The notes beneath the pieces were generated by a model. That model was given only the letters and a program-made list of their open reading frames with translations. It had not been told where the DNA came from and made no database searches. This document shows positions 1-64,000 of a stretch of 64,000 nt of DNA, piece by piece (position 1 is the first letter of the stretch; each line of letters opens with the position of its first letter). The stretch is from Hydnum rufescens UP504 (taxonomy: Eukaryota > Basidiomycota > Agaricomycetes > Cantharellales > Hydnaceae): NCBI GenBank assembly GCA_014904985.1, contig MU129041.1:1-64000 (forward strand), written 5' to 3'. The position numbers and the translations under genes were made by a program.

Positions 1-242
1 TTGCTTAGTCATACAAATAGCTTTGTCATACTTTTGAGTCCGGGTTTTTGATTACAAATCTTGGTTACATAAGCATATTTTTTGACATGTAGAAAACTTT
101 TTATTTTGTTTGTCAAATGGAGTTATTTCAACTGAGTTTCCTTGATATCTTTGGGCTGTAGCATGATAAAGTTGTCCTAAACACTCCAACAGATCATTGA
201 TCGAGGTTTAAGGTCAGAGCACTTCCAAACTCGTGTTTTCAG
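1..242. other. Non-coding lead-in, ending in a 3' splice site
   Basis: AT-rich sequence with no convincing ORF on either strand. It ends in TTTTCAG at about 236-242, immediately before a long open plus-strand frame, so its right end is probably an intron belonging to the next gene. Confidence 0.4.
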
Positions 243-1478
243 ATACTAGCCAGTTATTCCTTCTACAACGGTCCCTCTGACTACTCGGTTTATCAGCAGG
301 AATTTGCGCAGATCAATGGCGACCCCAACCACGAAACTCGCCTCTGGCCATTCATCCCCTTCGGCATACCTCAGACCTTCTTGGCCCGGCATGCAAACAC
401 CCAATGGTACATTACCGTCGAGTCTCAGAGGGCCCTCGCAAGGGACTGGACCGACATATGGGATATGGCTATGGACCTTCAGCATGTAACAAGGTTGCTG
501 ATCCCAGACATGGCTCGTGTCCTGAGGTACTGCCTTGAGAGCCCCAAGGCTGTCGCAGCAGAGGACCTCTTCACCCAGCAATTTTCCCCATGGTTTCATT
601 TAGACGTCTTGCATGCATGTTACTACCGCATCTATCGGGTAATCCAAGTACTCAGAGGCTACTGTAACTACACCACCATTCACAAGGGCTTCACAAGAGG
701 GCAGACTGCTCCCACGGCCACGGCTATCCCTTTCCCGTTCCCCCTTGGTATTCTCTGGTCCAACAACGACTATGGCCCCTACACAGACTGCTCCCTGACT
801 ACCCCGTACTGCCTCCACCAAGTACTGTTCTACAGCACCAGCATCGGAGAATTGGAGATTGACCCTGTTGCTCTGGATCACAAATTCATCACATCTCACC
901 CCCCTCCCGATGACTACCTCAACAACCCACTGGCAGCACATCTGATTACAGCCTTGGAAGAGATCCCCAGCCTACCTGGCAAAGTGGACCGAAGCAACTA
1001 TCTCTGGTGACTACCCATGTTCCCTGGACCGCACCCCAACTCCATCCCCACTGGCAAAATACTGAGCCCAGTCTCAAAAGCACATGCTCAATACTTCATT
1101 CACAACTACAACAAGGACAGTTGCTTTTTAACCCAGAAGGAACATAACCTAGCCGCAAAGGGAAAGCAAAGGGCATCAGATTCCTTCAGTGACGGCTCAC
1201 AGTCTGACAACAATGACCTGGACAGAGGTCTATGGCACCTCCTGGAGCTCGGTACGCAGCCCCCCCAGTCCAAACCTCTTGAAGACTACTCGCGGGCCTT
1301 AGTGCTATGGACCCCCCATGAAGAAGGCAAAAAGCCCAATGCTGGTCTTCCACCCCTCGTCAAAGGACCCTCAACCTCACAGGCTGGCCTCAGTTTCCAG
1401 GACTCCAATGATGACTGGACAAAGGATCTACCCACACCTTGGTCGAACGTATCAGTGACTACAGGCCCCCCTTCATGA
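243..1478 (+). pseudogene. Unknown multi-exon gene, terminal exon(s), one in-frame stop
   Basis: A single frame runs from just after the TTTTCAG acceptor through 1478, broken only by one TGA at 1008-1010. The part before the stop is rich in aromatic residues (short runs such as DWTDIWDMAMDL and YYRIYRVIQVLRGY); the part after it is hydrophilic and low in complexity (Ser, Pro, Lys). I recognise no family. An LTR-like sequence follows at about 2.0-2.24 kb. The chromovirus further right also carries an extra ORF downstream of integrase, so this may be the 3' extra ORF of another retroelement whose pol lies left of the window. That is inference from position only. The TGA could derive from CGA by CpG decay, as elsewhere in the window. 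Confidence 0.45.
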
Positions 1479-1960
1479 CCACCTGCTGGATGATCGACGC
1501 AATCGAGACCTCTGAGGCCCCCTGCCCCCCGACGATGCTCCCCTAGCCCATCGCACCTCCATACGTCTCGCACCAGGTACCGATCGCCACTTCACTCTTC
1601 TCCCCCTCGCTGTCAGCCTCAATCGCCCTTCTGTCGTCTTTCCCTGCTCCTGCCCGTACGACATTCGCCATCCCCACCACATCGTTCATGTCCCTGCTAT
1701 CCTTCTCCACCCCTACGTCCCTGTCCCCGTTCCCAATCACATCAACCTTCACCTCATGTTTGTCGCTCACGATCCCCTTGCCCACGCTCTCCACCCTGTG
1801 ACATGATCATCAGGGCCCACCTCCCTCCGCACGCTTGGGCCCCACACCTCAAATCATCGATTTGTTCGTCTACATGGATGAAGCTGACAGCACCATTCAA
1901 TCTGCCCTGGTCCTCCACATCAATAATCGTAGCTGATTAGAACACTGTATCACCCAGTCC
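1479..1960 (+). other. C-rich tail, probably decayed continuation of the preceding gene
   Basis: Very pyrimidine-rich. A plus-strand frame different from that of 243-1478 is open from about 1531 to the TGA near 1803 and encodes a His/Pro/Leu-rich peptide. It could be the out-of-frame 3' part of the previous gene after a frameshift or splice. Minus-strand ORFs here look like shadows. Confidence 0.25.
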
Positions 1961-1998
1961 GACTACTACAGATCCCGTCGCAACGCCAACTGAACAAC

Positions 1999-2243
1999 TG
2001 TTGAGTTTGGGGAGGAATGGTGTAAGGCGGGCTATATTATATAATATGTACATACAGTTTTGTTATGTAAAGCTGGGTATGCCTGTGCTAGCTTTGTACA
2101 GTCGGGAACTCCCGAATAAAAGATTATTCTCGCTCCCACCACAACTAAAAGTCTCACCACTGGCCTTGTTCTTGTCCCATGTACCTTTGTCCTCATCTGT
2201 AAGCTCAGAACCTCGACAGTCTACTCATCAACTGCCACAACCC
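1999..2243 (+). repeat. Candidate LTR of a second retroelement
   Basis: Begins near TTTGGGGAGGAATGG, a polypurine-tract-like string, followed by TGTAAGGCGGGCTATATTAT and a TATA-like run. It contains CCCGAATAAAAG, a poly(A)-signal-like motif, and ends around CTGCCACA. No second copy lies in the window, so ends and target duplication cannot be checked. Confidence 0.35.
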
Positions 2244-2386
2244 CTTTCTTGATGGTTGACATATGCTGTAGCAGTTGATACATGCTGCAGGGTTCGATAT
2301 ACACCCTTAATAGCCGTAACCCACTGCCTCGTACGCACGGCAAGTCTGTGTGCACGTCATGTGACTAACAGCGACTGCTCTTACAT

Positions 2387-2549
2387 ATTCCCTTGAGCAA
2401 CCACTGTTCATTGGGATTTTCTATTATCCAAAAAGACCTTCATTTCCCCGGACCTGAATATTCAAGTTGTCCCCATGGCTCCCTTCTTTTGTCCTCTCCT
2501 CAATGATGTGGACAGTAGTTGGATTGGTTGTTAACCATCCTGCTTACAC
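2387..2549 (-). repeat. Dispersed repeat, copy A (inverted copy at 26041-26201)
   Basis: About 160 bp running from ATTCCCTTGAGCAACC to ATCCTGCTTACA. It is matched as a reverse complement at 26041-26201 with few substitutions and small indels. It directly abuts the left 139-bp LTR-like repeat, which suggests the LTR element inserted at its edge. Confidence 0.75.
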
Positions 2550-2688
2550 TGGGCAAAAGATAGGTTTGATTCCACCACGTTAGCGACTTAGAATCATCAC
2601 GGCCACACTATTACGTAATAGTACAGACGAAGGGACAGACATAGGGGATGACAGCTATGTACATACAGACCTTGAGCACTATATTACA
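2550..2688 (-). repeat. 139-bp LTR-like repeat, downstream copy
   Basis: Starts TGGGCAAAAGATAGG and ends TATATTACA on the plus strand, giving the TG...CA ends of LTRs. It matches 14168-14306 over the full 139 bp with nine differences, all transitions at CpG-type sites (see findings). Short for an LTR, but of equal length at both ends of the element and next to a polypurine-like tract. Confidence 0.7.
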
Positions 2689-3704
2689 GAGCCCCCCAGT
2701 GTGGACACTATGATTCTTGTTCCAGGAGGCCGAGGTCTTCGATACCTAGGTCATCTAACGTAATCTCATACCTCTCAAACCACCCATTCCATCTGAATTG
2801 TTCACCAGCATACATGCCCGGGCCCCAATAGAGGTGGGGTCAACTTCCGGGATGGTGTGGGCTAGCCATATGAGGATGTCACAGTGGGTACCTAGGAACG
2901 GGATTTGCACATTGAATTTGATGGGATCTTCGTACAATAGATGTCTTTTGAGTACCCCTAATACCTTGTTCGTGGCCTTAATGATCTGGGCAGTGAATGG
3001 ATGTTTGATAGGTTTGAGATGATTCACCCTCTGCTTAAGATATTGGATCGTGATTAGGGGTGAGATCAAGTATTGTGACATGAGGCTTTAGGAGGTCCCA
3101 AAAATCTGAGGGGGGCCTTGGGGGTAGAGAACCTGCATGAGGTTGGCTGATTTGAACATCGTGCCGGGGGGGCAAGCTGGGCTACCACTTACAAGAACCA
3201 TTTCTGGGATAGGACATTCATTCTTATGCCCCATGCAGCATATCTTGACAGTCTCCAAAATCTGGTTTTGGACTTCCCCACTCCACATACGATATTTTCC
3301 TTCCTCGTATGGCTGGGTGCATGCTGAGGGCTCCAAAGGGTAGAACTTTGCTGCCCCCTTTTGGCTCTCCAGCTACCGTAGCGTTCGACTAGTTCCTCCT
3401 CCAATTGCACTGGGGAGTTCAAGTACACGAATCAGGATAATTCCACTGGGAACCTCTCCATTTGTGCCTTGGTTTCTCCCCAGATTTCATCAGGGTCAGT
3501 CGTAGGTGGCATGTTCCCTGATTCCTTGGTGGGGGACTCGTTGGACAGGAGAGCAGCCCCTTCCAGCAGGGTCAAATCGTTATCCTCCTGAGATTTGAAG
3601 TCCTCGTACAGTTCAAGTTCTTCCTCAGGATAGGAGGGAGCATCCTGTCGCTGGCATACTTGTCTCTCCTCTGGTGATTCCGCACGGGACCTTCTTGCTG
3701 CACC
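2689..3704 (-). pseudogene. Decayed tail of the chromovirus extra ORF
   Basis: Broken minus-strand frames at 2755-3081 and 3088-3428 are each over 80 codons. The 2755-3081 frame is not in phase with the 3705-5186 ORF. They may be the shifted C-terminal part of that ORF or unrelated decayed sequence. No motif recognised. Confidence 0.3.
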
Positions 3705-5186
3705 TCAAGTGGAGGGGTAACAGGGGTCTATATCATTGAGGCACTCCAGCAGGGCAGGGGGAGCACCGTGAGTGTGGGTGGAGGGGTTGATTAGGCATGC
3801 CACCAACTCAGTCCATAAGGCGGGTTTGGGGAAAGGTTCGGGCTTGTGCCATTCATGTCCTTTGCGTTCCATCCATTTGCAACACATCGGATAATTCTGA
3901 TGGAGGAAGGCCAGGGGGGGAGGAGAGAATTCATGATCGGCCCACTTGGTCAGAGGCAACGTTGCCTCCCCCAGGCATTCCTGCAGCTCCTTCAGTACTG
4001 GCAGATAGTTGCCTTCCTGGATTTGCAACAGCCATCGGAGCAGCCCCTCCAGGTAGACTTCACCAGGCGGGCCCTTGGCTTTGCAGAAGTAGGCTGGATG
4101 ATGCCGGTAGTAAGGGCCAGTGTGCCTCATTTCCTGCAGGTGGTTTTTCTTCATCACCCATGCATATTCTGGTGGGCTCACCAAACGTTGAGAGAACTGC
4201 TCTTGGACATTCTGCTCAAATTTCTCCTGGATGACCTTGCGGGGGTATGAGTCTGTCATTCTCCAGGAGGGGTGCTTTTCATGGATCTCCCATTCAGCTG
4301 AAATCCACAAGGGTGAGTTCTGGGTCATCCCCCTGGGAAGAAGCTTGAGGGGAGGGTTCTTGTTCTCAATTTCCATCACCCATACTGGGACTCCTAATTG
4401 CGTGAGCCCCTCACCGATGAGTCGGGAGCAGGCATCCTGTTTCAATATGATGAGTCCCATGAGACATACGGTTGTCCAGAACTGTGGAGGGTGGAGCTGT
4501 TCCTTGAAGCAGATGAGGTATAATATGACACAGAAGGCCATATTGGCGAACCCTGTTGCATCAAGCACTCTCCTTCAAATCTCCTGGGCAATGTGGATGG
4601 CTTTCCAAGCCAGGGCCAGGGTCAATCCCTGCTGTAGGAGATACATCCATGTAGAGCCAAAATTCCAGTCCCGATTGTAGGCAGAGGGAAGGAGGATGTG
4701 GAATTGGCTCATAATCTGGTCTATATGTCTAATACAGCGCAGCATCGCATGGCTAGCATCCTGGGCATCATTCAGGAATTTGATCGACAGGGAGCAAAGT
4801 TGAGGGTTTGGCCCCCATGCTTGGAGGAGGTGAACATGAGGGTCGAAGTCAAACTGGCTGACATTGAAGGGAATGAAGGCATGGTGCAATGGGAAGGGGA
4901 AGTTCTTAGGAAGCAACTGGGTGTGATACGTCCATTCAAACTTTCCCAGCCATCCCCATTTGTCCAAGTGCTCCCATCTGTAGCTGTAGGGATCTTTAGC
5001 AAATGGAGCTTGACCTTGGACCTGAGGAAAGGCTCCAGCGAGGTTCAGAGTAGTTAGGCTGTAGATGTAAAAATACCTGCAGCTCTCAAGCAATAGGTAT
5101 TCAGCAGGGTGCCATTCAGGGTTATCCTCTTCATCTCCATATTGGGCATAGTAGGGATCCGAGGGATCCGTACCCTCCCCCGGCAT
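3705..5186 (-). pseudogene. Extra 3' ORF of the chromovirus, unknown function, one in-frame TGA
   Basis: Two open segments (5186-4575 and 4568-3705) lie in the same frame, separated only by a TGA, together about 493 codons. The TGA sits in the context ATT-TGA-AGG, best explained as a former CGA arginine codon. The N-terminal half has an acidic start (GTDPSDPYYAQYGDEEDNPE) followed by aromatic-rich sequence (YLLLESCRYFYIYSL, HHAFIPFNVSQFDFDPHVHL). The C-terminal half includes a hydrophobic stretch near its beginning. I recognise no envelope, protease, movement or RNA-binding domain. It lies downstream of the chromodomain in the same orientation and inside the LTR-like repeats, so it travelled with the element; a captured host gene is possible. 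Confidence 0.6.
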
Positions 5187-5425
5187 GGCGTAGCGGCAAC
5201 CTCACCTGATGCCCTTATGTCTTCTGGGGCCTGGATGCTGCATAAGTACTGTCAGTGGGGTTAGCTGCTGGTAGAGGGAGGACTGGGAAAGGGAGTAAGC
5301 GAGAACACAGGAAGAGAGGCAAATAGGAAGTGGGGAAGAGGAGACCGAGGGAGCCAGGAGGCTTTTAAGTTGTGGAGATGGGGGTAGGGGAGCTCCACAG
5401 CTGCCTCATGGGGTCTGCAAGTACT

Positions 5426-5848
5426 CTAGGCATGCTCCTCCAGGGTCCTGTGATACTCCCTGAGCCTGGAGAAAGCATTCCACAGCCTGAGTTCTGACTC
5501 AAAGGTATTGGGCTCTGGCCTGTAGCCCTTCCATCTTACAAGATACTCTCTTCTTCATTTCCGTGGATTGTATCGATGCCCAACTATTCTTTCTACTTCA
5601 TACTCTTCTTCTGTGGTTAATTCTCTCATTTCTGGGAGCTTCACTTGTTCTTCTGCTTGGTCATTGTGGTAGTATTTCATTAGATGTTGTATATTTATAA
5701 CAGGGTGCATCTTATACTCGGGTGGTATCTGGAGGCAATATACTACTGGGTTGATCTTTTCTGAGACCAGGAAAGGGCCTATGCGATGTTGTACTAGCTT
5801 TCTCCCTGTCCCTTGTATGTCCACTAGCTCCAAGGAATGAGGATTCAC
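5426..5848 (-). pseudogene. Integrase C-terminus and chromodomain of the chromovirus
   Basis: The peptide first shows the SH3-like integrase tail (LVQHRIGPFLVSEKINPVVY, then LQIPPEYKMHPVINIQHL). It continues into a chromodomain: EEYEVERIVGHRYN, then, after a TGA that replaces a likely CGA (context CGG AAA TGA AGA), REYLVRWKGY and NTFESELRLWNAFSRLREY, ending at the TAG at 5426-5428. The Y/V-E-x-I start, YLVRWKGY core and late L-x-NA helix are classic chromodomain landmarks. In chromoviruses this domain steers integration toward heterochromatin. The internal TGA makes the copy non-functional. Confidence 0.8.
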
Positions 5849-6830
5849 TAGAACCTCATCCCCTTCTTTGAATTCCTTGTCACATCATCTAAGATCATAG
5901 GCTTTGGCTTGCCTGGCTTGGGCTCATACTAAAGCATCCCTTGCTCAGGATCGGTGCACCTCGAGCTCATTGATAAAGGCTGTTGCTGCTACACTGTTGG
6001 GCTCAAGCTGGGTGATTCCTCTCTTTACTGGGTCTATTGCCACTGCTTTCGTCTGAGGTGCATACCCATGCAATAGGAAGAAGGGTGAATAGCCTGTGGA
6101 GGAGTGTGGCATAGTGTTGTGGGCCATTGCTAGTGTCCCTAGCCACTGGGCCCAGGAGCTATGATTGCCTGCAGTATATGCTTGTAATGCTACCTCTAGT
6201 GTGTCATTAGCCTTCTCGGTCTGCCTGTCTGTTTGGAGGTATGTGAAGTTGAGAGCAGTAGGCCCAAGTCTAAGTGCTTGGCCACCAATGCCCAGAAAGA
6301 CTTGGCCCATCTGGCGTCTCGATCAGCGATTATTTGGCGGGGATACCATATTTCAGAACCAGGTGTCACACAAATAGCTTCACAAACCCCTCCTGCTTTA
6401 GATTGGAAGTAGTGGGGACATACTGGATGAACTTTGTAAGCTTGTCTACAATCACTAATACTGCGTTGAACCCCTCTGACTTCGGGAGGCCTGTAATCAG
6501 ATCTAGCATAACTACTTTGAATGGAAGCAGCGGGATTGCATGGGGGTGTAGCTTTCCTGTGGGGCCACGTTTGTCTGACTTGGTCATTTGGCAGATGTTG
6601 CATGTTCTTGTAAATTCTACAATGTCAGCCCACATTCTGGGCCAGTAAAATCTTGTGGCTAGCTTGTGAAACAGCCTGGAGGACCCTGCATGTGCTGCTT
6701 TGCAGGGTGACTCATGAGAATCTTGGATTATTTTCCTCACTTCCGACTTGGGTATGCATAAGTGGGTGACCCAATTGGCATTGCAGAAGATGAGGAGGCC
6801 CTCCTCTGATTGATAGAAGCATTGTGCCAC
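5849..6830 (-). pseudogene. Integrase (zinc-binding and catalytic core) of the chromovirus
   Basis: Frames at 6830-6366, 6603-6196 and 6310-5945 together cover integrase. The zinc-binding H-H-C-C part shows HESPCKAAHAGSSRLFHKLA, RFYWPRMWADIVEF and CNICQMTKSDKRGP. The catalytic core follows with VVMLDLITGLPKSEGFNAVL (first Asp) and LTKFIQYVPT. The rest is carried in shifted frames, including ARWAKSFWALVAKHLDLGLL (second Asp region) and TDRQTEKANDTLEVALQAYT (catalytic Glu region). In the intact family this enzyme joins the retroelement DNA to the host chromosome. At least two frameshifts mean it cannot be made from this copy. Confidence 0.8.
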
Positions 6831-7832
6831 TGAAAGCTCCTCTTTGTTGTCAACAGCTTCCTTCCATGGCTGCTTGAAGCTGGGATTGTCCTGATATCCT
6901 TGAATGAAGGCTTCTGTTCATGTGGGGCTGATGGAAATATCCAGTGTCTGGGGCATCCATTCTCAACCAGGGGGATTGGACATCTTACCCCTCTGCCTCA
7001 CTGCTACTTCTAGCTCATCTGCTGTTGTTGGAGGTATCCCTTCCGACTTCCTTTTGGCCTGTGCTCATGTTGATAGAAACACTGCTCATTCTGCTGGTCT
7101 CCTTTCTACAATGTCTCCCCATGTGAATAGGGGTTGTGCAGGGGGTTGGCTTGGTAAAGCTGGGGAGTTGTCTTCAACAGGCAATTGATGTGGCAGGATT
7201 TGTTGCAGCCTGGAGAGTGGATCTATGTTTGAGTGTATGACTCCTGCTCAATATACTATATCCAAGCCTGGGTACACTGAAAACACTGCCCCCCACACCG
7301 CGAGATGCCTGTTGGCATTCTCGTAGGTTTGGGCCCACTGTAGGGCTGCGTGATCTGTAATCACTATGTTCTTTTTGCCTTCAATAAATGGTTGGAATCA
7401 CACTAGCGCTTCCTTAACTCCCAGAGCTTCCCTTTCAGTCGCTGAGTAGTTCCTTTCAGCTGACTTCAGAGATCTGCTCCAGTAGGCGATCACTTGCTCG
7501 ACATTGACTATTGTGTCTTCTACGCTTTTGGCCCAAGAACCTGGATTGGGTACATCATCTGTATTCTTTGAGACTTGACAGGCTAGTTTTGGGACTGGTT
7601 CGCCCTTGGCATGAGCATCTATGACCTTATCATAGATCTTTGTGCCTTTCAGATCTCGTAGAGCTATGGGCTGTACCTGCTGTAGACTAGCTCCCATTGC
7701 TACATCAGAGGCATCAGAGTATATGCAGTATGGTTTTTCAGGCATCGCATGCCCCAGTACAGGGGCTGAGATGAGTCCTTCCTTAACATCTTCGAAGGCT
7801 CGTTCCTGTTCTGCCCCCCAGGTCCAGCTCAT
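6831..7832 (-). pseudogene. RNase H region of the chromovirus
   Basis: The 7832-7398 frame begins with the RT/RNase H connection (SWTWGAEQERAFEDVKEGL) and then shows PVLGHAMPEKPYCIYSDASD, where the Asp of YSDASD is the first RNase H catalytic Asp. The Glu-containing segment NYSATEREALGVKEALV follows. From 7397 to 6831 the continuation is broken; conserved pieces can be read in other frames up to the integrase zinc domain. RNase H removes the RNA strand during reverse transcription. Confidence 0.75.
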
Positions 7833-7838
7833 GCTTTT

Positions 7839-8716
7839 TCATAATAATTCGAATAATGGCACAGCCCACTCTGAATAGTGGGGTATGTAGTGCGAGAAAT
7901 AGATGGCCATTCCCAAGAACATTTGTAGTGTGGCTTTATTATGTGGGCAGGCCAAGCCTGTAATGGCTGTGATTTTTTCCTTGTGTGTCAACAGCCCCAG
8001 CCGGGAGACTTTTTGTCCTAGTAGCAGGATAGAGGTATACATGAAATGGCATTTCTTTGGCCTAGAGTCAGCTTGGCTTCTGCACAAGCCTGGAGGACTT
8101 GGTCGAGATGCTCCAGGTGCTCCTCATATGATTTTGAGTACACCACTATATCATCTATGTAGACTAGTGAGAATATCCACAGAAAAGGGGCTAGGATAGA
8201 TTGCATCATCCTCTGGAAAATGGAGGGGCCATTCCTGAGGCCGAAGGGCATCTGTTTGAACTGCCAGAGCCCTTGATGCGAACAAAAAGCTGTCTTCTCT
8301 TTATTGTCCTCATCCATCATCATCTGATGAAATCCTGCTAGTGCATCGAGGGTGGACAAAACCTGTGATCTGGACAGAGCTTGCAGGATTTCAGTTTGCC
8401 ATGGGATTGGGAACTCATTTGGTATAGTCATGGCATTGAGTTTCCTGTAGTCTACACAGAACCTTGGCTTCCCATTTCTATATGCTATTACTACAGGAGC
8501 AGCCCAGGGGCTTTTCAAGGGTTCCACTACTTCCTGATGAATCCATTTATCCATCTGCTCGTCAATCACCAGCCTTTTTGCTGGGGAGGCCCCATACATT
8601 GGCATGGAGACTGGGTGAGCCTCCTCTTTTGTGCGGATCTTGGCGATCGTATCCAATGTCCCCAGGTGATTGTCGAAACTGAATGCCTGGATGTGTCTTC
8701 TGATCAGCTTCAGCAT
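7839..8716 (-). pseudogene. Reverse transcriptase of the chromovirus, frameshifted
   Basis: The 8716-8018 frame carries ordered RT blocks: PAKRLVIDEQMDKWIHQEVV, SPWAAPVVIAYRNGKPRFCV, DYRKLNAMTIPNEFPIP, LSTLDALAGFHQM (first catalytic Asp), FKQMPFGLRNGPSIFQRMM and LVYIDDIVVYS with the catalytic Y-x-DD box. Near 8060 the reading shifts to the 8087-7839 frame, which carries KCHFMYTSILLLGQKVS and LQMFLGMAIYFSHYIP, the thumb/connection. Block order and the YIDD motif leave no doubt about the family. Confidence 0.9.
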
Positions 8717-9517
8717 CTTTGCTCATATGTCTGAAGGGGTGTCTGGAGCTATGTCTATAAGCTCCTCCAGCTTCTTCAATTCATACGTCGTTGGGTCTGT
8801 GGGTTCTGACATCTTGGGGCCCCACAGCTCATCCGGATCATCAGGTTCAGGAGGAATCTCCAGTGCTCATGACTTCACCAGTGCTTGATCAGATAGGTCC
8901 CTGTCCCCTAATGATCCCTGAGCGATCTTCTGTACTACGTGGGCATAGGCTCTCAAGTGCCACATCCGCTCATCATCCTTGGCTCCATCAAAGTATTGCT
9001 CTGGATTGTGCAGTATGCCTAGTACGTCACCCTTGCATATCCATTCTGCTGAGGGGGACGTATTGGCTACCAGTATGATAAGCTCCTCCAATCTAAGCAG
9101 CATCAAAGGGGCTGCCAGGAAGCAACCATTGCTCATGGAGAACATGACCCTCTCCATGAACCACTCGTCGTGTCCCTTAGCCAGACCTTCCACAGGAACC
9201 CTGGCGACCCAACTGGAATGGATCCTCACATCCCTTGCAGCTTTCAGCAAGCGGGACGTGCGTCAGTGTTCTTGGTCATTGGTAGGGTTCCTGGAAGCAG
9301 CTAGGTATGTGGCATGATTTTTTATCTCTGGAGGATGGCGGGGCCAGACTTGGAACTTTTCTGGTGAAAAGGGAGTCGAGTAGGCACATACATTGAACTG
9401 TTCCCCTGGCTGGTTAATCACCAGGCGTGTCTCCTGTGCTGTCCTCAGCACTGAGACTTCGTAATTGACCTGAAAGTCTTCTCCTAGTAGTACAGGGACA
9501 TTCATGCCTGGGATCAT
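8717..9517 (-). pseudogene. Protease C-terminal part and RT leader of the chromovirus
   Basis: Minus-strand frames at 9562-9263 (its 5' end is inside the solo LTR) and 9250-8867 carry GMNVPVLLGEDFQVNYEVSV, the typical end of a retropepsin-like domain, followed by a linker and the region preceding RT. The first half of the protease lies on the other side of the 582-bp insertion at 9518-10099. Confidence 0.6.
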
Positions 9518-10099
9518 TGTCAGGGCCACGCTGCGACAAGGGCACCAAACAAATGTAAACACAAATAATTCTGGCTAAGTCCAGTGTAAGTTTGGCTAAG
9601 TCCGCAAGAATCCGGGCAAGAATGAGATAAGGAGGTTAGGGATGTTGGAGGAGCAGTCCAGCAGCCTGGAAGGGACTAGGCGGAAATGAGCACAGCAGTC
9701 CTTAAGCTCATGGAGTCAACTGGATAATACTTGGAGCTGTAGTCCAGAGTAACAGCGGAAATCCTGAGAGACCAAAGCTGGGGTCTCTGGACTTTTCTCT
9801 CAGACTACTTATACATGATGACTATACTATGGGGGAGTGATCACTAAACTGTGGGTGGTTACAAGGGGGACAGGAACAGGAACAGGAACTTGGCCAGGGG
9901 GCAAACTGGAAGCAATGGGAAATGAAAGGGAAATGAAACCAAGATAGGGTTGGATCGGAGTCAAACCAGAATCAAGCCGGAAGCAAAGTGGACTTGGGCA
10001 AAGGAACTAAGCAGAGAACTGGACTGGAGGTGGGCGGACAAGGACCAGAGTGATCCAGAGTGGGCCGGAGTGGACCAGAGTAAGGGACAAACCCTGACA
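9518..10099 (-). mobile_element. Solo-LTR-like insertion with 5-bp target duplication
   Basis: Ends are TGTCAGGG...CCCTGACA, and ATCAT flanks it on both sides (9513-9517 and 10100-10104). On the minus strand the protease frame reads up to ...EEAYMI before it and resumes with PGMNVPVLLG after it, so the insertion point is exact. It contains a short GGAACA tandem and many GAGTGGACCAGAG-like strings. TG...CA ends plus a 5-bp duplication fit a solo LTR of another LTR retrotransposon. Confidence 0.85.
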
Positions 10100-10605
10100 A
10101 TCATGTAGGCTTCTTCGAGGAATTCCAGAACTTGGTTATTCGTCGTGGGCATGAAGACGCAAAGGTTTATAAAGCCCAGGATCTTTGCCTGGTTGGTGAG
10201 CTCAAAGAGGCTAAGTTTCATTCCCTTTTGTAGTTTCAGGCAGAGCTCTAGGGCATTGTAGCATTCCTCCAATATCAGGGTGATGTTGGTGCTGGAATCC
10301 AGTTGTAGCTGTACTTCTGGGCTTGAAACAGACCCTAAGAGACCCCCATACATGCTGAGAGCTGTAATGCTGAGGGCAGATTTCCCTGGGGGTGTAGTCC
10401 TAGCTTTACAACAATGAATGACCCTTAACTGTTTGGCATACATCAGGATGGATTCGATTGGGGTTCTGTCACTCCATCTTAGCACAATGTCCCATTCAGT
10501 AGGGGTGTTGTTCATTACTGATGCCATTTCCTCAGGACTATTCGGGGTGAACCTGAGGAAAATGCAGGAGAGGAGGATGCGCCACTGGATATACTCAGCA
10601 GGCAA
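10086..10605 (-). pseudogene. Protease N-terminal part of the chromovirus
   Basis: The frame begins PAEYIQWRILLSCIFLRFTP, the gag-protease border of such elements, and includes VQLQLDSSTNITLI, the position of the retropepsin active-site D-S/T-G (Gly is Ser here). It continues ILGFINLCVFMPTTNNQVL and EFLEEAYMI before the solo LTR interrupts it. Confidence 0.7.
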
Positions 10606-10621
10606 TTCATTGGGATGGCCG

Positions 10622-11443
10622 GTATAGAAGAGACCTAATGGGCTTTATTTGTTTTGATCAGTTTTTAAATGTTATAAGGTGTTTGTTTAGAATGTGTTAG
10701 ATGAGGACAGATCAGTTTTGATGGGTTATGTGCCACTCAACTGTTGTTTTGTACTAGTTTCGTTGTTGGTTTGACATTAGGACTTGAACACAGGACCTTC
10801 AGATACTCCAAAACGTGGATAGCAAGATACCAAGATTCAAACACAAGACCTCAAGACACTTCCAAGACACTTCAAGACACAACTGCAAGACTTGGGATTC
10901 AAACACACAACTTCAAGAAATGGATGTCTAGCAACTCCTACTCTGAGGGTTCTACAACTATCCACTGTACTTCACATGACTAAGCAAGACTGACACACTC
11001 TGATTCTCTTATTCCCTTTTATACTCTTCTCCTTGTTTGAGATACTATTATTCTCTCTACTAATAGGTACTTGGATGCTAGGGTACAATGATCCTCAGGG
11101 AGCACCTTGATCCTTGGAGGGGACTCCTCTTCAGATGCTCCTCTACACTAAATCCCCCCTCTCTTTATACCTTTCTGAACCCTCCACATGACTCATCCTC
11201 TTACTAATCCCCTTACTCATCCTTTAGTCATGCTCACTAATTGCCTTACCAATTGTCTTACTCATCTCCCTCCTTACTAACCTCTTACTAGATCACCTGC
11301 CCTTAAGTCATGTGCCAAAATGCAGACTTCCTTAGTATAAGTGGTTATACTTCTCTTCCAGAGTTCAATGCTGGTAAAATGCAGATTTTCTTGAAGGGCT
11401 TAAACCAAGGGGTTTTTGAGGCCAGAACATTTTCTCTTCTACA
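10622..11443 (-). mobile_element. 822-bp insertion inside gag, LTR- or TIR-like ends
   Basis: It interrupts the gag frame between YNEETFRSA and GHPNELPAEYIQWR. On the minus strand it begins TGTAGAAGAG and ends CTCTTCTATA, a near-perfect terminal inverted pair with LTR-like TG...(C)A ends. A clear target duplication is not visible (GCCAG against CCGGC at best, if CpG decayed). No ORF of note. It contains three tRNA T-arm-like strings at 10780-10915, suggesting a tRNA-derived portion. Confidence 0.55.
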
Positions 11444-13173
11444 CTGGCACTGCGGAAGGTTTCTTCATTGTACTTGATACGTTGGGCCATGTACCAGGCT
11501 TCCCCCAGGTATCACTGCAATACCCATTCCCATAGGTTATCCCAGGACTGCAGGATGGAGTGCTTGACAGGTGCCAAATGAGCTCACCAGGCTGTAGCGA
11601 CAGCCCCTTTGAATTGGAAGGCAGCTATTTGAGCCATTTGGCCTTCTACCGCGGGACCTAGACCCATGAGATCATTGCACTCATAGAGCCAGTCAATCAC
11701 TGTGTCCTGGTCGCCATCCCATTCAGGCATGGCCATCCACTTTAGCCGATTGTCCCAGGTTATGCCTGGTGGGGGAGCATTGAACGGGGTCCCTGGTGGT
11801 CCTGGAGGTCCAGGAGGGCCAGGGGGGCCTGGAGGGCCTGGAGGACCACCTGAACCTGAGGGCCCTCCACTAGGGAGTATCCCTGGACTCGGGCCTCCTC
11901 CCCCTTGCCCAGGTCCATCATCATCAGGCGGCCCACCTCCACCTTCCTTCGAGGTGTCTGGATGCGGAGGGGGCGGGGGCTGAGGATTCTTGCCCTTAGG
12001 GTCCCCTGCAGGAGGATTTGGACTTCCTTTCTGTGAGGAGCCTTGTGAAAGCGACAGGGCAATGGATGGACCTTCCGGTTCCAAGAGGGGGAGATTCGTG
12101 GGATCGAGGGGGAAGAGGGTGCATGAGAAGGAGGAAGGAGCCATCTTGACTAGGTTTGTGTAGTAGTCATGGGCTCTCATGGCTCCTGGGGCCGGCAAGG
12201 CTGGGGTATCTGTAACTGCATCCCAAGCAGGACCCGGGTACTCATCACCTCTGCTCATCACGTTCGCTTGCCCAATCAAGTAGTTGGTGAGAGGCGAATG
12301 AGCACGAGAAGGGCCTGGAGGTCACAGGGTGAGGGAGTCTCCACTAGGATACCTCCCCACCATGCTTTCCACTAGAGGCCCCATTTCCCAGGATCCTGGG
12401 AGCTCCCTATTTGGGTTTTGCACTTTCGAGGGGGTCCAAAGAGCATTCCTCAATCCCTCTCCAAGAGTAGAAACTTGTTGCAAGAGGGTGGTGAGTCTGT
12501 TGTGGGCGTTTGGTGTAGGGGTGGCCGACTCTCGGGATAATGAGTCATAGAGGGGAATATCTTGCCATGCTGAAGGGGACACATCTAGGTCAATAGACAA
12601 GGCACAGAACATTGAGGAGTTCCCAAGCCTCATCCAATCAGAAGGAGGCATGGGCCAGGCCAGCAGGTTGATTATGGAGCTGGGCCCTGCTCTTGGGCTG
12701 TGAGCAGGGTCAAGGCTTGCACCCATGCTCGGCTCCTCAAATTCTGAGCCTTGGATGAAGAGGCCCAGTCCATGCAAGTCGGTGTCCACTCTGGGGAGTG
12801 GCTGTATGTTGAGTGCCTCTTCCAGATTCACGTCATATTTGGCATATTTTAAGGCTTGGTTCCCTGAGAACAGATGCCTCATCACCTGTATGATAGGCCA
12901 TGTCCCTTCTATATCGCCCTTGATCACTTCCCAGCCCACGGCTAAAGCTCTCCGAGCGATCCTTTTGGTGGGGAGATGTGGATCATGCCACACCTTATGT
13001 AGGCGTTCCTTTAGCTCAGGCGTAGGGGGAAGTGAGTCTTCAGAGGCCATAGGTGTGGACAGGCTCTCTCCCTGGTGTAGCTTTTTCAACTTATAGAGCC
13101 ATGCAAAGGTCAATTCGACCCAGAGCTTCAGGAGTTTATCAGCCATCCTTAGCTCCTCAATATGCTTGGACAT
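11444..13173 (-). pseudogene. Gag polyprotein of the chromovirus, collagen-like Gly-Pro-Pro segment
   Basis: 13173-12322 and 12279-11584 are one frame broken by a TGA at 12322-12324; a second TGA after AVATAW is followed in frame by AHLAPVKHSILQSWDNLWEW. The N-terminal third is helical and charged. The middle contains a (GPP)n run between about 11780 and 11860 and Pro/Gly-rich linkers. Then comes ITWDNRLKWMAMPEWDGD and FKGAVATAW, the retrotransposon gag core. Both TGAs are plausible CGA derivatives. Gag would build the cytoplasmic particle. Confidence 0.75.
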
Positions 13174-14167
13174 CCATAGTTGCTCTGCTAATTTTCCCTC
13201 ACAGTCTATTACAAATCTGTGGTCCTCACTCCCTACTATAGTTATGATGTCAGAAATGACATTCTGTAGCCTTTATATGCCCATTTGAACCATAATAAGG
13301 AGTTCCCAGTCCATGTGCCACTCCTGTAGTTCCTCCTTGTATACGAAGTACATCATGTTATATTGTGCTGGGGCGAACTTCGTCCATACCATGAGGAATT
13401 GGTATGTAGTGATGGGGGCTGATGAGAACAGGTCCATATACTCATTCACTGGCTTGTCCAGTCATCATGTGATCTCTCAATAATGCTCCATTGAGTGTAA
13501 CCAGGGTGGGATCGCCACACATTCGTGTGTAGTAGCGTGATAGAGCATGTCATCATGCTGGGACAATGGGATGTGGTGGGGGATCGCCATATGCGGGTTT
13601 AGCCTGGGTGTCTTCACTCATTTACTCATTTTGTGGGACAAGGAAGGGGGACAGAGAGTGGACTGGGAGTTGTGGGATGTGGAGGGTGAAGTTGGTTCGA
13701 CTGCCTCATCAGCTAGAGGGAACCAATGTAATATCGCGTTATTCAACTTTGAATATACGTGGGAGTCATCGTTAGATGAGGTGAAGTCGACGTTCCTGTA
13801 AACAGAGGAGAGAGAGAAATCCTCCTGCTCTAGGCACTGGCTTCAAGCGGATGGGCCACGCATGAGGCTAAGCACTGGCTTCACCTCATATGTAGGAGAA
13901 GCAGAGGGAGAGGGGAAGGGAATAGGGGAGGTGTGGTAGTAGCTGGCTAAGGGGGCCAGACTACTATCTAAGGAGGCAAGGGAATAGTCAGCTAGTAGGT
14001 CAGAGAAGAGACTCACTTAGTAGAGTTGCACTCATATGCAACTCTCCCTTATCCTTCACAACACCGTGCTCTATGGCAATGGTTTGGGTAGCTTAGTTGG
14101 GTGGGTCATAACGTGACTCAGTCATGTGGCTGTGTAGTTTCATGGGTCTCACAAGAGCAAAGAAGTC
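13174..14167 (-). other. Chromovirus 5' leader and decayed upstream coding sequence
   Basis: Between the upstream LTR-like repeat and the first gag methionine. Short minus-strand open pieces (around 13250-13520) may be decayed gag N-terminus; 13800-14030 is purine-rich. I could not identify a primer-binding site next to the repeat (the minus strand reads GACTTCTTTGCTCTTGTGAG). Confidence 0.3.
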
Positions 14168-14306
14168 TGGGCAAAAGATAGGTTTGATTCTGCCACATTA
14201 GCGACTTAGAATTGTCGTGGCCATGCTATTACGTAATAGTACAGACGAAGGGACAGACATAGGGGATGACAGCTATGTACATACAGACCTTGAGCACTAT
14301 ATTACA
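14168..14306 (-). repeat. 139-bp LTR-like repeat, upstream copy
   Basis: Partner of 2550-2688: same length, same TG...CA ends, nine transitions between them. It overlaps the start of a small plus-strand ORF (14217-14498) that is probably accidental. Confidence 0.7.
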
Positions 14307-15435
14307 GCTGCAACTCATGCAGCCGAGGTCACAACTGTCACAATCAATGCTTTGCATGCACCATCTGAGTGTTACACTGGGTTGAGGGATTTAGAATATA
14401 TCAATCAGGTATATGCTCATGCTTGCAGCCAGCAGGAACTGGACAATCTTTTGGTGATAGCACCTCCTTTGATTAAGGACAAAGATTCTAGGTCTTGATA
14501 TGGGGAGTACTTCCTCAACTATGACCAGTATCCACCAATCGTTGGTCTGTTAATACCTAGGGACCAGCACTTATGTTGCCTCCAAGTTGTCAAATTTGAC
14601 ACTGCATGGTTGGTTGCCCAGCTCACCCAATTGCCCATCCAAACTGTTGATCTTGATCTTTGTCGAATGGAGATGATGATCTGTGCCCATAGCAATTGCA
14701 TGATGAGTGTTGGGTTCATGACAATGATATGGCCTACCTTGGGACCTGTTGATGCCATTATTTGTTGGATCTGTTGTTTGGTAAATGAGGGTTGCAGCAC
14801 CACTTGGGCACCCAATCTACTTCCAGATGAATCCTTTGGATTTGTGAAGTCGCCTCCTGTTTGGTGTATCAAATTGGATTTGAACCTTGAGCACCCTGAA
14901 TACTCCAAACCTGCTGAGTCCTCAGCCTCATAATTTTCATCCTTCTCCATGTTCTTTTCCTTTGTGTATTCATAATAAAGTAGAGCTAATACCATATATG
15001 GTGTAAAGTTTATTCCTATACAGTTGCAATGCTATTCAGCATCTGCCAGTGTCAAGTTGTTGAACACTTACACCACCCACATAGTTGAAGAAGTACTCAG
15101 CCTTGCATTGGAGTGCTTTTTAGGCTATGTGCTTGATCCATTACTGTGCATATTTGTGGGCCCAGTAAAGTGATTATCATCTCATTCTCTTGTCTCATTC
15201 TCTCATCTCCCCATTCTCTTGTCTCCCACTCTCTCATCTCGCTCTCTCATCTCCATAACTGGCAGCTTTTGTTCAACTGGCGACTGCACATCTACCTTGC
15301 ATACTTGTATTCAGCCTGTAGGACTTCTCCCCTGAGTCACAATATCTTTGTGTAGCTGTGATTCAGGTTTTTAAGCTCCCTCACAATTTATTGCAGTTGC
15401 TGTTCATACTCACAGCTTCTGCTTAATCATGATGA
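14307..15435. other. Intergenic stretch with unassigned ORFs and a CT-rich tract
   Basis: A minus-strand frame at 14519-14995 (158 codons, segment QQIQQIMASTGPKVGHIIVM) is low in complexity and unrecognised. 15170-15260 is a pyrimidine microsatellite built of TCTCATTCTCT/CATCTC blocks, typical of fungal promoters and 5' UTRs, lying just before the plus-strand gene that follows. Confidence 0.4.
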
Positions 15436-17965
15436 ATGGCTGGCAGACTTTCTCAAACCCTATGCTCATTACCCAGTCACCAGAACCTGAAGTCTCCCCA
15501 AAGCTCTCCACCCTTCCTTCACTCTCATCATTCTAATACCAGAAATACCAAGGCCTTGGCTTCTAAATCTCACACCAAAGCTCCACCCAAGATCAGCCCC
15601 AAGTCTAGAGTCCCTCAAAAAACATGCTCTATTGATCCTGCTGAGACCTCTTCCAAGTCTGACAAAGAAGATGTGGACCCACCTACTACATTGAAAGATC
15701 CCAAGTCTCGTGCCAGGATTGGAGCTGGGCCCATGGTGCCTCAGGGGGAATCCAGTGTCTCTCAGGGTGCCAGGAGTGACACCCAATCTTGTGATGGAGC
15801 TGATGATGATGCAACTTGGTGACTGTTGTGACTTGTCATTGAAATCAATTTGTGGTCAACTCATCCTTTGAATCCAAACTCACATGTATCTGTGGGGCAG
15901 CAAGGTACTCCTCATCAGTTGAGTATGTCTCTGTCCCTCCAGCATCAGGCTGAGTCCCAGAGCACACAAGCACATGGCTTTCACCTCCACCCTCATCCTC
16001 TTGTACATCACCTTCCCCTCCTGTTTTGCTTCCTCAGTCACCCCCTCCACCCTCATTCTCATCACCATGTTTGACCACTCAGACTACTCTCAACAATACT
16101 TGTAACATGGATCCCAATCATGTTGATGATAATGAGGGCATGCACCTTGGTGGGTGGTTCAGTGCCAAACAGGTAGCCTGGGCTCAAAACTGATGTATTG
16201 AGTTCCTTGTGGACTTGGATGCAAAGGCAAAAGAGTGTCCTGAATCTGTTAGGTGCATTGCCTTGGTGGCAGCCCTGTTGAAATTCCAGTGAAATGGAAA
16301 TGTGTGGAATGCCTTCCAGTCTTCATATTGCCAGTCAAATCCAAACCTCAATTCTTCAGGTATGCCTACCCACATTTACATGGCTGTTCTTGTGCTGACA
16401 CTCTTATACACAGTCTCTGGCTCTGAATACACAAGTAATGTGGTTCGGCCAGCATACCTTAAGCTTATTGAGTCTTTTGGAGGTGAGGACTCTGATACTT
16501 GGGCAGCAGAAGCCACAAGGCTCATCACAGAATATGGTGTGAAGGCTGCTGCTGTGAAACAGATTGCACAGTCAGGAGGGGATATCACTTGGATTATGTC
16601 TGCTCAGAAGGAAAAATGGACACATGATATGCAATGGCTCACAACCATGGATGTGCATGCAATGTTTATTATGGTTAGTGGTAATGCTGCATCCCCTGCT
16701 GCTCATGTGCAAAATGAATGCCACCTGGGATCTATTGAGATGTCTGAATGGTTTAATGCCAAATTCTTGATGGCTGCTGAGATTTCTGATATATATTGTT
16801 TCATTCTTTCAAAACATTCTCAGCATGAGGCATTGTGTGAGCTTACAGCTGAGGAGTCCCAGAAGAAGAGAGCATTTGATCTCACCAACATCTACAAGAC
16901 CCAGATGGCCATCAAGGGTATGCTTGCAGCCCTATTCAAGCCATACATGGAATTTTTGGTCTTCCCATGGATGAACTTGGTGAAGATTCTAATCAAGCAC
17001 AAGCTTGTACTCAGGAATTTTTTGCCCAATGCCCAGTTTCCAAACTTTGGTTCTGAGTATAGTGATCACTATGGAATGTCACATTGGAAGGCCTAATACT
17101 TTGTGCTTCAGGCTACCAATCCTGAGAGGAAGGTTACACTCAGCAGCCTCAATGATTGGCCAGAGGGGGATGCATCAGATATCCTGTTGATTGTTAATCA
17201 CAATGGGGATGTGATACTATCACTGAAGGGGGCTAGGGATGCTGCCTCCCAGAAGGTCACTGGAGGGAGCTCAGGTGGTGGTGCTAAGTGAAGGAATTCC
17301 AGTGATGGTCTCATCAATGGTGGGGTGACAAAGAAGATACAAGAGTTGTCATCAGATCTAAGGAAGGGGACCAAGCAGGCCAAAGGAAAGTGGAAGTTGA
17401 CACTGCTCTCTAGTGCCTATATCAACAGTGAAAGTGACAATGCTGTAGAGAGTGACCCCTCTGGGCCCTCTGAGGTACATCTTGGAAATGAACTGCAACC
17501 ACAACCAAAGCCCAGCCTCATTTTTCCAACTCACAAGCCTCTCCCTCTGTCTCTGGTGTCACCTCAGCCCCTCCACCTCCACCGATTGACCTCCCAAGGA
17601 CACACTGGAGAGGAGTGGACTTATCATATTTTGATCCTGCCTCATTTGATAATACCTTCAATGCATATCCTGGATCCATGAATGGAACCATGGACCACAA
17701 CACCAACATGATTCTGCTCTGTCAGACTTCTACCCTACAACACGGTGATTATCCTGGAACTGCACAACCTGATGACCTATTTGGGTTTTCAATGGGGCAC
17801 CAACAAGGACATGCAGGGGTTGGCATGCATGATTTTGGAGGTCCCAGTACCACATTGGATGGTCTCAACTATGAGAATGGGGTTGCACATAATTCTATGG
17901 ATGTGATGCAGTCTACCTGGGGACTTGACAGCCTTGGATTATCTACATCATTTCAACAGTGTTGA
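15436..17965 (+). pseudogene. Decayed gene A, unknown function
   Basis: Plus-strand coding pieces appear in order: a basic Ser/Pro-rich N-terminus (15436-15822); a core of about 260 codons (16302-17096) with SGSEYTSNVVRPAYLKLIES and HALCELTAEESQ-like helical sequence; a piece with VTLSSLNDWPEGDASDILLI (17103-17291); a basic stretch (KKIQELSSDLRKGTKQAKGK); and a Gly/Asp-rich C-terminus ending in the TGA after FQQC. After GGGAK a TGA stands in the context AAG-TGA-AGG, best read as a former CGA. Short introns are likely between pieces. No enzyme motif recognised. The layout (low-complexity N-terminus, helical core, lysine-rich patch, MHDF-containing tail) resembles gene B at 28.3-32.1 kb, so both may belong to one transposon-associated family. 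Confidence 0.45.
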
Positions 17966-18326
17966 CTTAGTGTCATGCTCCTATTGGGTTGATGCCCTTA
18001 TGCACCTTTAACTTACTCTCATGTTTCTTGCTAACTTGCCTATAGTAACTTCTTAATGCTATAAGTCTACCCTTGCCATAAGTATATGTATAGGTTGGTG
18101 CATGTTGCAGGCATGAAGTTCAGAGACTGGGGCCCCATTGGGGCCCAACTTGGTCTGGCTGATATGGGGTATTTGGCCCAATTGGGCCCCATGTCAGGAG
18201 GGCCTCCCTAGGTACCAAAAAGTGCCTGGGATTTGGTACCTAAGAAGGTCCTGATATACAGTGGTCCAAGGTGCAGAAGTCAGTCTCTTGAGGTTCACTT
18301 GCAAACTGATAAGCAGGTTTCTCATC
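17966..18326. other. Intergenic segment with GC-rich inverted repeat
   Basis: No gene. 18131-18200 contains imperfect inverted GGGGCCCCATTGGGG / CCCAATTGGGCCCC strings, followed by the 34-bp hairpin described separately. Confidence 0.4.
18209..18242. repeat. 34-bp palindromic motif (third copy of the element-end motif)
   Basis: An 11-bp perfect stem, TAGGTACCAAA paired with TTTGGTACCTA, around 12 bases. Same length and same outer TAGGTACC/GGTACCTA as the motifs inside the terminal inverted repeats at 19112-19145 and 24462-24495. May be a scar or remnant end of the same transposon family. Confidence 0.6.
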
Positions 18327-19085
18327 TCATACAATCATGTCTTCTGATGCCATCTTGGATTCAACCTCAGACATTGACAAGTCTTTGGTTCTGGCAATTG
18401 GCTCGTGGACCTGCAGATGATCCAGGTTTCCACTGTGGATTTCAACAATCTTGTCTGGTAACACTAGAACAGACTTGGGAATTGAAGTCTCACACTTCAA
18501 GATCGCAGCTGGCTGGCTAGCTGGTGCTTGCTGTGACAGCTCAACATATGTGCAATTAGGACATTCCACCATTTGTCCTTTCGATTCCTTTGTGTTACAG
18601 GGCTCAACTTGGTTCTTTGTACGTGCCTTTCGTTGTTCTTCAGGAAATGTAACCTCCTGATTGAACAGGTCAAAACTGTGTAGATACTCAGTTTCACCAT
18701 TTTCAGCATGAGACATCTGATTGTGCAAGACTTGTGCAATACCACCATCATCAAGATTGCTGCAAGGCAAACTCAATCCATTGGCTTGAACAAGCTGGCT
18801 GTCATTCAACATCTTCAAGACCTTTTTTGTGATAAAGGCCTTCATCTCAAGGCATTCTTTGAGTAAGTGGCCATATTCTCCACACATAAAGCATCATATT
18901 GGAGAAGTAGATTTTACAGGTGGTTTTGCAATCCTTTCAGCCTTGTACTGGCTTATCACAATCAATAAACACCCAATCTTTTCAGCAAGATCATCCATAC
19001 TCAATTTAACAGTGTTGGGCATGTCTTGTGGCTTAACCTACAAAGGTTTCGTCATAGATTCTTCCTTCTTCTGTTTTGTCCAGGC
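18327..19085 (-). pseudogene. Second gag-like gene, C-terminal half with CCHC zinc knuckle
   Basis: Minus-strand frame: MPNTVKLSMDDLAEKIGCLL, IVISQYKAERIAKPPVKSTS, PI, TGA, then CFMCGEYGHLLKEC, an exact C-x2-C-x4-H-x4-C retroviral-type zinc knuckle, followed by a Gln/Ser-rich tail ending at 18327. The TGA directly before the knuckle is in context ATA-TGA-TGC and is best explained as a lost CGA. The knuckle binds nucleic acid in Gag proteins. The 5' half lies beyond the 5.4-kb hairpin element; no RT or integrase follows, so this is a gag-only or truncated element. Confidence 0.75.
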
Positions 19086-19180
19086 TGGTCAGTCACGGGG
19101 GGGACCTAATTTAGGTACCACTTTCGGGGCAGAAACTGGTACCTAAGAGGTCCCCCAAACCTTACGGCCGAAATCAGCCA
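19086..19180 (+). repeat. Left terminal inverted repeat of the hairpin element
   Basis: Starts TGGTCAGTCA; holds TAGGTACC...GGTACCTA at 19112-19145 and GGTCCC followed by a CGGCCGAAAT motif. Matches the reverse complement of the right end with the same 16-base spacing to the palindromic block. Confidence 0.8.
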
Positions 19181-19228
19181 TTTCAATTCAGTTTTTGGGC
19201 CATCTGTCGGCCAATCCATGGCTGTGCT

Positions 19229-19231
19229 AGA

Positions 19232-19262
<31 letters not shown>

Positions 19263-19275
19263 CTACTATTATTAT
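19229..19275. repeat. (TTA)n microsatellite
   Basis: Runs of TTATTATTATTA at the inner edge of the left terminal repeat region; the right end has a comparable AAAT-rich tract. Confidence 0.9.
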
Positions 19276-19352
19276 ATACATATTATCCCCCTCAGGGTCT
19301 GCCACCACAGGGGGGGGGGGCATGGTTCCTGCGGGTCACGCACCTGCATATA

Positions 19353-20880
19353 CCCACCACACCCGCCGCAGCGGGTGGGGTTCATTTGCCCCGGTCGGGG
19401 CCGGTTCCATTTGGGCGCTCCCTTGAGGGAGCGGGTTTTTGTTCGCGGGGGCTCATTCGCGGTTTTCGTTCCCAGCGTGTCATTTGGCGGGTTCAGAGGG
19501 GGTTCGTGCGGATTCTGGTCAAGGATCTATAGAAATAAGGAATTCAATGTTAGTACAACATTAATGCAACGCAAAAAGAGCAGCTTATGCTGCTCTTTTG
19601 CGCCACAAGACTAAGAAATAAAAAAAAAACATAACACATACCTTGTACCCCACACCCGCAGGTGTAGGGTACTGGGGCCGTGCACGCCAGCTCATCCATA
19701 CGCCGGCTCGTATGCACGGCGGTTCGTATGGGTCCCCGTCGTTCGGGGGTCGATAGGCGGGGTTACGGGGGTTCTTTATTGGTATTCGTTCGCGAGGGCA
19801 GTTGAAACCTACAAAATATTATTTTTAAATTAGTTAGGAAATAAGGGCCACACAAAAAGAGCAGCTTTCACTGCTCTTTTTGCATGGCTGTAGCTAGTGA
19901 GGGGGCGGGGACTTACCTTATATAGAACCACACACCTGCTGTGGCGGGTGTGTGATTCCGGGCCCTTATTTGGCGCGGCGCCGTATGTCGTGTTGTTGGC
20001 ACGTTGCCATGTCGCGTTGCCATGTCGTGTTGCCGTGTATCGTGTTGTTCGTCGTTTCATGGGTTATTGTCGTGCGTTGGGCGGGCCCCAATCTAGAATA
20101 AAGCGTGTCAGTAAAAAAAATTCTAAAGCAGCGCAAAAAGAGCAGCTTACGCTGCTCTTTTTGCGCCACAAGCATAAAGAATAAAAAATAAAAACATTAA
20201 CCTTACCTTGTAGTACCCCACACCTGCTGCTGCGGGTGTGGGTACTGGGGCCGTACTCCGGCTCATGGGTGCGGCAGTTCGTACGGGGCCCGTCGTTCGG
20301 GTGTCGATGGGCAGGGTTATGGGGGTTCTTGCGTGGGTATTCGTTCATGTGGGAAGCAATGACCTAGAATATAAGATTGTATGTTAGTTAAGAGTTAAAG
20401 ACCATGCAAAAAGAGCAGCTTTCGCTGCTCTTTTTGCGTGCCTGTAGTTACTGGGGGGGGGACTCACATTATATAGTACCACACACCCACCACAGCGGGT
20501 GTGTGGTTCCTGGGGGCCTCATTTGGCGCGGTCGCATCCTTGTTTGGTGCGTTGCCATAGGTCGCATTGCCATGTGTCGCATTACTGTATATCGCGTCTT
20601 CGTTTGGCGCGTTGCCATGTCGCGCTGTCGTGTGTCGCGTTTCTGTATCGCGTTGCCGGATGTCGTGTTGCTGCGTCGCATTTCCGTACGTCGCATGGCT
20701 GTTTGGGCTCTCATCGTGCGTTGGACGAGGCCTCAATCTAAAATAAATAAAGAGACATTAGTAAAATGTTCCAAAGCAATGCAAAAAGAGCAGCTTTCGC
20801 TGCTCTTTTTGTGCCGGTGTATCTACTAGAACAAACACTCACCTTGTGACCACACACCCACAGCGGCGGGTGCATGGTCA
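19353..20880 (-). other. Left array: five hairpin-intron units (minus strand)
   Basis: Read on the minus strand, five intron-like segments have GT...AG ends: 19527-19641, 19809-19916, 20093-20206, 20364-20467, 20738-20842 (104-115 nt). Donors are GTATGT, GTAAGT, GTAAGG, GTGAGT, GTGAGT; acceptors end TAG. Each contains a hairpin of the form GCAAAAAGAGCAGC-loop-GCTGCTCTTTTTGC (19571-19603, 19853-19882, 20131-20166, 20406-20437, 20781-20811). Just upstream of each donor is a second hairpin of CCACACACC(C/T)GC-type (19645-19672, 19927-19956, 20214-20244, 20478-20507, 20849-20878). Inter-intron segments are not multiples of three and keep no frame, so I read them as non-coding exons. Confidence 0.75.
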
Positions 20881-20940
20881 TGCGGTTGCCTTTTCGGGCG
20901 GTTGCTTGTTGTGGTTGCGGAGATAGGAAGCAAGATGCAG

Positions 20941-21590
20941 ATTCAACGCCGGCAATTGCCGATACTCAAGAAGCGCCCAAGCGCTGGCCCTGGGAGCACA
21001 GTACACAATAGCACCAAGCATGTATATTTAAAATAAATACTATATAATAAAAATTTGTCCAGGAAAACCTGAAGAAGACGATGGTAATGAGTCAGAGCTC
21101 AATAAGGCATGAGATAGCTAATTACAAGTGGATTGGGCCACTTCTATGCATCAGAATTGGCCCAAATTTAAATATAGTAGTGTTATATATACACTCTATA
21201 TGGGCGAGTGATTATCTCGGACGATCCTCACATTTTTCAATTTTTCACACCTTCAATTCCCTATTTAGGGAATTGAAGGCGTGAAAAATTGAAAAATGCG
21301 AGGATCGTCCGAAATAATCAATCGCCCATGTAGAGTGTATATATAACACTACTATATTTAAATTTGGGCCAATTCTGATGCGTAGAAGTGGCCCAATCCA
21401 CTCTGCAATTCGCCGTCTCATGCCTTATTGGGCTCTGGCTCATTATCATCGCCTTCTTCGGGTTTTCCTGTACAAATATTTATTATATAGTATTTATTTT
21501 AAATATACATGCTTGGTACTATTGTGTGCTGTGCTTGCAGCGCCAGCACTTGGGCGCTTCTTGAGTATCGGCAATTGCCGGCATTGAATT
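20941..21590. repeat. 650-bp palindrome at the hub of the hairpin element
   Basis: Two arms of roughly 320 bp are near-identical in inverted orientation around CCCTA-TT-TAGGG at 21259-21270, with scattered substitutions and a few 1-3 base indels. Each arm has a TATATATA run (about 21185 and 21342) about 75 bases from the centre. The two hairpin-intron arrays point away from it on opposite strands. A bidirectional promoter is a reasonable inference; an inserted inverted-repeat element is the alternative. Confidence 0.85.
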
Positions 21591-21644
21591 CGCAACTACA
21601 CAGCCACACCCAGCAACAGAAATGCGACCGCACGACCACGACAC

Positions 21645-21652
21645 AACAGCAA

Positions 21653-21683
<31 letters not shown>

Positions 21684-21715
21684 AGCAGCAACAGCAGCAA
21701 CAGCAGCAACAGCAG

Positions 21716-21747
<32 letters not shown>

Positions 21748-21773
21748 ACAGCAGCAGCAGCAGCAGCAACAGC
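21645..21773 (+). repeat. CAG/CAA trinucleotide repeat
   Basis: About 43 consecutive CAG or CAA triplets. It would encode polyglutamine in the plus frame, but that frame has no other conserved content, so I do not call a gene. Confidence 0.9.
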
Positions 21774-21860
21774 GCATGACCACGACCGCATGACCACGAC
21801 CGCATGACCACGACCGCATGACCACGACCGCATGACCACGACCGCATGACCACGACTGCA
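21774..21860 (+). repeat. 14-bp tandem repeat CGCATGACCACGAC, about six copies
   Basis: Follows the CAG tract directly and leads into the first rightward hairpin. The leftward side has a single related CCGCATGACCATG string at the mirror position near 20870-20882. Confidence 0.85.
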
Positions 21861-21876
21861 CGACCATGACCACAGG

Positions 21877-24134
21877 ACCACACACCCGCTGATGTGGGTG
21901 TGTCATAAGGTAATTTTTGTCTCAGTAAATACAATAGCGCAAAAGAGTAGCCCAAGCTACTCTTTTTGCGCTACTGTGAATCTTTATACTAACGTAGCCT
22001 TTATTACTCCAGATCAAAACCAACGACAGGCTGCCCAATGAGTGGCCCAGGAACCACACCCGCTGCGGCGGGTGTGGTATATTTAAGGTGAGTCTCCTCC
22101 CCCCTAATAGATGCTGCTGCGCAAAAGAGCAGCGAAAGCTGCTCTTTTTGCGTCGCTTTTAATTTCTTAACTAATAATTCTTTATTCTAGGCTCTCGCCC
22201 GAACCACACGCCAAACGAACCCTCCCCCCCCCATCAGAAATGACAACACACCCACCAATGGAGAGTCGCAAATGCGACCCGCAAAACAAAACCCAGAAAC
22301 AAGGATGCACGACAGGGCCCAGGGACCCCAGACGAACCACACACCCGCTTCGGCGGGTGTGTGGTAATTTCAAGATAAGTATAATCGCGCAAAGGGAGCA
22401 GCGTATGCTGCTCCTTCTGCGTGGCTTTATTTTTTTATTTTTTTCTGTTACTAACACATTATTCCTAGATTTTCACCTGCCTACAACCCCCGCCAACCCC
22501 CAGACCAAAACCGAACGCACGGTACAAACAAGTACCACACACCCACTTCTGTGGGTGTGTGGTACAACAAGGTAAATTTTTGTTAAATTTCTATACGCAC
22601 AGCAATGCAAAAGGAGCAGCGCAAGCTGCTCCTTTTGCGTTGCTTCAAATTTTTTTACTAACATCACTATCATTGTAGGATTCAAATCAAACCTCCTGAA
22701 ACGACAACCCACCCCAATGGACACCCTTCCGTATGCAAAACCGAGTACAAAGCACGCGACTGGGGTGCAAAATCGGTACCACACACCCACTTCGGCGGGT
22801 GTGTGGTGATATTAGGTATGTCTCATCCCACTGGTGCCAAAAGAGCAGCAGAAGCTGCTCTTTTGGCACCTTTATTTTCTTTTTTTACTAATGGATTATT
22901 ATTTGTTGTTCTAGGCTCCTTTCCTTTGTGAAAACCCGCCCGACGAGCACACGGGCGAGCCCCCAGTATGCGCAGCCACCCAAGCCCAAAGGGCCCACCC
23001 CCCGAAACGAGGATCGACGAACCTGTGTACCACACACCCACTTCGGCGGGTGTGTGGTATTATTAGGTACATCTAATTGCATCGGTGCCAAAAGAGCAGC
23101 AGAAGCTGCTCTTTTGGCACCTCTGTTTTCTTTTTTTACTAATGTACTATTATTTATTGTTCTAGGTTCCTCCCCCCCGTGAAAACCCACCTGACGAGCA
23201 CACGGGCGAGCCCCCAGTATGCGCAGCCACCCAAGCAGAGAGGGCCTGCCCCCCGAACACGGCGATCGACGAAACTGCGTACCACACACCCGCTGCAGCG
23301 GGTGTGTGGTAATACCCTGTAAGTTTTCAATTACAAGACCTACGAAAGCACCAAAAGAGCAGCAGAAGCTGCTCTTTTGGTGCTTCCTTTGTTTTTTTTA
23401 GAAAAATTAACGTGTTATTTACTGATTGATCTAGGCCCTCTCCCAGCGCGAAAACCCCCGCACAACGCAACCCGATCCAAGAACCCGCAATCACAGTGCA
23501 AAAAACGAGTACCACACACCCGCTTCGGCGGGTGTGTGGTAATTTTAAGGTGAGTACAACCGCGCAAGAGGAGCAGCGTAGGCTGCTCCTTTTGCGTGGC
23601 TTTTCTTGTTTTTTTTTCTACTTAATGTATTATTTATTATTTTAGTTTGTCATCTGGACCCAACACCCGTGACCCCACCGAACGAACATGGGAGAACAAT
23701 GACCCACCCGCCAAACGAATCCCACGAACGGCAACGAGTCGAAACCACGATGCAAGCCCCAGATGAACCCCACACCCGCCGAAGCGGGTGTGGTGATCTT
23801 TAAGGTAAGTATATATGTACATGTCTGACTATGCAAAAGGAGCAGCAGGGGCTGCTCCTTTTGCCTGATTTTTCTTTTTTTAACTAACTTATTATTTATT
23901 ATCATAGGTATTCTCCTGAACCTGCATCCCCCAACCGAAGCCACGACCCCGCCGAGTGAAAACACGCAACCATGGGTGAGGGGGAACCCCAATGGTGAAG
24001 CGCGAAATGACGTCCCTGGTACCACACACCCACCCAAGTGGGTGTGTGGTGCTACTAGATAGTGGTTATTTTTATTTTTTTGTTCTTTGATTTCTATGGA
24101 CAGTACCACACACCCGCTAGAGCAGGTGTGTGGT
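21877..24134 (+). other. Right array: nine hairpin-intron units (plus strand)
   Basis: Intron-like segments: 21910-22012, 22088-22190, 22375-22468 (donor mutated to AT), 22572-22678, 22816-22914, 23067-23165, 23319-23434, 23550-23645, 23815-23907 (93-116 nt). Donors are mainly GTGAGT, GTAAGT or GTATGT; CTAAC/CTAAT branch-like motifs precede TAG/CAG acceptors. Internal hairpins: 21937-21971, 22119-22152, 22386-22422, 22602-22643, 22833-22870, 23084-23121, 23347-23384, 23562-23598, 23833-23864. Pre-donor hairpins: 21877-21905, 22053-22078, 22336-22365, 22534-22563, 22778-22807, 23029-23058, 23281-23310, 23511-23540, 23767-23793, and two orphan copies without an intron at 24021-24050 and 24105-24134. 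The exons around 22915-23066 and 23166-23318 are recent duplicates. Exon lengths (75, 184, 103, 137, 152, 153, 115, 169) keep no reading frame. Confidence 0.8.
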
Positions 24135-24185
24135 GCTACTAAGTAGTCTTTTTTTTTGATTTCTACGGAGTATGTGGTATACTTT

Positions 24186-24212
24186 TAAATAAATAAATAA
24201 ATAAATAAATAA
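24186..24212. repeat. (AAAT)n microsatellite
   Basis: TTAAATAAATAAATAAATAAAT run at the inner edge of the right terminal region of the hairpin element. Confidence 0.9.
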
Positions 24213-24439
24213 TAAGAATGAAACACGGGACTCCTGAATGAAACCCCGCTGACCCGGGGTAGCATAAGTATAATATAGTGATAATAAATAAATAATTATA
24301 AATGGAAGATATTATCCCCGATAAGCCTGTATGGCCTGCTGCAAGTCTGAGATTCTCTAAGTCCCAGTTTCGGCCAATTTTCGGCCATTTCGGCCAATTC
24401 TGGGCTAGGAGGTGAAATCATAAAAATGGCCATTTCGGC

Positions 24440-24521
24440 CGAAATAGTGATGGGACCTACTTAGGTACCATTATCTGCCCCGGAAGTGGTACCTAACTAG
24501 GTAGGCTTAGATGACTGACCA
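24440..24521 (-). repeat. Right terminal inverted repeat of the hairpin element
   Basis: Inverted partner of 19086-19180, ending TGACTGACCA, with the 34-bp palindromic block at 24462-24495 and TTTCGGCCGAAAT inside. Confidence 0.8.
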
Positions 24522-25304
24522 AGGTGGTTTTGTCTCATGTTTAATGTGATGTCCTTTGGATCTAGGATGTCTCGCTTCTTCCTCCATGTCCAAATCAAGT
24601 GTAGAGAACTCTTCCTCTTCCTTTGAGGAATCTGACAAAAACTCATCTTTGTGAACATCAATCTGTCATCATCATCATCATCATCAAGAACTTGGTACAA
24701 GTCTTGTCTAAGGCATAATTTGACCATGTGCATTACTTTGGTCATCAGCAGAGGACTCATCAAATCCATCCATCACTTTGAGTTTTGCAAGATAATGGCA
24801 ATCTCCTCACAGAATGAGGGGGGCTTAATGCCTTGCCAAAAATAATCATGTTTGTCTGTCTCAGACAGTGCTTTCCAATCTTCAAGAGATTTCATGATAA
24901 CCATGAACTTGTGAAAGTACTCATCAAATACCTTGACAGATGAGAGTCTTCATTCTTTCTGTACAAACTTGAGCAGATGATCGGGTCTGTAGTAAGGCTT
25001 TTCCTCTTCTGAGGGGTAAAATTCCAGAAGGCAAGACTTGAATGCTTTCCAGTCATCTTTGTAATATTTGTCCAAAGACTCAATGAACTGTTCTGATTTC
25101 ATATCACAATAGCAAGTAATTTGTTGTATAGTTTGAGTAGAACTGAGGCCAGCCACAGTGGCACACAACTCTTATTCCGCAAGGAATCATAACATTTGTT
25201 TTCCTTTGAATTGAGGGGCATCTCTGGAACATGGCCCAGGCATATGGGTGTACATTGTCATAGACATTTTTGTAATTGCTTGTAGAGTTTGTGTTCATTG
25301 TCAA
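24522..25304 (-). pseudogene. Second gag-like gene, N-terminal half
   Basis: Minus-strand pieces in order: NVYDNVHPYAWAMFQRCPSI, then QQITCYCDMKSEQFIESLDK, YYKDDWKAFKSCLLEFYPSE, EEKPYYRPDHLLKFVQKE, and after frameshifts an Asp/Glu-rich linker (24497-24769) including a (GAT)n run that encodes polyaspartate. The W-x-x-F-K-x-x-L-x-x-x-F core resembles retrotransposon gag. It continues, across the hairpin element, into the zinc-knuckle half at 18327-19085. Confidence 0.65.
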
Positions 25305-25347
25305 TGAAAAAAATCTGAATTGATATTCTTGTGGCCCCCTGTAAGGA

Positions 25348-26024
25348 CTATGGTTGCCATGGTCAGGTTTTGGTCAGGTTTTGCCCAATTTGGGGAAAAC
25401 CTAAACCTGACCAGGTTCCAAAATCACCCATGAGGGCAAAACCTGAACCTGACCTGAGGTTTGGTCTCATTCAGGTCAGGTTCAGGTTTAAACCTGGTTT
25501 AAACCTGAAACCTGAGGTATGAGGGAAACCAACATTTTCAGAGGGTACTACAGAATATCTAGGCCCTCTGCTCAAGTCTCTGCCTCTGCCACTCCCTTTA
25601 CACCCTGCTTTAGATCCACATCTCCTTCCTAGCCCCCTTTCACTTCAATTTACTGCTCACACATCTTCTGGAGATGGTATTTAGTCACTACATTCTGTCA
25701 TGTGACTTGTGACCTGCACCAATTACCTCATTTGATGGCCAAGTCATGTGACTTCTGACTCCAGAACTATAGTCACATGTGTAAATTGCCAGATTTGGTG
25801 CCAGAATAGTGGTCAATTTACATGGAATGGAACCTACACCCTACCTTTCAGGTTCAGGTTTAAACCTGGTTTGAGACTGGTTTTTGGATTCAGGGCAAGG
25901 GCAAAACCTGAACCTGACCTGAAGAAAATGAAATGAAACCTGACCCCAATGGAACCTGACCTGGGTCAGGTTCAGGTTTAAACTCAGGTTCCACAGGTTT
26001 AAACCTGAACCACAGCATCCATAG
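25348..26024 (+). mobile_element. MITE copy 1 (677 bp, 6-bp target duplication TAAGGA)
   Basis: Ends CTATGGTTGCCATGG...CAGCATCCATAG are imperfect terminal inverted repeats. TAAGGA flanks both sides (25342-25347 and 26025-26030). The inside is packed with short palindromes of CAGGTTTAAACCTG and GTCAGGTTCAGGTT type. No ORF. Near-identical inverted copy at 30872-31536. Confidence 0.9.
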
Positions 26025-26040
26025 TAAGGACCACCAATTT

Positions 26041-26201
26041 GTAAGCAGGATGGTTATGAACCAATCCAACTACTGTCCATGTCGTTGAGGAGAGGACAAA
26101 TGAAGGGAGCCATGGGGACAATTTGAATATTCAGGTCCAGGGAAATGAAGGTCTTTTTGGATAATAGAAAATCCCAATGAACAGTGGTTGCTCAAGGGAA
26201 T
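26041..26201 (+). repeat. Dispersed repeat, copy B
   Basis: Reverse-complement partner of 2387-2549, running GTAAGCAGGATGGTTATGAA to CTCAAGGGAAT. The MITE copy 1 inserted a few bases to its left. Confidence 0.75.
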
Positions 26202-27382
26202 AGATCAGTGTTACAAAATATAGATGTCAAGGCCACACCCTGAAGTTGTCCTCTTGACTATTCAGTCTTAATGCCACTGTACACAGTCTTGACAAGTGGG
26301 AAATCTCCTCCAGACAGTGGCAATACTTCAGTGCCTCAGACTGTGATAGGGGGAAAAACCAACTATTTACATGCTCCCTCCCCTTTATATACATTCCAGA
26401 CCACAATTAAAAATTCTTGAAGAAAAGTGGAGATAAGGGAAGTATAATGAAAAGGAAATGAAGCTAAAAGCTTCAAAACTGGTGGAGATATTCAAGAATC
26501 AAGTGAAAAAGCGGAAAAAACACACTTTACAAGGCATTACTCCCTTGAAACTGGATAGATTCCCTTAAGGAATAGTGAAATAGGTCACCCTGAGTGTCCT
26601 TTGCATCAGAATTAAGAGGGCCAGAACCAATTTGTTATTTGTGTTGGTGGAGCAAGGGGGAGTCATGAGGAGGGTGTTGTCTTGTGAAAAATGGAGTTCT
26701 TATCAGATCGTTTTTACCTTGGTATGGTTCAATGTACATTTTTAACAGCTTTCAGGGAATGGTAGTCATGAATGAATCAGATAAGAATTGGCTTTGAAAA
26801 TCAAGAAATACTCCTTCAGAGTCTGAATCATGAAAAGATAATTTTACAGGGACTGCATTTTGGATCCATTTGTCACATGTTTGGTACTGTTTGATAGGTA
26901 CAATTCGTATCTTTCTGGGCACAGTTGTTTTGAGTCAATCCGATCAAAACTGACAGAGAAATTCAAAAACTACTCCTTTAGAGTGACATAATTCCTTTTT
27001 GAATCATGTGATGGGTCTGCAGGTCCAGAATGAAGGCCAGGCACAGTCCACATCATTACATAATCACAATTCTTCACCCTTAAGGCAAAGGAACAATGTG
27101 GAATGATGGGTTTCAGATGTGTAGAATTTGGATTGCTTCTCCAATGAATGAACAGCTTGAAAATTAAGGATCAGATGGATGATCAATTCATTTGTTTGGT
27201 TGGAAAATTGGCTTCAGATAGGGTTTATACATAGCAGGGACTTATCCCTCCAACAACAGACACAGCCCATCAATCAGCCTCCACAGCCACCATCACTAAG
27301 CCTCACTAAGCTGACATAGCCATGTTACAAATCCTGTGCACACCTCCACATGGCTATGCCCCAACTTCCATATGCATCCCCC
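26202..27382. other. AT-rich non-coding stretch
   Basis: No ORF or repeat I can support. Virtually no CpG. Some CTCCTT(C/T)AGAGT-like strings recur (around 26810 and 26970), probably remnants of old repeats. Confidence 0.5.
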
Positions 27383-28240
27383 TTAGCACATATAGTTCCA
27401 AGGCAGTGTACACCTGGGTACCCCAAAGGTGTCAATGGAGTCAAAGGACTGTAGTGATGCTGAGGGAGCCAGGATTGGGAGGGGTGGTGAGGATTCAGGG
27501 AATGGGGGGGGAGTAGGAGGAGGAGGAGGAGTCTGGATTGGCAACTGCATTGACTCACACAGGGAGTGAGGGGACAAGAGGTGCTGACAAGGCTGCCAAT
27601 GCTGCCACTGGTTGATTACCCAGCCCACAGCCTGCTGGTCAAGGCCCAATAGTATGAGGGCAATAACAATAAGAGAAATGCCAATAATGGCAAGGATGAC
27701 AATAACCCCCTGACTGAATGGAGGGAGAGAGGAGATGAGAGCATTTGAAGAAGTAGGTGCCATATGATAGAGTCGACAAGGAATGATACTCTGACAGGTA
27801 AGTCCACAAGCAGAAGCAAATGTCAAGTTGATCCTGACACAATCTGTGTCACCTGGAGATGGTGATGCACAGCCATCTAGAACCTCCACCCCAATCTCAA
27901 GTGAACAAGTTTGCAGTCTACATGTGGCCAACTGATGGTCCCTACAACAAGCTTATTCAGTTACTTGCAAAGTGGGCAACAGAGGATGGGAGTTCTCATG
28001 TCCATGTGGAAAGGTCATCAATCCAATGAGCAGATGAAGTATTTGGTTATCATAATGATGGCTGGCAGCTGGTATTGGAACTACACTTAGATAAGCCTCA
28101 ATATCTACTTGGATAGCTATTATGTAATACTGGAGTTCTCTGGATTCATGTCCACATGTCTGCTTGTGCTTGCTTGCCTTTTCTGGGTGAAGTGCCCAAT
28201 GAGGGACAATAAGTGTTGTTGGTGAGTTCTTGCTCACCAT
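27383..28240 (-). CDS. Putative single-pass membrane protein, copy 1 (multi-exon)
   Basis: Minus-strand exons. The upstream piece (28240-27953) contains QTCGHESRELQYYIIAIQVD and IEAYLSVVPIPAASHHYDNQ. The downstream piece (27931-27383) contains CGLTCQSIIPCRLYHMAPTS, one strongly hydrophobic helix (VIVILAIIGISLIVIALILL), then QQAVGWVINQWQHWQPCQHL and a Pro-rich tail (TPPPPPTPPPFPESSPP). Cysteines before the helix suggest an outside domain and a cytoplasmic Pro-rich tail. I recognise no family. A GTAACTGAATAAG-type intron probably joins the pieces. A paralogous copy lies at 33530-34480 in the same orientation, so this is a duplicated unit flanking gene B. Start not determined. Confidence 0.5.
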
Positions 28241-28341
28241 GCACCTTTCACTCAGGTGCTTTGCACCTGATGCCTCCCCCCAAAAGTAAACTAATCATAA
28301 AGTTTCTGTGACTGCCTCCTCCACTCCCTTGTTCCTCTCAT

Positions 28342-31300
28342 GTGAAGATTGGACAACACAGTAAACAGCACAAGAATGCTGCTACTGGGCCTTCTACCCT
28401 TTGGATGGTGCAGAGGCCTCCATTCCAGAAGGTGAGGGATTGGAACCAGAAGTCTGCACTAGCAAACATCAAAGAAAGCCAACTGCAAAGGCTCAGCTCT
28501 TTAAAAGTGCTGCTATCCAGGCTCAGCAGAAAATCATCTCCAAAGCTCCTGCCATAACATCATCTTTGGTTTCCCATTGTTCCCTGACTCCCTCACCCAA
28601 TTCTGGACTCGAAATTGACCCTTGTTCCCCCACTTCCTCCCCAATTCTGGACTTGAAATTACCCTGCATTCTCATGCCATCTCTGTGGCTATGCCTTCAG
28701 TTCCCTTCAGGGTGCAGAAGGGGAAGAACAAATCAGCACCTGCAGCATGCTCTTCATCTGTGACCAATGTGCAGGGCAGGAAAAAAAAACTGGGTTCTGT
28801 GGCACATCTGCCATCCACAACCAGGATGGATGGGGGTATCAGAGATGGGAGTGCAGGTGTAAGTCACTCTGTTTTCATTTTGTTGGCCAAATTTGGATTG
28901 ATGCCCTTGGAATCAAAAAGGCATATTCATCTGATAATGTACCTAGGCCTCAAACCAAACAGAATCAGACCCAGCACAATGTCAATTCTTCTCTCAATAG
29001 TGATAAATCTGCAACACTGAGTGCACTGTCCAGAAGTCCCCAGCTTGTGTTGCCAAGATCTACCATGCCACAGAATGATTCCACATATTGCCTCTCCTCT
29101 GACCCCTCCAATAATGATAATGATTCACACACTCCTCCCAACACATTTGGCTCAAGTGATGGATTGATGCTAAATGAATCAACCCGGTCCATTGTCCCTA
29201 TTAGCAATGTTGAAGAGCCATCTCCAGCCACCACGTGAAAGAGGAGCAGAGTGGGCTTGAAGGCTACAGCCTACACCAAGAGTGTTTTGCCTCACAATGA
29301 GGGGGAATACCAAGATCCCAATTTCTGGCCTGGGAACCTACCTGTCACATCTTCCCAGCCCTTCTTGGCTGGAGTGATCTCTGAAGCCACTCTACATAAA
29401 GCTTGCTTGCTCAGGACTAAGTTTTTGAAGGATCTTGGTGCCCTAGCAGATGAGACCTGATACCCCTGGCTAAAACTTCTCAAGGCCACCCAGCTCAAGC
29501 TTGGTGATCATACTGAAGAGAGGGAGAAGGGCCAGTGCAAAAAGAATGCTTTCAATGGGTGGTTGCAGATGTACATGAAAGAGCACCCAAATCCCCCCCA
29601 GGGTGAAGATGGACACTGTAAGTTCACTTTCAATTAGGAACTCATTTACCATACAAACCTAATAGATGTACATCTCCCAGGCTGGCAATGCAACTACATG
29701 AAGGAGGTAATTGCCCCTGCTTGGTGTACATTCAAGCAGGAGCATGAAGTGATCAGTGACCTGGATGAGCAGTTATCCATTCTTTGGGCCAATATGGCCA
29801 AGACTGACAGTGAAGATATGAAGCTAGTGGCAAAAGGAGCAGGACTGAGTCATCTGATGGCTGCCAAACAGGATGGAATGGTGAAGTGAGTGAGTAAATT
29901 ATTTGAATGGATGTCAGTCATCTTGTACTGAACTCATCATCAGGCACAGTGCACTGCAGAGGTCAGGGTCCACACCATTATCCTCATGGTGACTGGGCAG
30001 GCACATGATGACAAATCTGCAGCACAAAATGGGGTCTTCTATGGATCTGATGCATCACAGTGGTTTTGGGCCACCATCAACAATCCCATTGGCCATATGC
30101 TCTGGCAATTCTATATATTTGTCGATAATGACACAATTCAACTTGAGCAAGCTGAGCTGAATCCTGGAGGTGTGCAGGTGACAGCATGGCATGCTGAACT
30201 TGTTGACATATTGAAGGCTAAGGCAGTGAGTGGGAAGCACTTGAAGGTATTATTAGGTAAGCATACATGTTCAAACTCTTGTACAAGTGCTGATGTGTGT
30301 ATCAGAGCCTTTTGTGACTCTCAAGGACAGGTTTGCATGGCAAGGTTTTGCTGATCTTCTTTATGGGCATCAACTCAAGATCCTAAACTGGGGAGTGGCC
30401 CCAGGATTTGTGAACCTAGATTGCAATGCTTCCAATTCTGTTGTCAGTTGGCACCTCCTGTGCTCTGAATTCCACATGGCACCCCAAAATATCATCATCA
30501 TTAGTGTTCATCAATGGAACACAGGTACATAGAACAGTCTCATTGTTTTCAACATTGTCTTACACATTTTGGAATAGTTGATTCAAAGAAGTCTCTCAAG
30601 GACCAGGGTTCTGTTTTGATCATGAGTGATTGTAATGGGGTTATCCTGATGCACACATGTTCATCTCAGTGGTACCTGGAGGACCTTGAATATTTGGAAA
30701 ACCCTGCAGTGGCAGCTGCAAGGAGGAGTAAATTCCCCATTCCAGGGAAGCCTGAAGGCAAGAAGAGAAAAAAGAAGGACAATAGGGCTATCCTTGATAG
30801 TATGGCTGCCATATCAGCACATAATGCCATGGCTGTTGATGCCCCAATCATAGCTGGTCAAGCTGATACTGCTATGGATGCTGCAGTTCAGGTTTAAACC
30901 TGTGAAACCTGAGTTTAAACCTGAACCTGACCCAGGTCAGGTTCCATTGGGGTCAGGTTTCATTTCATTTTCTTCAGGTCAGGTTCAGGTTTTGCCCTTG
31001 CCCTGAATCCAAAAACCAGTCTCAAACCAGGTTTAAACCTGAACCTGAAAGGTAGGGTGTAGGTTCCATTCCATGTAAATTGACCACTATTCTGGCACAA
31101 ATCTGGCAATTTACACATGTGACTATAGTTCTGGAGTCAGAAGTCACATGACTTGGCCATCAAATGAGGTAATTGGTGCAGGTCACAAGTCACATGACAG
31201 AATGTAGTGACTAAATACCATCTCCAGAAGATGTGTGAGCAGTAAATTGAAGTGAAAGGGGGCTAGGAAGGAGATGTGGATCTAAAGCAGGGTGTAAAGG

Positions 31301-32119
31301 GAGTGGCAGAGGCAGAGACTTGAGCAGAGGGCCTAGATATTCTGTAGTACCCCCTGAAAATGTTGGCTTCCCTCATACCTCAAGTTTCAGGTTTAAACCA
31401 GGTTTAAACCTGAACCTGACCTGAATGAGACCAAACCTCAGGTCAGGTTCAGGTTTTGCCCTCATGGGTGATTTTGGAACCTGGTCAGGTTTAGGTTTTC
31501 CCCAAATTGGGCAAAACCTGACCATGGCAACCATAGATACTGCCACTGACTCTCCCCTTGTGGTCAGCACCCCTACTATAGCCTCTACTGCTTATGTATC
31601 AACACAAGCAGATGTCCATGGTGATGGCAATGCTCTCTCCATGTCCATGTTTGATTCCTTTGTCACACCCAGGGGTAGTGTCATTGCACCTGCACATCCA
31701 CATCTAAGTGATGATGGCGCAATATCTATCAATCCTTTTGGGTCAGGTTCTTCACATACTCACACTGGCAGTGAGGCTGCTTCCTTTGACCTATCTCTCT
31801 TTTCTCCTGCTACTGAAAATGATTATAACTTCATCAGTGCTTATTGGGCACCTCAACATTTCTCAGCATCATCATCATCATCCTCTGCATCTGCCCCCCA
31901 CCTCTTCAATTGTATGTCTATGGAGATCAAACCTTTGCATACCATGGAGCACAATTTACCAATCCATCAGGGTCCAGGTCAACATCCTTTGAGAACCCAG
32001 CTTTGAATATCAACAACTATACCTCTTTACAGAATTTTGACATGCATGATTTCTCAGGGGTATGCCATATGGGACAGAGCCCCTGGGGAGCACCCAATGG
32101 GTTGAACTTTCATAATTGA
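28342..32119 (+). pseudogene. Decayed gene B, unknown function, split by a MITE
   Basis: Plus-strand pieces in order: Lys/Ser-rich N-terminus (28342-28860) ending at a GTGTAAGT donor with acceptor near 28950; Ser/Asn-rich segment to 29235; core with EGEYQDPNFWPGNLPVTSSQ, KNAFNGWLQMYMKEHPNPPQ and LPGWQCNYMKEVIAPAWCTF; a GTGAGT...CATCAG intron near 29887-29943; IILMVTGQAHDDKSAAQNGV; an intron near 30256-30304; DRFAWQGFADLLYGHQLKIL; lysine patch KPEGKKRKKKD (possible nuclear signal); the MITE; then a Ser/Thr-rich tail with NFDMHDFSGV ending at 32119. In-frame TGAs after PATT and after ADET fit lost CGA codons. Removing the MITE and one ATACTG joins GQADT to ATDSPLV in frame, so the gene was intact when hit. 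Confidence 0.55.
30872..31536 (-). mobile_element. MITE copy 2 (665 bp, 6-bp target duplication ATACTG)
   Basis: Inverted copy of 25348-26024. Ends CTATGGATGCTGCAG...CATGGCAACCATAG; ATACTG on both sides (30866-30871 and 31537-31542). It sits inside the coding sequence of gene B. Confidence 0.9.
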
Positions 32120-32149
32120 TAGTATCCTGTCTCTCTTTACCTCATCATC

Positions 32150-32435
32150 ATTGTCTTCACCTTGCTGTCATGTCATTATTCCTGGCTCATCCTTGTCACT
32201 CCCACCTCATCCTCATTGCTTGCATCTTGTCCCTGTCATTTCTGTCTCACTCTCATCGTTTCCATTGTGTCCTCATCATTTCTGTCACACCCTCATTGTT
32301 CCCACCTTGTCCTCATCATTTCTGTCACACCCTCATCATTTCCATCACATCCTCATTGTTTCCATTACATCCTCATCATTTCTGCCTCATCCTCATCATT
32401 TCTGTCTTGTCCTTGTCATTTCCATCTCATCCTCA
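32150..32435 (+). repeat. Degenerate 19-21 bp repeats (CCTCATCATTTCTGTCACA type)
   Basis: About 14 imperfect repeats of a pyrimidine-rich unit with CTCATCATT cores. They grade directly into the 17-bp satellite and are probably its ancestor. Confidence 0.75.
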
Positions 32436-33107
32436 TCATCACCATCTCTCCATCATCACCATCTCTCCATCATCACCATCTCTCCATCATCACCATCTCT
32501 CCATCATCACCATCTCTCCATCATCACCATCTCTCCATCATCACCATCTCTCCATCATCACCATCTCTCCATCATCACCATCTCTCCATCATCACCATCT
32601 CTCCATCATCACCATCTCTCCATCATCACCATCTCTCCATCATCACCATCTCTCCATCATCACCATCTCTCCATCATCACCATCTCTCCATCATCACCAT
32701 CTCTCCATCATCACCATCTCTCCATCATCACCATCTCTCCATCATCACCATCTCTCCATCATCACCATCTCTCCATCATCACCATCTCTCCATCATCACC
32801 ATCTCTCCATCATCACCATCTCTCCATCATCACCATCTCTCCATCATCACCATCTCTCCATCATCACCATCTCTCCATCATCACCATCTCTCCATCATCA
32901 CCATCTCTCCATCATCACCATCTCTCCATCATCACCATCTCTCCATCATCACCATCTCTCCATCATCACCATCTCTCCATCATCACCATCTCTCCATCAT
33001 CACCATCTCTCCATCATCACCATCTCTCCATCATCACCATCTCTCCATCATCACCATCTCTCCATCATCACCATCTCTCCATCATCACCATCTCTCCATC
33101 ATCACCA
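32436..33107 (+). repeat. 17-bp satellite CCATCATCACCATCTCT, about 39 copies
   Basis: Essentially perfect tandem copies. Because 17 is not a multiple of three and the unit lacks plus-strand stops, all three plus frames stay open for over 300 codons, producing Ser/His/Ile-rich ORFs that should not be taken as genes. Confidence 0.97.
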
Positions 33108-33529
33108 TCATTCCCCCTTTTCATGAATAGCAGTTGCTCTGAAGTTCGATGACATTGACTGATACCATGAAAAATGATGGACTTGGAAAGAAAAAAGGAT
33201 AACAGAGATGAAGAAAGCCAAGACTGGCATTCTGTGTGGACTTGTAGTGGAGATGAAGATGGAAACCAGAATGAATGGTGCCAGGGTCTTGATGCTTGAC
33301 AGCAGAGATTGAAGAGCTAAGGGAGGTTTGCATGGGGCCATGGGTCTAAAAAATCCTCTGGCATGGGCCCATGGGGCCCATGGAGCCTAATATTCAGGAA
33401 CTGCTGGGGGGCCATGGTGGGTTCAGAAGACATGTGGGGCCATGGGCCCATGAGTCTTTTAGACTCAATATCATACCAAAAAAATAGTCTAATTAGATAT
33501 GGAAACCAGGGTGCCTAAGGTGAGGTGGT
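33108..33529. other. Spacer with GGGCCCATGGGG strings
   Basis: No gene. 33330-33460 contains repeated CATGGGCCCATGG / GGGGCCATGGGCCCATG palindromic strings of uncertain origin. Confidence 0.4.
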
Positions 33530-34480
33530 GAGGATTTAGGGAATGGGGGAGAAGTAGGAGGGGGGGGTGTCTGGACTGGCAACTGCATTGACTCACACAG
33601 GGGGGTGAGGGGATGAGGGGTGCTGACAAGACTGCCAATGCTGCCACTGGTTGATTACCCATCCCACAGCCTGCTGGTCTAGGGCTGATAGTATGAGGGC
33701 AATAATAACAAAAGAAATGCCAATAATGGCAAGGATGTCAATAACCCCCTGACTGAATGGAGGGAGAGAGGAGGCAAGAGCATTTGAAGAAGTAGATGCC
33801 ATATGATAGAATTGACAAAGAATGATACTCTGACAGGTAAGTCCACAGGTGGAAGCAAATGTCAATTTGATCCTGACAAGACCCACTCTGCTGACATATT
33901 GATCTCACCTCTAGTTCTGTTTGTGGTCTCAATGGCAGTGCAGTGCTGACACAGAGATTGGTAATTCCTTATAGATAATTACCCAGGTGCCTTCATCTAA
34001 CAAATGTGCCCAGGACTATCACCAAAATATTCCCATTCATTGAATCAGGTTGCCACCTCCACCTCAATATAGAGTAAGCTGCCAACATTTAAACCAAGTG
34101 GGTGGGTAAATTTCACTGTTGCTTGGATCCCACAGATTTGTCATAGCACCCTGTATGGCTTCATGTCTGTCTCCAATATTTCAACTTTGACATACTACAT
34201 GCAATGTTGTTACAGTCCATCACCTATGCCTCCAGCTTCTGGTCTCCACCTGAGGGAAAAAGCCTGGATTGATCCCAACATCAGGGGAGGACATCACTTT
34301 GATACATGTATGCACATGATGCCTATAATGCTGTATATTCATCAATGATCCCTGCAAGTCTCCTTGCAATATTGGATACACCATGTCCTTCAAAATATCC
34401 ATCATCCCCAATTTCAGTCTGGATACAGCTAGCAGTATGCTCTGTGTCATGTGCATTAGGGGGATATGCACCCCTCCCAC
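33530..34480 (-). pseudogene. Putative single-pass membrane protein, copy 2 (decayed)
   Basis: 33530-33886 matches 27480-27850 closely, including CGLTCQSII, the transmembrane helix (VIDILAIIGISFVIIALILS) and QQAVGWVINQWQHWQSCQH. Further upstream on the minus strand are NVGSLLYIEVEVAT, a TGA, FNEWEYFGDSPGHIC, and then 34480-34220. The TGA before FNEWE fits CGA decay. The Pro-rich tail is broken at 33560-33600. Its duplication with copy 1 brackets gene B and the satellite. Confidence 0.5.
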
Positions 34481-34849
34481 CTCGAATCCAAATGATAACC
34501 ACTAGTTTAACAAGCCAAGATAAGCAATCTCCTGTACACTTAGAATCAATCTTAGCAACACTGACAACAAAGAAACACCAGATATTGAATTTTGGGCTTG
34601 GATGGGATAGACAGGTGATGCTAGAATGAATGCTTAAATTTCCTGAAGGTGGGAAATTAATGAAAACCTAAACTGACCAACACTTTGAGGATGGGCAGAC
34701 TGGCCTTGATCCCCTGCAGGTTTGACCACCTAATAGAACCTAGGTGAGATAGGGGCAATATTTGAAGTGCAAGATGACAACATTTACCAGACAGAAATAG
34801 CCCAAGCAATGAATGAGATTGCAATTTCACAGAATCATTTGGCCTTGGC
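34481..34849 (-). other. Region downstream of the micro-exon array
   Basis: After the last array unit the minus strand shows a longer segment (around 34673-34730) following a CTCACCTAG acceptor. It may be a terminal exon of a transcript that crosses the array. No recognisable product. Confidence 0.25.
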
Positions 34850-37800
34850 ACATTAGATGCACTTACATCATCCTGTGGAAAATACAATTGTAAAGAGGGC
34901 AGTTGGGAAATAGAATATGATTCCATTGTATAGATCTAGGAACTCACAAGCTACATTCCAAATGGCAGCAAAATGTGTATCAGCCAGGGACCATACAATG
35001 AGGAGTAAGAGATGTGGACTTACATCCTATCAGGTAATAGATGCCACCAAGGAAGAGATCAGGGAGAGAGCAATAATAATAGGCTGAGAGGTGTACACTA
35101 ACCATCTATGGGGACAAAACCACCAAGAGGGACATCAGTAAGCAATAATGTATTAAAGTCTAAGACATCAGGACTCACAGACTGAATTGTCAATGCCACC
35201 ACAAGAGTAATGAGCAAGGCATGATGCATTGAATTCCAAGACATCTGGACTTACTCCTACATTGTCAATGCCATCAAAAGATGGGTCAGTGAGGATGGTG
35301 GATCAAAATTCTATGAGATTTGGACTCACAACCTATATTGTAAATGCCACCAAAAAATGAATTGGCAAGGGAAAATGCATTGAATTCTGAGACATCCAGA
35401 CTCACACCCTATGTTGTGAATTCCACCAAAAGATGAATCAGCAAGGAACAATGCATTGAATTCCAAGACATCCAGACTTACAGCCTACATTGTGAACACC
35501 ACCAAAAGATGAATCAGCAAGGCACAATGCCTTGAATTCTAAGACATTCAGACTTACACCCTGTGTTGTGAATGCCACCAAAAGATGACTCAGCAAGGTA
35601 CAATGCACTGAATTCAAAGACATCCAGACTTACAAGCTATGGTTGTGAATGCCACCAAAAGATGAATCAGCAAGGCACAATCCATTGAATTTTAAGACAT
35701 CCAGACTTGCAGCCTATGTTGTGAATGCCACCAAAAGATGAATCAGCAAGGGACAATTCATTGAATTCTAAGACATCCAGACTTACATGCTATGTTGTGA
35801 ATACCATCAAAAGATGAATCAGCAAGGGACAATGCATTGAATTGTAAGACATCCAGACTTACAGGCTGTGTTGTGAATTCCACCAAAAGATGAATCAGCA
35901 AGGAACAATGCATTGAATTATATGACATACACACTCACAAGCTATGTTGTGAATCCCACCAAAAGATGAATCAGCAAGGCACAATGTATGAATTCTAAGA
36001 CATCCAGACTTACATACTATATTGTGAATCCCACCAAAAGATGAATCAGACAGGGGCAATGCATTGAATTCTGAGACATCCAGACTTACACCCTATGTTG
36101 TGAGTGCACAAAAGGTGAATCAGCAAGGGACAATGCATTGAATTCTAAGACATCCAGACTTACACCCTATGTTGTGAATCCCACCAAAACATGAATCAGC
36201 AAGGGACAATGCATTGAATTCTAAGACATCCAGACTTACAAGCTATGTTGTGAATCCCACCAAAACATGAATCAGCAAGGCACAATGCATTATAAATTCT
36301 AAGACATCTTCAGATTACACCCTAATTGAATCCCANNNNNNNNNNNNNNNNNNNNNNNNNNNNNNNNNNNNNNNNNNNNNNNNNNNNNNNNNNNNNNNNN
36401 NNNNNNNNNNNNNNNNNNNNNNNNNNNNNNNNNNNNNNNNNNNNNNNNNNNNNNNNNNNNNNNNNNNNNNNNNNNNNNNNNNNNNNNNNNNNNNNNNNNN
36501 NNNNNNNNNNNNNNNNNNNNNNNNNNNNNNNNNNNNNNNNNNNNNNNNNNNNNNNNNNNNNNNNNNNNNNNNNNNNNNNNNNNNNNNNNNNNNNNNNNNN
36601 NNNNNNNNNNNNNNNNNNNNNNNNNNNNNNNNNNNNNNNNNNNNNNNNNNNNNNNNNNNNNNNNNNNNNNNNNNNNNNNNNNNNNNNNNNNNNNNNNNNN
36701 NNNNNNNNNNNNNNNNNNNNNNNNNNNNNNNNNNNNNNNNNNNNNNNNNNNNNNNNNNNNNNNNNNNNNNNNNNNNNNNNNNNNNNNNNNNNNNNNNNNN
36801 NNNNNNNNNNNNNNNNNNNNNNNNNNNNNNNNNNNNNNNNNNNNNNNNNNNNNNNNNNNNNNNNNNNNNNNNNNNNNNNNNNNNNNNNNNNNNNNNNNNN
36901 NNNNNNNNNNNNNNNNNNNNNNNNNNNNNNNNNNNNNNNNNNNNNNNNNNNNNNNNNNNNNNNNNNNNNNNNNNNNNNNNNNNNNNNNNNNNNNNNNNNN
37001 NNNNNNNNNNNNNNNNNNNNNNNNNNNNNNNNNNNNNNNNNNNNNNNNNNNNNNNNNNNNNNNNNNNNNNNNNNNNNNNNNNNNNNNNNNNNNNNNNNNN
37101 NNNNNNNNNNNNNNNNNNNNNNNNNNNNNNNNNNNNNNNNNNNNNNNNNNNNNNNNNNNNNTGAATCCCACAAAACATGAATCAGCAAGGCACAATGCAT
37201 TAAAATTCAAGACATCCAGACTTACATACTATATTTGTGGGTACCACCAAAAGATGAATCAGCAAGGCACAATGTATTGAATTCTAAGACATCCAGACTT
37301 ACACCCTATGTTGTGAATCCCACCAAAAGATGAATCAGCAAGACACAATACATTGAACTCTAAGACATCCAGGCTTACAGCCTATGTTGTGAATGCCACC
37401 AAAAGATAAATCAACAAGGCACAATGCATTGAATTCTAAGACATCCAGACTTACCTCCTATGTTGTGAATGCCACCAAAAGATGAATCAGCAAGGGACAA
37501 TGCATTGAATTCTAAGACATCCAGACTTACAAGCTATGTTGTGAATCCCACCAAAAGATGAATCAGCAAGGCACAATGCATTGAATTCTAAGACATCCAG
37601 ACTTACAGGCTATGTTATGAATCCCACCAAAAAGATAAATCAGCAAGGGACAATGCATTGAATTCTAAGACATCCAGACTTACACCCTATGTTGTGAATC
37701 CCACCAAAAGATAAACCAACAAGGCACAATGCATTGAATTGTAAGACATCCAGACTTACAACCTATGTTGTGAATACCATCAAAAGATGAATCAGCAAAG

Positions 37801-40800
37801 GACAATGCATTGAATTCTGAGACATTCAGACTTACACCCTATGTTGTGAATCCCACCAAAAGATGAATCAGCAAGGGACAATGCATTGAATTCTAAGACA
37901 TCCAGACTTACATACTATATTGTGAATCCCACCAAAAGATGAATCAGCACAGGACAATGTATTGAATTCTAGGACATCCAGACTCACATACTATGTTGTG
38001 CATCCCACCAAAAGATGAATCAGCAAGGAACAATGCATTGAATTCTAAGACATCCAGACTTACATACTATGTTGTGAATCCCACCAAAAGATGAATCAAC
38101 AAGGGCCAATGCATTGAATTCTAAGACACCCAGACTTACATACTATGTTGTGAATGCCACCCAAGGATGAATCAGCAAGGGACAATGCATTGAATTCTAA
38201 GACATCCAGACTTACAAGCTATGTTATGAATGCCACCAAAAGATGAATCAGCAAAGGACAATGCATTGAATTTTAGACTTACAACCTATGTTGTGAATGC
38301 CACCAAAAGATGAATCATCAAGGGACACTGCATTGGATTCTAAGGCACCCAGACTTACATCCTTTGTTGTAAATGCCACCAAAAGATGAATCAGCAAGGG
38401 ACAATGCATTGAATTCTAACACATCTGCACTTACTTCCTACATTGTTAATGCCAACCCAAAGATGTATCAAGTGTTAACCATTCTTCTGAGGGTGTGTGA
38501 TATGGACTTACATCCTACAGCATTCAGGCAACCAAGCAATCCATCAGCCAGACCCCTTGCATCACATTCTAAAAGATCCCAGCTCACCCTCTGTGTTGTC
38601 AATACCACCCACAAGAGAAATCAGCCAGCAGTGGTATATGGAATTGAATCCTCCAGACCTACCCCCTTTGTTGCCAATGCAAAAGACAAATCAGGCAGAA
38701 ACCATGCCTCAATCAATATGATATCTGGACTTACATACTAAAATGTCACCCAAGATACTTCAACCAAGTACCACCTCATGAATGGTCAGAGACATGAACT
38801 CACTGCCTTACATTGTCCATGCCACCAAGAATGTGTCAGCCACTGAGCATGCATTACATTGCCAGAGACCTCAACATACATTCTACATTTTCAATACCAG
38901 ACAATGAATGTATTAGTAAACACCCATATATTAAATGGTAGGCAATGCAACTCACTTCCTAAATTGCCAATACCACCAAATGATGAATCAGCCTGCAATC
39001 CTACATCAAATTGTGAGAGATCATGAGCCCACCAGCTACAATGTTGATACCATTGATGGGATCAGCCAGCACCACATACTAAATTCAAAGGGAGCCAGGC
39101 TTACCTCCTGGTTGTCAGTCATCCAGAGAGGTATGAGCCAGTGATTGTGCATCAAGGAGGTATCAATTAGAACTTACATCCTCCATTATTAATATCACCA
39201 ACAAATATATTGGCAATGACCCCACATCAAATTAAAGGAGATCCAAACTTACATGCTACATTGTCAATGGGACCAAACAATGTATCACAGAGTGACCATG
39301 CATTAAATTGTAGGAGATTCAGGCTTACTTCCTACATTGTCCATGTGAGACAGAGAAATATCACTCCACACTTGTGTATTACATTGGAAGAGAACCAGAC
39401 TTACAGCCTACATTGTCAATGCCACCAAATCTATCTCAGCCAACCAGCATTGATTCATTACTAAGGAATTCAGACTTACATTCTATGTTGTTAGTCCCAC
39501 CAATGAATGTATTAATCATACATCCACCCAGGAAGGCAGGTGACATCCACTTACTTGCTATTTCATCAACCCCATCCAATGATATATCAGACAGCACCCA
39601 CACATCAAACTGGGAGGTATGCAGGCTTACATCCTACATTGTTGATGACATTGAAAACAATGTATCAACTAGCACATAATGATAGTGGGGATAGACTCAC
39701 ATCCTACATTGTGAATACCATCCATTGATGTATCAGCCTGTGACCCTGCTAGGAGAAGCTGCCCACCAGCTATGTGATGGTGGATGCCACCAAAAATGGA
39801 TCAACAAGCACTCAGACAAACTCAAAAGGGAGCCCACATTCTTGATTGCCAATGTTATCCAGTGATGGTGCATCAAGATGGAGAGCCACACTCACATCCT
39901 ATGTTATCAATGTCACCAAACAATCCACTACCTGTCAGTGACCACACATCAAATTGGAAGATATCTAAACATACAGACTGCAGTGTCAATGGAACCAAAT
40001 AATGTATGAGCTATCAATGAAGGACCACACATCAAATTGTGAGAGAACTGGGCTTACTGTCTACAGTGTCCATGACAGGAAGAAATATCAGCCCCATACA
40101 CACATCAAATTGCAAGATATACTGACTTGCTACAGTGTCCATCATCCATCATCCAATGACAGATCAGCTAGTCACCATCTGCCAACTCATAGGAATTCCC
40201 AACTTACATACTATATTGTCCATGTCATCAAATGGTGCATCAGCCAGTGATCACCAATGAATACTTGGAAATATGAACCTACCTCCTATTTTATTGATCC
40301 CACAAATGATGTATCAGCCAAGGACCTCATACTGGATCCACACTCACATACTATATTGTGAATGTCATCAAAATATTTGTCAGTCAACAACCATGCATTG
40401 AATTAGAAAGACATCTGGACATACATCCTATGGTGTTAATGCCACCAAAAGATAGACAGTCACTAACCACACATCAAATAGCATGTGAAGCCAACCCACA
40501 TTCTATGTGTTCATCCCACCAAAAGTTGTATCAACTAGTGACCACATATCAAGATGTGAGAGGTGCAGTCTTACCTCCTACATTGTTGATATCACCAAGG
40601 GATATATCAGCTGGCAATCATGCAGATCCAAAGGTGAGAAATGCATACTCACACACTATGTTTCCAGGCCACCCAAAGATGTAAACCCAGCAATCCCGCA
40701 TCAAATTCTAAGAGATGCAAACTCACCCCCTGCATTTCAGATTCCACCAGAAGTTGTATCAGATAGCCATGCATGAAATGGTGGGAGTTCTAGACTCACA

Positions 40801-41110
40801 TACTGTTCCCAATGACATCAAAAAATGTATCAACCAGCTACCATGTATCACATTATTGGAGATCTGGACTGACCAACTGCATTGTCAATGCCACAAAGAT
40901 AATGTAAGCCAGTGATCATGGAACAAATTTTAGTGCCTGCTGCCATACCTCCTATGTTGTCAATGCCATCCAATGAACCAATCATGCCAATAATGTCACA
41001 ACCAGTTACCACAGTTACAGCATATGATACAATCAGTACATTCCTCACAAGTGACAGAGTCACTCACCATGAGAATTCTGAACCTCCTATCTGCGCGTAA
41101 CTGGGTTTCT
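34850..41110 (-). repeat. Tandem array of intron-like units separated by 3-base micro-exons
   Basis: The core (about 35.15-38.48 kb) is a 76-bp tandem repeat; outer parts (34.85-35.15 and 38.48-41.1 kb) are more divergent units of about 65-95 bp. Read on the minus strand each unit is GT(A/G)AGTCTGGATGT...CTGAT...YAG, and the YAG is separated from the next GTRRGT by exactly three bases in almost every unit. One unit near 35250 has two bases and one near 34860 has six. I scored about 70 visible units. Triplets seen include GGT, GCT, CTT, CCT, CAT, TAT, GTT, GAT, GAG, GAA, AAT, CAA and CTG, and never a stop codon. An assembly gap interrupts the core. It starts about 30 bases beyond the stop of a GTPase gene (41139-42501) whose last intron begins with the same GTGAGTCTGGATGT. 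Confidence 0.8.
36336..37161. other. Assembly gap (826 N)
   Basis: Run of N within the 76-bp repeat core. At 76 bp per unit it would hold about 11 units if the gap size is real. Confidence 1.
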
Positions 41111-41138
41111 TCATCTTCCCCAGATCCTGGGGTCCTAG

Positions 41139-42501
41139 TCATGATGTTCCCTGAACATAGTCAAATTGTACCATTATCTCATTATTACAACTTGAGACAG
41201 GACCTTCAGCTCCACCAGCAAGGACACTACAAAATAAACATGGCTGTTAATCACTATCAATCTGTTGAACATCCAGACTCACCGTTTTAAAACATATATG
41301 GTATGAACCCGGCGATTTCTTTTCCAAACCGTGAGCTTGAGCAATGATCTCTGGGTACCAGGTGGAAGTGCATCTATAGTGGTTTGAAGAAGTTGGGCAC
41401 ACAATGCTACACTCTGCTTGGTAGCTTCATGCATGTCTTCAAGCCATAGATTTAATTGCCAAAATCACTCCTCAGATAGAATATACATACTTCCAACCCT
41501 GGCGAAACCAGCAGGTGGGTACCGCTCCTTCTGAAATTCTGTCTCGAGTCCGTGAACAAATTCAGCCACTTTTTGCTTCACTTCCGCGGCACAAGCAAGG
41601 AAATCGGATGGGCTGGCAGTAGGGTCGAGAACCGCACCCCTCACTTTCGTCTCTCTTCCATCCAATTTCGTGAAGATCCCAATAACAGGCACTAAACGGA
41701 GACATGGGCCAGTGCGTAAAATAGGATCGAATGGTGCAGCTCAGGAACATACCTGATGCTGTGGATTTGGAGAAAAATCCTGACTGCAGGAATCCAAAGG
41801 GCCTGTCATTATCTGTTGGAATGCAGAGCCTGTAGCAATCGATGAGTCAATGTATGAGGATGTCATGGGGGAACGCACCAAATTGCGTGCAAATGCTGTG
41901 AAGGCGAAGCCAACGAATGCTTTTGAATAAATTTCCAGACGGCCTGGAGCTCCTCGACCCCTCCAGCCTCGAAACCACCAGAGTCGTGAAAAACGAAGTC
42001 AGAGTTTGATGCATAAGTGATTTCGTCCTCGATATTGTGGATCCCTCGCTAGATGGTATGAAAACATCGAGCAAGCGGCGTGCACGATTGCTAGGATGAC
42101 TCTTACTTGATCGTATCCCCTGGGGCTTCCTTGATCTGAGAGAGAAAGGGATGCATTAAACCAGCAGCTCTATTGAGTTGAACATCTGTAGTAATTACAC
42201 GTTTTCCGTTCCGGGTCACTATAGCCGCCCCGGCGGGGCTGTCTGTTAGTCTTTCGAGCAGAGTGGTCTTTCCTGCGTTCGCCGGTCCAAGTATGAGGAT
42301 CCTGAAGCGGTTGTTTCTGGCCCTATCTTTGTTAGAGAGTTCTTCATCGGGGACTTCTTCGTCGGGGACTCCTTTGCCGGGGACTTCTTTGTGGGGGACG
42401 TCTTCATCGGGGACGTCTTCATCGGGGACGTCTTCATCGGGGACCTCCTTCAGGGTGAATTTCTTGGAGAGTTTAAAATGCTTGCGGATAGACTTCAACA
42501 T
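41139..42501 (-). CDS. P-loop GTPase gene (GT0), five to six exons
   Basis: Exon 1 (42501-42107) starts MLKSIRKHFKLSKK, then a VPDED-type tandem repeat, then RILILGPANAGKTTLLERL (G1, GxxxxGKT). Exon 2 (42048-41879) has GIHNIEDEI and FVFHDSGGFEAGG (G3). Exon 3 (41829-41753) has CIPTDNDRPFGFLQSG. Exon 4 (from 41691) has VPVIGIFTKLDG (G4, TKLD) and runs to the GTGAGT donor at 41277-41282. The last exon ends at the TGA at 41139-41141 after QFDYVQGTS. It is probably a membrane- or cytosol-associated G-domain protein of unknown role, common as multigene families in mushrooms. Oddities: the exon 1-2 junction keeps frame only if one G has been lost at the donor, and a TGA lies in frame after YILSEE. 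So it is either damaged or carries sequencing indels. Confidence 0.65.
42340..42452 (-). repeat. 15-bp minisatellite in GT0 coding for VPDED-like repeats
   Basis: Tandem GACGTCCCCGATGAA-like units (eight or so) on the minus strand give EVPDEDVPDEDVPDED and variants (VPHKE, VPGKG, VPDEE). It lies between a basic N-terminus and the P-loop; length is a multiple of three so frame is kept. Confidence 0.8.
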
Positions 42502-43359
42502 GGTTGATGGACTGGAGAAAGAGACAGAGAGAGGGCATCTGCGTATGTGAAATGTTAAATACATTTGTCCACATACTACAAAATGTCAAAGCCAGGCAGC
42601 AGGAGCATTCCTGTTATGTCAACTTGACTGGCTTCTGTGAGCTCTCCGAGAAGCACGAACTTCTCCATGGGTGCTTCCTCAAGATAGGGGCCTCCTATGG
42701 ACAGGTGTGGCCGAGTGCCACATCCTGATCTGGTAACGTCAAACCAGGAACCATTGTGCCAACCCAGAGAGGGAAATATTATGGATTTGATGTCCTCAAA
42801 AGTGGCTGTACATTGGTGAGGGGACTGGATCGGTTGTATCCGAGTTCACTCAATCTCGTCTAGAGAGCGTTCAAGACCGTCGGCGGTAACGATGTGACTG
42901 TCCAGAAAAGCTCTATTCACAAGTAATCCTATCGCTACCTAATATACTGAGACTGGTTATTACATAATATGATTATGTAATGCGAGAGGGGCGGTATCCA
43001 CCGATATCCTCTCAACATTTCAGATCCCCTGAAAATTTGCTGCCTTTGGGGTCACAGTTCCTCCTGAAAGCCCTAGATCTGATCGCAAATTCAACTTATT
43101 GCTATATGGCTGTCCAGATCACACAACAGCCGGACTCCGCCTGACGGACTAGGACGGAGTCTGGCCAAAGATACTACCAATAGCCGTACCAGACAGCTAC
43201 GGCCACGGAGAGAGACGTACTCGACCTCACCTCGGTAGGATCCCACAGCTCATTCGAGCAGTCCTCTAGGTTCTATTCTGATGAATAAGACTGTGCACGA
43301 GGCCTCAGCGTGATACAGCAAAAATCAAATTCTTGCTGTACTCCATCTGTTAGCCAATA
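42502..43359. promoter_or_regulatory. Divergent intergenic region between GT0 and GT1
   Basis: Separates a minus-strand and a plus-strand GTPase gene, so it should hold both promoters. CpG content becomes normal here. No clear TATA box; a TATTACATAATATGATTATGTAAT palindromic stretch occurs near 42957-42981. Confidence 0.35.
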
Positions 43360-45700
43360 ATGCCTCTCCGAATCCCCAAGTTCCTCCGACGAGGACACCC
43401 CGTTCCTACTCCGGATGGTGCGGCTAGCTCTTATACTGTGGGTTCCACTGATCCAGGTAGTATAAATCCGAGTGATCCTGCGATAACTCAACCGCCAGCA
43501 TCAACCGATCCCACCAACGCGTCGCAAGACTCCTCCACCCTCAGGCCCACCACCGACACTCTCCTAGAGGATTCTAGGTACGCTACGTTCCTCATCTATA
43601 CCCCCGTCAGTGCTCAGGTAGGGTCGCTAGGTTCAGGGTACTCGTTGTGGGAAAAGTGAACCATGCATCCTTTCTGATCCATTTCACTCACTGTAAAGCA
43701 TTTGCAGTCAGGGGTGGGAAAATCTTCCGTGATCAATGCAGTATTCGGTGTCGACAACCTCACTGTGCGTTCTCTTCTCCTTCCCCAAATCTTGCATTAC
43801 TTGATCCCGACGCATGCTATAGAGAACCTCCAATGAACTTTCCACTCAACACGATATTGATCGGCCACTCACCTCTGATGATAACCATCGACTCATTCTA
43901 CACGATTCACAAGGATTCCTTGGTGGAGATATCAAGAATCTTAAAACGGTTCAAGAGTTCATCAAGAGGAAGGGCGCGGAAAGGGAGCTTAAGGACAGGC
44001 TACATGCTATTTGGTGCGTATAATCTCACCTTTTCTACAGAGTGCCCTTATGAGATCCTCATTTCTCACGCCTCTAGGCTGTGCTGCGAGATTCCCGTTT
44101 CCGGTGGTCGAGTTTTCGAGCGAGGAGATGAAATACTCCTCCGGGACAATACCAACAAGGGTATATTGATCGGTTCTCTCGAAACAGGTGTTTCTACGCT
44201 GACCGTTGGCGATGTATCATCCTGCATCCCCTCAAGTCCCGATCATTGTCGTATTCACCAAGTACGACCAGCTTGTGATCCAAAAGAAGTTTAGTCTTGC
44301 AGAGTCTCTTGCTGATGACAGAGTCGAATGGGAGCGTCAAGCCAAAGAATCTGCTACGGAGGCCGTCAAAGTTAGCTGTGAGAAGCCTCTCAACGCGGCA
44401 GCAGGCAATAGACATACATGGACTGAGGTTTCTAGTGTGTACTATTGGTTGGACGACACTTATTCTCACGCTGATAGAGTCTGATTTCTAGCGAAGGACG
44501 AGTACAAGGACACTATCGAGAGACTGATCAACCTCACCAATGAACTCTATCCTCGGTGTGCCTACAAAGGCCACTGATCCGAAAACCCTGGCACCGACGG
44601 GCGAGGGTACTGCTGATTCAGAGTCACCGAATCTTGAAGGCTGGCTCTTCGCAGCTTGCTCAAAGAGGTAGTCTCGGAATAAATATCTCAACATCGATTG
44701 CGTCAGCCCAATCTATTGACTATCCCTGGTCTAACGATTCTGATATGATATCTTCCAGTGTCGGGCGGCACAGTGCGTCCATTTTGGAAACACGAGAGAT
44801 TCCGACCTCATGTCCACGTTTTCATTTCATAGAGTATTGGCGCTATTTGTTCTCTGGCACCTTTACTGGTACCCTCTTGGTGAATGCATTGGGCTCATCC
44901 ATGATGACATCGTCAACATCTGGAATTTTAATGATCCAAATCATCAGGCGCGTCTTGCATCAGTTGTTGCAACGATTTTTCGCATTAATCGAATTCTTGC
45001 ATGTAGTGTCTGAAGTCGCCAGATTTCGAGGCCTGATGACGCAGTTGGTGACAGATCTTGCGAGCAACCGGCCGAATCCTCCGAGTTTGTATGCATCGCC
45101 CTGTCCTCTAGATCCAAATGACAAAGTCTGAGATGGAACTAACCCAGCATCGATAACACCGTAAAGATTGTCGGCTCCGCGGCTGGTGTGGCTACGAGTG
45201 CCCCGCTTCAGCGCCATACGTCCTTCCGGCTGCAATTGCTGTGGCGCTGGCTCATGGGCCTACGGAATTTACAAACGAACGTGAGTGTCCATTATGCGTG
45301 GATGAAGCTCTAGTTAAATTATGCCATACTACAGTCCCGAAATCCTTCGATATCTGATGGGATATGTAATCGACATGATCATTGTGATGAGCTGTCTATT
45401 TGCCTTGGTAGATTCCCGCGGATTGGATCGGATATCTCCTGCGATGGTCAATCTCGTGCTGAAGGAGTATTCACAGTTTAAGGGCAGCATCCATGAGCAG
45501 ATCATGTCTTATGTCAACGACACCACGTTCGCGGCATTGAGACCGAACGGCGCAATCGAACCAGATCTCTGAGCTTGTCGACGGTTGAGCGGTACAAGGA
45601 GCTTCATGAGGCCGTGATATTATCCGCCTCGAGGACTCTGGACGATACAAGAACCGTGGATCACCTCCTATATGATTTTAACCTCGATCTTTGTATTTCA
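43360..45700 (+). pseudogene. GTPase gene copy GT1 with two single-base indels
   Basis: Starts MPLRIPKFLRRGHPVPTP, a Ser/Thr/Pro-rich N-terminus. After short introns come FRVLVVGK and SGVGKSSVINAVFGV (G1 split by an intron), a D-rich switch segment, LILHDSQGF (G3), DIKNLKTVQEFIKRKGAERE, LCCEIPVSGGRVFERGDE, VPIIVVFTKYDQLV (G4, TKYD) and a long C-terminal part ending PYYSPEILRYLMGYVIDMII, SCLFALVDSRGLDRISPAMV. Compared with GT2, one base is missing near 44857 (the frame splits between EYWRYLFSG and ECIGLIHDD) and one extra base lies near 45559 (premature end after GAIEPDL). Family: mushroom G-domain proteins of unknown role with a hydrophobic C-terminal region. Part of the left arm of the inverted duplication. 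Confidence 0.7.
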
Positions 45701-46057
45701 TGTATGACTCTGGATAACTTTGAACTGAATGTAGTGCTGAAGAGTGAGGGATGAATCCAGACGATGTATGGGTCTGTTGAAAACTTAAACTAAAAAGATG
45801 GCACTCCTAAAACTCTAGGACCTCCCACAAGCGCACTAATAAAGGTGGTGGTGGTGGAACTCTCTTTTATATACCACTTCGGGCTGCCTACAGGTAACAC
45901 TAGTAAAGGCACTCCTAGTGCTAACAACCCGGTTGCCCAGACATATAGTGGTGATTGCGGGCGATGGATATCGCCGAAACTGAAATAGTACTGTACGTAC
46001 GTAAGAGTTGCTGGCTGTTGGTCGCGCCACCGTTTGTTATCCTAAGCGCCGCGGATA
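45701..46057. other. 3' flank of GT1
   Basis: No gene. A short GGTGGTGGTGG run near 45844-45855. Confidence 0.4.
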
Positions 46058-47780
46058 TTGCCGATTGTAGATCCGGAAGCATTCCCCCCCGTCTACGGCA
46101 TTGTGGCTTCCCTTAGTGGCCGGGGAGGCCGAGGGTGGTTTGCTTCCACCGGTGTCAGCTTTGTGGGTGGAGCTCGCTACTTGTCTCATCCGGTTATTTC
46201 GCGCATGCTTGTGCCATTTCTCCCGTGTTTCTCCCTAGCCCGAATATGGTGCATTGTGCCCTAGAGCGGTTTTTCCTAAGGCAATCACCTTGTAAACCCC
46301 TTACAAATATACAGAAACTCTCTAGCTTGGGTGAATCAACTTCCGTCACCACGTCGGAAACGTCAGAGACACCAGTTTCGAGCGATGCCCATCCAATACT
46401 TTGACGAGGCCATCAAAGTATCACGATCCAACCGCACTTCCGTCCCGCATGGATTTATTTTCGGCTCCCACTCAGGCTAGTGGAGGCAGAGTCAAAAATG
46501 GCTTTGGCAGACTTTTGGCTTTATCTCTGGCCTTCCTGTTCCTCTAGGCTAGATATTTCCTTTTCACGCATCGGTGACACTCCCCATTATTCCTTCAACG
46601 ACCCTTACCAGGCAATTGACAAGATTGAACGTCTGATGCACCGGGTGCTGGGCAATTCTCCGGCAGCCGCAGCTCGAGTGCGAGATCAAGCTAAAGATCT
46701 GGAATACTGGAAGATAATCAAGACCTGTGAGTGTTTGGGGCTATGTATCTTCTGTCTCACCGCTCCGTTTCTGGAACGAACAATCGAAGAATGTTGGCTG
46801 GGCGTGGCTTCCAATTGCATGTCTCTCCGATTCCAAAGTGACAACATCGGCTCTCCCTTCTGCCCGAAGAAATGGTCAGATTCCCATGATTCATCTGCAG
46901 CCGTGTGCGGGTCTTTCCCAGTTGTTGACTCAGATCTGAGCGCAAGCAGTGACAAAATTGAAGAGGAACTCTGTACGTTCTAACTCACCTTGGCCAATAG
47001 CAATGGGCCTCACGAAACTCGATGGGCTCAGAAGAGCGCACAGAGCAGAGCCCCCTCCGGCGACGGCGTCTAAAATCCTCCCTCTCAAGGTGAATATGAA
47101 TCATCGGGTACAAAGCATACCCTCGTGTACTTTTTGGATGCCCCCACTATCCCATTGTATCGCCGCGAGCGAAGCGACTCATCCATTCCCCGGATTTTGC
47201 TTACGCCACCCAGGGCCGTACCATCGGCGCATGGCGTGAGTTCGTTTGGATCTTCAACGTCGCACTCAGCTTCAGCAGCCCGACGCGTGATCCCACCGTC
47301 GGGGCAAGCAAAACCCTCAGCTGGTAGTCCTCTACGAAATGTGAGCCTTGTGCACACTTCTTCGTCAGATCGTCTCCCCGAGGAGTGCGAAGATAACTTA
47401 TGACGACTCGCCGCCTCGGTCTGTGTTTAGTGCCGGATGCCGAGTTCAACCTCCCCTTGACAAGGTCAAATCGAGGAGGGAGAGAGGACCTAGAAGACCA
47501 TGCTGGCAGTTATCACAACCTCATCCTCATATCGACGCGAAGCGATGACACGGAGGAGGATACCAGCACCATCTCCGCGATCGTCTTCCCAGACCAGCGT
47601 GCCTTCGACAGAGCACTCCGGTATGAGAAGACTCATCTCTTCCGATCCAGGTTCATACAGCTCGTCTTTATATTTAGAAGGGCGAGGGGTGATCATTCAT
47701 TGGGGCCATTTTACAAAATCTCACTGCATTTTCTTGATGCATAAGATGATCATATCACCACGATCCCTTGTTCATGAATT
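46058..47780 (+). pseudogene. Spacer module copy 1: unknown multi-exon gene(s)
   Basis: Plus-strand coding pieces that recur in the copies at 54.4-56.4 kb and 61.0-62.9 kb (both minus). Recognisable shared parts: FAHACAISPVFLPSPN (46.2 kb); HRVLGNSPAAAARVRDQAKD (46.64 kb); KHTLVYFLDAPTIPLY-like reading near 47110-47160; GSSTSHSASAARRVIPPSG (47.25 kb); and a final ORF at 47400-47744 with STISAIVFPDQRAFDRALRY, EKTHLFRSRFIQLVFIFRRA. One copy (62.35 kb) begins with a hydrophobic N-terminus, LLSLCLAFLFLSALYFLS, suggesting a membrane anchor. Product unknown. Some short introns are apparent, but I could not assemble an unbroken frame in any copy. Confidence 0.4.
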
Positions 47781-47914
47781 CAGAATGGTACATATGGTGC
47801 AATTGTAACGGTTGTTTACAACACATTCTTGTTCGCGATATAATGCGAGTATGGGGATGGTTATCGCCCGACCCGCTTTCTCGTCGTGGCGTTGAGATGC
47901 TGCGGTAGTAGGCA

Positions 47915-48990
47915 TTATTTCTTGGAGAATTTCCTGGAAAAATCCCACCCCATTGCGAAATGTGAAAGTCGTGCGTCGATCGCGAAGCCACGCTTTGCGT
48001 AGTCTGGAGAGAGAAAGTACAACCATTAGGATCCCATCATCCTCGGGAGATGCGCGCGGACACCCCACCCTGCAAAACGGTATTGAGCTCGTCAAGTTCT
48101 ACAATTCTCCGCACGATATGTTCGCCGTCCTCCAACTTTTGAAAAGGCAGTTCATCGCTCAGGCTATCTACCTCCACGTCCAAGACCACAAGCTTCATGT
48201 TCGCTGTCGTCATGCCTTTTGAGCAATAGATTTAAGGGAGAGAAATTACGGAATCGTTAATTAACGTCATCGCGATAAAAAGTTCAGGAGTGAGCGTTGA
48301 AGTTGATCGAAATCACCTGCGTCGGGGACTAGAACTGGGGACGATTCCACGATGCGCGCTGCTATGAATCCCGTTTCTTCTTTGAGTTCGCGTATCGCGG
48401 CAGGTTTCGGCGGATTCCCCGTCATCGATGAGACCTGCGTATTTAGATAAGCTCGATTGATGATATGAAGTCGCGTTTCTGCATCAGCGCTGGAGGTCTT
48501 TTGACTGACCAGCAGGAAGCTCTGGGGAAGATAGATAAATTGCCATGATGGGATGGAGCGATGAATGGCAAAGCCACGAAGGAGAATGTGCATCCTCACC
48601 TATCACGACGTTCCCAGCGGGAGGCCGATACTGCTCGAGAATGAGGGTGGAAAGGGGCTCTGACGGCACCTTGGAACGCAATAAAGGCAATATTGCGACA
48701 CCTTGTAAAGACAATCGGAAGTTCAGGAGGGTTCATCGTCGACGCCATTGTCTGAATGCATGCGGAGACGACATACCGTCGATCCCAGAAGACCGCGAGT
48801 CTTCCGCTCAGCTACTTCCCACAAGCGCTGTATGAAGGATACATCCGCAGATAAGATGAGCCGAAGGGAGATATTAGATTGTAAGTCTGTGCCTGCGTCC
48901 CATCTCACCTCTTTGCCTTCCTGATCTCGCCAGTGAATCAGCTTCAATGTGACCCACTTCGCATCGCTGGGCGACTAGTTCGGCAGAGGA
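47915..48990 (-). pseudogene. Nudix hydrolase, Ysa1/ADP-ribose pyrophosphatase-like, copy N1
   Basis: Minus-strand exons: DAKWVTLKLIHWRDQEGKE; RLWEVAERKTRGLLGST (intron about 48827-48909); GVAILPLLRSKVPSEPLSTL, ILEQYRPPAGNVVI (after an intron ending TTTACAAG); ELPAG; then GLIDDGES plus IRELKEETGF, the Nudix box (G-x5-E-x7-REL-x-EE-x-G). Later come PVLVPDAG, the central C-terminal part and AIDARLSHFAMGWDFSRKFS, ending at the TAA at 47915-47917. Ysa1-type enzymes hydrolyse ADP-ribose to AMP and ribose 5-phosphate in the cytosol. A single extra base near 48402 breaks the frame inside the Nudix box, and the first exon was not found. Inverted copy at 59.66-60.86 kb. Confidence 0.75.
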
Positions 48991-49543
48991 CAAAATACGG
49001 GGAGCTTGTTATCCGTCCATGAAAGTAGATTTGTGGAGAAATCTGCCGGTCAAGGGTATCGTTCGCAATATGGACGAAAGAAGACTTCATTTTCGGCGAC
49101 GTCCGAAAAGCTGTGCTATTAGCGCCCAGGGCTTAATAATCACCACGCTTCGGATTGATTTTGTAACAATTGCAATCAAAATGTAGGGACCAGTGCAGAT
49201 CCCACTCGCGTAGAACAAATTCCCCGCCTAAGATCTTTAGCCCTGACGATGGTATTTCTCAATAGCTTTTAATTAGATTGTATGGAGTCTTCCAAGCTAT
49301 AGGGCCGATAGTCAAAGTCATAAAGGAGGCCACGAACCAGTGTTTACTTGCTGCAAGCTAAGAACATTCATTACAGTGGAATTCATTGCCTCAGACTATA
49401 ACGGAACTGAAGAAACGAGAACATCCAGAGCATGTGTCATGGTTTTTGAATATGAGAACAAGACAAAAGAACGGCGGCGACGGGAACGATAGCAATTCAT
49501 CAAAAGAGTGTCGGACCAGAAAATAAATATACTACGACGCTGC
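48991..49543. other. Flank of N1, end of the left duplication arm
   Basis: No gene. 49000-49200 matches 59460-59620 in inverted orientation (for example GGGCGCTAATAGCACAGC against GCTGTGCTATTAGCGCCC), marking the outer part of the inverted duplication. Confidence 0.6.
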
Positions 49544-50716
49544 TTAGGTGGCGTTCGAGCCGAAATTGATCACGGTAATCTCGGGACCGGCCACAGTATT
49601 GGCATCTGTGACGTTTCCATCTCCGGCGGTGGTCTATAAGGAATAAAAGGTGTTGGTAGAGGACTGAGTGAAAGCGAGAATGAACTGACGACAATAGTGT
49701 AGAATGTTCCGATCAGTCCATCTGGGAGGGTGGCGCTATAGTCGGGGCTGAGTTGAACTGTCTTGATGGTAAGACCAGAATAGTACACTGCGTAATAGGT
49801 TGTGTTCGCCGAGGGATTGGGCCAAGCGTACGTGATCCTCTTTCCGGGAACAACGCCTGGCGGGGCTGAGGTGAGCTGCGGGAAAGCCTTGACTGGGAGA
49901 GAAGGATTGGTCTTAGGGCACCCGGTGATGAACGACGCAGCAAGGGAATAGACTTGGCTGTGAAGGTCCTCAAGTGAGAAAACTGCTGAGGGATGAACGC
50001 ACCCAAGAGGAACTCACCTGAGGCCGAGAGGTGTATCAAACGCGAGAGACCATGGTTGCGTCTTGTCTATAGCCGATGCAACCCAGGCTTGGTGGCGAGA
50101 CTCCAGTAGTGAGAATGGAGCCCGCGACAGTTAAATATGCCTTGTTGGAGATGAACTGGGCAGCCCCAAGATATGCTGACACGCCCACACCCTCCAGAAC
50201 GGAAGATAGTGCAGCGAAGGACATCGGATCAGTGTAGGGGAAGCTTCAGGAATGAAAAGATGAGTGAAAAACGCGTGTCTGAGGACTGCAATGGCTTCGC
50301 TACGAGTAGTTGCACGGAGCAGTCGCCCCAGCGCCGATGGCAGAAGTTAGGGCGGACACGTGAGTGGCTTCATGATCCGCTATTTGCTGGAAGCGACCAC
50401 GAGCCCAGGCAGGGAGGCCAGCCTTGGTGAATGTGTCTTCGTCGAACTTGTCGAGGGCGCCATAGCTGTAGGGACGCATCAGCAAGAGTTTTTATGGGAT
50501 GGGGTCAGGAATAAAGAATAAAGGTTTACTAGAATGAGTTCTCCAAGTGCTCAAGAGTGAGCGCGTACTCTGACGAGGGGATGAATTAGTGAATATGCGT
50601 CTTGAGCGAAAGAGATACACCATACGAAGTATTTGAATGTCTGTGGGACCTTCTCGCTTCAAGGGTGTAGCGACAACATACGCAGTGGATAGGAGGAGGA
50701 TAGCTGTGAACTTCAT
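49544..50716 (-). CDS. Rds1-like secreted ferritin-like domain protein
   Basis: Start at ATG 50716: [20 protein letters not shown], a typical signal peptide. After short introns the exons read [88 protein letters not shown] and [20 protein letters not shown], i.e. the four-helix ferritin-like fold with its ExxH motif (DHEATHV). Then [40 protein letters not shown] and the end [16 protein letters not shown] at 49544-49546. The family is related to fission yeast rds1 (nutrient and stress regulated); the biochemical role is unclear. One extra G near 50103 disrupts the frame (ILTT to SRHQAWV), which may be a sequencing indel. One acceptor appears to be AAG. Single copy, between the duplicated arms. 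Confidence 0.8.
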
Positions 50717-50770
50717 ATGTAGGGAATATGGGGGAGGATGGAAGTGAGGAGAAAATCGCGAGAGGGGGGC

Positions 50771-50780
50771 TATTTATGCA
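50771..50780 (-). promoter_or_regulatory. TATA-like box upstream of the Rds1-like gene
   Basis: Minus strand TGCATAAATA about 55 bases before the ATG. Position suits a fungal TATA element, but only the sequence supports it. Confidence 0.4.
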
Positions 50781-51304
50781 TTTGCCACGGCTTCTTCCCA
50801 AAATATCATAAACATACGATATGCCAGATGATGACGATTCGAACTCGAAGAGACCCACGACGGCATACATGGATCACGATACCATCGTTCGGCAGCGCAG
50901 CCCATGGTCGATACGGGTTCCCCAGAGCGTTGGGACCTTCTTTCCGTCCCAGGGGATTTTTCTTGATTGAAGAACACTAGAGATGCTGTATCGCGCTGAA
51001 TTGAGGTTCGACAAAAACGAGCCTAGCTTCCGTTCCTGGTACGGTTCCTTCCAAGCACTGGTTGTCGCATGTCGCTGCCTATTTCGATCTCTCTCTTTCC
51101 TACGCAATGGGGTCAAACGAGCGCGTTCCCTGGCCGAGGGTGATCGGTCGGGAATTCTGCATGGATCGGGGGATTTGAATTGATCTCTTAATGAAAAAAT
51201 AAGCAAATCATCACGTAAGCTCCCACCTCATGGCCTCATTTTGGGCCAGAGTGACTTTTCCACGTCGGTTAGTACCGGCCCTCTACTTCCGTCGCAACAT
51301 CCAG
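50781..51304. other. Divergent promoter region, Rds1-like gene and LTA4 hydrolase gene
   Basis: No credible ORF. It separates two oppositely oriented genes and should contain both promoters. Nothing else recognised. Confidence 0.4.
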
Positions 51305-54266
51305 ATGGTCTCCATCGATCCTGCCACCCAGGCAAACTATACGGATATCAGGTATGCATTATCCAGGTTGTAGCCTGATCTAAGCTCACCATCTCATAAG
51401 TTCGACGCATGTTCACTTCGACTGGGATATCAATTGGAGCAAGCGCGTCATCTCTGGCTCTGCCACTCACACTCTTCTCGCACACCAGCCTGTGGACCAT
51501 GTTATGTCAGGATCCCCCCGTGCATCCCCGCGATCTTAACCTCATGGCCATTTTACAGCTTTGATTCATCCTACCTCACCATCGACGCGGTCAAGATCGC
51601 GGGCAAATCGGCCCAGGTAAGTCTGCCTCCTGATATATACTATCAACCCGCCAACTCGTCATGTATCCAGTTCGACCTCAAGCCCCCTCATCCAGTCTTG
51701 GGATCAGCTCTTGTCATCCCTTTGGCTTCAAATTGGCTTCCGGAGATAAGCCGAGGTCACGATCGAATACAGCACCACGGATCAAGGGACCGCTGTAGGA
51801 TGGCTCGAAAAGGAGTGAGTGCCTCCCGGCCTATGTGATCCGTTCTTATAATTATGAACGCAGACAAACTGCTGGAAAACGATTTAATTATCTGTTCTCC
51901 CAATGTCAACCCATATACGCCAGGTGTCTAGCGCCGTTGCAAGGTACTGTCTGCCTCGTCATCATGGCCACTCTTCATTCTCACTTGTTGCACCCACATC
52001 CAATCCGTAGATAGTCCTTCTGTGAAGATTGTGAGAGCCTTTCTGCATACTGCTGGTTAGATCTCAACAGCCTCGTAGACATATAGTGCTCGAGTTAGAT
52101 CGGTGCTACCAGTCCTGCTCTCTGCCATCCGAGTTTCTCCCCCTTCAGCGCTGATTCACGGCGGAAAACGTGTAGGGGAAGAAACCGTCGAGTATGTCTA
52201 TAAGCAGGTTCGTTGCTAAATTCTTTTCATATACATATTCCTAGTGATGTTTCTTTTAAGCCTGTGTCCATTCCCTCTTACCTCATCGCCATTGCCTCCG
52301 GCAACATTGTCTATCGCCCGTTTCCTGCTATCCCGGGGAAGGAATGGTCTACAGGTGTCTGGACAGAACCAGAGTTGATGGAATCCAGCTACTGGGAATT
52401 CAATGAAGACACAGCCAGGTACGAATCAATTCTGATTTTTAGATTCCATCTCATTTAAGTCATCCACCGGAGTAGGTATGTCGAAGAAGCGGAGAAGATC
52501 GTCACCCCCTACGAATTCGGAGTGTATGACCTGCTCCTCTTGCCTCCTAGTTTCCCGTATGGAGGGATGTAAGTTCAAATGCTACTTTACCTAGTGTTAT
52601 CGAAGGTCTAAAAGCACCCAATCAGGGAGAATGCCTGTCTTACCTTTATAACACCAAGTACGTATCTAACGGTCCTTCGTTCTGCTCAATAGGTGGGTCT
52701 AAAATATTCCCGTTGTTAGCACTTCTTGCTGGAGATAGAAGTTTGGTCGATGTCGTTGGGCACGAAATTTCCCACAGTTGGTTTGGGAACAATGTCACGT
52801 CAGTCTGGTTGCTTACCCGCCTTTTGTACCTCTTATTCATGGATCCCATCTTTAGTACGGCAGACTCAGGCCACGTGAGTCTCCATCACCAACCTGATAG
52901 TATGAATCATTGGGCGCTGATCCTTGACGTTAATTTCAGTTCTGGCTCAATGAAGTCCGTACCAATCCGATTTCGGTGCTTCCTTTCCTTAATTGAGATA
53001 CCCTTGAACTATTAGGGATGGACGACGTGGATGGAGCGGTTACTCCAACAGGCCCTTCATGGCCCGGCCGAGCGAGATTTTTCGTATATCATCGGACGCA
53101 AAGCCCTTACTGAAGCTCTCAAATCATATGAAAACAATCCGAAGTATCAGAGGTTGGTTATTCATTACGAGGTATGTACACATTATACGCACATGCTTGG
53201 GATGCTTCTGAACCCCATTCTCTGCATCGACAAGTTTGGCGAAGACCCCGATGATGCATACTCCTCCATACCATACGAAAAAGGGTCAAATTTCCTTTTA
53301 TATCTCGGTTCGTTGGTTTATTTGTTGTTCCCATTTTTTTCATCTATATATAATTGCTTTAAACCATCCAGAGAGACTCCTTGGAGGCCTAGATGTCTTT
53401 GTTCCATATGTTAAAGACTATGTTACCACTTTTCGTGGCAAATCTATACGGACAGAGCAATGGAAAGAGCATCTGTACTCCTATTTCCGGCAGAACGGTG
53501 GTGAGGAGAAGATTAGACTCCTTGATAGCGTCGATTGGGATGTAAGATGACTCGATGTGTTCGTCCCTTTAGCTAAGCTAATTCTTTATTGTTTAACTTT
53601 TGGCAGGCCTGGTTCTACGGTGAAGGACTGCAGCTCCCGGTAGAGATTACTTATGATACTACCTAGCGAACGATGCATATGCCCTTGCTGCCCGTTGGAA
53701 TCAATCACGCGACGAACAGGATCCGTCAAAATTGGCCTTCAATGCAACAGACCTGAAGGACTTCAATTCGAATCAGAAAGGTGGACCACTACTCACCTAG
53801 CTCCGAATAGACTTACTCACCCAATACTACCCATAGTTGTTTTCCTTGAGCGCCTTTCGGATATTGGTGGGGTCTCCTTACCAGCGACGCACATCCACCA
53901 TCTCAACGCGACATACAACTTTAATACATCGTCTAATGCCGAAATTCGTCTCCGGTGGTACAACCTTGCCCTGACGACCCCAGGGGCCACTTCGTACGCC
54001 CGTGATGCAGCAGAATGGCTGGTGGATCCTAAGGGTCTGAAGGGGAGAATGAAATTCTGCAGGCCCGTGTTCAAAAAGCTTTTCAGAGTCGATCCGAAGT
54101 TGACAACGGAAACGTGGAAACTGAATTCACAATTCTTCCACCCTATCGCCCGACGTCTGATTGACAAGGCATGCGGGTGTTCTTTTTTTTTTCTTGATTT
54201 TTACCATCTGATGATCCGATATTATTCTCTTGATAGGATCTTGGCATCGCAGAACATCGGTCATGA
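51305..54266 (+). CDS. M1-family aminopeptidase / leukotriene A4 hydrolase homologue, about a dozen introns
   Basis: Exons in order give VSIDPATQANYTDI, THVHFDWDINWSKRVISGSA, FDSSYLTIDAVKIAG, FDLKPPHPVLGSALVIPLAS, TAGKRFNYLFSQCQPIYAR, RSVLPVLLSAIRVSPPSALI, VSIPSYLIAIASGNIVYRPF, EWSTGVWTEPELMESSYWEF, YGGM|ENACLTFITP (the GxMEN substrate motif split by an intron), LLAGDRSLVDVVGHEISHSW (HEISH zinc site), FWLNEGWTTWMERLLQQALH (third zinc ligand Glu), FVPYVKDYVTTFRGKS, AWFYGEGLQLPVEIT, and the C-terminal helical domain GRMKFCRPVFKKLFRVDPKL, ending DLGIAEHRS at the TGA at 54264-54266. It is a cytosolic zinc peptidase/epoxide hydrolase. Oddities: the last intron begins GC rather than GT (after LIDK), and two bases are missing near 51731 and 51750, shifting the frame before VTIEYSTTD. 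Start chosen because it gives the usual short N-terminus. Confidence 0.85.
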
Positions 54267-56685
54267 TTTAGTGTATCACTTGCAGTACAAAAAAATTTTT
54301 GTGAGAAATAAAATGAACTGATGTTTTGTACATTGTGGGTTCCCAAGGGCCGAGGCACAATACTATAATTGGGATCTCTGCAATGAGTCTGCATGGTTTA
54401 GTGACCAAGGTGGCGAGTCGTCATAAGATATTGCTTTACCCCCTGGTAGACGATCTGAAGAAGTGTGGACAGGGCTCACAGTCGATAGACTAATACCAGC
54501 CGAGGATTTTGATTGACCCGACGGCGGGATCACGCCTCGGGCTGCTGAGGCTCGGCGCGACGTTGAAGATTCAGACGAACTCCGCCATGCGCTGATTGTC
54601 CGGCCCTGGACGGCGTAAGTGAAGTCGGGGGGGGATGGACTTGAACGAATAGCTTCGCTTGCGACTGTACGATGGGATAGCAGGGGTATCTAAAAAGCGT
54701 ACGAGGGTATGCTTTGCGCCTGGCGATTGATATTGAGTTTGAGAGGTAGTTTTAGAAGACGTCGCTGGAGAAGGGTGTTCTGGCTCTCTGGGATCTCCCG
54801 AGCCCATTGAGTTTCGTGAGGCCCATTTCTATTGGACAGGGAGCGTGAAGGCGGAAGGGAAAGCCGATAGTGTTGCAGGCGTTTGGAACCGGAGAGACAT
54901 GTAATTAGAAACGCTTCACACCGCGCCCAGCCAGTCTCCCTCTCGTTCCCTGGCCTCTTCAACCATGGTATGCCCTGTTCGTCCTGGAAAGAGAGGGTCG
55001 TCAACAGAAGACACATAGCCCAAGCACTCACACATCCTGGCTCTCTGCCCGTAACAGTTCAGATCTTCAGCTTGCTCTCGAGTTGCGGCTGCCGGAGAAT
55101 TGCCCAGCGCAGGTCCAACAAATCGTCGATCTTGAGCTTTGCCGCGCGTGGGCGTTGAAGACATAATGGCACCACCGATTTGTGAAAAGGAAATCCCCAG
55201 CCTCGAGCAAGAGGCAGGCCAGACACAAATTTAGAAGTCTACCTCTCCTAAAGCCCCACCATTCGTAAGACCATTGAACAGTCGCTTGGTGAACTGGATA
55301 GTGCTGTGTGAACAGGAAAGACAGTCTAATCGAGGGTCAGGGTGATGGGATGCAACAGTGTGGAAGGTGCGTCGCCGAAGATTGCGGGGCCTGATAGGTA
55401 GTATCGTGTCCCACTAAGCTGAATCCGAGCCGAGAATAAATCGATGCGGGACGGAAGCGCCGTGGGATCGTGGATTGCTTAGTTGAAGTATTGAATGGGA
55501 ATCGCTCAATCTCAGATCTCCAACGCTTCCTGGTGAAAGTCGATTCACCCAAATGAGAGGACCTCTGTGTACTCGGAGAGGGTTTACTAGGTGATTGCAT
55601 GAGGGAAAAGGTCGCTCTACGGGACAACGCACGATATTCAGGCCAGGCACAAACGCACAGGCATGCGCGAAATTACCTAGGATTAAGGCAAGTGTGAGCC
55701 CCACTGACAAGTGGAACCCTGGCCACGAAAGGAAACCACAATGCCAGAGAACACAGCCGCCACCTGCAGTCTAGAAATTGGCAATATCCGAGGCGCTTGA
55801 ATGCTGTCAACCACCAGCGGTGGGCAAAGCTCGTCGCGACCAACAGTTGGTGTTAGGATATTCGGCCGGTGGACACGGTACGGACTTGATCCCGGGCATC
55901 CGCTCGGACTTGTTCTCTTTCTTTTCCTGACTAAGCTCGGGCAGCCATCCCATGTAGGTCCGAATACCCCGTAACGTGCCCGATGCACGTCCCGTGTGTA
56001 TTGTATGTGTATAATGAGCGCTTCGCCCCACAATTCATGATCACCGTGCCTTCACTTCCGCCCAACTTGAACAGTTGGCAACCCGCTTACGTACTGTTTC
56101 AAGTCCAAGGCATTGATAGGCCGGCTGCAATCACCACTATATATCCCGAGATGGCTTGGCAACCAAGTTGTTCGTTCCAGCAAGTTGCCAACAACCTACA
56201 GAATCCATATTACCCACTGGATTGCTCTTCTCATGCCCTTCGTTGCACTTTGTGCTCTGAGGGTGCACAAGAATCCCGTGATAGGTAGTTCACGGATTAT
56301 TGAAGACTTCACCCCAACCGCTTCACTGCTATCTAATCCTCGGTCCTCACGAATACCCTGTCGCCTTTGAGAGGTGAGCCTCCTATTCAGTTCAAGCTCT
56401 ATCGGAACCGGTTCTCAGTTCAATCCACCGATCGAGCGATGCGGACGTCCAAGCCAAGCATGAAGGTGACTATTGACCTGCGACGCGCACGCTTGTTCCG
56501 GTAGTGGTATTGGCAAACAGGCGTCAGTGCTATATTAGGATTGCCTTTCTTCTTGGCGTGCTTGTGGAAGGTCTAAGCCATTGGTGTCCCCACCTTGCGG
56601 CACTATCTTCATTCCGAAGTTATCCAGGCCAGGGTATCCAGAGTCATCCATGTAACAGAGTATGAAATACAAACAGTAACGAGAT
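54267..56685 (-). pseudogene. Spacer module copy 2 (minus strand), decayed
   Basis: Contains the same blocks as 46.06-47.78 kb in opposite orientation: KHTLVRFLDTPAIPSY near 54.70 kb, GNSPAAATREQAEDL near 55.08 kb, GNFAHACAFVPGLNIV near 55.65 kb. The order relative to GT2 is the same as in copy 3 relative to GT3. No Nudix gene accompanies this copy: LTA4 hydrolase lies where it would be expected. No intact frame. Confidence 0.45.
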
Positions 56686-58965
56686 TCAGAGCATATCCGC
56701 AGTCATCCATGTATCTTCATCGTCCAAGGCCCTCGACGCAGCCAATATCACTGCCGCGTGAAGTTCCTTGTACTGTTCAGCCTTCACAAGCTCAGAGATT
56801 TGGCCGATTGCGCGGTTTGGTTGCAACGCCGGGAATGTGGTCTCGTTGACATACGACTTGACTTGCTCATGGACGCTGCCCTTACGCCGTGAATACTCCT
56901 TCAACACAAGACTGACCATCGCAGGAGATATCCGGTCCAATCCACGGGAATCTAACCTCCGACCCAATCCTCGGGACTCTACCAAGGCAAATAAACAGCT
57001 CATCACAATGATCATGTCGATCACATATCCCATCAGATATCGAAGGATTTTGGGACTATATTATGGTATGGTTTAACTGGAGCTTCGCCTACGCATGATG
57101 GACACTCACGTTCTTCGGTACATTCCATAGACCCATGAAGCCAGTACCACAGTGATTGCAACTGGGACGACAATTGGTGCTGAATACGGGAGGGCTCCTA
57201 TGATAGCAGCAGCGGGACCAGCAACGTTTATGGCGGTATTGAGACTGACATGGTTGCGTATCATGCTTTGTCGTTCAGATCGAGAGGACAGGGCAATGCT
57301 CACAAATTCGGAGGGTCCGGGCGGTCGCTTGCAAGATCTGTGACCAGATGGGTCATCAGAGCTCGAAATTCCGTCGACTTTAGACACTGTACCCAAGAAC
57401 TCGATTAGCACAAACGATCGTTGCGACGACTGATGCAAGGCGTGCCTGGTGGTCTGGGTCATTGAAATTCCAGCCGTTGGCAATGTCATCATGGATGACC
57501 CGAACGCATTCATCAAGACGGTGGCCAGTAAGGTATCCGGAGAACATATAGTGCCAATACTCTATGGAAACGAAAAGGTGGACATGAGAATCTCTCCCGT
57601 TCCTAAAATTGACGCACGGCGTCGCCCGACACTAGAAGATGTAATATGAACGTTAGACAAGTGTTAGTGAACAGACTGACAGACTGGACGCACTCAATCG
57701 ATGTTGAGATCTTTGTTCCGAGACTATGTCTTTGAGCAAATGCGAAAAGCCAGCCTTCAAGATCCGTAAGAACACCGACGATAGAGTTCTTGGTGAGGTC
57801 GATCAATTTCTCGATAGTGTCTCTGTACTCGGTCGTCGCTGGAAATCAGACTGTATCAGTGCGCGAATAAACGTCATCCAACCAATAGTACACACTAGAA
57901 ACCACGGCCCATGTATGTCTATGGCCTCCTATCGAATTGAGGGGCCTCTCGCAGCGAATTCTTACGGCGTCCATTGCAGTCTCTTGAGCTCGACGCTCCC
58001 ACTCGACTTCGTTCTTACCAAGGGTTCGTGCAAGATCACCCTTCTTTCGTATCACAAGCTGGTCGTATTTGGTAAATACGACAATGATCGGTACTTGGGG
58101 GATGCAGGTGATACATTGCCAACAGTGAGCACAGAGGCACCAGGTTCAAGAGAAGTAATCAATATACCCTGGTTGGTATCGTCCTGGAGGAGTGTTTCAT
58201 CTCCTCGCTCAAAAACTCGACCTCCAGCAACGGGAATCTCGCAGCACAACCTAGAGACATGAGAAATGGCAATTTCATCAGCGTGCACTGGATAAAAGGC
58301 CACGTTACACACACCAAATAGCATGTAGCCTGTCTTTGAGCTCCCTTTCCGCGCTCTTCCTCTTGATGAAGTCTTGCACTGTTTGAAGATTCTTGATATC
58401 TCCGCCAACAAAACCCTGTGAATCGTGTAGAATGAGTCGCTGGTTATCATCAGAGGCGAGTTCTTGGTCAATGTCGTGCCGAGTGGCATGGTCATCAGAT
58501 GTTCTCTATCACATGCGTTGGAATCAAATAGTGCGACATTTGGGAAACCACAGGAGGACACACAGCAAGATTGACACCGAATACTGCGTTGATCAAAGAA
58601 GATTTTCCCACTCCTGACTGCGAATGCTCTACAATAAGTGGAATGTAACGGAAAGGGCGCATGGCTTACTTTGCCCACAACGAGCACCCTGAACCTAATG
58701 ACGCTAGTTGAGCACTGACAGAGGCATGGATGACGGACGCGGGATACCTAGAATCCCCTAGCCGAGTGTCGGTGGTGGGCCTGAGCGGGGAGGAGTCCGG
58801 GGATGCATCGATGGGATTGGCTGATGCTGATGGGTGAAGGTGTACCGTATCGCTCCCAGTTTGACTACCTGGGTGAGTGGGATCCACAGTATAAGAGCGA
58901 GTGTCAGGATCAGGGGCAGGAACGGGGTGTGGCCGACGGAAGAACTTGGGAATTCGGAGCCGCAT
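56686..58965 (-). CDS. P-loop GTPase GT2, best preserved copy
   Basis: Start at 58965, MRLRIPKFFRRPHPVPAP; exon 1 58965-58748; a 25-nt exon (58694-58670) encoding FRVLVVGK; next exon from 58617, SGVGKSSLINAVFGVN (G1). Then DDHATRHDIDQELASDDNQ, LILHDSQGFVGG (G3), IKNLQTVQDFIKRKSAEREL, LCCEIPVAGGRVFERGDE, VPIIVVFTKYDQLV (G4), KNEVEWERRAQETAMDAVRI, YWLDDVYSRTDTV, LTKNSIVGVLTDLEGWLFAF, YWHYMFSGYLTGHRLDECVR, VIHDDIANGWNFNDPDHQAR, a hydrophobic segment (APIVVPVAITVVLASWVYGM) and the final exon to 56686 (ISPAMVSLVLKEYS...TADML). The C-terminal exon carries a small in-frame duplication (ESRGLGRR/LDSRGLDR) absent from GT1 and GT3. Function unknown; the hydrophobic segment suggests membrane association. 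Confidence 0.75.
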
Positions 58966-59659
58966 TATTGGCTAACAAATGGTGTGCAGCGATAGTTCGA
59001 TACTGGCCCTGAAGACAAGTTAGGGTCACGTTCTTGTTCAGCTACAAAAAGGTGCGGTCCTTCAATACGTGCCAAGTTTGCTGGAGTGCCCGAGGAAGTC
59101 ATAAAGCCACAAGCACTGGCACTGCATTCTGGACCTTCATCACCGAGGAAATGGGTGTATTTGGTGTTTTGACACCGATGCAATAGTATCAGGAAGCCAA
59201 AAAAAGAAATCACCCACAAGGGGTCGAACAGGAAGCATCAAGAAGCTGACAGCGAGGTACGGGATTAGCCCAGGTTCAAGACGCCAAAGACTGCCAAATT
59301 TTGGCACCGCATTCGGGAATTCGCCGCTCGCATAATCACAAAATCGCCCTCGAAATCCGGGAACCCCGGATCCCGCTTCTAAGTGTGTTTACAAGGGTCC
59401 TGCTGACGATTAGGTGGGAAATTTTGGATCTATACAACGGTGGAAATTTACATGGTCCCTACATTTTGATTGCAACTGTTAACAAATCAATCCGCAGCCT
59501 AGTGATAAGCCCTGGGCGCTAATAGCACAGCTTTTCGGACGTGGCCGAAAATGACGATACCCCTGACCGGCAGATTTCTCCCCAAATCTACTTTCATGAC
59601 GGATAACGCTCTCTCGTATTGTATCCTCTGTCGAGCTGTCACCTAGGATGCGAAGTTGG
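58966..59659. other. 5' flank of GT2 and start of the right duplication arm
   Basis: No gene. 59460-59620 is the inverted match of 49000-49200. The remainder shows no feature I can support. Confidence 0.45.
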
Positions 59660-60855
59660 TCACCTTGAAGCTGATTCACTGGCGAGATCAGGAAGGCAAA
59701 GAGGCGAGATGGGACACATATAGATTTTCAATCTATTATCTTCCGTCCACTCATTTCGTTTACGTATATAATCTATGTACAGCGGCAGTGGGAAGTAGCT
59801 GAGCGGAAGACGCGCCGTTTGTTGGAGTAGGCGGTTATCGGTTACGGCGTATTAGTGTCACGTGCCCGTTTGTGGGCGGCCTCCACCCCTCCCCGCTCTT
59901 CTGGCCCGCTCTAGGCCGACCCCTTTTATTATATATAGCGTATGTACTACACATAGTTTCCCCACTGGTTTGTACCTCCGCGACACACGAGGTTCTTTAT
60001 CCCAAAACCGTTCTTCTGGGACGGTACGTCGTCTGTGTGCATCCAAACAACTGTATGCGTGCGTCGAACGATGGACGCCCCCCTAATTTTCCATTGCATT
60101 TGCAAGGTGTCGCAATATTGCCTTTGTTGCGATCCAAGGTGCCGTCAGAGCCTCTTCCCACCCTCATTCTCGAGCAGCATCGCCCTCCTCTGGGAACGTC
60201 GTCATAGGTAAGGATGCACGTTCTCCGTGAATTTGGCATCGCCGCTCCATCACACCATGGAAATTTATTTATCTTCCCCAGAGCTTCCCGCCAGTCAGTC
60301 AAAGGCCTCCGGTGCTAATGCAGAAACGCAATTTCGTATCCTCAATGGGGCTTATCTAAATACGCAGGTCTCATCGACCATGGCGAAACCGCCGAAACCG
60401 AACTCAAGGAAGAAACGGGATTGACGGCTGCGAGCATCGTAGAATCATCCCCAGTTCTAGTCCCGGACGCAGGTGATTTCGATTAACTTCCTCGCGATGA
60501 CGTTACAATAATTAACGATCCCGTGATTTCTCTCTCTCAAATCTATTGCTCAAAAGGCATGACGAGGGCGAACATGAAGTTTGTGGTCCTGGACGTGGAC
60601 TTGGATAGTCTAAGCGATGAACTGCCTTTTCAGAATTTAGAGGACGGCGAATATATCGTGTGGAGAATTGTAGAACTTGATGAACTCAGTGCCGTCCTAC
60701 AGGGTGGGTGCCTACGCGCACTTCCCCGAAGACAATGTGATCCCAATGGTTATACTTTCTGTCCAGACTATGCAAAGCGTGGCTTCGCAATCGACGCACG
60801 ACTATCACATTTCGCAATGGGGTGGAATTTTTCCAGGAAATTCTCCAAGAAATAA
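59660..60855 (+). pseudogene. Nudix hydrolase, Ysa1-like, copy N2 (damaged)
   Basis: Plus-strand inverted copy of N1: LIHWRDQEGKE region at 59.66-59.70 kb, GVAILPLLRSKVPSEPLPTL and ILEQHRPP, then a one-base loss near 60188 that shifts GNVVI out of frame. The Nudix box reads GLIDHGETAET followed directly by ELKEETGL: four residues present in N1, including the catalytic-box Arg, are missing near 60400. The C-terminal exon (60523-60855) is open: GMTRANMKFVVLDVDLDSLS, LEDGEYIVWRIVELDELSAV, and AIDARLSHFAMGWNFSRKFS, TAA at 60853-60855. A non-functional copy, unless the indels are assembly errors. Confidence 0.75.
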
Positions 60856-62880
60856 TGCCTATCACCGCAGCACCCCAACGCATCACCATGACTCCGATGA
60901 GAAAGCGGGTGGGGCGATAAGCACCCCCATACTCGCATTATGCATTATAACGCGAACAAGAAAGTGTCGTAAATAACCGTTAAATTTGCACCATGTGTAC
61001 CATCGTGAATTCATCAACAATGGATCCTGGTCATATGACCATTCTTATGCATGAAGAAAATGCAGTGAGATTTTGTAAAATGGCCCCCAAAACGTACGAA
61101 TGATGACCCCTCGCCTTTCCAAAACTATAAAGGCAGGCTCTATGAACCTGGATCAGGAGATCAGTCTCCGCATACCTGAGTGCTCTGTCGAAAGCACCCT
61201 CCTATGGGAAGACGATTGCGGAGATGGTGTTCTGCTGGTATCCTGTTCGGTGGCATCGCTTCGCGTCGACACCAGGATGGCGTTGGGATAACTGCGGGCA
61301 TACTCTTCTAGTTCCTCGTTCTCCTCTCTCCTTCGTCATTTGCCATTGCCAAGGGGGGAGACTTGAACTTGATGCCTGGCGGCTAAACACCCATCGAGGC
61401 GGCGAGTCGTTATAAGATGTCGCCGCCCCCGGCAGACGACTGATGAAGAAGTGTGCACCGGGCCCCCATTTCGTAGAGGACCACCAGCTGGAGGTTTTGG
61501 CTGGCCCGATGGCGGACGGCAGGATCACGCGTCGGGCTGGTGAAGCTGGGTGTGACGTTGAAGATTTAGACAAGCGGCTCCCGCCATGGGCCGATGGTAA
61601 GACCCTGGGCGGCGTAAGCGAAATCGGGGGAATGAGCTAGGACGAATCGCTTTGCTCGCGGCGATACAATGGGAGAGTGAGGGTATCTAAATAGTGTACA
61701 AGGGTATGCTTTGTGCCTGACGATTCATATTCAGCTTGAGAGAGGGTGTTAGAGGAGGAAAGGGTGTGCTCTTCTGAGTCCGTCGAGTTTCACGAGGTAC
61801 ATTGTTATTGGGCAAGGACCGCTAGGACGTACCGAGTTCCTCTTCAATTTTGTCACTGCTTCGTTCAGATCTGAGTCGACAACTGTGGAAGACTCGCGCA
61901 CGGTTGCAGATGAATCATGCAAATCTCGCCACTTCTTTGAAGGCAGAAGTAGGAGCTGATATTGTCAGGCTTTGGGACCGGAGAGACATGTAATTAGAAG
62001 CGTTTCACACGACGCTCAGCCACATTCTTCCATTCCGTGGCCGTTTCAGCCGTGGTATCACGCCTTCCACTGTTCGTCCCGGAAAGAGAGGGGGGATGGA
62101 GGGTGCGTCGCCTATCGCACATTGCCTTCGACGAGCCCTGCCAGTATAGCCCAGACCTTCAGCCTGCTCTCGAGTTGCGGCTGCCAGAGAATTTCCCAGC
62201 ACCGGGGCAGCAAGCGGTCGATCTTGAGAATTGCCTTGTATGGGCCGTTCAGGAATCATGGGAGCACCACCGATTCGTGAAAGGAAATATAGAGCCGAGA
62301 GGAACAGGAAGGCCAGACACAAACTTAGAAGTCGCCCTCTCTTAAAGGGCACCGAACCGAGCCACTACCGAGCCATGGGTAATACCCACTGAATAGCCAA
62401 TTTGGCGAGACAAGTACAGCGTTTTATGAGATAGGTAAGACAATTTGGTGCGTAGGAAGGGATCGGGAGGTAACAGTGGGCAGGGGGGATCACCGACGAT
62501 CGCAGGACCCAAAGAACAAGGCAGGTGGTGTCCGTCTTCCGCGTCAAAACCCATTTTAGTCAGAGTTGAAAATAAATCAATCCGGGACGGAAGCGCGGTT
62601 GAAGCCTCGTTATGATGGGAACCGCTCGAAGCCGGTATCCCCGACGTTTTTGACGTGATGGCGCAAGTTGATTCCCCAAAATTAGAGGATCTCTGTGTAA
62701 AGCGTTTACTAGGCGATTGCCTTCAGAAAGACCGCTCGCATGCCCGAAATTACCCAGAAATAAGAGGCGTGAGCTCCATCCTGTTCCACCGTGAACCTGA
62801 CACGAATGGAAGCAAACACCGGCCACGAAGGAAACCCGCGATACCATAGAGTCGAGGCCAATAGACTCGAAAAAATCGGC
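60856..62880 (-). pseudogene. Spacer module copy 3 (minus strand)
   Basis: Inverted counterpart of 46.06-47.78 kb: NTISAIVFP near 61.2 kb, SSTSHPASPARRVILPSA near 61.56 kb, GNSLAAATREQAEGL near 62.2 kb with the hydrophobic start MPFKRGRLLSLCLAFLFLSA (62352), and LGNFGHASGLSEGN near 62.75 kb. Still no single intact frame. Confidence 0.45.
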
Positions 62881-63609
62881 AATATCCGAGGCGCGTGTCA
62901 GTTAGTCTCGTGACTAGACCCGAAGTCTATAACCACTAACCAGCATCTGAGCACAAACGTCGGCGCGACCAACAGCCAGCAGCATTTACGTACCGTTTCA
63001 GTTCCGGCGACATCGATAGTCCGCAATAACTCAACGAGGGTTGGCTTCTACCACTTCTATTCAGATTGCAGCAATCAGCCAAATCCATATTACCACCTAG
63101 CTGACTCGTCATCCCTTTTTGTTGTACTTTGTGCTCTCAGCGTGGTCGAGAATCCCCTACAGATAGCCAATGGATTATTGAAGATTTCCTGCCAACTGGT
63201 TCATTAGCATCTAATCCTCCACCCCCACCAATGCCCTCCGTATCGACTTCAACAACCGAACTTTGCATCCAGTTAGAGCTCTATGCGAACCAGTCCCGAC
63301 TCCGACCTGCCGACCAGGCAACGCGGAAGTCCAAGCCAAAGGACACTATCGAGGAGTGGCACAAGTGCTTGGTGGTGACGTTAGCAATGGGCTGCAAAAC
63401 AATGTTAGGACTGCCTTTCCTAGTGCACTTGTGGGAAGTTCAAGCCTTTCGGGGTGTCGCCTTGTTAGTTTAAGTTTTGCAGTACCAGGGACCCAAATGC
63501 ATTTAACTTGTCCAGATTCATGCCTCGTTCTTCAGTATTGCGTTCATTTCAAAATTACAGGATCTTGCATATAATATATGTATAGTCCATGAAATACGAG
63601 CGTCAAGAT
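62881..63609. other. 3' flank of GT3
   Basis: Small plus-strand ORFs only (63129-63473 is the longest, Pro/Ser-rich). No support for a gene. Sequence near 63060-63480 resembles 56140-56560, downstream of GT2, so it belongs to the duplicated module. Confidence 0.4.
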
Positions 63610-64000
63610 TCAGATCATATCTGGAGTGGTCCACTTTTCTTTATCGTCGAGGGGTCTTGGGGCAGATAATATTACTGCCTCATGAAGTTCCCTGTACTGC
63701 TCAACCTTGACAAGGTCAGATATCCGGTCGATTGCGCGCTTCGGTCTCAACACCGGGAGCGTGGCGTCGTTGACGTACGACTTGACCTGCTCATGGATGC
63801 TGCCCTTCTGCTGTGAATACTCCCTCAGCACGAGATTGACCATCGCAGGAGATATCCGATCCAATCCACGCGAATCTACCAATGCAAATAAACAGCTCAT
63901 CACAATGATGATGTCGATCACATATCCCATCAGATATCGAAGGATTTCGGGACTATAGTATGGCATGATTTAACTGGAGCTTCGTCTACGCATGATGGGC
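63610..64000 (-). CDS. P-loop GTPase GT3, C-terminal exon (gene continues beyond the window)
   Basis: Last exon, YYSPEILRYLMGYVIDIIIV, SCLFALVDSRGLDRISPAMV, SLVLREYS-like to ...KEKWTTPDMI, stop at 63610. Near-identical to the ends of GT1 and GT2. No frame break in the visible part, unlike GT1. Upstream exons lie to the right of the window. Confidence 0.75.

Follow-up and report, generated by a model that had tools for sequence, protein, structure and literature searches.

On the minus strand of contig MU129041.1 of Hydnum rufescens UP504, within a window of 64,000 nucleotides (positions 1 to 64,000), lies an array that, in our view, probably forms the tail of a GTPase gene, with almost all codons ahead of the 3' exons standing as separate exons of three bases. 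Their predicted splicing, one after another, would give a single protein with a hypervariable middle, likely for nonself or partner recognition.

Layout of the gene

From 5' to 3' along the gene, the following features can be distinguished:

41204 to 42501, minus strand: G-domain (small GTPase) part in several exons, with the P-loop GPANAGKTT; from paralog comparison and Pfam
41151 to 41203, minus strand: small intron GTCCTG..TTCAG between the G-domain exons and the linker exon; in relatives, models such as P0002, P0006, P0028 and P0121 continue across it
41068 to 41150, minus strand: linker exon, reading (G)NIMTRTPGSGEDEETQLRADRRFRILM; internal stop in none of the 32 genome places listed
34948 to 41067, minus strand: array of one-codon exons between introns (mostly 73 nt), 69 triplet units resolved
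38435 to 40951, minus strand: constant N-part, units 1-35, reading ELYGCENDYEYQTSDNLDDQNAEHDELENAYGRDE
35330 to 38361, minus strand: hypervariable part, units 36-64, reading DVLYYYYGVGPLEAGY (gap) LGGYLPHALGAGV, almost all NNT codons
36336 to 37161: assembly gap (N) inside the array
35255 to 35256, minus strand: two-base exon TGTAG/GA/GTAAGT, likely a frame lesion or skipped unit in the window copy
34948 to 35181, minus strand: constant C-part codons, units 66-69, reading SMDL
34867 to 34872, minus strand: predicted two-codon exon GATGAT (DD)
34678 to 34713, minus strand: exon A (GIKASLPILKVL), donor GTCAGT; from P0123 (its 3' part)
34566 to 34620, minus strand: exon B (HHLSIPSKPKIQYLVFLC plus one base), donor GTCAGT; from P0123
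34323 to 34501, minus strand: terminal coding exon C (..VIIWIRGGRG...IIDEYTAL, stop); from P0123, with 52 of 53 genome places free of an internal stop

The G-domain part gave only weak Pfam matches to Arf and MMR_HSR1, with scores near the curated cut-offs and two of three queries just below them. Its assignment to the small GTPases follows from the P-loop GxxxxGKT and from relatives named as G-domain proteins. NACHT is likewise a P-loop domain. Neither NACHT nor ankyrin domains were found by Pfam, which places the gene outside the nank (NACHT-ANK) family, and a Pfam search of the tail at E<=1 returned no match. The window copy may be a decaying member of its family, because it lacks one base near 42125 in the G domain that nine aligned paralogs have, and carries the two-base exon and a GC donor.

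Downstream of the array, GT or AG was present at all seven tested splice sites of the 3' exons in each of 16 arrays. Fifteen of these hold the frame, 10 as far as the stop and 5 up to the point where the aligned stretch ends. A straight frame-0 read-through of the 3' flank was rejected, given early stops in divergent copies and the splicing seen in P0123. A codon-substitution scan of this flank found a significant synonymous excess in no frame.

Units and splice signals

The initial annotation had described tandem intron-like units separated by three bases, and this description holds. Each unit is mostly a 73-nt intron plus one codon, repeated as 76-bp tandem units with a homogeneous centre and diverged edges. 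The 69 resolved units run from the end of the preceding 5' exon at 41068, with the first triplet at 40951-40949 and the last at 34950-34948, and show AG/NNN/GT at 67 of 69 junctions; the two exceptions are the GC donor (triplet at 35713) and the 2-nt exon (35256-35255). The assembly gap leaves space for about 11 further units. The motif AGNNNGTRAGT occurs 52 times in the window against 3.2 expected, a count reached in none of 100 shuffles, and a looser motif chained 39 units on the minus strand, one on the plus strand and at most three in shuffles (n=300). Most apparent 4-nt exons (GGTG, GGCA, GTTG after TAA) were discarded as misread AAG/NNN/GT; reassignment was by script in the window array and by eye in the others.

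It had also been proposed that the divergent outer units keep their intron signals, as expected under selection on splicing. Among 35 introns whose cores match the unit consensus at less than 0.70 identity (mean 0.61, against 0.50 for shuffled cores), GT..AG was found in all 35, a count partly forced by the unit finder but in agreement with the freer test of cross-array alignments, and 86% contained CTGAT, CTGAC or TTGAT. In 17 aligned arrays, pairwise difference was 0.002-0.004 per site at GT..AG, 0.04-0.13 at donor positions +3 to +6 and 0.07-0.23 in intron interiors. The flanking positions are thus not conserved to the same degree as the splice signals, which supports selection on splicing.

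A gene family in the Hydnum genome

Forty loci carry both gene ends on one strand, 3.6-12.7 kb apart, and terminal exon C was found at 53 places in the genome. A core piece of the unit gave 455 genome matches, spread over 20 contigs among the matches listed; a search of viral contigs gave none. Units were read in 19 arrays, all with tens of tandem 3-nt phase-0 exons of the truffle nank kind: there are 36-92 per array, nearly all of 3 nt and phase 0 except in C32b and C164. These two are degenerate, C339 is so to a lesser degree, and three units of C14 are broken, including one TAG triplet. The array pieces C252a, b and c, which are messy and partly inverted, were left out of this reading and of all later analyses, and C32b did not enter the variable-codon counts, the nearest-unit triplet test and the linkage tests. 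The total in H. rufescens is likely about 40 arrays. The NCBI models examined for the family stop before or within the array, and the tails are therefore absent from that annotation. The end DYVSVDSI of P0014 was rejected as a genuine coding end, being a one-codon exon read on into its intron.

Probable spliced products

Three JGI proteins come from contigs of 931-1156 bases, too short to hold the introns, since 28 units alone need more than 2.1 kb of genomic DNA. In P0121 (931-base contig), the linker exon is joined to a run of 28 codons that follows units 1-28 of array C243 in order, and then to one more. In P0029 (936-base contig), 33 residues align with one-codon exons, and in P0123 (1156-base contig) exons A, B and C are joined as predicted. 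We infer from the small size of the contigs that they derive from RNA, in which one-codon exons have been joined for about 29 and 33 exons of the constant part. Full inclusion is unproven, because P0121 and P0029 enter intron-like sequence after codons 29 and 33, respectively, and the hypervariable part is covered by none of these short-contig proteins.

An intronless retrocopy would give the same appearance as the contigs of P0029, P0121 and P0123. In our own reading, P0121 ends as if two exons had been skipped and a cryptic site used.

The initial annotation had offered either a run of single-codon exons or a nest of recursive splice sites. The first is upheld by the successive triplets joined in these proteins. 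Recursive splice sites are not needed: instead of a zero-length exon with AG/GT rebuilt, three bases remain between AG and GT, and the triplet codons turn up in P0121, contrary to what such sites would give.

Since any subset of exons could be skipped without loss of frame, one gene could also make many tails, with alternative splicing as the main source of diversity. The nearly uniform 3-nt, phase-0 exons would allow it, the end of P0121 looks like a case of it, and passages on the 3-bp mini-exons of truffle nank genes report it there (PMC4986451, PMC3689799, PMC10197012, PMC9815663). We regard this as rather unlikely here, as P0121 contains every one of the first 28 codons in C243 order and the diversity is already in the DNA, differing locus by locus.

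Variation of the codons

Translated one after another, the triplets fall into three parts: a single conserved N-part (ELYG.E..YEY...), a middle that is hypervariable, and a C-part continuing in frame into the shared 3' exons. The codon order is common across 17 aligned arrays. None of 515 triplets was a stop, whereas 514 of 10563 intron trinucleotides were, and 10 of 31 codon columns were fully invariant, compared with 49 of 647 intron trinucleotides (Fisher p=1.2e-4). On average, the codons of the constant part showed no clear gain in conservation over the introns (0.151 v 0.130; in a second comparison 0.168 v 0.186), and single-step codon changes comprised 9 synonymous and 38 others, about the neutral share.

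The middle behaves differently at the first two codon positions, which in core units differ 7-8 times more than the introns, with position 3 equal to the introns. Across 274 core units the values were 0.655, 0.716 and 0.092 for positions 1, 2 and 3, against a mean intron column of 0.090 and a largest intron column of 0.53. The variable-part count of 469 codons includes some constant ones, as the cut between constant and variable parts failed for C281 and C476. Turnover is visible in C14 and C243: their constant-part introns differ by 3.1%, yet from the variable part to the C-terminus their strings have no run in common that is longer than the C-terminal VESMDL.

Such a pattern might be produced by targeted hypermutation, in which bases 1 and 2 of every middle codon are rewritten by some mechanism and the codons evolve much more rapidly than the introns next to them. 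All eight unit pairs with 146 identical flanking bases have different triplets (three of these pairs share units of one array, and one joins two array pieces). Triplet difference is close to its plateau already at 0-2 flank differences, where 16% of 92 pairs share a triplet and 13% do so when shuffled (p=0.2), and the restriction to positions 1 and 2, with position 3 like the introns, would also fit. Yet array C166 uses TGG seven times and has no C in its read-out, which suggests that amino acids, not pairs of bases, are being chosen, and the nearest unit shares its triplet above chance in 4 of 12 arrays (C273, C166, C147 and C14). A further argument, that introns are linked across an unlinked triplet, was dropped, because the effect vanished once the divergent edge units were removed and free exchange therefore explains it; in inner units linkage is weak within one intron (1.2-1.4 times shuffled) and likewise across the triplet (1.0-1.2 times). 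We hold hypermutation to be improbable.

Already disfavoured, and with very little probability in our estimation, is an ordinary satellite or introner-like intron array, spliced or unspliced, that sits in a dying gene and has no role in coding. Tandem 76-bp units with a homogeneous centre and diverged edges are what such an array would look like, some arrays are degenerate, and synonymous change is in no overall excess. Against this, splice signals are kept as interiors drift, codon order is common across arrays, the 3' frame is held in 15 of 16, proteins exist from contigs too short for introns, and hypervariability affects codon positions 1 and 2 but not 3.

The reading that we prefer, a coding tail of one-codon exons, suggests how the pattern may arise. 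Each unit of 73-nt intron and one codon would work as a frame-safe module. Whole codons could be added, removed or swapped, with the frame kept, by unequal exchange and gene conversion in the near-identical introns, and the introns would stay homogeneous while diversifying selection holds the middle codons different. Such intron homogenisation with diversifying selection on codons probably accounts for the arrays, and the product is probably a nonself-recognition protein. If fungal NLR genes are a guide, the G domain would signal and the tail would sense.

Relation to known systems

Schistosome micro-exon genes, unlike the Hydnum arrays, belong to an animal, have exons of more than one codon and encode secreted proteins. 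They resemble Hydnum in their many small in-frame exons and fast evolution; PMC4350168 deals with such genes. In fungi, a one-nucleotide exon in Fusarium CYP621A (PMC12940212) and a microexon in Trichoderma Xlr2 (PMC11121469) have been described, which like those of Hydnum are spliced despite lying far under the usual size; they are isolated, whereas Hydnum has rows of tens. Exon terms are absent from PMC7550596.

The earlier statement that no fungal locus of this kind had been described is not supported. Passages in four papers, citing Iotti et al. 2012, attribute dozens of 3-bp or codon-sized mini-exons to the nank (NACHT-ankyrin) genes of Tuber melanosporum (PMC4986451, PMC3689799, PMC10197012, PMC9815663). 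Going by these descriptions, both systems have rows of codon-sized exons in an expanded family with a nucleotide-binding domain and a variable C-terminal part, in an ectomycorrhizal host. The truffle genes encode a NACHT-ankyrin receptor in an ascomycete, in contrast to a small GTPase in a basidiomycete, and their diversity is described as alternative splicing, whereas in Hydnum the codons themselves are hypervariable between loci. Hydnum is thus apparently an independent case in another phylum and gene family, with the truffle genes compared by description only. Rows of codon-sized exons were already known in fungi; what is new is a GTPase family in a basidiomycete, apparently of independent origin.

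Fungal NLR genes have hypervariable repeats, such as the WD repeats of Podospora, and the relevant passages of PMC4986451 describe features that recall the Hydnum units: near-identical repeats, concerted evolution and few positions under diversifying selection. In the NLRs the repeat backbone is protein, whereas in Hydnum it is intron and one codon per unit reaches the protein.

Significance

The joining in order of about 29-33 successive one-codon exons is extreme in both exon size and number, and the array offers a natural test of the spliceosome on exons that leave no room for exon definition. Whether introns can provide a frame-safe scaffold on which proteins diversify fast also becomes testable, the introns themselves being a built-in neutral control. 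That truffles offer an apparently independent parallel suggests that ectomycorrhizal fungi have arrived at this solution more than once. More tentatively, and short of an even chance in our judgment, Hydnum may possess a genome-wide codon library of about 50 GTPase genes, whose recognition tails consist of interchangeable intron-plus-codon bricks. Recombination in the introns, perhaps with directed codon mutation, would then edit the protein residue by residue with the frame never broken, in a system that arose separately in truffles and in hedgehog mushrooms, both of them ectomycorrhizal lineages. For Hydnum itself, a likely benefit of the highly variable middle codons is that a recognition protein can be diversified.

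Structure of the array gene

Each unit on the minus strand consists of an intron, mostly of 73 nt, and the three bases that separate it from the next donor. We resolved 69 of them, with AG-NNN-GT at 67 of the 69 junctions; the remaining two are a GC donor and a 2-nt exon. The tandem, three-base-spaced organization proposed in the initial annotation thus holds. An assembly gap of 826 bases lies inside the array. The window holds 52 occurrences of the motif AGNNNGTRAGT, where 3.2 are expected, and a comparable unit chain was found neither on the plus strand of the window nor in 300 shuffles.

Features of the array gene, in order of transcription
42501-41204, minus: G-domain exons upstream of the array
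41203-41151, minus: small intron (53 nt) between the G-domain exons and the linker exon; joint crossed by NCBI models of paralogs
41150-41068, minus: linker exon, followed by the one-codon exons
41068, minus: end of the 5' (linker) exon, directly ahead of the array
down to 34948, minus: one-codon-exon array, 69 resolved units
34872-34867, minus: predicted two-codon exon, after the one-codon exons
34713-34678, minus: 3' exon A, joints from P0123
34620-34566, minus: 3' exon B, joints from P0123
34501-34323, minus: 3' exon C, with the shared stop at its end, joints from P0123

The upstream gene has matches among NCBI proteins of Hydnum rufescens UP504, and the joint between the G domain and the linker is spanned by six NCBI paralog models (P0002, P0006, P0012, P0014, P0015 and P0028). 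At the other end, the 3' pieces were first guessed from open frames; a 1156-base contig then supplied the exact joints through its JGI protein P0123, in which A, B and C are joined. The two-codon exon lies beyond the reach of this protein. In 16 arrays the two-codon exon (6 nt) and exon A (36 nt) are constant in length and exon B ranges from 46 to 55 nt, with losses of 3 or 9. All seven splice sites tested in this 3' region carry GT or AG in 16/16 arrays. The 3' frame is intact in 15 of the 16, 10 to the stop and 5 to the limit of the aligned stretch, and array C339 is frame-shifted.

Three other repeats lie in the window: a 15-bp tandem repeat within the first GTPase exon (42340-42444), encoding VPDE-type repeats whose copy number varies among paralogous proteins; a 17-bp unit in 39.8 copies with 100% matches (32434-33109), lying past the array gene's conserved 3' flank; and a 251-bp direct repeat in 2.1 copies with 87% matches (22776-23314), separate from the array.

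Splicing of the one-codon exons

In an alignment of 17 arrays across the constant part, pairwise differences per site are 0.002-0.004 at GT..AG and 0.04-0.13 at donor positions +3 to +6; for intron interiors they are 0.069, 0.158 and 0.234, one value for each of three distance classes (32, 12 and 92 pairs). Because column classes were set by majority and the letters of every row counted, the near-zero GT..AG difference is not an artefact imposed by the unit finder. The suggested selection on splicing is therefore borne out, non-splice positions being far less conserved than the splice signals.

Two JGI proteins read through the first part of the predicted run of single-codon exons. P0121 (109 aa, from a 931-base contig) passes from the end of the G domain through the linker into ELYGCENDYEYKASDNLDHEKAEHDALE, in which the codons of array C243 units 1-28 follow one another in order, and then into D and sequence read as intron. 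P0029 (219 aa, 936-base contig), compared with the family's arrays rather than with its own locus, carries ELYGLEDLYEYKTPQAHNLENENEEQHQLETVY, 33 residues aligning with the family's one-codon exons, followed by the retained-intron-like VSPDPY. The 28 units alone would need more than 2.1 kb of genomic DNA; we infer that both contigs derive from RNA. Around codons 29-33, shortly before the hypervariable part begins, both proteins pass into intron-like sequence; this may be a regulated stop.

Constant part and hypervariable middle

Of the 31 codon columns in the constant part, 10 show the same codon in every row; among intron trinucleotides 49 of 647 are invariant (p=1.2e-4). Stops are found in 0 of 515 triplets versus 4.9% of intron trinucleotides; array C14 has one TAG triplet outside those columns, within a run of three broken units. 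Yet codons do not, on average, differ clearly less than introns (0.151 vs 0.130 in 11 arrays; 0.168 vs 0.186 in 17 arrays), and 9 synonymous to 38 non-synonymous changes is about the neutral share. The constant part is therefore a mix of fixed residues (E, L, E, Y, E, Y, N, L, L, Y, D) and fast ones.

In 274 core units of the middle, from 13 array pieces, the difference is 0.655 at the first codon position, 0.716 at the second and 0.092 at the third; the 73 intron columns of the same units have a mean of 0.090 and a maximum of 0.53. Frequent codons are CAT, GGT, CTT, GAT, TAT, GCT, GTT, CCT, TTT and CGT; TCT, TGT and codons beginning with A are seldom used. In array C166, TGG occurs seven times and the read-out contains no C. 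C14 and C243 differ by 3.1% in constant-part introns; once the constant part is passed, the longest run they have in common is VESMDL, at the C-terminal end. Where two units have identical introns on both sides of the triplet, the triplet itself differs in 8/8 such pairs, not all of them independent.

After removal of divergent edge units, linkage relative to shuffled data is 1.2-1.4 within one intron, 1.0-1.2 across the triplet and 1.1-1.4 between triplet and intron, and we read this weak linkage as frequent exchange among units. Since each unit is one intron plus one codon, an exchange anywhere in the intron would shift a whole codon and keep the frame. Homogeneous introns with saturated codons call for selection favouring difference at the codons, which would act on top of intron homogenisation. 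That the first two codon bases of the middle units are instead targets of mutation, which would also place the differences there, seems to us improbable. Selection for codon difference would have a counterpart in the WD, ANK and TPR repeats of fungal NLRs, where selection for difference is described in the portion of PMC4986451 consulted.

Family size and state of the copies

The assembly searched comprises 63.2 Mb in 539 contigs. A 401-base core piece of the array gave 455 matches, with at least 20 contigs among the matches listed. The 5' region was found in at least 40 places (best 40 of 45 candidates scored), as was the 3' flank (best 40 of 55), the linker exon in 32, none with an internal stop, and the terminal exon in 53, of which one carries an internal stop. 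When 43 five-prime places (40 from the 5' region and 3 more from the linker exon) were paired with the 53 terminal exons, 40 loci had both gene ends on one strand, 3.6-12.7 kb apart. Units were read in 19 arrays, at 36-92 per array, some shortened by gaps or by the fetched stretch. A second array gene lies on the window's contig at 67965-75066 (+), ~27 kb beyond the window gene and in the opposite orientation. Contig C252 (L015-L017) carries array pieces in both orientations, separated by ~3 kb and with a small gap close to one of them; this is probably an assembly error or an inverted duplication.

The G domain of the window copy lacks one base relative to 9 of the 10 other rows in the alignment; C243, the tenth, could not be aligned at that place. 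Given the missing base, the 2-nt exon and the GC donor, the window copy may be a decaying gene. Arrays C243, C147, C55 and C6a have no exons of other length when AAG acceptors are read as such, and the sole irregularity of C35 is one GC donor. By our reading of the unit table, such exons number 23 in C32b, eleven in C164, three each in C339 and C303, and two in C14. In C32 (L020-L021) and C164 (L026-L027), exons of 2, 4 or 6 nt are numerous mid-array, reflecting either decaying genes or poor assembly.

Known parallels and possible role

The initial annotation knew of no such fungal locus, a claim that has to be withdrawn: the NACHT-ANK family of Tuber melanosporum has codon-sized or 3-bp mini-exons that are alternatively spliced, as described in excerpts of PMC4986451, PMC3689799, PMC10197012 and PMC9815663, and is the nearest kind known from these sources. 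The Hydnum family belongs to another phylum and has a different N-terminal domain (a Pfam search gave no NACHT or ankyrin match in its proteins), and the evidence that its codons diversify is of another kind. Iotti et al. 2012 is the source cited for the truffle mini-exons. Titles and abstract openings, drawn from few subscription journals, yielded no paper on such genes in Hydnum or another basidiomycete. With a nucleotide-binding domain in front, a variable tail behind and an expanded family in an ectomycorrhizal fungus, the tail may, by analogy, have a role in recognition.
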